Source: Marchantia polymorpha subsp. ruderalis (taxonomy: Eukaryota; Streptophyta; Marchantiopsida; Marchantiales; Marchantiaceae). From it: DNA of 64,000 nucleotides. How positions within the stretch are numbered: position 1 is the first letter of the stretch; the number at the start of each line of letters is the position of its first letter. The DNA is taken from assembly GCA_037833965.1 (NCBI GenBank), contig AP031356.1, positions 16,700,501 through 16,764,500 of the forward strand. The letters run 5' to 3'. Position numbers and translations under genes: made by a program. Under the pieces are notes generated by a model, which was not told the DNA's origin, ran no database searches, and worked only from the letters and a program-made list of their open reading frames with translations. Shown here piece by piece: positions 1 through 64,000 of the stretch.

Positions 1-1325
1 TTGGAAAAACAATAACAAGAAAACACAACCCTTCACCCACAAGATATACCGTTTATTCTGTTTAAATTGAGAAAGCCGAGGTTTACTACACAAAGTTAAC
101 ACATGAATCGACAGTCCTAGTACCCACGAAGCACTCTCAGGAGGTTGAGAACCCTACCAGACTGCACTTTAAATACCTTAGTGATTAGGATTAAAGAAGT
201 TTCGCAAGAAATTTCTCGACCCTGAAATATTCCACGTTGGATACACGAGAATTTGGTTTGGAACATGATGACGGTGGGGTGCATTACCATTAGAGATGGC
301 TACCATCAGATAGAATGATAAGTGTTGACTCATCACAAGTGTTTTGTGTTAAACATAGGTATCATCAAAAAAGTTTTCCTAGTTTTAAGAATAATCTTAT
401 AATTGTGGCAACCTTAGGATTTGGATATGTCTCTAGAACATAAAATAAAGAGTTAAACTTAATTTGGAAAAATAAAAAAGATAAATATTGCAAATAGAAA
501 TCTTGAAGTCACTAGATTAATAAATATTATGTGAAGTTCAAGCAAGATTATCAAATGTAAAAAGAATTTATATTTTTAATTTTCTAATACATACTAAAAG
601 CAATAATGTGATTAGAGAAGTTGAAAAATATGTTTACATAAAAAAATCCAAGAGATTGTTCAAACATTCACATTCATTATCACACAAATGAATGTAAATT
701 ATCCACAATATCAATACATACATAGATTTGAAACTAAAATGATTAGAAGAAACTATATATGAATGACTAATTTTTGATACTCTAGCGAATGAGCATAAAT
801 TTTATTATATGTATGCTAGAGTATAATGATAATTCTAAATATTAATCTATAGACATCCGAGATAAACGAATATGCCATGTGAATATCTGGTTGGAGATGA
901 TTTCCGCCAGTAGGTTAGCGGCCATATAAAGACACCGCAATATATTCCCCAGTGGGATAGAAAGCCCTGATACAGCACCGCTAGATTATATTAACGAATG
1001 TGCTCAAAGACCCTTTGTTTACAGTACATTGCATCTCACGTAATTACACTTGATGTTATGAGGGTTGTCAGTTCCGCTAATTCCTCGATGTTCATGATTG
1101 CACACATGTTCGTGGTTCTGTCTGGCGATGCGTCCAGACGCGCATTAGCATCTTTCCGGTTTAGTTGAACGCGGTGAAGGAGGTGGAGCTCGACATTTGG
1201 GAGAAATTTCAGTGGCGTGGTTGGACGAGGTCGAGGTTCTAGCAATTCTTTAGGCGATGAATGGATGAGTAGCCAGGGCTGACTAGCTCCAGGCCAGATG
1301 ATTTGGGTGAAGTAGGAAAGTCGCG
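1..1325. other. AT-rich spacer and upstream region of the BSH gene
   Basis: The first ~850 bases are strongly AT-rich and show no convincing open frame. From about 880 the base composition becomes balanced. A TATAAA at 925-930 lies about 400 bases before the BSH start codon and could be the core promoter. That is position only, with no other support. The short open frames here have no recognisable similarity and look like chance. Confidence 0.4.
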
Positions 1326-4300
1326 ATGACGGTAAAAAATGCGCAGCCGAGCACCTCCCGGCCTTCTTTGGTCAAATTTCGCATGTCAGTACTGATTCTC
1401 GTACCGAAGAGCGTCATTTTCATGTCTTCTTTTCACTCCTGCATTGTGTTCCACGGATTTCAAGTTCTCCACCGTCGTCGTTGCGGTTGAGAAATTTGTC
1501 GTCTCCTCTGTTTTTTGACTCTCGTCGAACGGCGACTCCTTGTGCAATTCTTGCTTCGTTGCTGAGGCTGTTCACTGTCAGTTCCAGATGCTCGTCAACT
1601 TTCCTGAAATTCGGTTCTGTACCTCGATGGTTGGCATGTAACATCTTTACGGAATGTCTGAATAAATGAATTTTCAATGCTTGTCTTCACACGTTAAATG
1701 CTGTAAGTAAACAGACCTGGAGTTCACGCTTTAGCTTTCTGTAACATTCTCTCGGCCGCTCTTAAGCCACTGCTACATCTTGGAAACCTCGCGTAAGTTT
1801 TGAAGTTCTGACAAGCACAGACGTTTCCTGTTCTATTCTTAAACCATTCGCATCTTGCCCCTGAAGTGTAAGGTAAATATTAAAAGCGCCTACATTTTCA
1901 CTTGATTGAAGTGTTTCAATTTGCATCCATCAGGCCCACGGCAGAGAATTTGATTCCTATGCGATTGGATGTGGAGTACGAAGGCCGGAGGTTGAAGGAC
2001 GCCTTCACATGGAATGTCGATGGTAATGCCGTGACTATTATTCTAACTTGAGATAATCTTTCGTATACAAATCAAGTTTGTTATACGTACAGTTCGTTAT
2101 GCGACTAAGATTCAAAAAGTATAAATAGTGCCTACATGAGCAGGTAAGTACCTGCTCATGACTTACAGTGTCCTATTTTGATTCCTTGTCTTTTGGGAGG
2201 AACTTGGTTCAGACATTGAAAAAAAAATTAAAATCTTGAGTGCAGATCCAGATATTGAAATCTATCCTTTTGTTAGAAGAATGGCCAAAGACTTGAATCT
2301 TCCATCTGGTTTTACACCCATCATAGCACAACAAATGCAGGTAAACCCCGTCTTGTCTTTGCCTTGATCTGCAATGATAAATGACGCAGCTTATGAATGC
2401 ATTTTGTTCAGGAACACATGTAGGCTCGTATAATTAAGTCGGCGTGATCTTGAAACCTGAGAGCATCTGCCATCAATCTGCACATTCGATTCAACTTTCA
2501 CCAGCACGTTCTCCTCACTAGGGTTCTTTCTCCTCTAGTTCAAGACCTAATGCATACATCATGATTATAGTTGGAGTAACGAAAAACGGAAGCACATGTC
2601 ACGTACAGCCTCATGGAACGATTGGTTAAGTTTACAAGGAATTTCAATGTATTACAGGTGCTACAAGTATTCCCGTTGTCAAATTTCTCTTATTTTTTTC
2701 ACTCTTCCATCAACAAGCCAGTTCATGGCGTCTCTAGCGCTCGAGAGGAAACGTGTCATGGCTTGGTTGCGAGCTACTTGACATCTTCTCTATCTTGGTA
2801 CTCAACAGACACAATTAGATGAATTCCGTTCACTTGAAGCTCAAGAAATGACGACTGAGGAGCGGGTTCAGACTTTGCGAGTAAGTACGTCTGAGGTTTT
2901 AAGGATGTGATTTAATAGTCTAATATTACCCTAGCATGTTGAACAGTTAGTAACAACTTCATAATGTGTCTCATCTGCTCTTTTTCATTACCCGACTCTG
3001 GGTTGTCCACCGAGAAAGTTTAGTACATAGTTTTTGATGGTTGTGAAACATCGTGCTTTTCTCCTTTCTTAGTTGAAGTTTCATGTTTATTCCAAATGAT
3101 GAACTCGTCGCGAGTTTTGCTTCTCTATTGTTTGCAGTTGGACCTGAGAGTAAATAACACAGTCGTCCACGATCAGTTTCTTTGGGTAAGAACTTAGCTA
3201 GAATCTTGCTGTTTTTCCCGCGTAGTAAATAGATGTATCTTATGTTCCTTATGCTGCTGTGCCATAAAAATATGTTTCACAGACCATGTAAAATCATTTC
3301 CCAGTGAATTTGGAGCATGTTCAAGTCTTGCACGTTAGTTTGATTCTTCTCATTTTCTCTCGGTCGTTATTATTTTCCCCTTCGCCTGTGTGATGAGTTT
3401 AGTGGCTTTTGAATAAATATCTCTCTGACGTCTTTCATCAATTTTCTTCGGTCTTTTCCGTTATTTGGTATTAGTGTTTTCCCTCATCTAATAGAGCTAA
3501 ATGGTAAATGGTAAATGGTAAATAGATCAAGCCCGTGGGACCCAAAGGGTCAAAAGGCTAAAAAACACAATACAAACAATCCAACTCCAACTACATTTAC
3601 AATTCTACTCCAGCTACATAACTTAATTTTTTTACGGGAAGACTCCAATTCAAAACGTCGTTTAAGTTTTAAGTCTGCATATGTACATGTCGTTCTGTTC
3701 TGTGATTTGAGTTTGTGTTTTTCGCAATTTCCTTCAAATCCAGACATTCGCACTTATTCTTACAATTTCTCTCGCTGGTTATTATTCACCGACTCAATAC
3801 AAATCGTATACTGTAATCCTACTTGGTACTTACTATACAGTGTACACTTCAGGTCACATGATTGGTTCATGCTGGATTATATTTTACATCTTTATATGAT
3901 ACTCATTTTCTCAATAATTTTTTCTCAGGACGTCAACAACTTCGATAGCGATCCTGAAGGGTTTGCTAGAGGGTTATGCAAAGATTTGGAGCTAGAAGAT
4001 CCGGAGGTTGCTGTGAGTATATTATTGCATGTCAATATTACTTTATTTAATCTAGCGTCTGTAATATAGTAGAACTTGGTATTCGAACATCAAACATGTC
4101 GTCAGAACTTGGTGTCTGGTTTTACTCCGGAGGTCGTAGTAAAGCTACTACGCCAACCGCCGAAGATAAGCTTCCTTGGCATTAGTTGGTATATCCAAGT
4201 GGAGTTTTTTTAGAACCTTATTAGCGCTTTCTTTTACAGGATGAGTTTTAAGACTCTAGCTCTCAACGTACACAGTATGTCTTTCTGTGTTTGTTAGTCC

Positions 4301-5911
4301 ATAATAAGATAAGATAAGATACGATCTGAGTTGCAGATTCAGATGGTTCATTCTTACCTAGGAAGTCTGGTTCATCCGTTACGTCGCTTGATAACTGTAT
4401 TCTCTTTGACAGCCTGCCATTGCGCTGTCGATACGCGAGCAGCTGTATGAGGTAATAGCTCACAACAAAGTGTGTTGCAACATAGTTTCCCGAGTAGAGT
4501 GAAGTCATATGTTCCTGCTTTCTCTTATTTTGCTTTCCTTAGTTGTTTCGAATGGTGTGGTTCCATCCAAGCATGATGTACGTTGTTAGAGAAGACTGCA
4601 CTATCTTTTTTTAAAAAGGGTCCGCGATGCTAGTGAACGAGTAGTCGACTATGCGTCATGTTGCAGATAGCGAAACAGAATATTGCGTCGGGAAGAGAAA
4701 CTCGGATCAGCAAGAAAGTGCGACGTGAGAGCGGAGTGGATTTTACTCAACCAAGGTTCATGACTATCTCAGACTATCCAGTACTCCACAGGGTTTAATA
4801 AACTTAATATTCACGGATTGATTCTCCTAAGCCGTTTTAGTTTCCAAAGGTCCCACTAAAAGTACTCTTTGGGAACTGGCCTTTCCAAAACTTTGTGGTC
4901 TTTTCTGTGTTTTCTATTATTTATTGAATTTCGACTTGTACACTGTATATTCGGAAGCAATGTGCATTATCTTTGAACCTTTTTGCCATCTTGGATAGTG
5001 CAGATTGTTGTTAAGTGATTGTTGTTACCGGACATCTGGAAGAATAAAAATACTCGAATCTTGTTGCATTTCTTAGATCAGAACTGCAAGTGCTTGCATT
5101 AACTATGTGCATGACTTTCTGATATTTCATGCAGCGCTCTGGGTACGTTGGCAGTAAATTTAATGAGACGGCCAAACAGTAAGATAAGCATCGTCAGGTA
5201 CTATCTCGATGTCTTTTTGTGTAATCTGGTGCGTTGGTGGTGTTAAACATGTCCATGCTGCATGAAGAATTAGGAATTTGGTGGCTTTTTACAATTAACT
5301 CGATGAAACCAAAGGCACTATCATGGAATCTCAAACAAGATAGGCCTTCAACCAAGCGGCCTAGACAGGCTGAGAAAAGTATCGACTATGTGTAGATGAA
5401 AATCATTCTTGAATTTAAGTAGACAATCTTTGTAAGACGAGCAAAAATGTGCAAAGACCGTCTTCTTAAATGACCATTGTGAAACCGACATGAAAAAATT
5501 GAAGGTGCTTTCGTCACAGTTTGAGCTCTCCTTTAGTCAATGTATATGTGCTGAAAATCCGCTTAACGGTTTACGTTTACAGCGGAGAACCAAACCACTG
5601 ATATCCTCAAAGACTGAAGTTGCAGGGAGCTGATCCTTTCTTTTCTACTATGACAGGAGGAAAAACGAGTGGGACATGTTCGAGCCCAACGTTGAAATTC
5701 TAAGCGACAGAGAAGTTGAGGCTATTGATGCCAGAGAAGAGCGGAATGCCAGGTGAATCTCATCATTTGTCTATTATGATATGTTGATCTTTTGTAAGAA
5801 ATTTGTGTGGAACAGTTCATCTTCTTACTCTCATCTATCCTTCTTTGCAGAATTAAGAAGCGACAAGAGGAGAAAGAAGATGCTTACAGTAGTCGTTACC
5901 TTCGAGTTTAG
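1326..5911 (+). CDS. BSH: SNF5/INI1-type SWI/SNF chromatin-remodelling subunit (BUSHY, BSH)
   Basis: Core subunit of SWI/SNF nucleosome-remodelling complexes in the nucleus. Nine coding exons join in frame: 1326-1384, 1934-2022, 2246-2340, 2809-2880, 3138-3185, 3929-4012, 4413-4451, 4667-4755 plus 5657-5752, then 5851-5911. This gives 243 aa; the Arabidopsis protein has about 240. The start ATG at 1326 gives a short leader ending in VKFRM, as in the family. SNF5 repeat 1 covers about residues 20-81 (PTAENLIPMRLDVEYEG, KDAFTWN). Repeat 2 covers about 106-165 (LDLRVNN, HDQFLWDVNNFDSDPEGFAR, LCKDLELEDPEV, IREQLYE). The C-terminal part has DAREERNARIKKR and ends SSRYLRV. All introns are GT..AG; the donor after 4755 (GTTCAT) is weak. 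A possible extra exon at 5135-5178 breaks the frame and was left out. Family identity is very secure; the region around residues 190-195 is the least certain. Confidence 0.93.
2135..2160. repeat. Perfect short inverted repeat in BSH intron 2
   Basis: Two 12-base arms (CATGAGCAGGTA and its exact complement) are separated by two bases. The left arm contains a GTAAGT donor-like motif across the loop, 115 bases downstream of the true donor. A transcript could fold this into a tight hairpin. Function unknown. Confidence 0.7.
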
Positions 5912-8176
5912 AAAGGTTTCCACTTTGGAGATACTGTACAAAATAGTTAGGTAGAGAAAGTTCATGAAAAGGAGGAATGAATGAATGCACTAAACGCAAG
6001 TAAAAAACTTGACATCTACTACCCGGATCGCTCTACCCTGGGTTAGAACATAGAATCCTCTCAATATCTTCCAGTACCAGCAACGGGACGCAATATGCCA
6101 CTCGCATCCTAGATTCCTAATCACCTCGTAGAAGGAAGAGTTTCAGTAGACCGGTGACGAGAGGCTTGAAATTTTCGAATGGCGTCCCTGCTTAATCGCC
6201 TCGGAAGGCACACATGCCAATTTTGAGAATGTATAAAGGAGGTCCACTTCTCACACCTATCCCACCACCCACGGCTTTTGCTCAGGAAGTTGCCTCTGTC
6301 TACTTTGAAGCAGGTCCTTTCTTTCTTGTAGTGTCAATATGCTGAGCCAAACAGGGCTTTGTGGATTTTCATTACAACCGTCATCTGCAATCGTTGGATT
6401 CTCTCTCATCTGTAAAACTTTCCATGTGCACACTTCTTCCTCATACAGCGATAGCGAGTATAAACCGAAATTTTCTGAAGATTCACCTTTAGGTGATTTC
6501 ACATGACTTGTCATGTACATGCCTGTCACCGGTGCTCATCATTCACTTGTAAATTATACGTACATTGCGGAAGGCGCCTTCCGTACGGCACATGCATATC
6601 AACGACGTGCCTAGTCAAGGATCGTCACATGCTGTTGTATGCAGTAGAGTGCTAAAGTGAGCGAGAAAGTAGCAACTGGATTTCGTTGTTCGTCAACCAC
6701 AAGTTTTGCCCATAATGTACATGATGATACTAGATTCTGGAGCTATTAGAAGCAAACTTGATTTGGAACGGTCAAGGCTACAGCCACTGAATCTTAATGT
6801 TTGGGAATCGTTGAGACCTGAATATATTTCGGGAGGCGGTGAGGATAGATGCGCATCACTACAACTTGCGGATCGAAAAGTCAACAGACAAAATGACGTC
6901 AAAGGTGCGACTTCGATAGAATGCTCGAAGCGTAGAAACACGAGATATTCAAGTGGACAGGAAAGAAAACCCAATGGAAGACCGAAGGAGCAGAAACTAA
7001 ACGTGTTATACCTTTACGAAAGCATTGAACGGATAAAGATTCTACTCGATCCTCGTCGATGTACACTCAGGCTTACCTCACCCACGAGGAACACACCCAG
7101 GTGCCAAAAATACTGCAGAACTCGCTCGTTTGATGTAACCACATAGCTAACGAGCTATTCAAAACTGGCCAGTGAGTTCTGATTTCACACCAAGTCACTC
7201 ACTTACCTTCACAGTTCTCAAATAAGTCTCTACTCTAAATGGACCTGACAATCGCATAGTTCCTTATCATTGCACATCTACTGCAAGATAGAATGGTATT
7301 AAACTTAACCCCATGATCACAACTTGGCGTATATTCTTACATTAAGCAAAAGAGGAGACACGATGCAAAAGCAAAAAGGATGGGCAGCGCCGTCGTGTAG
7401 TCCAAAGATGGCATCTAACGGTCAAACAATTGATTTTTATCCAATAGCATCATGGTGTAATATATATTTGAACACCTAAGTATATACTTTATATGGTTGA
7501 AATTTACTATGAGCATTTGAGAAATATTGAGTTTAATGTGTTAAAATTTTATGTATTACATGCATTAATGGTTTTTGTTGACCAATGAAATATGTTGACT
7601 GCAATGGTTTAGATAATAATCTAGAGAATGACACTTCAGGCTCCTAAGTACAGAGTCTTTCATAACTACATATAGTTCCAAAATCAAATGAATAAATAGA
7701 TGATCTGTCCGTATGCCTGTACCTTGGATGTCGTTGTTACAGTAGCCATCAATGCAGAGGAACACATCATCATCTACTATTAAAATCTATAATCACCAAG
7801 TACTATTAGCTTTGTCTTTCCAAATTATTTTAACTTTTTGACTTAACCTTGTCGAAAGTAAAGCATATTTAACACATAATTCATGTGAGTTATTCACAAT
7901 CTTTTGCCATAATAAATATCACAAAAAAAGTATACACTCCGTTTACCTCACGGAACTAATTATGAAAGACTGTTTCACCTTACATACTTTTTAATTTTGG
8001 AATTGTTTAATTGTGAAATACTAAATAGTATAACACATATTTGTCATCACCTTAAAAATTCCAAACCTATCCCCTGGTTTGACATTCGGCTTCTTCTTTG
8101 AAGCACTTGATAGTATATTACAATGATTTTTGCTAGCTATTTGGCCCCCTTCCTCAATTAAGTCTAAAATGGTATG
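5912..8176. other. Spacer downstream of BSH; no supported gene
   Basis: This holds the BSH 3' untranslated region and then unique-looking sequence. A 146-codon open frame at 6706-7146 (+) and a 93-codon frame on the other strand at 6693-6974 overlap. Neither has a recognisable domain, splice context or family similarity, so I do not call them genes. From about 7400 the sequence becomes AT-rich and featureless. Confidence 0.5.
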
Positions 8177-8185
8177 GCATCAAGG

Positions 8186-9014
8186 GAGGAAATTACTTGA
8201 TGGGACCGTGGGAAACTCAGACACTTTATGGACCCAATAAGTTTCAGATCTGACCCATCGACGCCCTGCGGCACCACCGTCAGTGATGTTCCAGTACAGT
8301 ACTATCTGGGATTATTTCGTGTATAAAGATGAAATCAAGGTGCAGGCTCATGGTGCCCGTCGTTTTCTTAGACATGGGTGCGAAGGAGTCGCCAAAGTAC
8401 TCTTGACCGACAGTGGCGGACACTCCCACTCTATAGAGCAAATCAGTAAGTTATAAGAACATGGCTGACGGGGGGTCGAATGGGGTCCCATCCGGTAAAT
8501 TGAAGCCTGTTGGGTCCGTTCAAGAATATTAAGTTTCCAAGGGTCCATCAAGTAATTTCCTATAGGCTTGGCCACAGAAAATTTGTGGGCCGGCTAACCA
8601 GTATATTAACCGGTCCAGGATTGGTCCGTATCGGTTACTGTTAACCGATATTTTTAACCGGTCCCGACGGTTAACCGATTAACCATCGGTCCGGACCCCT
8701 ACCTCCCCATCGGTCAGGTAGGGGTCCGATGGGGAGGGGCTTAATATCTAAAAATTCTCGATGGTGGAGGGAAAGAGGTGGGCCGCGACTCAAATGAGCC
8801 CACGGTTGGACGTTCAGATACTCGAGTTGAATTGTACCAATTTGTGTAAAAAATTTCTGGCTAATTTTCTCACACTGAATCACGAAATGGGTACCTCGCT
8901 GGAAATTTTAGGAAATTTTTTTCCTAAAATTTTTTTCTCCGGACCGGTTCGGAGAAATCTGGGACCGGTTAACCGGCGGTCCGGACCGGACCCTGGCCAA
9001 GCCTAATTTCCTAG
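8186..9014. mobile_element. Non-autonomous inverted-repeat transposon (MITE), copy 1, interrupted by a hAT MITE
   Basis: The left end reads GAGGAAATTACTTGATGG and the right end is its imperfect complement (CCATCAAGTAATTTCCTAG). The inversion extends inward through GGACCCAA..TTTCA-like blocks. Imperfect 9-base direct repeats flank it: GCATCAAGG at 8177-8185 and GCATCCAGG at 9015-9023. Without the inserted 443 bp element and its 8-base duplication, the unit is about 378 bp. No coding capacity is seen. A related copy lies at 15928-16293. A 9-base duplication would suit a Mutator-like origin, but that class assignment is inference. Confidence 0.82.
8563..9005. mobile_element. hAT-type MITE nested inside the older MITE
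   Basis: The ends are perfect 11-base inverted repeats, TAGGCTTGGCC and GGCCAAGCCTA. They are flanked by a perfect 8-base target duplication, ATTTCCTA, at 8555-8562 and 9006-9013. The 8-base duplication and TAGG-type ends are typical of the hAT superfamily. The 443 bp interior is rich in ACCGG/TTAACCGG motifs in both orientations (subterminal repeats) and has no transposase. The duplicated target is the right terminal repeat of the host MITE, so this is the younger insertion. The perfect duplication argues for a fairly recent event. Confidence 0.88.
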
Positions 9015-9023
9015 GCATCCAGG

Positions 9024-9622
9024 GGTGGAGTAATGATGAAGATGTATGGACAAGCCAAGAGAAATCTTATAGACCTGATAAAAAAAAAAAACAAATAGCT
9101 GGTGGTAACATCTTACTCATCATAGGACCGTATTCACTTTTGTAGGTATCACCCTGAAAGAAGGTCAAGAAGCCTATGAAAGCTTCAGTGGCTGGTCAGG
9201 CAAGAGGACGAAAAATTGGCAACGCAGAAGTGATTGTTTATGAACGATACCGTTTGCAACTTTTGCGAGCTACTCGAGAAATTCTACCAAAAGGCTCGTG
9301 AGGAAGCTAGTGGTGTGGCCCAAGGTCTGTCTGTGCTCGAGTCTGAACGAATGCACTGACGTAGGCAATCAGGAGAACGTACAACATTCGAGTCGATATA
9401 CTCGATCCTTCCCTATTTCTCTTCATGCTCTTCACACCCATAGGGCTTTTATGCTGCACATCGGTAGCATATATGGCCAGTCTATCAGTCAGCTGCCTAG
9501 TCGTTCGTTCGTCATCATCATATCCACTCCCTCTGGACTCGAGATGCTGCCAATCTCCACTTCAGTTTATCCAAAAGGTCGTCTGCAGCTCAGTAGTTTA
9601 CTCCAAAGTTTGTCGTTCGTTC
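9024..9622. other. Spacer, no supported gene
   Basis: Mixed-composition sequence with an A12 tract near 9080. Two overlapping open frames at 9298-9633 and 9425-9790 (+) have no recognisable similarity and look like chance. Confidence 0.4.
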
Positions 9623-9664
9623 GAAATGCATGAATTCGTACGTACGTACGAATTCATGCATTTC
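9623..9664. repeat. 42-base perfect palindrome
   Basis: Twenty bases (GAAATGCATGAATTCGTACG) are followed by TA and then by their exact reverse complement. There is no spacer loop beyond the central dinucleotides. The centre is the alternating run CGTACGTACG. Such a perfect, loopless palindrome is unlikely by chance at this composition and can extrude as a cruciform or hairpin. Confidence 0.9.
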
Positions 9665-9969
9665 ACTCGCTCTACAACAAATCCTCCACTTCATATTCCT
9701 TCAGATCTTACTATATTGCTGCGCATGTCGAAGGTACTGCCGATTATGAGAATGTCGAGTATGTGCAGCAAATTGCTGGATGTGGGTTGAGAGACATGAC
9801 GAAGAGGAGCACAAGGATGAGACGACGGACGGGTCGCGAGAAGTCTGTCTGTCTGCCTGTCTGTCCTGTCTGGGCTGCATGGAAATATGGAACTACTTCG
9901 TCGAATGTTGACACTACGTCACGATCCAAACTATCCCCTGCCTCCTGAACCCTTTCCTGTTGCCGGCTG

Positions 9970-10215
9970 GTGTTCAAGTTTGGACCTGTCAGAGTTTGTA
10001 ATGTATGTTGACCCCATGGGGTCTAGGCTGTCACGGAATCTGAAGCAGAGGTAATTTGCCCCACGTGTTTTCCTCAGCACTGGTCGGTTTTATATATACA
10101 CATCGGAGATCGAGAGATTCGGCCATATGTCGTTTACTCCAAATATTTCGAATAGTTCGAATATTTTAGTCGCAATAATAGACATTTCCGGGTGTTACAC
10201 TTTTGGCGCCAGAAA
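9970..10215 (+). mobile_element. Possible LTR-retrotransposon end with primer-binding site
   Basis: A segment ending TGTTACA at 10193-10199 is followed within a few bases by TTGGCGCCAGAAATTCGG, which has the TGGCGCC start typical of plant Ty3-type primer-binding sites. An LTR-like promoter (TTTTATATATACA, ~10088-10100) lies about 100 bases upstream. The left LTR border is not clear; a TGT start near 9970-9997 is possible. No partner LTR, gag or pol sequence is visible downstream, so this would be a truncated or solo remnant. Confidence 0.4.
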
Positions 10216-13200
10216 TTCGGTACATGTTTGGTTTCACTCTACAAGGCTCGATGGGATCTTGCGTACTTGGCTCCACTTGCACTACTTCCAAGGCACATCC
10301 GCGTGACAGCAGTTTGGATTTTCTATTCATGTTGGACAGTCTGAAGGGTGGACCAGGAGCTGCATACAACGAGCTATATAATAGAGTCACCAGAGCAAGA
10401 AGCTGCATTTAGCAAAGGTCTCGATCGAGAGAAACGGCTCAAACTAATGAGGAATTTAAGATGTCAGACCCATCGAGAATACCGAGCAAGAGATCACATC
10501 CCACACAACTTGAATGACGGTTGCTTACACAGTACAGAGTGAAACTTCCCAATAGTGGCGTAAATTGTCGTTTAGGTTTTAAGTAAGTAAAGTATTGGGA
10601 AGTGTCACTCACAGGAGGTTGGGTAGCATTTAGCGGACCATATAAAATCATTCTTATTTTGAAATATCCTCGTTTATCATATACTCTAAATATTTATTGG
10701 ATTATTTGCCGTATAGTATCATTTTTCATAACTTGTCTTCGAATTCAAATATTGGATTGTTTTTAATAATTGTAACCTCAAGTAAAAAAATAGAGTTGAG
10801 ATTTCCAAGTTCAATCAAAGTTATAAATAATAAATTGTGAAAATAAATCTGTAGAGTGATTTGTGTCTTTTCTCTTCTATGAAATGATTGAAACAACAAA
10901 ATGAAAATAACGTAACACAATAAATAATACAAGTTTTTGTATGATGGGATTATGTGGGCAAGTAAATTTTAATAAATTGAGGTTACACAACCACATTGTC
11001 GCGTTTTAACTAAAGCTGGGTGTGATGGAGCGCAAACTTGTTGAGCGAGCGAGTGCAAGGAAGTCCTAGGGCAGCGAGGGGGAGTCAAGGCAGGGCACGT
11101 GGTGTGATTTCATACCTTGTTAGCGGCAAGCAAGAGTCGAAGCCAAAGGTTGGGAGTTCCGCTCACGTAAAAGCAATAAAGAATCAAATTCAAATATTTT
11201 CAAAAAATCACGGTTAAAACTATCATTATTAGATAATATCATATTACTATTGCTAATAATGACACAACCGTTATTATTGGATAGATCTACAAGTTAAAAG
11301 CTAATGGTTTTTGAGTTCTATGTCACTAATAAGAGTTGATACTATTCGGAGATTTAACATTGTACTCTATTGTCAAGAGACTTCGCGCATCCTTGATCTC
11401 AATTGATTGATTGAATTTATCTTGACCAAAAAGGAGTGACAAAATTTTGCTCCGTTCTTCTCATCTTCATCATTAATATATCCGGCATTACTCTAAATTA
11501 TTCAGGATCTATCAATTACTTCCTTCGCTGTTAATGTATTGACAAATGAAACATATACATTATCATTTGTATATTCTGTATTTTCTTTTGAGAAAATTTT
11601 GAAGAAGCTATTGTGATAAATATGTAATTCAAATCCACAATGTACAAACAGTGTGTGCATGTTCAATTCAAACAATTGTAAGTTCAACCATTGCTTGAAT
11701 TCTATTTATAATCAAAAAAATTTATATGTGCGATATATTGTTACTTCTTCATGTAAATAAGCTATGTATCTGATTGGTCATTTTTTAATAAATTTAACCC
11801 CTTAGATATTTCATTCAATATTATCTTTGAAGATATCATATAAAGCAATACAACTTGTTTGAAGAATTTTTGGTAGTTATACAACACAAAGAAAATATTT
11901 TATAATTGCTTGATTTTGTAAACATGAAATGATAATTAATATAATTTACGTTTACTTCTAGATATTATTACTTAATATCAGATAATGTTGACATCAAAAT
12001 AATTAGACTAATGAAATTTAGGCTTTTATTGAAAAATAAAAAATGAAAGGGTAAGAATATTATGCGTTTAACATCCTATTAACGTATATCTTAACCACAA
12101 TGTAACTATCGTAGTTAGCTAAGAAACATTAAACGTTAAACATTAAAACAAAATCCTTTTACATTTTTTTAAACCAAAATTTGTAACTAAATACTAAGCT
12201 CAGTGAAACCTCCGTATAGAATACAGCCTATGTGCTCCACAGTTTTTTCATTTTCTACCTTATAGAGTTGGTGTTTCTAGTATGGATCATATTTTCTACA
12301 TATCTTTAAACAAAACTTTAATACTAAAAGGTAGAAAAATGAGTTGCAACCCAAAAAATGACTTTATTACAAGATTTATTGAAAATAATGTTCCATGGAT
12401 TTTTGCGTCAAGAATGAATTATAAAGAGTCTAAACTGTAGAATTAAATTTCAAGAGTTCAAATTACTTGCTAAATGGGGATTTTGCTTTTGAAAAAAACA
12501 ATAACATGTGTAATCATATCTTTCGCTTGGTCAATTAATATGACAATTGGATCTTTACCAACATCAATCTTATACTTGTTAGTCACTAACTTTTTCATAT
12601 AATCTTTGTCATCAACATACTTAAACTCCTCAAGTAACTTTGCAACAAGATATGTTTCTAGAATGATTTCAACTGTTGTAGTTCAATGACAAAGTTGTAC
12701 CTTGGAACCCTTTTTTCTTATTGCAACAGATTCAATACAATCTTTTTGCATAGATATTTTGACCATTGCGTCATCTTGAGCAATTGGAAGTTAAAAATTG
12801 CAATTTTGTTGTATTATGTCTGCCTTCATCATATTCCAAGATTTGCTCAAGAATCTGATTGAGCCTAAAACTATCAATTTTTTGGCTAGGTACAAAGCAT
12901 GAACATGGTGTTCCATTGAATCTAAAAGCAAAAGAACTTCAAATATCCGCGACAATAAAATTAGACTTGCCATGATATTAACAATTAATGGCTACTAAAC
13001 CAATGTTAGGTTGGGAGTAAAATATTCAAGTTTGACATTTGACAAATCTTGACTCCAAATATCATGATCAGAATCCAAAGACGAGAGATTCTATAAGAGG
13101 TAGATGATTTCAAGTAGAACTACATGAATATTTTGTGGCCGTCTAATGCTGAATTAATAGTAAATAACAGAGCTGAATTTCTTATAGAGAGTTTTTTATT

Positions 13201-15919
13201 ACAATAATGTAAAGTTTTGCTTTCTAAACAAAATTTGTACCTTAAACAAAGGTGAACCTTGTATGGGCTCTAATTTATACAGAGGTTTCACTGTATTTTT
13301 TTACTCAAAATATATTTTAAAAATATTATGAACATAAATTACTGCCTCAATAAAAATATAAGATTTATTAGAAAATATGCCTATAATAATTAAATTAAAT
13401 ATTGATTTTGAATTTCATATTAAATTATCAATTTTTAGTAAATATTTTTTGTTCATTCATGGTTTAAATAAACACAGTATTTATTAATAATTATCAATAA
13501 ATATTATCATCAATTTTTTTGAACTTTTCATCTGATCACCTGATCAATATGTATACAATATCTACTCAACACAAGGTATTGGTTCGTTTATAAAATTTAC
13601 AACCATTTGTTTGTATAATATAATCACTTTCAATCATATATGAAAGTTTTCTTTTACAATTAGAGTATGAATCTCTATGACTAAGTTATGAGTTTGTTCA
13701 AATTATTGTTTTAATCTGAGTGTAGCCTATAGATCTCATTACAACGTAAATTTTTAATTCATTTGGTATTCATAACTCATCCAAATATAGTGCTTTGAAA
13801 TAGATTATGAAATAAATAATTAACATAAAGAGTTTTTGTATGTAAACATGATTGATAAGACATACCAATGTATCAATTGAAATCATTATGCATAAATAGT
13901 CATACAATAAAATAAATAAAAACTTAATATTTTAATTCTTACTAGATATGAACGTTATAAATTTCAACATGTGGATTCATATCGAGTGAGTGAAAATTAA
14001 AATGGAACATATATCAAGCTCTAAGTTTGCGTAATACTTTTTTGAACTTTTAGAAGTTTTTGACTTGCAAACATAATCATCAAATACTTAATTTTTTTAT
14101 ATTTTATCTAGATATCAGTGAAATAATCAAACTCATATTTGACATTATCTAATGTTAAATTTTAAGGCTTATTATTCTATTTATTTAATTATTCAACCGA
14201 GGTTTTTTTGTGCGAATTAGTCTTTTATGTATTACATTTTTTTTGAAAAGAAAATTTTGATTTTTTTCATCATTATTGATGTTATAAAGTACCATTCAGT
14301 TGTTTTAAATTTTTTTCGAATTTTTTTTGCTTATAGTTTTTAATCTTTATGTTCAAAAAATGAGAATCCCATTTTAGCAATCAAATAATTGATAATATTT
14401 TTAGATAGAATTTTTTAAATGCTTGAAAGGTATCTTTTTGGGGATCTGATTGAATGTATCATCTGAAGACGTATAGATTTTAACTTCTAATTTAGTGCTA
14501 ATCCTTCTTAAAATCTTGAAATCGCCCTGACTATGTTGGACGCATTCGAGGCAAATAACTTGAACAATCTTATCATTTTGTTATCTCTGAAGAAACCACA
14601 CTGTTGTCATAGGCATACCTAACGTATTCCACCGCTTCTAGGATTTGAGGCACAAGTTCGAAATGACTATAAAAATGATAACTAAGCCCCAAAATCTGGT
14701 CTCTTTAGCAATAAAAGCTTTCTTTAAGAAGTGAGAGATGGGAAGGAAAATAGCGCGATACTCGCGGGGCAAATGATCACTCGTGACAAATAAACATTAA
14801 TAAAGTGCAGTTTTTGATTAAACATTATCCAAGCGATTTATGTAATCGAAGACCGTGCACCCCTCGGTCACGGACTCCCGGATGGCGCTGGCCGATCCAA
14901 ACAGACAAACGACGACGACGACGAGGCGTCTGTTAGGCGTGACGACGCGGGACGTCGTTCTTCGGACGCATATCGGATGGCCATCGGGAGTTTTTGACTT
15001 TTGACTTCCCGATTTCAGGTTCAAGTGACATCACGTTCAGATATTATTGAAAGTATTTTTCAATAATAATAATACTAAATTTTCAATAAAATTCATAGTA
15101 ATGGGAAAAAATTTAAACTACTTATGACATATAAGATATTCAATCGAAGTGAAGAAACGTATAAATTATCATTGTAATAGATAGTGAATGAAATACAAGG
15201 TATGACGAGGCATAATTAAACAACATTAAAATTTTTATATATAAAAATTTAGTTATAAATTTAGTTTATTTTTAATCATATAATAGAAATTGAATTCTGA
15301 CCTCAAATGTGTAAGTGATGGTTTTTATATTATGCATTAGACATGTTTAGATTATGAAAGTTCAATCAGAATCGAAATGAAATGTTATTAGTTTACTACG
15401 TGTGAATTATACTACATATTTCGAGTTATTCATTTTCTTACGTAATCATGATATCACTATGATGCAAATTAATTTTTTTGAAGCAGATGTATATCATGTG
15501 ATGCTAAGAGTAAACACTTACATCTTAGTTGTACAGTATATAGCAATATTTCATCCGATGTTCAATTATGATAAATTTTCTACCAATTCTCTGGAAAATA
15601 TAATTAAATACAATTTATCTTGATATATAGTTTAATAATAATGTTTAATTTTTTTTATATTATATCTTTGGAAAATAGTTAAAACATCGATTTATTAACA
15701 TTCCATAATTACAAGATCCGTATCTCATACAAGTTTCAATGAAATTCAATCATATACATTTGAAGAATATTGATCTTGATTATCTTACACCAACGATGAC
15801 AGTTGGAGATTCAGAGTGTTGTTTTGGGAATTTATGGCGCAAAGATGAGATGAAGCAAACTTGGTATGAGGTCAGTTGAAGATGTCACACTAAAAATGGA
15901 TTTTTCTTACTCTTTGAAT
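10216..15919. other. Long AT-rich spacer
   Basis: Mostly low-GC sequence without coding potential. Short open frames are few and unrecognised. Two GC-richer patches stand out: about 10985-11165 and 14818-15024. The second contains CGACGACGACGACG-like runs. Neither resembles a known gene. Confidence 0.5.
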
Positions 15920-15927
15920 CAATTACA

Positions 15928-16293
15928 GGGAGTAAATTATTTGATGGGACCCAGGGAAACTCAAAACACTTTATGGACATAAACAGGTTTCATTTTACCC
16001 TATCGACCCCATGGCCAGCCCCACCGTAAGTGATACTCTAGTACTATCTTGGGTGATTTCGAGTAGAAAGATAAAGTCACGGTTCAGATTCATGGTGCCC
16101 GTAGTTTTCTTAGATATGGCTGCGAAGGAGTCGCCAAAATACTCTGGCCCGACAGTGACGGACACTCCCCACTCTATAGAGCAATTCAATAGGTTATAAG
16201 AACATGGCTGAGGATGGGACCCACCGTCAACTATTGAAAATGAAACCTGTTGGGTCCCATTAAGTTTCCAGGGTTCTATCAAGTATTTTCTTC
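15928..16293. mobile_element. Inverted-repeat MITE, copy 2
   Basis: A 366 bp uninterrupted relative of the element at 8186-9014. Shared internal landmarks include ACTTTATGGAC, TCATGGTGCCCG, GCGAAGGAGTCGCCAAA, CACTCTATAGAGCAA and AAGAACATGGCTGA. The ends (GGGAGTAAATTATTTGATGG and its imperfect complement) are flanked by a perfect direct repeat CAATTACA at 15920-15927 and 16294-16301. No coding capacity. With copy 1 this defines a small dispersed family. Confidence 0.85.
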
Positions 16294-16301
16294 CAATTAC
16301 A

Positions 16302-17599
16302 CGTGTCTAAAGAGTTATTATAATTTGGATTTGTCCATATCATAATTCTAAATCGTTGTCAATAAAAATTCGAAAATTACTTGGAATATAAACTATGATT
16401 AAAATTTTCTCGTATTTATTACCAACTAACAGCATGAATTCTATTCTTGTCGAAAAAATATGATGAATCAGTTGTATATGAAAGTGTGGAGGCCATTCTT
16501 CATTCTTAAGTTCTTGTGCACTGGATTAAATCAAGACACAAAAACGAAAAGCTTCATGTGAACTTCAAGAGATTGCGCGTTAAGCTGGCGAATATGCGAC
16601 GGTGATGTTGAAATTATTTCGCCCATTCATTCGAGTAACTTCAGTCGGTAGACCTCAAACGTTTGAAGAGTACACTGTAAAAAGCAACGTTGAGGACTCA
16701 TCGAGCCCTACAATATTGCAACCAAAACGGGCAAGCCCCATCATCAGAACAGTGGAAATATGTCCTAAAGCATTTCAGGAGTCATTATTAAGCGTTTCAT
16801 CGGTTTCGGATTGAAGTGTAACCCTCGGGGTTATCGGCACAGAGCACTGTACAGGATTGGCTCATGAATGAATTCCACGTGTATGGAGGCTGGCTCACAC
16901 TAGGTTCAGAAAGTCAGTCACGGGTTCACCTTAATTAATATCATCATCAATGCAGGGTCTCATGGGCATGAGATTCCCCGATTCCGAACTTCCTCACTAC
17001 TCATTTTCTATCCCGCTGGGCTCTACAGATTTGTCTCCCACGAAGAAGAAAAGCTCCTGGATACCTCCCGTGGGTATCTGAGGGTCCCAGCGTGAAACCA
17101 TTATACACAAAAAAACAGGAGTCCTCGCTATCCACACGCATTCACAGACTATGTTGGGCCGCTTGCATGGGTACAGCCTTTTCAGCTCGTCAGCCGCTTG
17201 AAGTCCAAATTTTAATTCCCTAGTCAGTAGGGGACATAGACACAGAAACAAAATCCATCACTCGCTCGTTCATCATCAGTTCGATATAATCCATTTGTAG
17301 GTGATATAATTCACAAACGAATGAAGGAAGGCCCTATGAATTTGGAGATATTGCGGCTTTTTAGATAATATGGCAAAGGTATAAATTGCGTGGAGCCTTA
17401 TTGACTCTTTGTCATTCTATGATAGTTGGAGTTGATTTTTTCAATTTCAACGCAGTTCCATGTAGGAATGATAGAGTGCCTCAGACCTTGAAGCCTAAAT
17501 TTTCCGACCCTTTTTTTCTTTTTGGCACAGCGTTCGCATAAATAATTTCGGCATAAATATTTTTTTTAATGTGCTCGATATTTGATCGCCAATTTGTGG
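16302..17599. other. Spacer, no supported gene
   Basis: Balanced composition. Open frames at 16602-16814 (+) and 16997-17251 (-) have no recognised domain. Nothing here is supported as a gene. Confidence 0.4.
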
Positions 17600-20267
17600 C
17601 AAAAGCTTTATCGCTCAAGTACAGTAAGTCATGTCCACGTAGTACAGTGTACCCTCCGAATAGAGGAGGAGGGGTCAGCTTATGGCAACCGGGTACAGTA
17701 TCAACCAGGCAAAGTAAAAATCACGCGCAGTGAAGTTCACGTTCACCTCGTCAGAGTGAGTACTCGGGGCTAAGCGAGCCTCGACAATGTTGTTGAGCAG
17801 CGACGACTCCCGCAAGACTCGCGCGTCGAATTGTGCATCGGGCAATGGCCCGTGCAGGAACAGGGACGATTCAGGACATCTCATGCTGCGAACATCGCTC
17901 AGAAGAGTGCCCGTGTAAGATTCACGAGGAGACAGATTCACACGTCGGCAGGAATTCCAGTCGGACAGCATATGTCGGGCATGTGCGAATCTCGAATCGC
18001 GAATCGAAGGTTCAATCGCATCAATGTGCTTCGCGTTCACCAGGGCGGGCATTCGGGCACCTGAATGGTTCACGCCGTTCGGCATCGTAACAACGTCGGA
18101 TTTACGCCGCGCACGAGCCGTGTCCCCAAGCCCAGCCCGGCCATCCTCCGGCATCGAGAACCTTACATGGTTAAACTGCACAGCACATCGGTTCATCCCG
18201 CTCGCAGTCGTAGTCGTAGTCGCACGCTAACTCACATCATCCATCCTCCAAGACGTGATCCTGAAGCGGATTCCAAGTTTGGAGCGGGGATCCCGGCCGT
18301 CCCGGGGATCGCGCTGGGGCCGTACACATGGGAGCGCCTCGAGAGCGCCTCGCCGCGGAAGGCGACTGCGTCAGTCGCCCTGAGAACGTGGCGCGGTTGT
18401 CGGATCCTGAGGGGCGAGCAGGGTACAAGAACATACCGAGGGAATGGGGGCCCGAAAGCTCTCGAGCCCTGAATCCGCAACGTGAAGCTCGACACCAGAA
18501 CCGGGCAGCACCGGCGGTCAAGGGTCAGTCGCCGTAGATATAGTTCTTACGCCGAACGCAGCTACAGGGCACAAGAACGGTCCAACATTCTCCGGAGTGA
18601 GTGAGAGAGAGTGAAGTCCTGTGCATCCTCCGGGTCGAAGCCGAGCCTTGTCGTATCGGGGCCAGCAGCCGGCATCGCAGTGGCGCCGGCGAACGAGGTC
18701 GAGGTCGAGGTCGAGCGAGATCTCGAGATCTCGAGCTTTATATTCTGTCTCGTCCTCCGTCGTCGTACCCACTCACTCACTGCTGCCCCTCGCAGCAGCA
18801 GCAGCCCTCGCGACTGCGACCCGCGCTCGCTCGCCCGCCCCATCGCCATTACTGCTGCAGCCGCGCGCGCCAGAACTGCACAATCGGCCAAGACTTCGTC
18901 GAGAGAAGGTGACGACGAGGTGAGAGGTGGACGGACTCGCAGACGACGACGACAACAACCGCGACCACAATCATCATCATCATCCTCCTCCTCCTCCTCA
19001 TACTTATTACCATCACTTTACTAATCAGCTCGAGGAAGACGACGAGGACGAGGACTTGGACGTGGTGCATGTGCTGCCGTTGTTGTGTGGTCTGGCGTTC
19101 GTGGCCAGCGTGGTGGGGGTCGCAGTAGGGAGAGCGAGATCGAGCGCTTTTCCGGTTGAGATTCGGCTGTCTCGTTTGTCGTCGTCCCAGCGATCGGTAA
19201 CACGGTCGCAGAGGAAGTGGGGGGAGCTCAGGAGCTTAGCTAGAGGGGGTCCCGTATCGAGGGCAGGCAGGCAGGCCAGCGAGAGTGACGTACTGGAGAT
19301 TTGCACTCGTTCATAAATAAGCTCAGAGCTCTGAGCCGTGGACCAGGTCACGGCTCGGATCGGCTCCATCTCGAGATCTGGCAGGAGAGGGAGTAATTGT
19401 AAAAAAGTGGGGGAAATGATGATGGTGAGGAGGTAGGCGTGGCTCGGGGTGACGAGGGGAGAGGATCTATTGTCGACTACGAGCGCCAATGTCATTGCGG
19501 TTCTGAACGGCTGAGCGGCTGAGGGTCGGGCGGTAAAGCGGCCTTCGCTTGTTTGATCGCGCGCTCGCGCGCTCGCTCGCTCGTCGCGTTGCCTACTTTG
19601 CATCTGCTTGGCGTGGCTACCATGGGAATCGACCACGGCATTCAAAATGTCGTTACGGTATAAGGAGAGGGGCAGGAGGAGGAGGAGGAGGGGGAGGAGG
19701 AGGGTGGGAGGCGTTTTAGCGTAGATTACAGCAATCCGCGTCGTCAGCAGTTCTTCTACTAGCTCAGGTCGGTGTCCAGTCCCTCACCTCATGTGTGCTC
19801 GCCGCCCCGTTTGACTGTCCTGTCTCGGCAGCGGCCACTCGTCGGTTGACTCGCCCTCGCCTTCACCTTCACCTTCTGGTCGCCCATGTGTGGATTCGAT
19901 AATTATTACTCGTTCCGAGATGTCGTGTCCAGCCACGGTTCGGGCTCGTGTTCCCAATGCAATGCTCCACAATCGCCCCGTCACAGGCCCGAGGCGGAGG
20001 TGTGCATGAATCCTGCGCCCTGACTTGCTATCTCTTACCGACCGACTCGTCGACTCGCGTTCGATGTCCCGCGGATCAATGCAGTGCTCGTGAAATCGTA
20101 GACCGAATCGCCGACCTGGCGGGCCTCAGAGATGCAAAATATTGGGGTCGTTCGAAGCGTAGGCCTGTCTGTCTCCACTGCTCGTCTGCGGCGGAGGGAC
20201 TCGAGAAGATTTGCCACTCTTGCTAGAAGAGGACAGTGATCGGCGGGTCCCTTGCTGGAGCACGACC
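17600..20267 (+). promoter_or_regulatory. GC-rich leader and promoter region of the MEB-like gene
   Basis: A ~2.6 kb GC-rich, CpG-rich block leads into the MEB-like start codon at 20268. It contains many overlapping open frames on both strands, as expected for stop-poor GC-rich DNA. It also holds an 18-base palindrome of alternating GAGATCTC at 18716-18733, followed by TTTATATT, TCA/TCC triplet runs at about 18971-19000, and a purine-only G/A tract at 19664-19713. It probably holds the transcription start and a long 5' untranslated region. The exact start cannot be fixed from sequence. Confidence 0.45.
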
Positions 20268-23200
20268 ATGTCTCGGACGACTTCCAACGACACATCGTCG
20301 CCTGGTTGGGCGCGCTATAGTTTCAGCCATAATGATTCCAGCGCACCGTCGTCGCCTTCGGTGTCCGATAGGGGCAAAGCTGTAGATGAGCAGAGCTCGT
20401 CTGATCCGACACTCACGGTGCTGGGGAAGCTGGAGAGGAAGTCGGGGAGCTCGAGGGTGCAGCAGAATCCTTCCTCGCCGAAGGGCAAGAGGATGAAGAG
20501 TGCCTTCTTGGATGAGGAAGCAGGTAGGCCTTAGGTCATCTGGCTGCCAGCTACATTCTTGTGTTTGGGAAGCTCGTCGGGTCGACGAGCCCCGCCCACA
20601 TTTCCTCTCTGTCACCTTCTCCACCGTTTCCATGCACATGCCGCCCGACTGTGATCGTTCAGATTCTCGCACATCGCATTGCCTGTGTGGGGTGCACGTC
20701 GCATTAGAGTGCTGCAGAGCTCGATTGCTTTGTAAGAATATGTAGACTTGTCATTCCTTCTTGAGACAGGTGATGAGCTCTGAACATGCAGGTGTTCAGC
20801 GATGTCGACACTGCGATTGGATATATCCAACCCCAAACCCGAGTGCACGAACCCGGCGCGACCATAAGAAGAAATGTGGGAAAATTCAGACTGTCCAGCA
20901 GTGGTTGCAAGTGATCGATCCCGGTGATCAGGACCTCCAGGGTCCAATAGAAGAAGGTGCGTCGAATGCCCTGCTAGATGGCCCAGCAGCGCCACCAGAA
21001 TGTTCCATGACTGACTACTAGGTGGTAATTAGGATCCTTCTCAGCTTTACGAGTTGACATGGAGTCCCGCTCGTGCACTCACACACCCGCCGTGAGATGC
21101 ACCTTGCAAGTGGGCGAGGGTGGGCCATCTGCGACCGCCACTAAGTCTTCACGTGAAAGTCAACCGGAACTTGTCTTCAGTCTGGTGTGTAGGTCCCGAG
21201 GCTTCTCTAGGCTGAAATCGTGCATTTGTTTATTCCTTCCGTCGACTTATGATGGGCCTCATTTTCCTGTGCAGGGCCACGGCCTGTAGTCCGCAACGTA
21301 GCCATGGAGATCGATAAGGCTCCAATTACTTCTGACCAGGAGCTCGAAGATAGAGAGGCTTTAGATTTCGCCAATGTAGCTGTGGCGGAAGGTACAGACG
21401 ATCGTGAGAATGATGGGGAGGCCACGGAAACTAAGCCCAATGGAGAACATGTTTCCAAATCTTACGCGGAATCTGGGGAAGGCAATTCCCGAGGAATCGA
21501 GAGACCGTACAACCCACTTGTTGTAGATGGATCCGATGAAGTTGCAGATAATGATGCCGAGGGACAGGAAACACAAGTCGATCATGACAACGGAATATCA
21601 GGAAACGGCGATTTTGATCAAGTCGAGACTGACGAACTAGGAAACACGGAGGATATGCAAGAGCCGGGAGACGCCAGGGAGTCCTATGTCAAGTCAGATC
21701 GTCCTGAGGGCCCAGAGCACCAAATGTCAGCTGGAGGTGCCGACGATAACGAAGCCCTCAGGAGAGGCGAGCTTCAAGATGAAGCTGAGGGTACGGTAGA
21801 TCCGAGCATCGAGTTTCCAGGTCTCCAAAGCGAAGCAAACCGTGTCGATGAAGACGATATTGGAGATGGTGGCCAGGAGGATAGCTTCTCTGACAAACCA
21901 GTAGAAACTATGACGCTCGAGAAATCCGGAGGAACGGAAGACGGTGAAAGAGATGAGAGGAACGGGGGATCTAAAGAGGAACTAGATATGGAAAACTCAT
22001 TGCCTGCTGTTGACCAAGACGGAGCAGACCATTCGATAGGCGGTGTTGGTATAGAGAACGGAAACACCGATGGCGAGGAGAAAGTTTTCTCCAGAAGTGA
22101 CCGTGAGATTAGCTCACTTAACATCGAGGATGTTGATGATTCGTTTAGTCCAATTGCGACCAGAGACCATAGTAATGCAGAGCTCGCAGATTCAAGTAGT
22201 TCGAAACCAGACAATTTGATGGGCAGCACCGATCTCTCCAAATTTGTGAAGCCTGAAATCACGGTTCCTGGTTCTGATGAAGACACAGGGAGCCGTGTCC
22301 TCGTCGGCACTCCAAGAAGTATACTGGGCGATAACAAGTCGGAATCTTCTTCATCCTCATCAAGCAGTTCGTCAGCGGGTGATGACAGTGATATTGATAG
22401 AGGAACACCAGGAAGGACATCCCAGGTCGAGCGAACTCCAGTTTCTGGTTTCCGACAGCCCGTTTTTTCTGTGGAGCTGGAAATTCCAGATGCGGGAGAC
22501 TCAAGACATAGCTCCGTTGGCGAATCTGCCTCGGCTTCACCATGGAGATCTCGCAATGCTGTACAAGATGAATTGATGGAAGGCATGACGGACGATCCAG
22601 CTCCTCCGCCAAGGATTCGGACTAGGGTGGAAATCCGTGTGCCCGAAACACCCGAAGACATTCACACGGCCATCACACCCACCTTTACTGCGACAACGAC
22701 AATGAACGGAGAGACCACGCCCGAGGGAACACCCGGAACGAGCTCTGGTCCCGTGCATCAAGTGGCTGTTGTCGGCAGTTCAATAAAAGAGAAGGATTTT
22801 AAAGCCAGGCAGATGTACTGGGCCGAGATTACGAGCAGTGACGTACTGGACGGTCATAAGCCAATAACTAGCAGATCGTCGTTCGAAGACAAGAGGCCAC
22901 TTCAATTGAAACACAGACTGAAGCCTGTGGATGATACGCAGAGTCAGAGTTCCATTGACACCATCACAGACAACAGTAGAGAGGTCAGCAAGGATGATGA
23001 TGTTGAAGTCGCAGACTCCGAAGCAAGCACATCAAGTCCGCATGCCGGGGCTGTTGCAAGCTCCCCGGATTCGCATCCCGTGTCTGTGGAAAGCTCTTCG
23101 AGTTCGCCTCCCGTGGATGCTGTTAGCTCTCCAAAATCGCATCCCGTGGCTGTGGAAAGCTCTTCGAGTTCGCCTCCCATGGATGCTGTAAGCTCTCCAA

Positions 23201-26200
23201 AGTCGCATCCCGTGGCTGTGGAAAGCTCCTCGAGTCCGCCTCCCGTGGCTGCTGCAAGCTCTCCAAATTCGCATCCAGCTTCTTTGGAAACCTCTTCGAG
23301 TCCGCATCCCGTGGCTGCTGCAAGCTCGCCAAACTCGCATCCCGTGTCTGCGGCAAGCTCTCCTCGTCCGCATCTCGTGGCTGTTGCAAACTACTCAATT
23401 TCGAAATCCGTGGATGTAGCAAGCTCTTCAAACTACTCAATTTCGCAATTTGTGGATTTAGCAAGCTCTTCAAATTCGCATCCTGTGTCTATAGCGAGCT
23501 CCTCAAACTCGCAGCCAGTGGTCGAGTACGACGTTGAGCGGGTAGTTCACCACCAGAACACCCATGACATCATGTGCCCCGTGTGTGGGTCATGTATCAC
23601 CAAGCGAGTCATTCTGCGGAAGAGGAAGAGAACTGAAATTCCGAAGTATGACTCCAAGTGGGAGGAAATTGATCCTGCCTCTCCCCTCGCCGAGCCAGTA
23701 CGTGAACGCGAACTTGAACCTGAACCTGAACGTGACAGTTGGGGTTGGGGCTGTTTGTCCTGCTTCTCCGTATTTTTCCCAGGTGAGATTCTCGCAATTT
23801 TCGTGCGAAGTGTTAGCATCGCTGCAATTTCATGGACAGCCGATCTTTTTTTCGCTGCTTTCCTCTTGGCAGCACCCCGTTCCAAAGCTTCTGGCGATTG
23901 TTCATGGCATCTTCGTTCTTTGTTGTCCTGTTTGTTCCATTTTGCATTAACGATTGATGTGCTCGTATTCGTTACAGGACCGGAGGCCGAGTCGAGAGAA
24001 AGAACCAGCTGTCTAGAATTCATATGTCCTAAATTTCTATGGCGAACCAATTCACTTCCAGCGGTGGAACCAAGTCGCAACTACCAAGTTGATGACCCAG
24101 GTATGAGCAAACAACGTGGTGTTTGATCCTCTTACAACTTTGCTGCACAGACTTGGAATGAGTAGGACAAATTAAGTGCAGTTCTCAGCTGTCACCTCGA
24201 ATTTCGTGAAGGAGTTTTACTTTCGTTGTTTGCTTTTAGTTGGCAGTGGAGGTAACGCATCTGAATCTTTAGGAAGTGTGCAAATGCTTGCACTCGAGAA
24301 TTCAAGTTTTTGCTCTGAGGTCCTCTCGTTCAAAGAAATCTCAAAGAACCGTTTATCTGAATATTGCAGCACTAGTGGAACCGCTGCTTCCCACAAGCGA
24401 CATCCCCGAGCCTGTCACCCCTCCTACGGTTGAGTCACAAATCCCTGCGACTCGTGAAGATGAGAAGGATTCAGTCAGCTGCTTCGATTACTTGCGCAGA
24501 AACAAGAGTTCTCCGGTCCCGAAGAAACCTCCGCAAGGTAAACCCAAAATCTTCCCAGCAAAGTTGTAGGAGGATCAATTCAGTACGTGTTCAGGCTCGT
24601 CTGCTCGTGGATTGTCTCGGACTGTATCCTACTTTCAGCTTCTAACCGTTTCCGAAAACAATCTGGGCATGGACAGAAGTTAAACCTGAAGTTCCTGTAC
24701 CTCCAGCCGAGAGCGTTGAACAACCTGCATTGCAGGAGGAGGAGCCGCTACCAGTTTCGACCGGGGAGATTACATCACCCGCATCTGAAGGTCCTGAAAA
24801 ACTGTCGATTCCACAAGAGCCCAAGGTCGAGCCGCCTCCACCTGCAGTGTCCACGGTAAAAGTCGACATCGCTGTCAAGGCAGAAATTACACCAGTCCAA
24901 GAGGAACCTGAGATCCAGCAAGAGGAGGTCCGATCTCGAGACTGGTCCAGCGCACAAGTGAACCTAGATGTTCTTACACGGAGCAAAACATTGACAGACT
25001 CCGCCGAACAACCCGACTTGAGGAGCGTCGTGTCGGGATTTGTAGACTCACCAGAAGCACCGAAGGTACTGCCCGCTGATGAGAGAATCAATTGGCTTTC
25101 AACTGTGCCGAAGTTATTTTGGAGAGCTCGCACGACTGAGGGCAAGCCACCACTCGACGAAATTCGTCCACCTTCTCCTGTGAGTGTAATTCTATCGGAG
25201 GAGAAGAATGAACCTGAAGTTACAGATACAGATATTGGCACACCGCCGGATGATGGAGTACGTAGCCCTCCCGAAGAGTCGCCTCCACCGGAGCCAACAC
25301 CATCTCACGACGAGGGCGTCCAGACGCCTGAGCCATCGGAAGCAGCGCAGCCGCTGCCACCAGCGAAGGAAGACAGCAGGTGTCTGCCTCTGTTCAGCAG
25401 TAGGAAACCTTCTTCGATGCCCATCGAGGCCAAGCCTACTATCGTCGTCCACCCACAGCCTTGGAAGATTATGTCGTATCCAGACATGGACACTCTGCAC
25501 CGCCGATCTATCCGTGTCTTCTGGGACTTTGACGAAACTACCACCGTTTCACCTGCGAAACCAAAGCCTGCCCTTCCCTCGGCTGATCGTCCACCTCGAA
25601 AGACTCATTACGTTCCCGTCGAAGTGGACTCTGACGACGAGATCGTTGACATCGGTGAACCCTTGCCGGCAATTGTTGCCCCTGCAGTCGCTCTTCCTTT
25701 GGTGGATGATGGACTTACAACTCCTCTTCTACTAAAATCTCCGAAGGGGCTTTCAGCGCCAGAGCTGCCTCATAAACCGACAGCTGAGCCGTGCTCTTGC
25801 TGCGGCGTCATGGACATTATATTGCCATCTTTCAAGCGGGGCCGTAAACCTGTGGAAACCCCTCCAATTGGTGAGCTCCACACACCAACTTTGCATTAAT
25901 TGTATGCGTTCTATGTGTCGTCAGGGGAGAGAATCTACTCATAGGAATTGACTCAGTAACTGTGAGTCAGTAACTCCTGCAGACACTGCCTATCCTGCAC
26001 TGAAGTTCCAGGAGGGAAGCGAATTCAATTCTCGCTTTTCTCACTGGGACCTCAGTTATCTGCAGATTCTGATATTATTGAAGTCTGCTGAGGAATGACA
26101 TAATCTTCGAAAATGGGCTCTGAAGTTATTTTTCATCCAGAGGATGGCATAGTAGCAAGAGCAGCTGACAGCGTGCCGGCTGGTGTTGTGATTTTCTGCG

Positions 26201-28781
26201 CTTTATAGTCGTTCAGCAAGTGGCATGTCCTTGGAAATTTGGATGGTCATTCAGTTCTCAGTTGTCAGCAAGGTAATGATTGGACCATTCGCGATTGAAG
26301 AGTGCACGGTCACCGGAGGTAACTCACACTTTGCTAAATGTGTTGTCCCTTTCAGAAGAGGTTCCGATCATTGTGCCTCCCGCGGCGGAAGATGCAACAT
26401 CAGCAGCACCTTCGACGAGTGTCAGCATTGAGGCTCCAAAAGAAGAACAGGAGCCTCCTCCGAAAGACGAATACACGTCTTATCAACGGGAGGAGAATCG
26501 CGTCGTGGGGCACGTTGTGACGGTCACCACGACTGTAAATGTGAAGAACAACATCGAACAGTCTATCGAGGTTCAGAAGAACGTGACTCACTTTGAGACG
26601 CAGTTCGACCAAAATAAACACATTCTTTCCTCTGAAGTGGTCGGTGCGGAAGACTTGAAGCAGCCGTTAACAACAATCGCAGACCAGGAGGAAGAGGTTG
26701 CAGAGGGTGAAATTCAAGCGGACCCACCACTCATTAGAAAGAAGCCGGAGGGAAAATCGCAGACGAAAGCCAGCGAGATAGCCCAGGCCTTGATGAACGA
26801 AGCCTCGACCCGAGACAAGCCAGATCATCAAGTTGACACTCGCGTCCACACTCCGTCCGAGGCAAGAGAACGTGAGCGATCATGCTCTTGTCTCCCTTTC
26901 ACTCTGCCGATGCTGTCCCTATCTTGGGACCGAAAGAATGACAGGGGCGGTGAGTCCCATCACATCTTGGACATGACATATTTGTAATAGCTCGCAGGCG
27001 TTACTTCGTCCTTCCATCGTCCCCTTCTACCTTTTATCTAGACGCGTTGCTTAGTCGTGTCCTCTTTCGTCAAAATTTGTTTTGCTTGATTCCAAGTAGT
27101 GAGTCAGTATGGCTGCAGCATCTCTTGCTTCGTGTGGGATGAAATCCTACAATGGGCAAGAGTCATTCGTTAAAGTATTCCTTCATCTACCTTTGAGATT
27201 ATCACATTGGACTTTGTAAAGACTCCATGCTAACATAACATTGAACGCCACCTCATGAAGCCCCGTAATTGTGGGCAGATGGATGGGCCTAGTGTTTAGA
27301 TTACTGCCCTCTGTTCTTGTAGATTGTTCACTCTGCTCTAGCGGAATTTCAGGCTTGCTTCTTACCCTTCTGACCCTTATGAAATTTGCTGAATATGAAT
27401 CAGAGTTTGATGAGCTGACAAGACCACTTCTGGGAGGTCAACAACAAACCCTGGGGCAGCACCCGGAGTCCATCATTGACATCCCTCCTGCGCACGCTAC
27501 AGTTTCGGGCACGACTCCTCTCACCCCAGGAAGAATTGCTCCTGCTGCTTCCGATGGTTTCGAGGTCGTGAAGAGTATAGTTTACGGTGGACTTGATACC
27601 ACCCTCATCAGTCTCGGAGTCGTAGCTTCTTCCACCGGAGCCGACGCTAAGACAAGTAAGTCCCAACAACCACTAATGATGCGCCTGTGTGCAATTCACA
27701 GTAACGGAGCAGCACTTTCCCAAGAAAACTCTGAATCACGTGACGTAAAAATTTGCGACTTGCTATTTACCGATTTTAGAACACAGAGTTCCAAATTGAC
27801 ACAGTCAAAATTTAAATTAGAGCTATATGCATCGACAGAGTATCGACTGTGTATAACTTTGAGCCACTCACTTCGCTTGAAGGGGAGGTATTGACAAAGA
27901 GTTTTGATTTTATGCAGGAACGGTCATCATTATGGGTTTGGCCAACCTCATCTTCGGCTTTTTCCCCTTTCTCGGCATCGTAAGAAATCTTCACACTCGC
28001 CCATTGCTCTCTCATTATTCTTCTGTCTCGAGCATACACCCATCGTAGTTCGCCTTGAAATTATATTCCTTCAGTAATGTGTACTGTTACAGTCAAAAAC
28101 CAAGATGTAAATATTGGTCTAAACTGAAGATAAACTCCCTAAACTGATACACAGAGTAAGTCTATCATCGGAAAAGGATCCGAAATTACTCAGAAAACTA
28201 ATTTCAGAGTTGGCTTCGTGAATGAAAACAGTAGGCTTAAAACATCAGAATGAAGACGATTGCGTCCTCATTCTCATTTGAGTCAAGCTTACGAAGACGA
28301 TTGCGTCTTCGTATGCTTGACTCGAATGTTAAAAATCCGAAGTTCTTTCAGGAACGAAGACTGTCTGAATTTGAATAGCTGAAAGAGGTGATATTGTGTT
28401 GGTCGCTGTTGTGTTTTGCAGATATCAAATCTATACAGATCTGATAGGGCGCAATTTAAGCAGCAAGTCGGCCCAAGTTTCAGATTCAACGGGTTTCTCG
28501 CAGTATTCTCTTACATATTGTTCGGTTTGATGCCTCCGCTAACTTACGGTTTCAGCTTCCGCAATGAGAGTAACAGGGACTACAAGATGGGTGCGACTAG
28601 TTTGCTCGCCCTCTTTTGTATAATTCTGCTGGGCTGGGGTAAAGCGCGTGTAACATTTCAAAGTGCTTTTAAACTAATATCTACACTAATCACGACAGGA
28701 TTTGTTGGAGCCATCGCTTGTTACCAAGCAGGAGACTACGTCTCAATGCTTTTAGATTACATAGGATTCGACAGTGTATAA
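20268..28781 (+). CDS. Giant MEB-like (VIT1/CCC1 family) membrane protein with zinc finger and long repetitive N-terminal region
   Basis: Ten coding exons join in one frame (1,920 aa): 20268-20523, 20792-20956, 21275-23782, 23978-24100, 24370-24537, 24677-25870, 26356-26949, 27323-27655, 27918-27979, 28422-28781. Visible parts in order: a Ser-rich start; a C-x2-C-x16-H-x3-C zinc finger (C90, C93, H110, C114); a long Asp/Glu/Ser-rich stretch; Ser-Pro repeats about 727-891; the box CPVCGSCITKRVILRKRKR (from C908), which I recall from plant MEB proteins; then Cys/aromatic boxes. The C-terminal domain (~1749-1920, FEVVKSIVYGGL, MGLANLIFG, LMPPLTYGFSF, several membrane segments) matches Arabidopsis MEB1/MEB2. 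Those are ER-body membrane proteins related to iron/manganese transporters. The large metal-binding loop of true VIT1 proteins is absent. Arabidopsis MEBs are far shorter, so the N-terminal size is unusual. Transport activity here is inference. Confidence 0.85.
23032..23525 (+). repeat. Ser/Pro coding tandem repeats in MEB-like exon 3
   Basis: The coding sequence repeats phrases such as SSPKSHPVAVESSSSSPP. The best-preserved units are 66 bases (22 codons) apart: matching AAGCTCTTCGAGTTCG copies start at 23091 and 23157. More diverged 16-22 residue units follow to about 23525. The repeat stays in frame, so it is tolerated or selected as protein. It is predicted to be disordered and rich in possible phosphorylation or glycosylation sites. 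Length variation between individuals is likely. Confidence 0.85.
23783..23977 (+). other. Stop-free in-frame intron (possible exitron) of the MEB-like gene
   Basis: This GT..AG intron is 195 bases, a multiple of three, and has no stop codon in the gene's frame. Retention would add 65 residues, including the hydrophobic runs LFFAAFLLAA and LTIDVLVFV. Splicing is favoured because it joins the CLSCFSVFFPG box directly to the next Gly/Pro-Glu segment with the gene's usual phase-1 junction. A retained form is possible. Confidence 0.55.
28280..28323. repeat. Hairpin in the last MEB-like intron
   Basis: Twenty-base arms (GAGTCAAGCTTACGAAGACG and its complement with one mismatch) enclose the loop ATTG. 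A related GAAGACGATTGCGTC copy lies just upstream at 28252-28267, so the arm seems to derive from a local duplication and inversion. Confidence 0.75.
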
Positions 28782-31379
28782 TACCAAACGCGTTGTCGTT
28801 ATGAGTTTAGGAACTTATGATCCTCTAGACCTACCCTCACCTTGATACCGCTGTATGAAGGCCTTTCACCTTGGGTGGTAGATTAATGTCCCCTGCAGTC
28901 TGTTACGAGATATTGTTGTTGTTCTAGTACAACAATATCTACGGTACTCCCTCACACCTCTGGAGATTGTTGTGCTCCATTATTGAGTGGGAGGTGTTAT
29001 GGAGTGAGAACTGCAGTCACCAAAGCTAGTAGCCATATATAACTGAATTTTCTGATCTCAGTTTTCCTCTGCCGAGCGACCTGTTTGCTGGAAGAAGAAT
29101 TTGGAGGAAACGAATAATTGAAGGCGGAAAGTATTCGAAATCACACGTCCTGGAAATCACACGTCCGGGAATTGTGCGTTGCCTGTTGTAAATTGAGCTG
29201 TGATCGAGTCTATAAAGCAAATTTTTTCAACCAAACTTTCTCGTTGTTTGTATGGAGTTTGTAGTGATCAAAACGTCAACTCTTGGTCGATGTGCATTTA
29301 TCTTGTCCTCACCCAACTTCGCACTTTACGAGGATTGCAATATTCGCTGCTACCTCTGAACTCGTGATGTTCCTCCTGCGTTGATTGGACAGAGCTTTGG
29401 ATTGAGTATTTATAATTCTTAAAAAAGTCGAGATATTCTGTTTTCCTGCAGTTAGGCAGATAGTTCAATTGAGTTATGTTTCGAATCGTATTACAGCGTC
29501 TTGGAGGAATCCGTAAGAAAGTATTCGAGAACGTTTTATAATCTGCGCGTAGTGTAACGTAGCCATCCGACTTATAAGTGAATCGAAATGATTTACTTCG
29601 ACCTGAAGAAAGTATTACAAAATTTATAGATCATTTCGATGTTGACGCGGTTACTCGGCATTTTCGCGGGTGAAAGCACCAATATAAGTTTGTCCCGAAA
29701 TGTCATGCTCCTTGGTGTTTTTTCTTAACTTTGAACCTTATTCGTACTTGATATTCTTCTAGTGTCTATTGGTGAGGATGCCAAGAGCGCTGCAACTGTA
29801 AGCTTCTCTACGTTGGAACCTGGTAGTTCATATTCATTCGGAGCGGGATTGGTACCTCCAATCTATGTTATTGGATATGTACCTGGAACCATGTGTACAC
29901 GGGATGATTCATGTGAATTCTATGTTTGATTATTATGAATAAAAATATTAACCTTAAGATTCTTTTTCGTCCTTACATCTTTAGGAGATGGATCTTTTAG
30001 GCTTGATGAATTCGTTGGTTTAGTATTGATAGAAGTGAAGGTATTTATAAGTTATGTGACGATGAATATATTGAATATGTATGTAATATCATTTTTACTC
30101 AGAAATGAAATTTGTTTATATTTTAATGTGTAAAATTTATTTTAGTACTTAAAGTTAGTTTTTTTATTTATATATAAAGTATATCATTAATTATCGTTCT
30201 ATTATTCTTAAAATTAAGTAAGGATTGACTTTTGGGATCGTTTCACTTGTTCTATTGAATTCTAATTATTTATATAAAAAAAACTAGATGAGATTTTTAA
30301 ATAGAAATTATGATACAATATAAATAATATCAAACCAAATCTTCGCAAGTTATTGTTCTTGAAGGAAATCAAAAGATTGAAACTTTCTCTCAATCCACTT
30401 ACAATCACGAGATTGACGATTCTCAGGTTTGTGATCAATCTACATGGGACATTTACGGTGGAGAGAATTAATCAAAAGAATAACATGTTTGAGAGGACTC
30501 ATCAAGCGAGACTTACATGGACGAACATAGAAGGGAATATATGGGGCCAGGTCCCAATACCATCCCAGTGTAAAACTTGCAAAATATCTGTAAGAGATAT
30601 CTACAACAGGAAATTCGAAACCCGATTGCAGAGCTTAAGAGTTTTCTTCAAAGCAATGAAATCGCAAACCTCACCTCCTTCAAAGTATATACAAATCCCG
30701 GGAAAGAAAAACAAATCACTCACAGCTCTTACAACTCACGGAATTGTTTCCACATACACCCGATATATTTTGAAATCATGATGGACAGATCAATGAGTTT
30801 GGAGGCGCAGATTGAATATGGCTCCATCGCTCAATCATGGTACGGTCGGTCCATTTGATGGTGATGGTGAACTCGTCTCGAGAAAGAAATGACCCGTGAC
30901 ATGAACCACTGTCACACCCTCCTCTAGTCCTCATGGTGCTGATGGTGATTGGTACTCCGTATGCCATTGAATCTGCAATCGTTGCTTCGGTACGTAGCTC
31001 ATTCTCCCTCGGTGACATCTCGCAGATGAACGGCGAGATCTCGGTTTTCATGGCATCCAAGAAGATCTGCCGTCAAAACTCATTCGGTGGAGGAAGTATA
31101 AAGCGTTTGCTTGTGACGATCAGCGGTTCGGTTACACGCAATTAATATGATCTGCAACATACACCTGACCTCCATCTCTACGGAATGATTGCAGATTTGA
31201 TCTGGGATCAAGTAAGTGTATTTTCCTTCAGCTTAAAAGCTTCGCTAAGCTTCCATTTGGCAAGTATTAGAATTTCACTCAGAGGAATTAAAAGATTTGG
31301 TTGCGACTGGAGGACTGGTGGCAGCTTTTGCCGCGCGACTGTTGGATGTCGTGTTGGTCTGACGGACAATTCTAGGACG
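28782..31379. other. Spacer between the MEB-like and helicase genes
   Basis: Holds the 3' untranslated region of the MEB-like gene and the upstream region of the helicase gene. A 12-base-arm inverted repeat (AGATATTGTTGT..ACAACAATATCT) lies at 28908-28940. From 29930 to 30340 the sequence is AT-rich. A 142-codon open frame at 30353-30781 (+) has no recognised similarity and is not called. Confidence 0.45.
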
Positions 31380-34300
31380 ATGGCGGCGGCGATCTTACAC
31401 GTTTGCTCGTCTCCCGAACGCGAAGTGGACGTTGGAATCGGAGTGCCGCCAAATGGCCGAGGAAGTGCGGAAGCGCCCGAGTCTTCTTCTTCGAGCGGCG
31501 GGTGTCGTTCTGGTATGTCGTCGGAAGCAGAGAACGACATGGCGACGACAAGAATTCGGTTTGCACCTACCGACTCGACGTTGCCTGTCCCGTGGAAAGC
31601 CCTGTTGGGTGTGGTGGATGGACACGAGCATGTGTATTTCTGGAATCCTGTCACCAATGTGACGCAGTATGAGAAACCGCAGTCTTCGGTCACTGAAGGA
31701 GACGCTCATGCTACTCGAAATGTGAGATTTTCTTGCGCAATTTTGAGTCGATTATTCTTGTATGATGAGTCGCAGCTTCTTTCAGCACATGGAATTAATT
31801 TTGGGAGTGGCTAGTTATCCCTCACTTTATGCTAATTATCCCTCACCCACAATCAACCATTTACAAACATTAAGCACTCGAAGATGCTCGTCATATTCTG
31901 AAGGAGGTAGCCCCGTGTCCTGGAGGTGCGGTGCTTGTGAAACACAAACGATAGACAGAATCTTCAAACCAGCGACTTCCATTTGACAGTCCATGTTTTT
32001 TCTATGAACTTCGCGTTGAGACACGCACAGAAGTGTAATCAAAGATCGATAACGTACCACAATATTGCCACCTCCAGTTGCTAGGAACTGGAGAGGAGCA
32101 CTGATGAGATATTCTCCACCCTCAAGATGAACCTCCAAAAGTTTTAATTTCTTGTAGGATGAGAGATAACTAGCCGCTACCTTTATTTTTTGTGCTTTTC
32201 TTTCCTTGAGTCGATTTCAATTCTGTTACTTTGCCTCTGAAATGTTTTCTCCTAGTGTAGTGGGAGGGACCGGGGTCTGTCGCTACAGCAAGACGTGAGG
32301 TACGTTCTCATGCACAACCTTTCGTCAATCTCCTCATGAGTCGGGATTTAGCTTCGTCTGAGGTGAAAGTTAAAAACTTTTCTACCGGGATCAGTACTGG
32401 GGATCACAATATTGACTTCTTACAATTTCAATTCATTTGAGGTCTACTTCTTCCAAGATATTATCTACTCAGTACTGATTCATTCCAATGTTTAGCTTTA
32501 AGTAGCTAGGATTTATAACATAATGTGTGCATCAACTTTATTGCCTAGTCTGTTATCTACTTCATGTAACTTCAGCCCACTCTTTCATTGCATTAGGACG
32601 TTAAGTTTTAGCCGATCAATGCACTGGGTACCATAACTGGTTCCTTCTCCTCGTGTTTGAGCACAAGCATTTTCGGGTCTAATATCTTTGTTGCCAAACC
32701 TTTTGTTAGAGCACATTCCGGTCCAATCAATCAGCCGTCTCAAACTGTTCAATTGTACCAAGCGATATTATTTTCTAAAAAAATACCTCTTACCAGCTTA
32801 CGTAGGACTTCATTTTTTATTATTTCGTCGCTAAGAGTAGAAAGATAATCTTGATAGCTCACCAAAACTGCGGGCATCTAGACCAATTGGTTCATTATCC
32901 AATGATATTTTTGTTTTGTGGTTCGAAAATGAGTGACATGATGGTGTAGAATGCGACTCACTTCTTAAACCATAAGTGAGCAATATACTCAAATCTTCAC
33001 GAACAGGCTAGAATTTGCTACTTGATTGATTTCTATCGGAGGAACTGAAGTGGTTTGATACACGGATCATCCTGATAGATGGACAGTTTTGAAATCATTG
33101 AGCATTCTGTCTTTATTATCACTTCATTTCTTGTGCGACACAGCCGATCGGAGTAGAAATCAACAAGAATGGTGCTGACTGGTCTGCAGCTGCCTCTCGA
33201 AGCACTAAAGTCCATAGATCTCATGATGGCGATTCTAGTAGAGGCATCAAACGCCCTTGCACAGGAGAATCACCAGATTCCTTCAAGCGACCGAGATCCG
33301 TAGTCTCATACCCAAGAGTTGACTCATCACCCGAAATCAACGCATACAAGAAGAAACATGAAATTACAGCGCAGGTGAGTGTTAATTCCAATGCACTGAG
33401 TGACACATTTCTCAAATCAATGAAAAAAAAGATCGACACTGACTGGCAATGAATTGCCCCATTGCAGGGAGACAACGTTCCACATCCTTATGTCAGCTTT
33501 GACTCGACAAGCTTCCCCTCAACTCTGTTGCAAGAGGTATGTACTTATTGATTTACATTTGTGTTATCGATACTGGACACTGGGTCGAATTTTAAGGTAC
33601 AATCCTGTCGACTTAGTACTTCCTCAACTGTCGAGACATTTCCGATGTATGCGAATGGGTCATCTCAGGAGCATTTCGAGCTTCGAAGCGAGCGCGCTTT
33701 GGCTTGTCATTATTTTCCTGGTGTGGGTAAACTGACGACGCCGCCGGTGCGATGTTCAAGACATCAGCTCCAACTGGAGCTGATACGTTGGCCGTAATCG
33801 TGGCTGACTGAGTTTAGGGAAAATACACTAGCTTCCTCTCTTAAAACCTGTGGTAGTGAAGAGCATGTCGCTAGAAGCTAAGCTGCAGGATCCCCCTCTT
33901 TCTTGACAATGTTTCCAAGCGTTATGCATGCATGTATGGATGATTCTATGATTTGAGAACCTGCAGCTGAAAGCAGCAGGCTTTACTGCACCATCCCCAA
34001 TACAAGCACAGAGCTGGCCCATAGCGCAGCAGGGCCGTGATCTGGTAGCTATTGCGAAGACTGGATCCGGAAAGACCCTTGGATATTTGGTGCCCGCATT
34101 TCTTCATCTTCGACGTTACCGAGATCCAGCTTTTTGCGGTCCTAACATTCTGGTGTTAGCACCCACCCGCGAACTCGTCATCCAAATTCAGTCGGAAGCA
34201 AAGAAATTTGGCAATTCCTCGAACATATCTAGCACTGTAAGCTACTCTGACCGCTAGCAGCTTTGAGTGCTGACATACTGTATGACAGGAAATGAGGGCT

Positions 34301-35666
34301 CACATTTTTCTCTCACCACGTTTAGCGGATAATCCATTGAACGTGAGCAATTTAAAGTTGAAATTCAGTCGTAAAACATAGTTCTTCCTTCACTGCGGTA
34401 CGTAGTTTCTTGAAATCGGTACAAAGACCTCACCTTCTTCATTTCTCAGTGTGTATATGGAGGAGCCGATAAGAGATCTCAGTTGCAAGCAATAGGTCGA
34501 GGAGTTGATATCATTGTCGCCACTCCTGGCCGCTTGAACGATTTCCTGAAGGCGAGGACAGTCAGCTTACAGAGGGTTTCTTACGTCGTCCTTGATGAGG
34601 CAGACCGCATGCTCGACATGGGATTCGAACCCCAGATTCGAGCGATTTTCAGTCAATTACCCGCTGAAAGGCAGAGCCTGATGTTTACTGCTACATGGCC
34701 GAGAGAAATAAGATCTATTGCGGGAGAACTGCTTTCTACTCCCGTCCAGATCAACATTGGCAGCACCGATGATCTCGCAGCGAACAAGGCGATCATTCAA
34801 GTGAGTCTGAGCCACTTTCCGATCTTGCGTGAAACACCCGTGGACTTCTTGAAAGGTTCGCGCTGCTCTGTTCTTTTGCTGCATTCCTCTGGGGCCGGGA
34901 TTACTTCAATACTGATGCACCCATCTCAAACTGTTTGCAGCACGTAGAGGTCATTAAGAGGTTTGATAAGCAGAGGAGACTTGAGCAAATTCTCAAGAGT
35001 CAAGACAGAGATTCGAGGATTCTTGTGTTCAGCTCTACTAAACGCATGTGTGATCAGCTAGCTCGCAATTTGAATGGTTTCAAGGCAGCAGCTATCCATG
35101 GGGACAAGTCTCAAGAAGATCGGGAGTTCACTTTGTCTCAGTTCAGAAGTGGAAAATCTCCAGTTCTGGTTGCAACTGATGTCGCTGCCAGGGGACTTGA
35201 CGTGAAGGACATCAGGTACGATCGCACACAATGCAACTTTAAAGCTGAATTCAGTAAAGTGGAATCCCGTCAGATTGCTTCCATGTGTAGGAGTTGGCTC
35301 TTTATTGGAGTGGGAAGATATGGATAGACGCAAGTGTTGCAGCCCATGTGCATCAGATTCTCTGAGAATGGGAGAAAAACATTCAATTGTACGGATCCAC
35401 TCATGCATGCAGTCTATTGATACCGAAGTCTTTCATGTTCTTACTTCAGGGTGGTTATAAATTATGACTTCCCTACGAAATTTGAAGATTACATACATCG
35501 AATCGGTCGAACTGGTCGTGGTGGTGCAACAGGGACAGCATATACATTCTTCGATGGTGGACAGGATGCGAAATTCTCCAAAAAGTTGGTGAAGGTTCTC
35601 GAAGGTGCAAATCAGAAAGTTCCCAAAGCGCTGGCAGATATCGCTGCCCGAGGTGGAAATTTCTGA
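31380..35666 (+). CDS. WW-domain DEAD-box RNA helicase (plant DRH1/RH14/RH46 group)
   Basis: ATP-dependent RNA helicase of the p68-related plant group. Eight exons join in frame to 597 aa: 31380-31721, 32261-32299, 33144-33374, 33468-33536, 33967-34236, 34450-34800, 34941-35215, 35450-35666. A WW domain lies at ~70-100 ([23 protein letters not shown]). Motifs are Q ([10 protein letters not shown]240), Walker A AKTGSGKT 257-264, PTREL, TPGR 342-345, DEAD 366-369, TAT 397-399 (in place of SAT, as usual in this subgroup), [10 protein letters not shown], and HRIGRTGR 542-549. All core motifs are intact. The start is the first ATG in the GACGATGGCGG context; an in-frame ATG 195 bases upstream gives an unrelated hydrophobic leader and was not used. 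The C-terminus stops soon after the core, without the long Gly/Arg tail of larger family members. The 39-base second exon rests on frame continuity. Confidence 0.94.
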
Positions 35667-37414
35667 ATTCAATTTCCGTCAGTTCACAAACTGACACGAA
35701 CCTGTGTTTTGGTTCCTGGAACCCTCAAATGAGGTGACACAACATTAATGGCAACCGCACTTCAACGACAGAGATTTTCATACTTCCAAATGAAAAGCAG
35801 TATCAGGACAAGGCAGTCTCTTCCTCCCGCTGCTCTCGAGACGAAAACGACCCATCATCTTCAGGTTCAATCGACCTACGGAAATCCTACATTGACACCA
35901 CAGGGGACAGCAATTCTTTCATTCGTAGAGTCATGTTTTCTCATGAGTCAAACATTATTCTTGTACAAAAATAATATACACATAAAAACTAAAATACTTG
36001 TAAACGGCCCACTGTGTACAAAACGCATTTTTTACGAACAGATTTGTTTACTTCTCTTGGCATGAGCGAGAAATCCTTTAGAAACGAATCACCTTGCCCG
36101 GTCACTGAGCAACTCTGAGTGGGTGGTGAGTTTCAACTACTCGCTGGCAAAAGGCACATTGCATGCAGTAGAAGTAACCGAGGTTACATATTTGCATCTT
36201 TATGTGTTCCAGTTCTGACAGTTTTATCCATATGTGTGATTTGACGGGGTCTGAGGGTTCAGCTTTACGTCAACGCTATTGTTTATTCGTATCTTCGCTA
36301 TCTTGCCTAAAGCTGAATAACTTGTCCTCCGCTGAATAATGTGTTTCGTCAGACAGCTTGTGCATCTTGGAAAATTTTCTAGGTTTCATATTTCACTGTG
36401 TTGAAGTAGTTCATGAAATTTCTCACTCTTCCAATTTATTGCTTTTTTCAATTTTTACGAGATAATAATTTTTTTAATGAATTATTATTTCTTATTGTTA
36501 TAATATATATACATTCGATTAATAAAAAGTTTGAATTATGATACTATCATTAAGTCGTTTTACACATGAGATCCAATGTAAAAATTAATCTGTTTCATAA
36601 ATATTTCTATTGTTCAGAGCAAGAAATAGACTTTCTAGAAATAGAAGGTCATGTAATCCATGATCTTAAGTATCGAGAGGCAGTCTTTAGTTTTACACTA
36701 AATTAAGCGGAGAACATTCGGACGATGACTATTCCATGTTGTCCGAGACAACTTATGATGATGTCCTAAATCAATTTACCTTTTAGTTAAATAATTTTCT
36801 AGATTTTCTCCTGTTTATTGATTGATATTTAAAATGCTTCATCTCGTATATTCTCAGTGTTGTGTATTTCAACATATAGAGATATGTGAAGTAAAAGTCT
36901 ACTAGATTTTCCTTGTATATAAAGGTTACTAAATTGGACAAAAATCACGAACGTCATGAACATGCTTAAATAAGCTAGGTGACTCTATTTCTCATTGCGA
37001 ACTTTACTTGAACTAAGAAAGATGAATTTTGATGTGCTAAATTACTTTGTGTGCTTCTACCTTTTAAAGTCAATGTTGATAGCTCAAAGTAAATTCCTCT
37101 GAACAAGAACTTACTTTAAGAAGAAGTGATACATTGTGTATTCGGCAAGATGAAAATTAGACGTTGATGTTAATTTTTATAAATTTTTTTATAAAAATTA
37201 AAAGAAAAAATGTAACAAAATTGATTGCTTTGACAATTAAAACAAATCTTGTCACAGTATTGAAGAAGTTAATGTAAGTTGTTTCTTAGTGAATGTCACG
37301 TCGTGAGTTCAATTTGGTGACAAAATAGATCTAGAAGGTCTAGATAGGGAAATGACATGTTGTCATTTAATTTTTGAGGTATCAAAAAATGAATTGATTC
37401 GTTATTTTCGGCAG
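35667..37414. other. Spacer downstream of the helicase
   Basis: Helicase 3' untranslated region, then AT-rich sequence with no coding potential. A 14-base-arm AT-only hairpin (TTAATTTTTATAAA, TTTT loop, exact complement) lies at 37170-37201. AAATGACATGTTGTCATTT at about 37350 is a near-palindrome whose core recurs at about 41780. Confidence 0.45.
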
Positions 37415-40400
37415 TTTGAGTCTCCTTGTTCTTTCCAAATTTTTACACCAATGTTTACTCGTGCAACTGTTTTGCAGTCTAGCTGTTTTGAATCTGCACT
37501 ACAGACTCTTTCCTGTTTTGTCATATAGCTCTTCGACATCTTTCTTTGCGGGCTCTAGTGCTTGAACTTATTTCTTAGTGACCAACTTCAGGGATCGCTT
37601 AGCGGCTTCTTGAGACTCCGTGGCTTATAGGGCAAGTCTTTGAGCTCACAATTTCGCATATTCAGTTACTATTGAAGCTATCTCTTGAGATGAGGGAGAG
37701 TCATCGTGATTTTGGGAGCTTGAGTTTTGTAACTGTGCGTCTCCATATCTGCTTCTGATTGTGATGTCTCCATTGGTTTTTAATACTTTCCAGCAGTTTG
37801 AGGCTCTTGTTCTTTCTAGACATTTCGCCAACATTGATTCATGCGGGGTCGGAAGTTTGATTGCTTTGTATCTGCACAGCAGCCTTGTTTCGTGTTTGGT
37901 ACATATCTGCTTGACAACATTTTTTGTACGTCCCGTGCTTGAATTAGTATTCAAGTGGCCAGCTTTGCGGGCCGCTGAGTATCTTTTTGAGCCTCTTCAG
38001 TCTCAATGGCAAGTATTGGATTTTGCAATTGCGAAGACTAGAGAAATTTTGAAGCTACTACGTAACCTACAGAGTAATCGTGCTCTTGATAGCTTGAATT
38101 TTATAACTTTTTGTCTTCAAGCTTCTTCATGTCCAGTTTTGATTGTGATGCCTCCATGGATTTCTCTTTCTTTTGGGTAGTCTGAAGCTCTTTGTGTTCT
38201 CTTGAGGTTCTTCCGCTACGTTGATCCCTACGGGCCAAAATCTGGCTGCTTTGAATGTACATAGCAGACTTGCTTCATGTTTAGCACATATCCATTTGAC
38301 AACTTACTTTGCGGCCTCTAGGTATTGATTTGGTTTCTAAGTGGCCAACTTTAAAGTCAGCTAAGTAGATTCTTGAGCCTCTACGTCCTCAATGGCAAGT
38401 CTTTGAACTCCTTATCGCGTAGATTCCGGTATCACTGAAGCTATTACTTGAGCTAGGGCGGAGCTTGGATAATATTGAAGCTCCTACATGAGCTCAAGTA
38501 AATTCATTGTGTTTTTGAGAGCTTCGGCTTCCTCTGAGACCTCTATTGCAAGTCTTAGAGCTCGCAATTGCACAAACTTGGAGAATATTTAACCTACTAC
38601 TTGAACTAGAACAAAGTCATTGTGCTATTGGAAGCTTGAGTTTTATAAATTTGCATCTTCAAGTTCATGTTTTTTTGCTTTTGATGATGATGCCTCCATC
38701 GGTTTCTCATTCTTTCCAAAAGTTTGAGGCTCCTCGTTATTTTGAGTCTTTACTGCCGATGTTGACTCCTACGGGCAGATTGTGCAGATTCAAAGCATAT
38801 GGATTTTGGTCCATATGCTTTGAATCTGCACAACAGTCTTATTTTGCGTTTGGTACACATCTATTTGACAATTTTCTTTGCGGTCTCTAGTGCTTGATTT
38901 GATTTCTAAGTGGCTAATTTCACCGTCCGCTGAGCAACTTCTTGGAACTCCGCGGCCTCAATGGCAAGTCTTCAAGCTCCATATTGCACAGACTCTGGTA
39001 ATATTGAAGAAACTACTTGAGCTAGGATATAATTTGGAAAATATTGAAGCTATTTGTGGAATTGAGTCACAGTCATCGTGCTCTCGAGAGCTTCGGCTTA
39101 CTTTGTGGTCTCTATTGCACGTATTTGAGCTCGCAATTGCACAAACTCGGGTAATATTGAAACTACTTCCTGAGTAGAAACACAGTCGTCGTGTTGTTGA
39201 GAACTTTGGGTCTTCAAACTCAGGCATGTTTGCTTCTGGTTGTGATGCCTTCATTGGCTTTTCAATTTTTCCAGAAGTTTGAGCCCTCTTGTTATTTTGT
39301 GGCTCTTGCGCCAAGATTGACTTTTGCGCACCAAACTCTGGATGCTTTGAATCTACATGCAAACTTGCTTTGGGTTTGGCATGTATCTTTACAAAAGCAT
39401 CCTTTGCAATCTTTAGTGCTTGAATTATTGTTTGAATCTCCGCGGTCTCAATGGCAAGTCTTTGAGCTCACAATTGCGCAAACTCAAGAGATATTGAAGC
39501 TAATCCTTGAGCTACGGCAAATTCATCATGTGTAGGAGCTTGAATGTGGCAAATTCATCATGCTCTTAGGAGCTTGAATTATGTAGCTATACTTATTCAA
39601 GCTCATGTTCGCTTCTTATGTGATGTCTCCATTGATTTCTCACTATTTCATGCACTTTGAAGCTTTTTGTTTTTTTAGGCTCTTATGCCGATGTTGATTC
39701 ACGCAGTGTCAAAGTTTGACTACTTTGAACTTGCAAGGAAGTCTCACTTTGTGTTGGGTGCTTAAATTATTTTCTTAATGGCCAACTTCTGGGTCCGCCA
39801 AACATCTTTTTGAAACTCCATAGACTCGATGGCAAGTCTTGGAACTTGCAACCTTTCTTAACTTTTAATTTTTCCTTTAACGTCCTAACAATATGAATAA
39901 ATATACTTGAGACATTGTTTCTCGGTCCTGTGAATATCAATTTTACTTGTCATTACAATTTCACTACTATTTTTAGTTATCTTGCTTCGAGTGTTACTAT
40001 TTTCAATTTTGAAACTTTGAGTGTTATTTCAAGTGTTGTGTGAGCTGACCTCAGTAATAAAACTACTCTTTATATTGAAGCAAGAGTATTGTGCTTTTGA
40101 GAGCTTGAATATTGTAACTTTCTGTTTTAAAGCTTGTGCATGTGTGCCTTTGATTGTAATGTCTCTATCGGTTTACATTATTTCAAAAAATATGAATCTT
40201 CTTGTTTTTTTGAGTCTAATCTGCAAATGTTTACTTGTACCAAGCCAAAATGTAACTACTTTGAACTTGCACGACAGACTTGCGTTGTGTTGGCATACAT
40301 CTCTTTAAAATCTTTCTTAACGTCCTCCGATGCTTGAATTAGCAACTTAGTGGTCAACTTCAAGACTAGCTGAACGGATTCTTGAGCCTCTACAAACTCA

Positions 40401-40755
40401 CAATTGGCAAATCTTTTAAATCATTATTGTACAAAGTTGAATAATATTGAAGCTAACTCCTTAAGCTAGGGCAAAGTCATTGTGCTCTTGGGAGCGCGAG
40501 TTTTATAACTTTGCGCTTTTAAGCTTTTTCAAGTTTGCTTATGGTTGTGATGCCTACATTAGTTTTTCATTTCTTTGAGTAGTGTGAGGTTGTTTGTTAT
40601 GTCAAAACTCTTTTGCCAACTTTGACTTCTACCAAATCAAAGTTTGATTGCTTTGAATTTATAGGACATGCTAATTCTATGTTTTGCATGTATTTCTTTG
40701 ACAATTTACTTTTAGGTTTGTAGTGATTGAATTTGTTTCTTAGTGGCGGATTTTG
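37415..40755. repeat. Decayed tandem array with ~380 bp units and nested ~153 bp duplications
   Basis: A diverged unit recurs about eight to nine times. Its landmark (T)GGCAAGTCTTTGAGCTCRCAATTGC-like sequence starts at 37631, 38008, 38394, 38547, 38963, 39117, 39453, 39831 and 40406. Spacings are mostly 336-416 bp, but twice 153-154 bp, so a sub-unit has been duplicated within two units. Other shared phrases are TTTGAATCTGCACARCAG, GTGATGCCTCCATTGG and CTTAGTGGCCAACTT. Reading frames are broken in every copy. On the minus strand the units give related, interrupted peptides, so this may be a decayed tandemly repeated gene segment. Confidence 0.85.
38780..38833. repeat. Perfect 24-base-arm hairpin inside the tandem array
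   Basis: TTGTGCAGATTCAAAGCATA and four more bases pair perfectly with the segment ending at 38833, around a six-base TTTTGG loop. The right arm is the ordinary array phrase (GCTTTGAATCTGCACAACAG). The left arm is its inverted copy in a place where the array is normally direct. This fits a single template-switch event. Confidence 0.88.
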
Positions 40756-40761
40756 TAATTT

Positions 40762-41090
40762 TTTTTGAATTCAGGTTGATTTTCACTCAAATTTATCTCA
40801 GATAATTTTTTAATAATTCATCATAATTCTAGAAAAAAAATTATGTGTTTCAAACATATTTTCACACAAATTTTTCACTTATTGTTCAATTGTAAACACT
40901 CATTGAAATTTCAAAAAAAATAATGTTACTCAAACTTATATTGATGAAACAATTATTTTTACAATGATATTTTGAAATTTGTTTCAAATTCATTTTTTTA
41001 ACTTTCTATTCAAATTATTTGATAAAATACCATAACAAAAAATGATATTTATCATCTTATTTATTTTTACAAAGATAAATTTATGTATGT
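40762..41090 (+). repeat. Partial direct copy of the 43.9-44.3 kb repeat arm
   Basis: The stretch with TTTTCACTCAAATTTATCTC, CATAATTCTAGA and CAAAGATAAATTTA matches, in the same orientation and order, 43945-44270 (TTTCACTCAAGTTTACCTC, CGTGATTCTAGA, CAAAGATAAATCATA). It is more AT-rich and more diverged than the two main arms. Confidence 0.65.
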
Positions 41091-41771
41091 TTGAGTAATT
41101 TTCAAAATGTGTCAACAAGCCATTGGTGTATTCAAGAATTCTAGAGAATTCTTTGATCCTAGTTTAAAATTGCCACATATCATTTGAGAGTTTCAAGTTT
41201 GAGTTTCTTTTTGTAGATTTCATTTGTCACTAAATCAATTTTAGATTTAGTCTAATTATAACATTAGGGTTTAGAGATAAGTTCACTCAAAGATGAAATC
41301 ATAAACTCTGAACATGAAGATACAAACAATGATTCTACGTTCTCTTATATAGTTTTTACCAACAAGGTATGTAATATCAAAAGTTATATATATTAAATAG
41401 AACTAGAAGTAGTCAAGAAGTTAATCATGGTTATTTTAATTATAACTAAGTCTAGTTAGTTATGATTAAATATATCCAACTATAACTATGCTTACCTATA
41501 ATGTTTATACTTGACGGAATAACTAGAAAAGTTATAAAAGATTTGAATGAGCATTTTTATTTTATATTGTACAAAAATTTAGATTCCAATACAAAAGAAT
41601 TTTGATTTTATATTTAGTTTTGATTGGTTTGACTAAGTAATTGAGACTTCGTTGGTTAGATTAAGTCTAATGATGAATTAGTGGCAAGTGGAAATTTTAG
41701 AAGTTAGAAAGTGACAAATGATACGTCGCCACCCCAATCTAAAGATTAATAAATATCTAAAAGATTTAGGA

Positions 41772-42978
41772 GATCAATGACATGTTGTCACGTATTGATA
41801 ACTTACTATGCTTTATCTTTGTAAAAATAATTGTTTTAAAAGTAAAAATTATCATTTGTTAATATGGTTAATTCTACAGTAATATATATATATATATATA
41901 CAGGTAAGAAAAACATCTCAAGTAAGTTTGAAAATTAATGTGTAGAGATTTGTTTTATATATGAAAGAGTTACTATTTTCAACATGCAAAGATAATTGTT
42001 TGTATGTTGATATGTGTGTGAATTAAAGTGATAAATTGAGGAATTCTGAGAGAATATATTTGGTATATGAGTATGATGAGTAATCATATCCTTCTAGAAC
42101 TATGATGAGTTATCACAAAACCATCTGAGTTAAACTTGAATGGGAATCAATCCAGAGGTGCATTTTTTATTCCGTTTTCAGTACCTTAATCTAGAAGACG
42201 GAATATTTAAGATTAGATTTCTAGCTTGAGAGAAAATATCTACGAGAGGTCACTTGGAATTAATACTGAAGAATGAAAGAACGGAGAGTATGCTCGAAAG
42301 TGAAGTATCTTTTGTTTATCCAGTAGTCCTATACAAAACCCTAGAAATGATTTTGTATGTTTTATTTAACTAAACACGTCATTTTGAGAAAAATAATAAT
42401 ATTAGATACTAAAAATATGTTATACAAGTTACATCAAAGATTTTCTACTGATTGTACAGTGGAACTTGAATTATGTTCAATTTTTTTTCATGCCTAGATC
42501 ATATGTATATAGGAAGTTATAAGTGTTGAAAATTGAGACGTATTTAAGAGAAATCAAAAGATAGCTCTCGGGAAAATTTGTACAGAGTTGATTATTTTTA
42601 TGTTTTTCAAATTATACTTTGAAACTTTTTACAAGTGTGTATTGAAAGACAAATTATGTTTCAACCAAAATTTAATTGAGAGATTATACATAAAGAGAAA
42701 GTTATATTATTTTGAAATTTTGTACAAAATCATTATAAGATAGCAAAAATTTTTAATTTCCTTATTCACAATTTTTGTTGAGTAGATAGTGTTTCTGGGA
42801 GATATATTTTGAGTGATTTTCACTTTATAGATATATGAATGAACAAGAAAATTGAAAGTTTATCCAAAGTGACTCAAGACTTGAATATTATAATTTGTTG
42901 AGACTTCAATACAAGAGAATTTAAAGTGGAATTTGAAGAGAGATTAATAAATAAATCTCTAAAAATCAAACGTGAGAC
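41772..42978 (+). repeat. Left arm of a ~2.5 kb imperfect inverted repeat
   Basis: This segment reads as the reverse complement of 43036-44303 over nearly its whole length. Paired landmarks are TATTGATAAC with GTTATCAATA at the outer ends, AGATAGCTCTCGGGAAAA with CTTTCTCGAGAGCTATCT, GTATATAGGAAGTTATAAGT with ACTTATAACTTCCTATATAC, and CAAACGTGAGACTT with AAATCTCACGTTTG at the centre. A (TA)n tract lies at about 41881-41900. No open frame of note. It could be a foldback-type transposon, but no target duplication was found. Confidence 0.8.
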
Positions 42979-43035
42979 TTGTAAACAACAAGAAACAATT
43001 GACAATCTTATGTCACTCCTCTCCACAATAAATAA

Positions 43036-44303
43036 CAAATCTCACGTTTGACTATTGGGGATTGACTTACTATTCTTTCTTCAAAGTTCATCTTGAATTC
43101 TTTCGTATTGGTGTCTAAACAAACTATAACATCCAAACTTTAAGACACTTTGGATAATCTAACCTTTCAATAATATTAACTCTTATTTTTCCATAAGGTA
43201 TACAACACTCAAAAGACTTCTACGTGAAATACTATTTACTTGACAGAAACTGCAAATAAGTAAATCCAAAATTTTTGTTTACGCATCTTGATCTTGTACT
43301 CCCTAAATTTCAAATAACATAATTTTTTTGATAAACGTGATCTCTCAGTGAAATTTAGATTGACACATAGATTATCTATTAATACACACTCGTACAAAAT
43401 TTCAAAGGCTAAAATTAAAAAAAGAAAAAATAATCAACTCTGTACAAACTTTCTCGAGAGCTATCTTTTGATACCCTTCCAAATCCCCTCAACTTCCAAC
43501 ACTTATAACTTCCTATATACATATAATCTAGGCATGAAACAAATATTTAAACATACACTCTACAATCAATAAAACTTTTGAGAGAACTTTCATAACATGT
43601 TTTTTGGTCCCTAATATCAATTTTCTCTCAAAATGACGTGTTCAGGTGAACAAAACATACAAAATAACTTCTAGGATTTTGTATGAAACTTCTCGATAAA
43701 CAAAAGGTACTTTACTTTCAAGCATTTTCTCCGCTCTTTCATTCCCTAGTGTTCACTTCAAATGATATCTCATAGTACAAGATCTCGAGCTAAGGGAGTA
43801 CGGGATCAAGTATAGGAAGTACATCGACGATATATTTAGGATTTGATGACAAGCTCAAGAAAAATATTCTTGAGCTAAAAATCAAATCCTAAATATATTG
43901 TCTTTTAGATTGAAGTCCCAGCAATGGAACCAAAAATGCAATTCCAACTTGACTTTCACTCAAGTTTACCTCAGATAGCTTTGCTATAGCTCATCGTGAT
44001 TCTAGACAATCAGAATTATTGCTCATGTTCATGTTTCAAACATCCTCTCACACGATCCCTCAATTTATCATTCCAATTTACACACACATTGACTCTCCAA
44101 GATATTGAAAATCGTAAGTCTTTATATATAAAAAAATCCTCTACACATGGATTCTTTAAACTTGATTGAAATGCTATTCTCTATCTCTTTATATATTTTA
44201 CATGAGAATTTAACATGCTAACAAATAATAATTCTTATCAAATTTACGTTTACAAAGATAAATCATAGTAAATTTAACTAGTTATCAATATATGACTGGA
44301 TCA
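43036..44303 (-). repeat. Right arm of the ~2.5 kb imperfect inverted repeat
   Basis: Reverse-complement partner of 41772-42978, separated by a spacer of about 57 bases. It carries extra sequence not matched in the left arm, including the hairpin at 43826-43902. The short open frames in it are not conserved between the arms and are not called as genes. Confidence 0.8.
43826..43902. repeat. 77-base precursor-like hairpin
   Basis: Arms of about 36 bases (GACGATATATTTAGGATTTG.., AGCTCAAGAA near the loop) pair with few mismatches around a short AT loop. Size and near-complete pairing resemble a small-RNA precursor or a tiny foldback element. Expression is unknown. Confidence 0.7.
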
Positions 44304-46612
44304 TTTCGAATTAAAATTTCATTTTGAAAAATTAAGTTTTTAAATTTTCTACTTTGTTTACAATCACATACAATTTTTTTCTCATGATTATCAAGAAAAT
44401 CTTTAAATACATTAGTAACATAATTGTTTGACTTTATTAATTTGACAAATAAATCATATTATTTTGCACTACTAATGAAGCATTGTAACATTTGGGATAT
44501 GTAAATAAGAACCAAATCATATTTTTATCATAAACAGTCACTACAGAAGAAGTCAAGTATGATGTACTTGAAATAATTGCTTGACAACTTCTGTGCGATA
44601 AGACAGAGATTTATGTTGTGATAAAAGGTATCAAACGATGTGCATCGAACATGACAACCATTTGGATGAAAACTCTTGTATCGGATACAACGCATAATAC
44701 CTTGTTATACTTTCTTTGAATCACTCTAAACTTCATCTTTTATTCCATGAATCAACTCAGATTTTTTTCCCTCATGTAAAAATTTCAAGCTTTGTATTTT
44801 GTGAAATTATTTCAGACATCTTTAATATACACAATCCACTTTTTCTACGCAAACCAATTTCTCTTGGGATGCTGCATCATTCTCTAGATGGTTTACTCTT
44901 TCGGCCATTTTGGATCATATCATGAAGAATAAAGTTATCCAGGAGCAATTGAACCCAACCCTCTTGATCCGACACTTCATTCTCATCCGCTACCTTCGGA
45001 ACAATTTATCTGATCTATCTTCGTTTCCTACTTATTTTACCGTGAACTTGTGAATTTGGTCATTCTTTAGTCGTCCTGTAAAGCCTGTAGAACAAATCCT
45101 ACAAGTAATCTGACACTCAAGAATCAAACAGTGCAATAAGCTGTGCGACATGGGTGATATCCAAAGAACTGCGGCCTATTTTTTCCCCATTTTACGCAAC
45201 ATGCCGACAGTGTTACAACATAAGCAAGCAACAAAGATATGGAACCTATTCGAAGTGTAAAATGACAAGTTCTGTAAACCATGAATCTTCTCTCATTCAT
45301 CTTCAAAAGATCAAAAGATCTTCGGTCAATTCCTTTACGCTAGTAGATTCCTTTACTGCAAAGTGGACAGTTTGATTGGGTTATCTCTCAGTCATAATAA
45401 AAGAATGCCCCCCAAAATTATTACAAACTGTTGAACTTCCAATATATTCCAGTCTGCCGGAGCCTACACTCTATCACGGTTCTGCTTTTACACCTTGTCT
45501 GTCATTGTCGGGATCATCTTACGTTGGAATCGATGGTTGGAAACATTTTCATGTGGATGACTTGTGCTCGTGGGTGAAGAAATTGGACGGCTGACACAAG
45601 TTTGCTTGTCTTACCAACGGGAGGAGATTTGTCGAAGGCCAGTCAACAATTCCAAATGTAAACGCAAGTCCAGAGTATACATTCAGTCACGGTCGACTAT
45701 GGTTTCAGAGCAAAATTGGAAAAATAGAAAGAATACGAGAAAGCGCACCAACTCAAGAATAAACGAAGAGCACAATCTTCGTTCAAAGTAAGAACCAGAT
45801 TTGACGGCTCAGGTTTCAAGTCTAGAACGCAAAAAAATTCAACTCATTTTCAACGCAAGTCTTCGAAAACCCAATCGGCAAGTCAGACATACAACAGCTT
45901 ATCTCTTTCTCCTTCGAGCATGCAAGTCCGTTATGACCACGCAACACTTTCCTCTTGATTCTAAGACACGATAGAAAATGAGCGTGCCTCCAGACCTCTC
46001 GGAGCATCTCTCTCCCATTCTTCGGCCCTAAACTCGGCAAGGCAAAGTGCGTTGGTCATTTGTGACAGAGACAGATACAGATACAGAGAGAGAGGTCTGA
46101 TCACCAAAATATGCTCCGAAATACAAGGCTTTGTTTGTACGCCAAGGACAACGAGTGCGGAGGCAGGCAGGTGGGTGGGGTAGGGTGGTGGGGTGGGGGA
46201 ACCTGATGCAAGAGAGATTTGGGGCCCATGCATGACAGCAATTGCATCTGAATCTATTGTTGACGCGTTGTACAGGTACGTTTCACAGGACGCATGACAA
46301 GCCTTCGGTCACTGCTTCTATACTTTTGGCCCGGCTGAGAGGCCATGAAGCTCATCAAATTTCAGGAACACAGATTATGAGCGAGTTTGTTGGTTAGGTG
46401 ACGACGAGATCCCTCTACCACTCTACACAAAGTCCGAGTTCGGAACCGAACCGGATCACTATGACGCTGGCCAGGTACAATTGCACACCTCATCAACAAC
46501 ACCTTCTTCTCTCCGTCCTCATCCAATCCAGCAGCAGATAACTCTGCCGACCGAGCTTTCTCTTCCAGTTTTGCTGTTTACTTATTCCTGTTTAGCTGTT
46601 CTTCTCTATCAA
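44304..46612. other. Spacer, no supported gene
   Basis: AT-rich to about 44650, then balanced composition. Open frames at 45154-45375, 45376-45594 and 45564-45791 (+) follow closely but have no recognised similarity or clear splice links. A low-complexity AGATACAGATACAGAGAGAGAG tract lies at about 46070-46095. Confidence 0.35.
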
Positions 46613-46619
46613 TATAAAA
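46613..46619 (+). promoter_or_regulatory. Candidate TATA box (TATAAAA)
   Basis: A consensus TATAAAA lies in a CT-rich context, 84 bases before an ATG (46703) that opens a 20-codon frame. The spacing would suit a plant core promoter with a short leader. There is no independent support. Confidence 0.3.
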
Positions 46620-46702
46620 CGACCAAGACCATATTCTGGCGCACTGAGAAAGCCACCCTGCCTTCAGATCTTACACAAGCTCCCGCCACTCAAAGCCTTC
46701 AG

Positions 46703-46765
46703 ATGAGTTCAGATTCACGGCGCAGCCAAAGGATGATGGGCATTCCGTCCTCACTGAGGAAGTAA
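46703..46765 (+). CDS. Possible 20-aa short ORF or first exon behind a TATA box
   Basis: The frame encodes a basic, Ser-rich peptide (MSSDSRRSQRMM..) and ends TAA. Its last codons contain a possible donor (GGAA|GTAATA), so it may be a first exon. No family was recognised, and no clear second exon was found in the following kilobase. Reported only because of its position behind the TATA box. Confidence 0.2.
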   Translation: MSSDSRRSQRMMGIPSSLRK

Positions 46766-49165
46766 TAAGACGGATTTTTGCTCCAGGATCCAAGAGTTCA
46801 AACCTGGGCCTCGTGGGTGAAAACTTAGTAGGGCACTCTGGACACTTCCTCCTCGGTGACGCACGGTGACAGGTCCGTCGTCAACGTGGAAGGGATACTT
46901 TCAATCACTGTGAAGATATTTCTCGTACCTCGAGCAATTACAACAATGGACGGTCTCTCCTTTCGGGTTGCGCGTATTGCCGGGACGTTCAAGGGGTCTC
47001 CTCAAAATTGATTTGGATACAAAAAGTTAACTGTAGTGATGTGATATAAAATTATTTCACAACCCTGTAGAGCAACCTTTCGATTAGGTCTTTTCGGTGA
47101 AGATATAAAATTATATTATCATTACAGTAAAGGACACATCAGGCCCAGCCTTAAACATCAATGCTATGTATTTACTGTACTGGCTAGGACGGTCCAAAAT
47201 AGCTGGCCTAAGAGTCTAAGACCCCACCAAACTCGGTTTAGTAGACTATCTGGATCAGACTCGGAGACTCAAAAATTAGTTGGGTGCACGATGAGGGTGA
47301 AACCAACGCTGCTTTCCCAAGGGACTTCGAGATCAAGTGGGGAGTGGATTTGACCTGTGATCGGACACAGAAGCAAATCTTCTGTACAATCCGAGATGGA
47401 TGGCAGGCTAGAGTAGGTGTTGATCTGGTCTTATTGTACAGTACAACGAAAAGACAAGACCAGACACCATATGACCGCCGCTAGAAAGGAGGTGACTGAC
47501 TGTGCGTGCGTTCAGGACAAAACCTCCTGGCCAGGTCTCGGGTACAGCCCACTGGATGACCGATCCCCTGCTGACGACAGCATCGACTCCTAACATTATT
47601 GCTTACTACGGAGTGGGCCCAGGGTGGGCCGCAAATATTCCCATTCGGATGAAGTGACAGGGACGAAAGCCACTCGCTGAAACAACTATCGCGAGACCAC
47701 CCCAGCGTGGGCTGCAAGTATTCAGATCCAGATGAATTGCCAGGGATGAGCCACGGTCGCAGTCACAAGGTACGGTAATACCTAAGCTCAAACAACGGTA
47801 TCACTTGCTTTACCACGGACGTAACCATGTACTTTTTAAATATCCTAGATGTTGCAGCAGTAAAGAAAACAGAAAGAAACGAAACTCCTCACGGGACACC
47901 GAGACTTGAAGACCCTCATAGGGGCCCTACATCGTAAAGGACATTACACGTTTAGGAGCAAATGATAGAACTCGGAGTGACAACAGCGGCTGGCTCAAAA
48001 AAGTGTGCAAACTGGGGTCCTCACCATTATTCAGGCATGATTGAAGGCATGAGAAAATACACTGTAAAACAACAGGACGACTGGAACACCACTAGAATCA
48101 TACCCCTCTAGAAAATGAAAACGGTTTTTTGACTTTCCATCAAAGCGTGGTAAAAAAATTGTACACATATTTCCAAGCCACAGTTTGCTGAACAGAAAAA
48201 CCCATGGGAAGAAAGTCTCCGAGTGAAGGTGACCGCTTAGAGTATCCAAAAACCGTATGCAAATCACGACACGCAGCAAAAATCCCGAAAGAACCCAGAA
48301 GAGAAATTGCAAATAAATGCACATGACGATTGTCACAATTATACAGTAATTCATCATACATTGTTTCACCTTTCGAATGAAAGCTATACAGATATGAGGC
48401 ACTTGACACCGTCTACAGCTGCTCGGGCATTGCTCTGACCTGTTTTCTCCACAGAGCACCTCCATCCAGGCCGTTCCAAGCGGCACAGATGAAGAAGTGC
48501 TCTAGAAGGCAATGGGGAGAACTAAGGTGCGGGACTGTGAAGCTTTTCTGAAGGAAAAAAGCCGCCATGCACCAAAGTCGTGGGAATAACAATCCTCCAC
48601 CACTAGTGCATGATTCGGACACAGCCCCAGTAGAAAGTGCGGTCAAAAAGTGCGTGTCTCAACTTCGTCCTTTTTAAGTGTGGCGACGCAAATTCGGACA
48701 CAGGCTGAAGTTCTATTAAGGAAAATCTCTTAAGAGAAAGCTCAAAGGAGAGTGTAGGAATTTCACGACTTTCTAAATCATTTTCTACGAAAGCCAATAA
48801 GTCCTAAAATACTTTCATAAATTCCTAACAGGTGCCTCCGGTGCTTCGCGTCAGACCGACCACGGTCACTCAAATATCTTAAGTATGTACATTGTCTGAC
48901 CAGCCCCTGATAATCTAGGGAGAACCGAAGGCACATTTAGGATAACCCACTCTCCGAATAGCTATCCCAAGAAATGAATTATTGACATTATGGACGTGAA
49001 GTTACGGACTGGGAGAGGACACAAGTTTCAAGGATGGGGCCAGCCGTGTCTAAGATTTTAAAGAACAAACACTTCCCACATCACTGTGCATTCTCAATGG
49101 AAAAGTGAATGGCTGGTTGGTCTCTCTTCTCCAAGCAATGGTTTGAAAGGGGCCGGGGTAGGGTC
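46766..49165. other. Spacer and probable 3' untranslated region of the RING gene (minus strand)
   Basis: The part next to 49166 is probably the 3' untranslated region of the minus-strand RING gene. A 151-codon minus-strand frame at 48031-48486 is Cys- and Phe-rich without any recognised domain. A diverged tandem duplication with an 83-base period lies at 47618-47783. Confidence 0.4.
47618..47783. repeat. Two-copy diverged 83-base tandem duplication
   Basis: CCCAGGGTGGGCCGCAAATA (from 47618) and CCCAGCGTGGGCTGCAAGTA (from 47701) begin two similar units. Both continue with TTC..ATYCGGATGAAKTG..AGGGA.GA-like sequence. No coding meaning was found. Confidence 0.6.
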
Positions 49166-51164
49166 TCACTTGATATGAGCGTCGTAAACAGCGAATACGC
49201 TCTCTGAGACCAAAAGAGGCAATTTATCAATGTACATGAAGAGTCGTTGCAGGTTATCCCTAGCTAAAGTCACCATGTCCTGCACGTCCCCGCTATCGGT
49301 GAAGATCCACAAATCTCGTGAGTTTACACGTTTCAAACTGTCTCTGCAGAACGGGCATGACTGCGACCGCGCATGCCTGCGATCAACGTACCCTTTTGAG
49401 TTAATGTCGTGAACAGCTTGCAAACGCATTCTATCGCAAAATCCGGATTTGACCGTTTGAGCTCTGCTATCCTAAGGATGATCCAAATGCCACATTCTCG
49501 TGACAGTAAACAGGAACAAATTTTCGACTCCAACGATTAGATTGTTTAAAACTGCCCATTCATCCTGGATTCATACAAATTCGAGATCTAAGAACATGCA
49601 TATTTCATGGTGATTTGTCATACTTATTGGAGGTCTAGCCCCTCAAAACCTACGGATCGAATAATAGAACTGGATAACAACTTTTCTAATTCGACTAACG
49701 GAATTGCCGGATAGCAAAGCGCATAAGCAGCAGACTTGCCAAGTATACGAGGCGCTCAGAGAATAAAATACGTTTTTTCTCTCGGTTATGATTCGAACAT
49801 TTGTTTACTACGCGCTAAACTTTCTCCACAGAAAATCTAATAGTTGAATAGAGCGAAAAACAAATATTTTTCCGAAAATGAGAGCATCTTCAAATTGAGC
49901 GAATTCCGACAACTCACCATTCTCTGTAGCATTTGATGCACATTGCGTGGTTGCAATCAGGCAGAGCAATTTTGTTATTGGTCTCCATGCAAATTCCACA
50001 CTCCTGCTCCCTTTCCAAGTCGAGGTCTGACATGTGTCCCCTCTCTTCATCTGATTTCTTCTTGTACCTCTCCATGCAAAGCGCCTTCTGCTTCATATCT
50101 TCAACCTCGGTGATACCGCCTTGCAATTGCTGCAAGGAAGGGTAGATATAGGCTGGAAAACAGAGACGAATTCATCAGACGGATTGCACCTGTTGGCAGA
50201 TCTACCTTAACCAACGAATCGGACCTTCGGAAGACGACTGGCGGCCTAGCAATGGACTTCCACGGATGCGGAGAATGCAGCGCGTGCAGAACGATCTTGA
50301 CCAGCGACGTCTAGAAGTCGGCACATGCTCTCCTCAGAAGCTAATTAATTATCTCGATCGCTCGTACGCTCAGCCTTTCTCTCACGATACGGCGGACTTG
50401 CTATCAATGTCATGACCACGAGATGCTGGAAGGACGTACCATAAAACTCCCTTAGGCTCGCCTTTCGCTCATGAGTTGACATAGTTGTGGTCCCGTCCAT
50501 GTACACCTGCGCATCATCGTAGGGAGCACGCTGTTTTTGCAAGTCTACTTAGAATCGCTTCATGCGTCGGATGATCGCCGTCCGGCTACAGAACATGTGT
50601 GCGGTGCGAGAAAGACGCGAATCAGCAAACCACGTCGCCGTGGAAGGGGGCAAAACTGCAGCATACCTTATAGATGAGAATGCGCAGCAGGCCCAACGCG
50701 CCCGCGAGGCTACAATCGGTCCATCGGACGAGAAACAAGAGGAAATGTGCTGCCGGGCTGTAGGAAAGTCTCATTTGGAGACAAGCGCCATCGTAATCTC
50801 GAGGAAATTCTGACGCCCTGCCATCGACCGAGCCAACCGAAATTAATTAGTTAGTGCATGCTAGACGAGAGCAGCACTCCGCAAGTATCTTCTGACTGAC
50901 GACTGTCTGTCTCTCGGCATCATCTTCCTCCCTCGACGCCCGAGTTGTTGCAAGAGGGTGTGAGCGCTGGAGGGAAAACCAAACCCAACCCGAGGCACAG
51001 AATCCAGAGAGATTGCACACAGAGACGCAGAGAAGGGAAGGGAAGCGCACGAGAAATCGGCAGAAATGTGACAGTTGGGGCGACGGCACTCACAACGTAT
51101 TGGCATGTTGGATGTCAGCTTCCAGCGCTTTGAGAGACTCCTTGAACGACTTGCCTTGGCCCAT
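49166..51164 (-). CDS. RING-type E3 ubiquitin ligase of the AIRP2 family
   Basis: Plant RING ubiquitin ligase; the Arabidopsis relative AIRP2 acts in abscisic-acid and drought responses. Five exons on the minus strand join in frame to 244 aa: 51164-51094, 50817-50667, 50506-50440, 50152-49918, 49376-49166. The N-terminal helical region is conserved (SLKALEADIQHANTL, LQMRLSYSPAAHFLLFLVRW, LLRILIYK, ERKASLREFY, IYPSLQQL). The C3HC4 RING uses C148, C151, C163, H165, C168, C171, C182 and C185, all present; the second half is split by the last intron inside the W175 codon. The family tail follows (LKRVNSRDLWIF, LFMYIDKLPLL, VFAVYDAHIK). The start at 51164 gives MGQGKSFKESLKALE, matching the family start. 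All introns are GT..AG. The hormone-response role is carried over from the relative and not shown here. Confidence 0.93.
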
Positions 51165-53127
51165 AGTCAAGAGTAACATGGCGCCTGCAGCGAAATTCGC
51201 GATTCTTTGTGCTGGTGAGAGAGTGTTTCCGCAAACTCAGGAGGTCCAACGCCGCACCCAAACCCTCCGAGAGTCGGTATTCGATTCTGTAGTGGTTGAA
51301 TGTTCAACAAACTTGCGCGTCGTCGAACATAAACGCAGATAAGAGCAATACGGTTAGGCTATCGATAAATTTCTACGCAGTACGGGATCTTGGGGTGGTC
51401 GTAAGAAGAAGGCCGCCGGGAACCGCAGCAACCAATTGTATGGGGTAAGAAAACTTTCTGTTGTCGGATAGAAGCAGACCTTGGCCTGACCCTCGAGCCT
51501 CTGCGCCGCTGTATCTGATGAGACTCGCCCTCCTTGACGTCATTCTCTCCCCAGTACCCTAGAGACTTTCAGCAACCTGTACAACTTGTGGGATGTCTCG
51601 CTTCACTGCTCTGTCGGTCGCGTCAGCTACATTCAACTGCTAATCAACTAGAAGACTTTCCTGATATGAATCACTCTTCTGTCTGTAAAAACACCGGTGC
51701 GCAAGTGCTCGGCGTGATCAAGATCGTTACGACATCTTCGCCTCGGCCGCGGGCGTCCACTCCGACCTCCAATTGGACAACTGCTCGCAATCTCCCGTGC
51801 GTTCCCTTCTCCCTCGCATCCACAGAACAAACCATCATAGTCTCGTGTGTCTTCGCTCGCAAATCACAACCAACAACGAGAGATTACACCTTGCCAGCTC
51901 GAACGCCAACCCAGCGCAACTCCACCACACCCGAGGCACAGCAAGTGCTATCGGAAATTGTCCATCAATTTCAATTTGCAATTACAAGGCTCGCACGGGC
52001 GACGAGCGACCTCGGCCGAGGAGGCTGCCGGACAGGCCAACACCGCTGCTTATAAACCTCGACTCCACCACACGCCGATCATCAATAAATCTCCCAAAGT
52101 CAAACATTCTCATCGGACGACGACCGTCCCGCAATGCATGAGGTTGTCGCAACTCTTCTCCGATTCCATACCCCGCTCGGCTCCTGGCCGCACCCAAGTC
52201 GATCGATCCACGCCGAATTGCGCGATCAAATGCGCAACCGAATCAATCAATCCCTTCCCTCGGACTGTCGAGTCCGCGCAAGAGCCAGGCGAGCCCTCGG
52301 AGACGCCCAACAACGAGATTGCAGGTGGTGCGGTGCGCACCCAAATCGGCCAGCCAGCACTCTCGAGCCCCGCAGCCGCAGGCCCCCTCCAGGCCAGCCC
52401 CCCCGCAGGACAAGAACCCACACCAACTCCCTCCCCCTCCCTCCCTCGCTCCCTCCCTCTGCCGGAGGCACGGCACGGCGATACGAGCCCCGCGGGCTCC
52501 TGGCGGGGCGTGGGGGCCAGGCCAGGCCAGGAGGGGCACCACCGAAGAAGACTGGCAAGCTGGCTGGCGGGTGAGCAACCGCCGGAGAGTGGCTCTCGCT
52601 AACAAGAACGAGCCCCCCGAGGGCTTGGGCTTGGGCTTAGCTTTAGCGCACGCGAACGAACGAGCAAGCGAGCGAGCGAGCGAGCAAACGAGCGATCAAG
52701 CAACAAGCGAAGCGAAGCGAGCGAGCGAGCGAGCGAGGTAGCCCCACCGAGTTCGTAATCAAAGCCCCGACAATAGTACTCCGCCTTACGACCGCCTTGT
52801 GTTATGAGCATGCCCCCAGTGCCTCCGTCGGCCCTCTAGTCCCTCCAGCGGCCCAATTGTATTTCCCCCCTCCCCCACCCCCTGGCCCTCCCTCCAGCCG
52901 GGGCCTAGATCCTCTTTACCCCCGGATCCGGGGCTCGTCTCGCCCCGAACCAAGCCCAGCCCCGACGTCAGCCCCAGTCCGGACACGGAATCTGCTGCGC
53001 TTGGGGCCATGGGCGTCGCGGGCCCGATCTCATCCATCCCCCCGCCCATTGTCTCTCTCTCTCTCTCTCTCTCTCCCTCCCTCCCCGGAAACCTGCTAAA
53101 GCGAAAAGAGCACTACGAGACGGCCGA
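51165..53127. promoter_or_regulatory. GC-rich upstream region of the RING gene with simple repeats
   Basis: GC rises leftward-to-rightward to a peak at 52.3-53.1 kb. GCGA/GAGC runs occupy 52651-52737 and a CT/CCCT tract occupies 53051-53086. TTATAAAC at 52050-52057 is TATA-like on either strand. The many open frames on both strands overlap one another and reflect the lack of stop codons in GC-rich DNA. This is probably the leader and promoter of the minus-strand RING gene, perhaps shared with something to its right. Confidence 0.4.
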
Positions 53128-53262
53128 ATGGAAGAATCCGCCCGCCAAAAGCTCAACCATCTAGTCGCTCCCTCCGCCGAGCGAGTGTATGTTCGGCCCG
53201 TTGTCGTGTCCGACACGACCAAACACGAATCCGGTAACGAAAACGAACCTGACTTGGCATGA
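53128..53262 (+). CDS. Possible 44-aa short ORF at the edge of the GC-rich block
   Basis: ATG at 53128 opens a 44-codon frame (MEESARQKLNHLVAPSAER.., ending ENEPDLA) with balanced amino-acid use. It lies just after the CT tract and before the sharp change to AT-rich DNA. No family recognised. It may be chance, or a short exon ending at a GGTAAC donor near 53232. Confidence 0.18.
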   Translation: MEESARQKLNHLVAPSAERVYVRPVVVSDTTKHESGNENEPDLA

Positions 53263-54592
53263 ACATCTTTTCCACCCTCACGCTAAGGCTCGATGACTCT
53301 GCATCGATTTCTCACCTCTGATCTCCAATCATTTCTCTTACGTCTTTGCTTGCTTGCTTGCTTTTTCAGATCGAAGTCGATGCATATGTGCCATGTTTAT
53401 TTAATCTTTGATGTATTGAAAGAATCAAGCGAGCTGGGTCTGTTTTGCATCACTGAAATAGATTCATTCTATCCATGGTTGTAAAATAATCAATATAATA
53501 AATACATATACAACTTTAAACCTGCATGATCTATGTATGACTTAAAACTTCAATTATATTATCTTTTGTTTGACAAAAAATATTCTAATAAAATATCTGC
53601 AATAAGACATAAACTAATCTAGACTTCGATCTTGTTATTCCTCCTACTACAATATCTACTGGCTACTAATTAAAAACTCCTTACGCTCTTATTACAGTAA
53701 CGATGCAGACTGTAAGATTTAAATTCCGATGCATGGAAGTGCTAATTTGGTAACTATCATGCAATCGACTTTTTTACTTGTATCAATTACTTTTATCTCG
53801 ATGATGATATTCTGCATATACTCTATTCATCGCTCCTCGTTTTATTTGGTCATGTTTGATTATGGTATCAATGCAGATGCAAGATGAATTCATAAAACAT
53901 GATGTACGCTTGAATTATAGAAGATAGATACCTGGGTTGCCATCAGATATGAGATATTTTCTATGAAGCATGAATGTGCATATTTCACATGACAAGAAGT
54001 TTACTATGCTTTGCTTTAAAAGAGGTTTTGAGCGAAATAAGTATTGGTTCAAGAGTACGGAGTTGTTATAGAAGACGTGATGGTTAATGTAAAAGTGTTC
54101 TTAAGCATATTGAAACTTCATTTCACTGACTGCCAGTGTGGCAGCAGCAATTAAATTTTATGGGGAGGCAGAGCGTTTGACTCTTTTTTCTTCAAATTTG
54201 AAGTTACATGGAGCTATGGCTACGAATTTTGACATGTTCGTTGATAAATGAGCAAAAACCTCTCATACTATGCAGCAAAATATACAATATCTTCAACATA
54301 TAGTGTTATTTATTGTGGACAGTGTATTTTCATTGCTCTACGGATAGCATTGGCTAGCCTGACATGTAAAGGTAAACTTGACTTATTGATGTTTTTGTAT
54401 ATCATGGTTTCATTAAAAATAATTTGTTAATTTACTTCAGTTATCAACCTTCTGTTATGGGTTCGAACTCATACGAACAAAATGAGGATGACTATTCACA
54501 ACCTTCGCCATTAGTTCACGATGACGCTAACAAAAATTCAGCGGTCAGTGCATTCATACCGTCATGTACAGGTTTTGAGATTATAGCTCTAT
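53263..54592. other. AT-rich spacer, no supported gene
   Basis: Low GC with no open frame longer than about 60 codons and no recognised motif. Confidence 0.45.
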
Positions 54593-55438
54593 CTACGTAG
54601 TGCAGGAAGTTTGTCGTCCGCACCACGTTGGACCTCCAAACTGCGTACAAACTGCGTTAGGGGTGGTTTCGCGACTTTGCGCTGTACCATGGGCTAGGAA
54701 GTATTTCCCGAAGTATTTCCCGGGACGTATTGTTCCGTAGCGGTACAGGAGCCCAACATGTTTCGGTCCCTCGGTCCCACGGTCTATAAAGCAGCGGGGT
54801 CGGAGGCTCACCGGGTCGGAGGAAGAAGCCCATGGGAACCAATGAGAGAACCTACGAACATTCTCTGTGGGGCCGGATGGGGCAATAAGCGCAATTTTCC
54901 CACCGGGGGGCCGGGGGGGCTCTCGGGGGATGTGTCGGACGAAGCGCGGAGCTCTCTTGGGGCACGTCAAGAGCAACTCATGAATGTCGCAGCCCCCATC
55001 TCGCTGCAAGGAAGCTAAATTTAGCCGCGCCGCGGTAACTATTCCTGGGCGGAGGTAAAAGTTCCTTCCGGGGCATTGGAGCAGCGGAGGATAAAGCGAA
55101 CAGCCGAACCGTATCCTTCGGACGCAGCAGAGGGCTTCGCGAACAGGAGGCAAGACTTTCTCGGGCAGCGCAGCCCCAGGATAAGCACTTCCTTTGATCT
55201 CCTTTGGCCCCGAGTCCACGTGTCGAAAAGCGCCCGAATTGCCCCCCATCCTGCATGGGCTGCCAGGCCCCAATCCAAGATCGACCATCGAACGTGGCAT
55301 CAATCTTCTCGCTTGCATCACCAATTTCGTCTCGACAGAGCGCATCTGACTCCAATAGTCTGCAGTAGGCCATACAGTGGACGCTCGAATGGTCACAGCG
55401 GCGACCTGTCTTCCTGGAGATCCAGTCGCCAAATGTAG
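54593..55438. other. Sharply bounded GC-rich block, possibly an organelle-derived insertion
   Basis: About 850 bases of GC-rich, non-repetitive sequence sit between AT-rich flanks on both sides. The minus strand is open for 279 codons across the whole block, and other frames are also long; the translations match no family I know. The style (balanced G and C, phrases such as CCTTCCGGGGCATTGGAGCA) recalls plant mitochondrial intergenic DNA, so a nuclear mitochondrial insertion is possible. This is an impression, not an identification. Confidence 0.3.
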
Positions 55439-56879
55439 AGGATTGAGGATTAAGGATTAATTATCCTTTCACTGTTTTCGTGAACCTCATCTGGGGTTCG
55501 AATCCGCCAGCCTAACAAGAGTCACTTTCATGGACCTGTACATGGACCTATTCACGACGTAGTTGAAAACCCCGTTCTGAAGGGTGATATTTTGTGGTGT
55601 CGTTTGCGGATATTTGCGGTCGAGACTGTACTGTACCGCCTTGCCCAATCTCTTCGAGTAGAACATGATTCTCTGCTTTAGATGACTTCTGGTGAAGAAA
55701 GTTCATTTGAAGATGTGAAGCAGAGTCAGCAACACATTGCTACTTCCCTGAGATTTGATCACCTTCATCCACAACTTATATCTAGCATACTTTCTTTTAT
55801 TTCACGCAAATAAAACTCGAAGTGTTTAATTCTCATTTTTCCATAAAATGTACACATGTTGTACAATGATGTCGGTTAACATGAAAGTATATCCTATTAT
55901 CTATCAAGTATTATTGTATTCATGGCTACCTTATTTGAAATTCAATCTTCAATTTGATTTTAAATTTTTCTTTTTCTTTTTCTTTATATTCTTTTTCTTC
56001 AAATCATATTAGTGAAATTTTAAAATAAGCATCTTTTTTTTCTAATCATATCTACATATAAATTTTAAAAATTGATAAAAATTAAAATATAAACCCGTCA
56101 ATATAATTCAAATGAATCAAATTATAAGTTAGTAGTTTAAATGAGAGTTTTTGCAATAAGGAGAAAAGGGAAAAAATTCAAAGAATTAAATTACAAACAA
56201 TGTTACATGTGTGACATACACAACATAGTGATGGCAGTAACTCATTTCAACTTCGTAGTCGTAGTAGCCCTTGGCCTAACAGTTGATCGCGCTTAAGTCT
56301 ACACTATGATCGGCGACGGTTGGTGCGGACTTATGGTTTTGACGTTGTGAACTTTATGTAGTACAAGTAGGTTTAAGGTGACGCTTCTTCACTTTGCTCT
56401 TCTGGTGGCGATATATGAAGCTGTTCAAGCATTCTTGATTGCAAAAAATCCATTGTAGAGGACTTCGCGTGTGAGAGTGTTGTGGCATATCGGTGAGAAT
56501 TTACATTTTTTCTACCTGCTAGTTAGTGTGTTTTTGCACGACATGAAAGCGGTGTTTTTTTTCTTCTGTCATCTCTACGAGTTAGTGTGTTTGTGTACAA
56601 CTTGAATGCAGTGTTTTTTTGCTTATGTCGAATCCGCAAGTTACCTACGAGTAGGTGTGGTCCTGTATGAAAGGTTGAATGCCGTGTTTTTTCTTCAGTC
56701 ACATCCGCGCGACCAAATGTATTGTGCATCTTTGCGTGACTAATTTTGAATATCGACAAGAAAGCATTAGAGACTCCTCTCTTGTCATCTAATGAAAGGA
56801 GTGACCGGAGACTTGGGAGTTGGCTTGTAGGAGTTTCTGGTTACAATTCCGGAGATTTTGTGGTGCATTTTGTACAATG
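55439..56879. other. AT-rich spacer, no supported gene
   Basis: Mostly low GC after 55800. The stretch 56500-56720 contains three related phrases (GAGTTAGTGTGTTTGTGTAC / GCAGTGTTTTTT), a short diverged tandem repeat. Nothing coding was recognised. Confidence 0.4.
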
Positions 56880-59243
56880 AATGCACAACAAACTTCTAAT
56901 AGTAAGGACGAAGACAAGCGTTTGCATGATACTCATTGAATGGAAATCATCAATTTACTAGAGGCGTCAAAGCCACCGTTCATGCGTAGCGTCACTCGAC
57001 AATTTAGTGTTGATGAAAAAGTTAATCGAAGGAGTAAGTCTAGCTAAGATGAAATAAGTGAATGAGCACATAGCATCAATCAAACCACTCAGGAGTTAAC
57101 GTTCCGTGCTTCTCAGTTGATGTGTCATGATATTGAAAATAAGCTTCTTGAATGAATTGATGTAGGACAGTGAGCTTCGCTTGTTTTGACTCCAAGTATT
57201 ATTTGCCAGAAAGCAAAACAGATGGCCATCACAATGGATATGATTGATGATAAATTCAAAGCATAGTGGGGTTGGTTTGCGATATTTTGACATCAACACG
57301 GTTTAAACAACGTAAATTTGTTTATAGAAGATGATGAGGTCGATAGAAACAATCTACTAACATTAAAAGCTTTGAAATACTTGTATGTTCTAATTGGCCA
57401 ATATGATCATGCATGCATTTACAACATGGATTAAACTGGATTGTTGTTTCATGATATATTGTGCTAATGCCTCATGAAAATCTGACCACTATTCGGGCAA
57501 AAAGCGGGCAAAAATAGGGTAACATTGATGATGTGTTGTGACGGTAGTGGAACAAAACGAGTCTCGATCATAAAGATTGGAAAGACGAAGCAGCTTGTCT
57601 GCATTTCCAGAAACACTTGGCTCATTATTTATTTTCATCAAAAAATTAAAGTAATAAAAGCTTGGATCGATGTCCCGACATTCAATAAATGATTTCATGA
57701 GATCTTTGATACTTATATTCGTCGATGGACATGACACAAAGTGTTGTTGTTTTTTAACAATATTCTTGGTCATGCTACAATTTTTGAGCAAAATGACATT
57801 CCTGTTGACTTCTTTATGTCTAATGTCACCTCCAAAAAGCAGCTAATGGATATGAGTATCATTGTAGTTGTTAAAAAATGACACAAATATTTGTTGATAA
57901 AGAATATCGTTGCATTTTATGATAAGCTCGTTAGAAATCAATAGAATTGCGACTGAGTCCAGGGGTTGCAGATGCTAGATACAGTCCCAAGGAAACTCTA
58001 CTCTAAAATTAGAATTTTATACAATAGCAGTCTCTCATTTTGGACTACAATGTGTCTTTCAGTCTTCTATAGGTTTGACTTTCCACCTCAACATCGAGAA
58101 ATTGTATTGATTACATGGAGTTGAGATTTCATCACTGCCGTTGTTGTGTCCAAAATATTTTTTTCCAAATGAATGATCTTTGTAGTAAACCTTCCGGGAT
58201 CTTCAATTATCTCCATATTCTACTGAAAAGAAATATCATAATCCCCATACTATGGTAGAGAATAGATCTCATACTGCACATTGTTTGACTGACACAACAC
58301 TTGAAAAAGCTGTGGAGCTTTCCATGACTTTGATGTTTATCTCAGTGTATACAGTACCAATTAGCACTTGACTGTCGGCCTTACGACTTATCGAGAAAAA
58401 TTGATAATTTTCCCCGCTAGGAATGAATAATCTGTTGATCAATCAAGATGTTGCACACAATCATCTTCGTGTGCATACTTCAGAAAATGTTTTTCCTCTA
58501 TCTAGAGCATCTTCAAAGTTAAGTAGGTGTCACTTTCCGGTTGTACATAAAGTGTTGTTGCTTCTTAACAACATTCATGGTCATACATTTTTGAGCAAAA
58601 TGGCATTTGTGTTGACTTTTTTCTGTCTAGTGTCACCTCATGGAAGGAGCTAATGGATATGTATATCATTGTGGTTGTAAAAAAACAACATAAAATTTTT
58701 TTGCTAAAGAATATCGTTACATTTTTTGATAATCTAAAAGAACTTAAAGACCAACTTGCATTAGCAACTATAAAATTCAAACACAACAACGCTAGGATTG
58801 CTTACGTAAGACCTCCACATTTGCTTGCAAATGTTGCTTGGAACGACATTACTAATATAAATCTCAAAAATTGTTTAAAAGAAGCATATATTATTCTTGA
58901 ATTTGACAACGTCGATGATATCGATTGCGATGTCACTGTTGGTGAAATTGTTGAATTGTTAAGCAGTGAGATTAATGTTATGAGAAAGATTGAGAACAGT
59001 TTGAATGATGACAACAAAGATTCGCAAATGTATTAGAAAAAATTGCTTGATGAAATTGAAAACGCTATGAAAATTGTTGTTTTGGACCCGATTGTCAAAT
59101 GCGAGGAGGATGAACATGAATCATGCATCAATGACCTTGATATGGATCTGCATGATGTGATTTCTCACACAATGGTGAGTGTTATCAAACTTGATGTTGA
59201 AATGGAGGAGCTGATATGTTACTCTTATCTGTCATTGCAATAG
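56880..59243 (+). pseudogene. Broken pogo/Tigger-type (Tc1-mariner) DDE transposase with duplicated C-terminal half
   Basis: Fragments in order match the CENP-B/Tigger transposase layout. There is a helix-turn-helix start (~56940, MEIINLLEASKPPF..RQF), a second DNA-binding domain (~57130-57300, ENKLLEW, QKAKQMAITM, KAWWGWF), then the DDE core (~57420, NMD*TGL; ~57515, SGTKR..IGK; ~57735, KVLLFFNN; ~57795, VDFFMSNVTS, QLMDMSIIVVVKK). The first catalytic block has a stop in place of Glu. The second catalytic Asp (..LLDN in the family) is Asn at 57756. A second copy of the core's end follows at 58545-59037 (KVLLLLNN, VDFFLSSVTSWKELMDMYII, then WNDITNINLKNCLKEAYII) and carries the same Asn at 58567. 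Several stops and frameshifts make it dead. Terminal repeats were not located. Confidence 0.8.
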
Positions 59244-60725
59244 ATAATCAGACTAAGGAGGCTCTTTTAACCTTTTTCGTGTTTTACAACATGGTAGATC
59301 CACCATCGCACGCAAATGAGTTAAAAACAATTGCCAAATGACCATGTTTGACTTTGGCTTGTAATAAAATTCAAGAATTTTGATACTTGAAATTTTGGTT
59401 GAAAATTGTAGACTTATATGAATGTGGACTTAAGCAAGTTTTTATTGTAATTGAAATATATATATAGAGTATGATAACATTGAGCCTCACTTCTATCAAT
59501 ATTAATTATAACTAATATTTAGATTATCAATATAAAATTTTTCATTTCAAGCATTATTCTGAGTAATGTGTGTGAGATCTACTCACTCCTAGTCTACTTT
59601 GATCTTCCTTTGAAATATTTAATTTGATTAATTTCTCAATTTAATTAATTTGTTGTTCTATCATAAAATTGTTGTCTGTATCAACTGTTGAGGATTTTTT
59701 TTGCTTCAAAGCCATAAAATATAAATATTCATTCAAACTTTGATCTTGAAAATTTTGATGTTAATTTATAAAATTCAGTATACTACAACCTCATATCTTT
59801 TCAATTTATGTTTTAATAATTATTTAGTGACAAAAAATGATCTAGCTATAAAAGAAATATTTTTATTATATTGAAAATAATATTTTATCATAAAAAAATG
59901 ACGTGATATCATTACATTATTTTCATATCAATATTATTGCTTTGTATTATAATAATGAAAATAATTGCATGAATTTGGATTATAAAATACATATTGTATA
60001 TTCCAAAAGTATACAATATGTAATGTTTTTCAAGATTTTGAAATAAATTTTAAGTAAATTTTATTTTTATTTTACATTCAGATATTTCTAAAGTTGAATT
60101 TTTATTTCCAAAAAAGAAGAAAATATTTTAACTAATTTTAAAGTACACATGATCAATATTTAAAGTGAAAAAATCTCTTAATTTAATCTTGAATACAGAA
60201 AAAATAAAATATAACACATTTTTTTGTGTAACAGAAAAAAATTATCATGTTTTTTGGTGAAAGAAACGGTTTGTCAGATAAAATTTTGACTTTGTATGAA
60301 CAATAAATTTTTTTTTAGTTATTTGAGAAGAGTTTTTTTGAATGTCTTCAACAGAAGCTTGAAGTGGAGAATTCAGAAGAAGATTAGGATGAACAGTTCT
60401 TAAACACATTGCTTTGTCCATTGCAATATGCTTCCTATGTCTTATTTACATGCTCATAGTGATGTTCAAAATGTCTTGCGTATATTCAACTTATAAAAAA
60501 ATAGAAAAAAAAATGAGATTGTAGGTTGCAGAAAATATTTTCCACACAAACATAATCTATAACGGGAAAAATAACCATAAACACAGTGCAAGTCTTTAAC
60601 ACGTGAGAGGGAGTCTAGAACAAGTCACATGGGGTCAGATTCTTCTTCTTGCAAGGGCTGAATTGTCCTTTACACTACATCAGTTATAAACTATAATCTA
60701 CACTAAACTATAATAGTCCAGGATT
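59244..60725. other. AT-rich spacer
   Basis: Very low GC with no open frames. A 13-base-arm inverted repeat (TACATATTGTATA..TATACAATATGTA) lies at 59988-60022. Composition changes sharply to GC-rich at about 60725-60750. Confidence 0.5.
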
Positions 60726-62190
60726 TTGGATCCATTCTGCAATGTTCTATATTTCGTTGAAGGACCGAGCACCGCTCTCTGTACACTTTGGACACCGAGA
60801 GAAGGCTCGGATTCTACACACAAATTTAGCAATGTGAAAGAAGGGGAAACCGAACGGGGCTAGGAGCAGCGTCAACTGGGGAGGGGATAGGGCGGAATCG
60901 AGCAGCGGATTGCGCCGCGTTCGCGAGCAGGCCGGCTCTCTCTGTGTACCGCTCCGCTCTGGAGAGCCGAGGGGCCAGGGGAAGGTGCCCGCGGGCAGCG
61001 AGGGGGAGGAAGGCCGAGGGCTTGGGGCACGAAGGGCACGAAGGGCACGTGCGATCCGGGCCAGAGAAGGGGCGATCGGTGCCTGCGCATGGTGCATGGT
61101 CAAGGGGGTAGGGGGGAGCGGGGGTAAAAGGGGTTCTCGATATCCTGGAGTCCTGGACCGGGAAGGTTGGCTCGCGCGCAGGGACAAAAACCTTTTCATA
61201 GGCGGTAGCGCGTAGGACCGGACCGGTAGGGCGTCCTTCGGGCAAGAGAATAAACCGGAATGGAAGAAGGCACCGAAATTCGGTCCGTCCGTCGACATAA
61301 TATCCTCTCGCCGAACGGCGGTAACGTGAGGGTAGTGGGCCCCGCGCTTCCCGAACTCCGTGAACGGACCCCGAAAAAACGTCAGCCCCCCTCCCAGCAC
61401 AGCGGACGACGTGACCTGCGGTCCGTAGCGAAGGTCGCAAGCGTTCTGCCGTGGGGAACCAACTCGTATTGCGCCGTCAAGTGCGACCGTCGGTCGAGCG
61501 GAGCGGGGCTCCATCCGCTGGCGGGCCCGCGGTCAACAAGTTGACGCCCGGCGGCGCAGAGATTCCACCGTTGGGGAGCCTCGGTGGTACAGCGGTAGTT
61601 GGCCTCCCGGGGCTCCATCCACCACCCGACGTCGGCTTTACTGCTCAGAGCTCTTTTATACTTTCTTATCCATGTCTGCCGTCAAAGGTTATCCCTGCGC
61701 CGGGTGGGGGGCTTAAGACTGGAAGCCCTATGCGTGCACGATTTGGCTTGTTCCGCCTGCCCCTACCGCTGCCCCCTCCCTCGCGCTCCCGCACAGTGCG
61801 CCTCGCGGTCTCTCCTCCTGCCCGGAGCCCACCGCGGCAGCCGGTCATGTCAAGGCCTGCATGACTTGCTCGGCACTCTTCCGCTGTCCCGCGAAACGAT
61901 GGCTTCCGACGACCCCCGTCCCGCCCTCCTCCCCCCGCCCGTCATTACACCCCCCGGACAGGACATCCAATCTCGCTGAGCTTCGCGGGGCTTACGGCTT
62001 TGGGGCTTGGGGAGCTTGGGGCTTGGGGCTAGTACCGAGAGGGTTAGACCTCGGAAGCCTCGCCTGTTCATTTCCCTTCGCCGGCAGTCCCGACGACGCA
62101 GTGTGAACGGGCCTGACGTGCCTCGGGGGAGAAACGAAAAGCATCGGCGCGATATTGATTGCTCGGTGCCCACGTCCGCATCGGGGCGAT
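60726..62190. promoter_or_regulatory. GC-rich block upstream of a candidate promoter
   Basis: GC-rich, stop-poor sequence with long overlapping open frames on both strands (for example 60747-61514 and 60826-61440, minus). These encode Pro/Arg/Ser-rich peptides without recognised domains, so I treat them as non-coding. A GGGCACGAA repeat lies at about 61024-61050. Given the TATA box and exon candidate that follow, this is most simply a GC-rich upstream region. An organelle-derived insertion is an alternative. Confidence 0.35.
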
Positions 62191-62198
62191 TATAAAAG
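62191..62198 (+). promoter_or_regulatory. TATA box (TATAAAAG)
   Basis: TATAAAAG in an otherwise GC-rich stretch, 46 bases upstream of the ATG at 62237. That spacing fits a plant core promoter with a very short leader (start near 62222-62230). Confidence 0.5.
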
Positions 62199-62236
62199 CC
62201 CGAAGAAAAGCCCCGTTCACACACACGAACCAGTGC

Positions 62237-62287
62237 ATGGCGGAAATGGTTGAGGAGGCTTTGATTCCGACGGCATTTGTGTGCGCG
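62237..62287 (+). CDS. Candidate first exon of a + strand gene running off toward the window end
   Basis: ATG in a TGCATGGCGG context (a good plant start) opens MAEMVEEALIPTAFVCA, followed directly by a consensus donor GCG|GTAAGC. Read through, the frame stops eight codons later, so the exon makes sense only if spliced. No second exon could be identified before 64000, and the 17 residues are too few to name a family. The TATA box upstream is the main support. Confidence 0.38.
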
Positions 62288-64000
62288 GTAAGCGGGAAAG
62301 GGTCGACCCCGTGACGAGCGCAAGAGCGCCGAGAAAGGAACCGCGAGGGCCTCGCCCGTCGGAGGTCGTCGACCGGGGCAACCGGGGCGACCGGACCGCC
62401 GGAAGCCCTTCGCGTCTTTCGCTTGACTTGGGGAAACATAAATTCTGTGGGAACCCAGGTCGAGCTCCGGGCCGCTGGAATCTGCGCCAGGCCGGCCCTG
62501 CAGGCCCCGGGGGCCTAGTCTAGCAGGGGGCTGGGCCTGGGCCTGGGGAGGGGGCTAGGTGGTGAGCAGTGCGGTGATTCAGGATAAGCAATCCGAGATC
62601 GGGGCTGGAGTAATCCGGAGGGTAAAGCGGTGTGGTGTGGGTCAGAGGGCCTAGGACAAAAAGGTGACACTCGATGGAACACGTAGACTCCGGTTCGGAT
62701 CCGCGAGGCCAAAGTGGGTGACACGACATGAAGGCAGAAAAGGCGATGCTGATTTGTTCGGTCACCTCGGTGTGGTGTTCACGTGCGGTTGGATCCGACG
62801 CACTCATTCCCGAATCCTGCTGCCTTCGCCTCGACTTGACTCCCCGGCCTGTGCCGATGATCATGCGCTTTGACCTCAGCAGATTCCGAGGCCAGGGCGG
62901 GCCGGCTCAGATGTTGCACATCGAGGCAAAGTCGGCACCCCCTCCTACACATGGATCCATGGCTCGACAGCGGCACTGCCTGCGCTCCCAGTCAAGTCGC
63001 CTCCTTTTGGAGGGAACCGATTCCTACATGTCGAAGGCGGTTCGACTCGACTAGATTAGACTGGGCTCGCCTCGTCGCCATGGCAGGTGGTTCCCGGTGG
63101 ATCTCCCTGACATCTCAGTTACTATTCTCGTGTTCCAACTTGTAGCCTGCTCGTCTCGTACAATTTTCCGTGGATAAACTTGTCACACTTTGAGAAAAGC
63201 AAGGGCGACTTCGCAAAGTGTGGTGGATCCGTCCGGATTTTTATGCACGGATTGATTCGTCGCGGCAAGTTGCACCATAAATGAAACAAGTCTTCTGTCG
63301 AGTTCTGACTCGGCCCGAGGGAGGGTTCCAGGTTTCCAGCTGCATTGTCTGAGTTCCGAGCTGCTCGATAAGTCTCGCTGGAGCTCGGATGATGGGCTCT
63401 TCAAGGGTGGCATGATAAGGGCCTAAATATCTGTCTAGTCACATCGGAGAGAAAACATCATGCCTTGCTTTGCCTTGTCCTCAGGTCATGTTTGAATCCA
63501 ATTTATCGCTCGACGTGTGTCGATTTATTGAGGAATCAAGCGCTCAGCGAGAGCTTCCATCTTTTCCTCCAGGGCTCCGAAAGTCGTGCGTGGCCACAGT
63601 GACTGGACTGTTGAGCTTTAAGCCAATTTACTCGCACTAGGGTTCGCATCGTTACGCACGAGACACTCTCAAGGAACGAACTGGAAATGGAAATAGTTTT
63701 CAACCAGCAATTGACGCGTCTCGGTTTCACCTCATTGCCCCCAGCGCAAAGATCAGGACTGCAATCAGGACCACAATGACATCAGGTCAAGTACAAGCGA
63801 CGTTTGAACTCGAGAGGACGATGGAGACGCATGGAGCTCCAGAGGGCAAGACCGCTTATCTCATTCCTGGCATATGGTGAAACGCGTGTAATTTCAATTT
63901 TGACTTGATTGGATAGTGTGCAAGTTCAAAATCGAAATAATCGCATCTCGAGCAAGTTGATTAAAGCAGAGAGGAAAGTGGACAAGTATGGGGCCGGAAA
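62288..64000. other. Probable intron and downstream DNA to the window end
   Basis: GC-rich to about 63420, then balanced. No open frame could be linked to the candidate exon at 62237 with a clear acceptor. Frames at 62728-63054 and 62870-63145 (+) have no recognised similarity. Confidence 0.35.

Follow-up and report, generated by a model that had tools for sequence, protein, structure and literature searches.

One gene model occupies positions 20268-28781, on the plus strand, of the window, that is, of the whole 64,000-nucleotide stretch of Marchantia polymorpha subsp. ruderalis DNA that was analysed. When this model was re-derived from the sequence, its 10 exons spliced into a joined frame of 1,920 codons plus a stop, with no internal stop codon. 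All nine introns are GT-AG, the TAA stop is at 28779-28781, and eight of the nine introns are in phase 1, as expected of a gene whose exons can be shuffled or duplicated. The features of the gene are as follows.

20268..20523, plus strand: exon 1; Ser-rich N-terminus, residues 1-85, starting at the first ATG of the open frame
20792..20956, plus strand: exon 2, phase 1-1; zinc finger, with its core at 20803-20877 (residues 90-114)
21275..23782, plus strand: exon 3, 836 codons, phase 1-1; acidic/Ser-rich low-complexity region, then Cys/His box and GWGCLSCFSVFFP motif
23035..23429, plus strand: coding tandem repeat, 33/66-bp, inside exon 3
23557..23628, plus strand: CPVC box NTHDIMCPVCGSCITKRVILRKRK, residues 902-925
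23740..23781, plus strand: WGWGCLSCFSVFFP Cys/aromatic motif downstream of the CPVC box; the box copy at C7:20.12 Mb has a similar motif after it
23978..24100, plus strand: exon 4, phase 1-1; Cys motif TSCLEFICPKFLW
24370..24537, plus strand: exon 5, phase 1-1; Cys motif VSCFDYL
24677..25870, plus strand: exon 6, phase 1-1; Pro/Glu-rich, with Cys motifs RCLPLF and PCSCCG and a hydropathy peak at residues 1396-1421
26356..26949, plus strand: exon 7, phase 1-1; Cys motif SCSCLPF
27323..27655, plus strand: exon 8, phase 1-1; hydrophobic segment 1671-1689, and putative VIT helix 1 with the Asp43 equivalent D1761 (27595-27597)
27918..27979, plus strand: exon 9, phase 1-0; putative VIT helix 2, with Glu72 replaced by N1790 and Gly76 kept
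28422..28781, plus strand: exon 10; short loop, hydrophobic helices, Tyr175 equivalent Y1832 and stop; best Pfam VIT1 stretch at 28488-28733

The coding signal at 20268-28781 is genuine. Exon 3 is a single unspliced stretch of 836 codons, and 300 first-order Markov simulations of the region, read in all six frames, produced no stop-to-stop frame longer than 290 codons. On the same strand, the two remaining frames are broken by 26 and 66 stops within exon 3 and by 9 and 24 within exon 6, and G+C by codon position over the whole coding sequence is 0.587, 0.479 and 0.493. By sequence, the gene is single-copy in its own genome. The low-complexity region and the CPVC box are joined regardless of splicing because both are within exon 3; the finger (across intron 2) and the membrane domain (across introns 3-9) would be linked to exon 3 by the reading of splice sites, among which the exon-6 acceptor, GGACAG, is weak-looking. 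The original prediction had described one continuous ten-exon frame of 1,920 residues, and the GT-AG introns and the lack of internal stops bear this out at the level of the predicted splicing. The C2HC zinc finger that it named is found in exon 2 as C90-x2-C93-x16-H110-x3-C114, and the CPVCGSCITKR box is found in exon 3 at residues 908-918. The acidic/Ser-rich region is likewise present, but the predicted extent of about 800 residues was too short, since the low-complexity part covers residues 141-890 and, in addition, 1018-1669.

A charge-hydropathy plot places both of these segments, the low-complexity residues 141-890 and the Pro/Glu-rich residues 1018-1669, on its disordered side. The 33/66-bp repeat is a coding minisatellite, which makes length variation between individuals plausible. 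The finger, the acidic region and a basic RKRKR patch all lie in the N-terminal part of the protein. Between the box and the membrane domain, short motifs combining Cys with aromatic or hydrophobic residues recur (GCLSCFSVFF, SCLEFIC, SCFDYL, RCLPLF, PCSCCG and SCSCLPF), and these may dip into the membrane or be acylated. Aromatic residues are in excess near the 11 cysteines of residues 930-1669, with only 3 of 5000 random draws as high, and mean hydropathy around the same cysteines is elevated more weakly (135 of 5000 draws as high); both tests overstate the case because the cysteines are clustered.

The finger of the window gene (CRHCDWIYPTPNPSARTRRDHKKKC) has relatives at three other loci of the same genome, which was searched as nine contigs totalling 241 Mb. 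With the finger's own sequence as query, 11 places matched among 14 candidates scored, and a composite query matched all 12 scored candidates, at 4 loci: eight at C7:4.867-4.873 Mb, two at C9:15.576 Mb, one at C7:17.316 Mb and the one in the window. The other 11 fingers read CxxCxWTYPNxHPSAKHRRxHKKxC. In the zinc-finger genes at C7:4.87 Mb, C9:15.58 Mb and C7:17.32 Mb the finger is followed by low-complexity sequence, as in the window gene; unlike the window gene, they showed no box and no VIT domain within the 9.9 kb fetched for each. By eye, every finger frame shown for the C7:4.87 Mb array has low-complexity sequence after the finger, and the C9 and C7:17.3 Mb fingers sit in short frames, after which come long low-complexity frames. 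The array itself (C7:4865000-4874900, minus strand) consists of eight fingers in successive similar frames with low-complexity linkers, an arrangement suggestive of a gene that arose by duplicating an exon in tandem. A script count placed a possible phase-1 acceptor at most 50 bases upstream of 11 of the 12 fingers; for several of the fingers, acceptors in other phases are possible as well, and one copy in the array lacks a phase-1 acceptor within that distance. The finger thus looks like a module common to the three other loci that would have been joined to the transporter via phase-1 exons. A Pfam search with the finger gave nothing over cut-off, the best hit, XAF1_C at E 0.15, being treated as chance, and a PDB sequence search gave nothing at E 5.

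Further matches to the CPVC box lie at C7:20.122 Mb (56%) and C3:16.505 Mb (59%), which makes three loci in all. These copies (C7:20121907-20122023 and C3:16505265-16505387) lie in frames of 165 and 159 codons, respectively, and close to its end each frame has a hydrophobic stretch that contains Trp/Cys; the frames stop 92 and 58 codons past RKRKR, and could still be spliced onward. When the fetched stretches, extending some 17 kb beyond these boxes on the downstream side, were compared with the VIT tail, nothing scored better than E 0.76. Over 33 codons, third-position changes make up 23 of 36, 19 of 31 and 24 of 42 differences in the three box pairs, and dN is 0.26, 0.24 and 0.38, with a dS of 1.95 for one pair and saturated (not computable) for the other two. 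Differences that fall mostly at third positions argue that the box is conserved at the protein level. In Pfam the box region gave nothing over cut-off, and the best candidate, DUF7385 at E 0.084, was treated as chance. Against the PDB, the box drew a list of 20 sequences with E values up to 5, headed by the C2H2 finger proteins 2i13 (5e-7) and 1mey (2.6e-4); the 2i13 match is formally significant but was judged to reflect a likeness of TH-x4-CPxCG to the link between two C2H2 fingers.

The C-terminal multi-pass domain had been assigned to the VIT/CCC1 family, and a profile search with the spliced tail (exons 8-10) agrees: against a curated cut-off of 28.1 bits, the Pfam VIT1 model (PF01988) scores 40.1 bits with the tail alone and 32.7 bits with the whole protein. 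Furthermore, the better of two matches in a PDB sequence search with the tail was VIT1 6iu3, at E 0.0017 overall and with both ends of the fold aligned, a weak match in that its two aligned pieces are singly insignificant (i-E-values 12 and 0.38). When the genome was searched exon by exon with the VIT1 model, the 64 matches at E 0.001 did not include the window; the model recognises the protein only in its spliced form. Residues of 6iu3, the VIT1 of Eucalyptus grandis (EgVIT1), were mapped by adding 21 to the chain numbering, which reproduces the published Asp43, Glu72 and Tyr175. The tail shares with EgVIT1 the equivalents of Asp43 (D1761), Gly76 (G1794) and Tyr175 (Y1832), whereas Glu72 is replaced by Asn (N1790) and, by ungapped extension of the alignment, Met80 by Phe (F1798). 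The spacing between the Asp43 and Tyr175 positions is 71 residues, as against 132 in VIT1, which leaves no room at that place for the metal-binding domain found between helices 2 and 3.

A hydropathy scan, which is not a topology prediction, gave about five peaks in the VIT part (1754-1772, 1784-1802, 1823-1841, 1862-1880 and 1883-1901) and further peaks outside it at 1396-1421 and 1671-1689. A single-sequence structure model of exon 10 contained three helices (pLDDT 59.5, pTM 0.33) and was too poor for a fold search. The vacuolar dileucine motif [DE]xxxL[LI] was sought in the protein and is absent; MEB3 likewise lacks it, according to the portion of PMC11922923 consulted.

Might the finger and box belong to one gene and the VIT tail to another? 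An upstream gene with finger, disordered region and box could have been misjoined to a short downstream VIT gene starting near M1689, where exon 8 offers an in-frame ATG. Such a reading would accord with two other loci that carry the box but no recognisable VIT domain in the fetched stretches, and with three that carry fingers but neither box nor VIT within the 9.9 kb fetched. It is nonetheless unlikely: intron 7 is only 373 bp long, with scant space for a terminator and a promoter, the phases agree at every junction, and a long N-terminal region before the membrane domain is reported for MEB proteins (PMC11922923, in part).

The preferred reading is that of a single gene, which probably encodes a MEB-like endomembrane metal transporter of the VIT/CCC1 family. 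This transporter would lack the loop with which VIT1 binds metal in the cytosol, and would carry a long scaffold on the cytosolic side. As set out in the parts consulted of Endo et al. 2025 (PMC11922923), plant VIT proteins comprise VIT1, VTL and MEB, and the MEB subfamily extends beyond Brassicaceae. In the same source, neither Asp43 nor Glu72 is conserved in MEBs, the long N-terminal region is variable and of unknown role, MEB1-3 rescue yeast ccc1, and MEB3 resides at the tonoplast, transports iron and weakly zinc in yeast, and is thought unrelated to ER bodies. Homologs of the ER-body partner NAI2 are reported only in Brassicaceae in the excerpt of PMC3947992 consulted. A search of the literature on MEB or VIT in Marchantia, liverworts and bryophytes found no title on this protein. 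It had been argued that ER bodies are specific to Brassicales and that a MEB-like protein in another lineage points to an older, undescribed role; this is largely answered in the consulted portion of PMC11922923, and the inference is mostly not new because MEBs outside Brassicaceae and a tonoplast MEB3 are already published. What may be new is that a zinc-finger/disordered module is joined to a transporter of this kind.

Compared by published description, without alignment, the window protein is like Arabidopsis MEB1, MEB2 and MEB3 in its C-terminal VIT (DUF125) domain, the lack of conservation of Glu72 and the long variable N-terminus, and differs in keeping Asp43 and in carrying a zinc finger (PMC11922923, in part). 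Of the MEB traits, the loss of Glu72 is present (N1790), as is the long N-terminus, with about 1,670-1,740 residues before the membrane domain; the loss of Asp43, a trait reported for sampled MEBs and not a definition, is absent, since D1761 aligns with that residue. The N-terminus is presumably far longer than in MEBs, which are not known to carry a zinc finger. The CPxC...TKRVILRKRKR box, which we take to be a trait of MEB proteins, is present. The assignment as MEB-like thus stands as regards Glu72 and the N-terminus, while the retention of Asp43 speaks against strict membership. Given this combination the protein is filed as VIT family, MEB-like; it is a likely but unproven member of the MEB subfamily.

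The same residues could also be those of a divergent VTL-type or other VIT-family protein that is not a MEB, a less probable assignment with some claim to attention, which overlaps the MEB-like transporter in function so that the two are not exclusive. As described in part in PMC10794610, VTL transporters (MtVTL8) resemble the window tail in lacking the metal-binding loop, keeping Asp43 and having no acid at position 72, which is Gln in 22 Group II VITs; the consulted main text of that paper does not contain the word MEB. In the same account the Met80 equivalent is conserved in VTLs, unlike in the window tail, and the tail matches the VTL-like gene at C8:22.68 Mb insignificantly (E 4.0). Of the genome's other VIT genes that were fetched, the one at C4:25.099 Mb matches the tail best (26% over 88 and 43% over 35 residues), a proximity that would suit a VTL-type origin; yet that gene has neither the long N-terminus nor the short loop of the window protein. 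In the C4 gene (GGLDAIVTTFALVAS; C4:25096000-25102500, minus strand), helices 2 and 3 are separated by a long Glu-rich loop, which on our reading resembles that of bryophyte VTLs with a metal-binding domain in the part of PMC10794610 consulted.

For the MEB-like transporter, homology, key residues and module relatives can be read in the sequence, and from there we infer a scaffold role, transport and a topology. By proton-driven transport the tail would shift Fe2+, perhaps also Zn2+ or Mn2+, from the cytosol to the lumen of the vacuole or ER, and the N-terminal part of ~1,670 residues would form a cytosolic scaffold. The zinc finger and the CxxCxxC box, with the basic patch after it, might bind zinc or partners, the spaced Cys/aromatic motifs could dip into, or be acylated at, the same membrane, and the box may capture metal in place of the absent VIT1 loop. 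The loss of Glu72, Met80 and the metal-binding loop, together with a finger, an acidic region and a basic RKRKR patch in the N-terminal part, would also fit a VIT-fold anchor that does not transport, and that tethers a zinc-finger scaffold or a membrane-bound transcription regulator. We consider such an anchor quite improbable: Asp43, Gly76 and Tyr175 are kept, and the MEBs that rescue yeast ccc1 do so although Asp43 and Glu72 are not conserved in their subfamily (PMC11922923, in part).

A transporter that doubles as a sensor is a more speculative idea, and we give it little credence. An early-land-plant MEB-type transporter might be a metal-sensing scaffold in which the VIT1 loop has been replaced by the CxxCxxC/His box and a zinc finger on a giant disordered arm, either gating transport or being released from the membrane to signal metal status; the Asp43-keeping form would then lie between VIT1/VTL and the MEBs of flowering plants. 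If the fused form is real, this is a gene with which to ask about the role of the uncharacterised MEB N-terminal part, and about what MEB-type proteins do in the absence of ER bodies. It would also draw attention to the HPSAKHRRNHKK finger and the CPVC box as two small conserved modules, found separately from each other in this genome.

Several observations elsewhere in the genome are recorded here in their own right. Among the VIT1 matches listed, 56 are exon pieces in tandem arrays, at C9:12653041-12962371 (14), C5:27492419-28189199 (31), C5:18074047-18121298 (3) and C3:21990030-22169028 (8), spaced mostly 16-26 kb apart with some larger gaps. In a protein-level comparison of four sampled array copies with the VIT1-type gene at C5:28.57 Mb, identity was 80-100%, and two neighbouring C9 copies are identical at 3,051 of 3,051 bases over the fetched stretch. 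By eye, the sampled units also contain laccase-like and peroxidase-like frames, and Rfam gave no match in six fetched stretches. The arrays are possibly captured gene fragments in amplified units.

A genome search for the DYW deaminase family, run without a positive control, gave no match; for green algae and complex thalloid liverworts no editing has been reported, according to the part of PMC5295000 consulted. The LEAFY C-domain was found at one place in the genome, as two neighbouring exon matches. Taken with the nine contigs, these results would fit a plant outside Brassicales, probably a complex thalloid liverwort. Outside the gene, 9 of the 115 window frames of at least 85 codons were searched with Pfam. 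The downstream neighbour is a DEAD-box helicase (PF00270, PF00271; window positions 34414-35324, plus strand), and a WW-domain match below cut-off lies upstream of it, at 31146-31811 (plus strand), possibly as part of the same gene.
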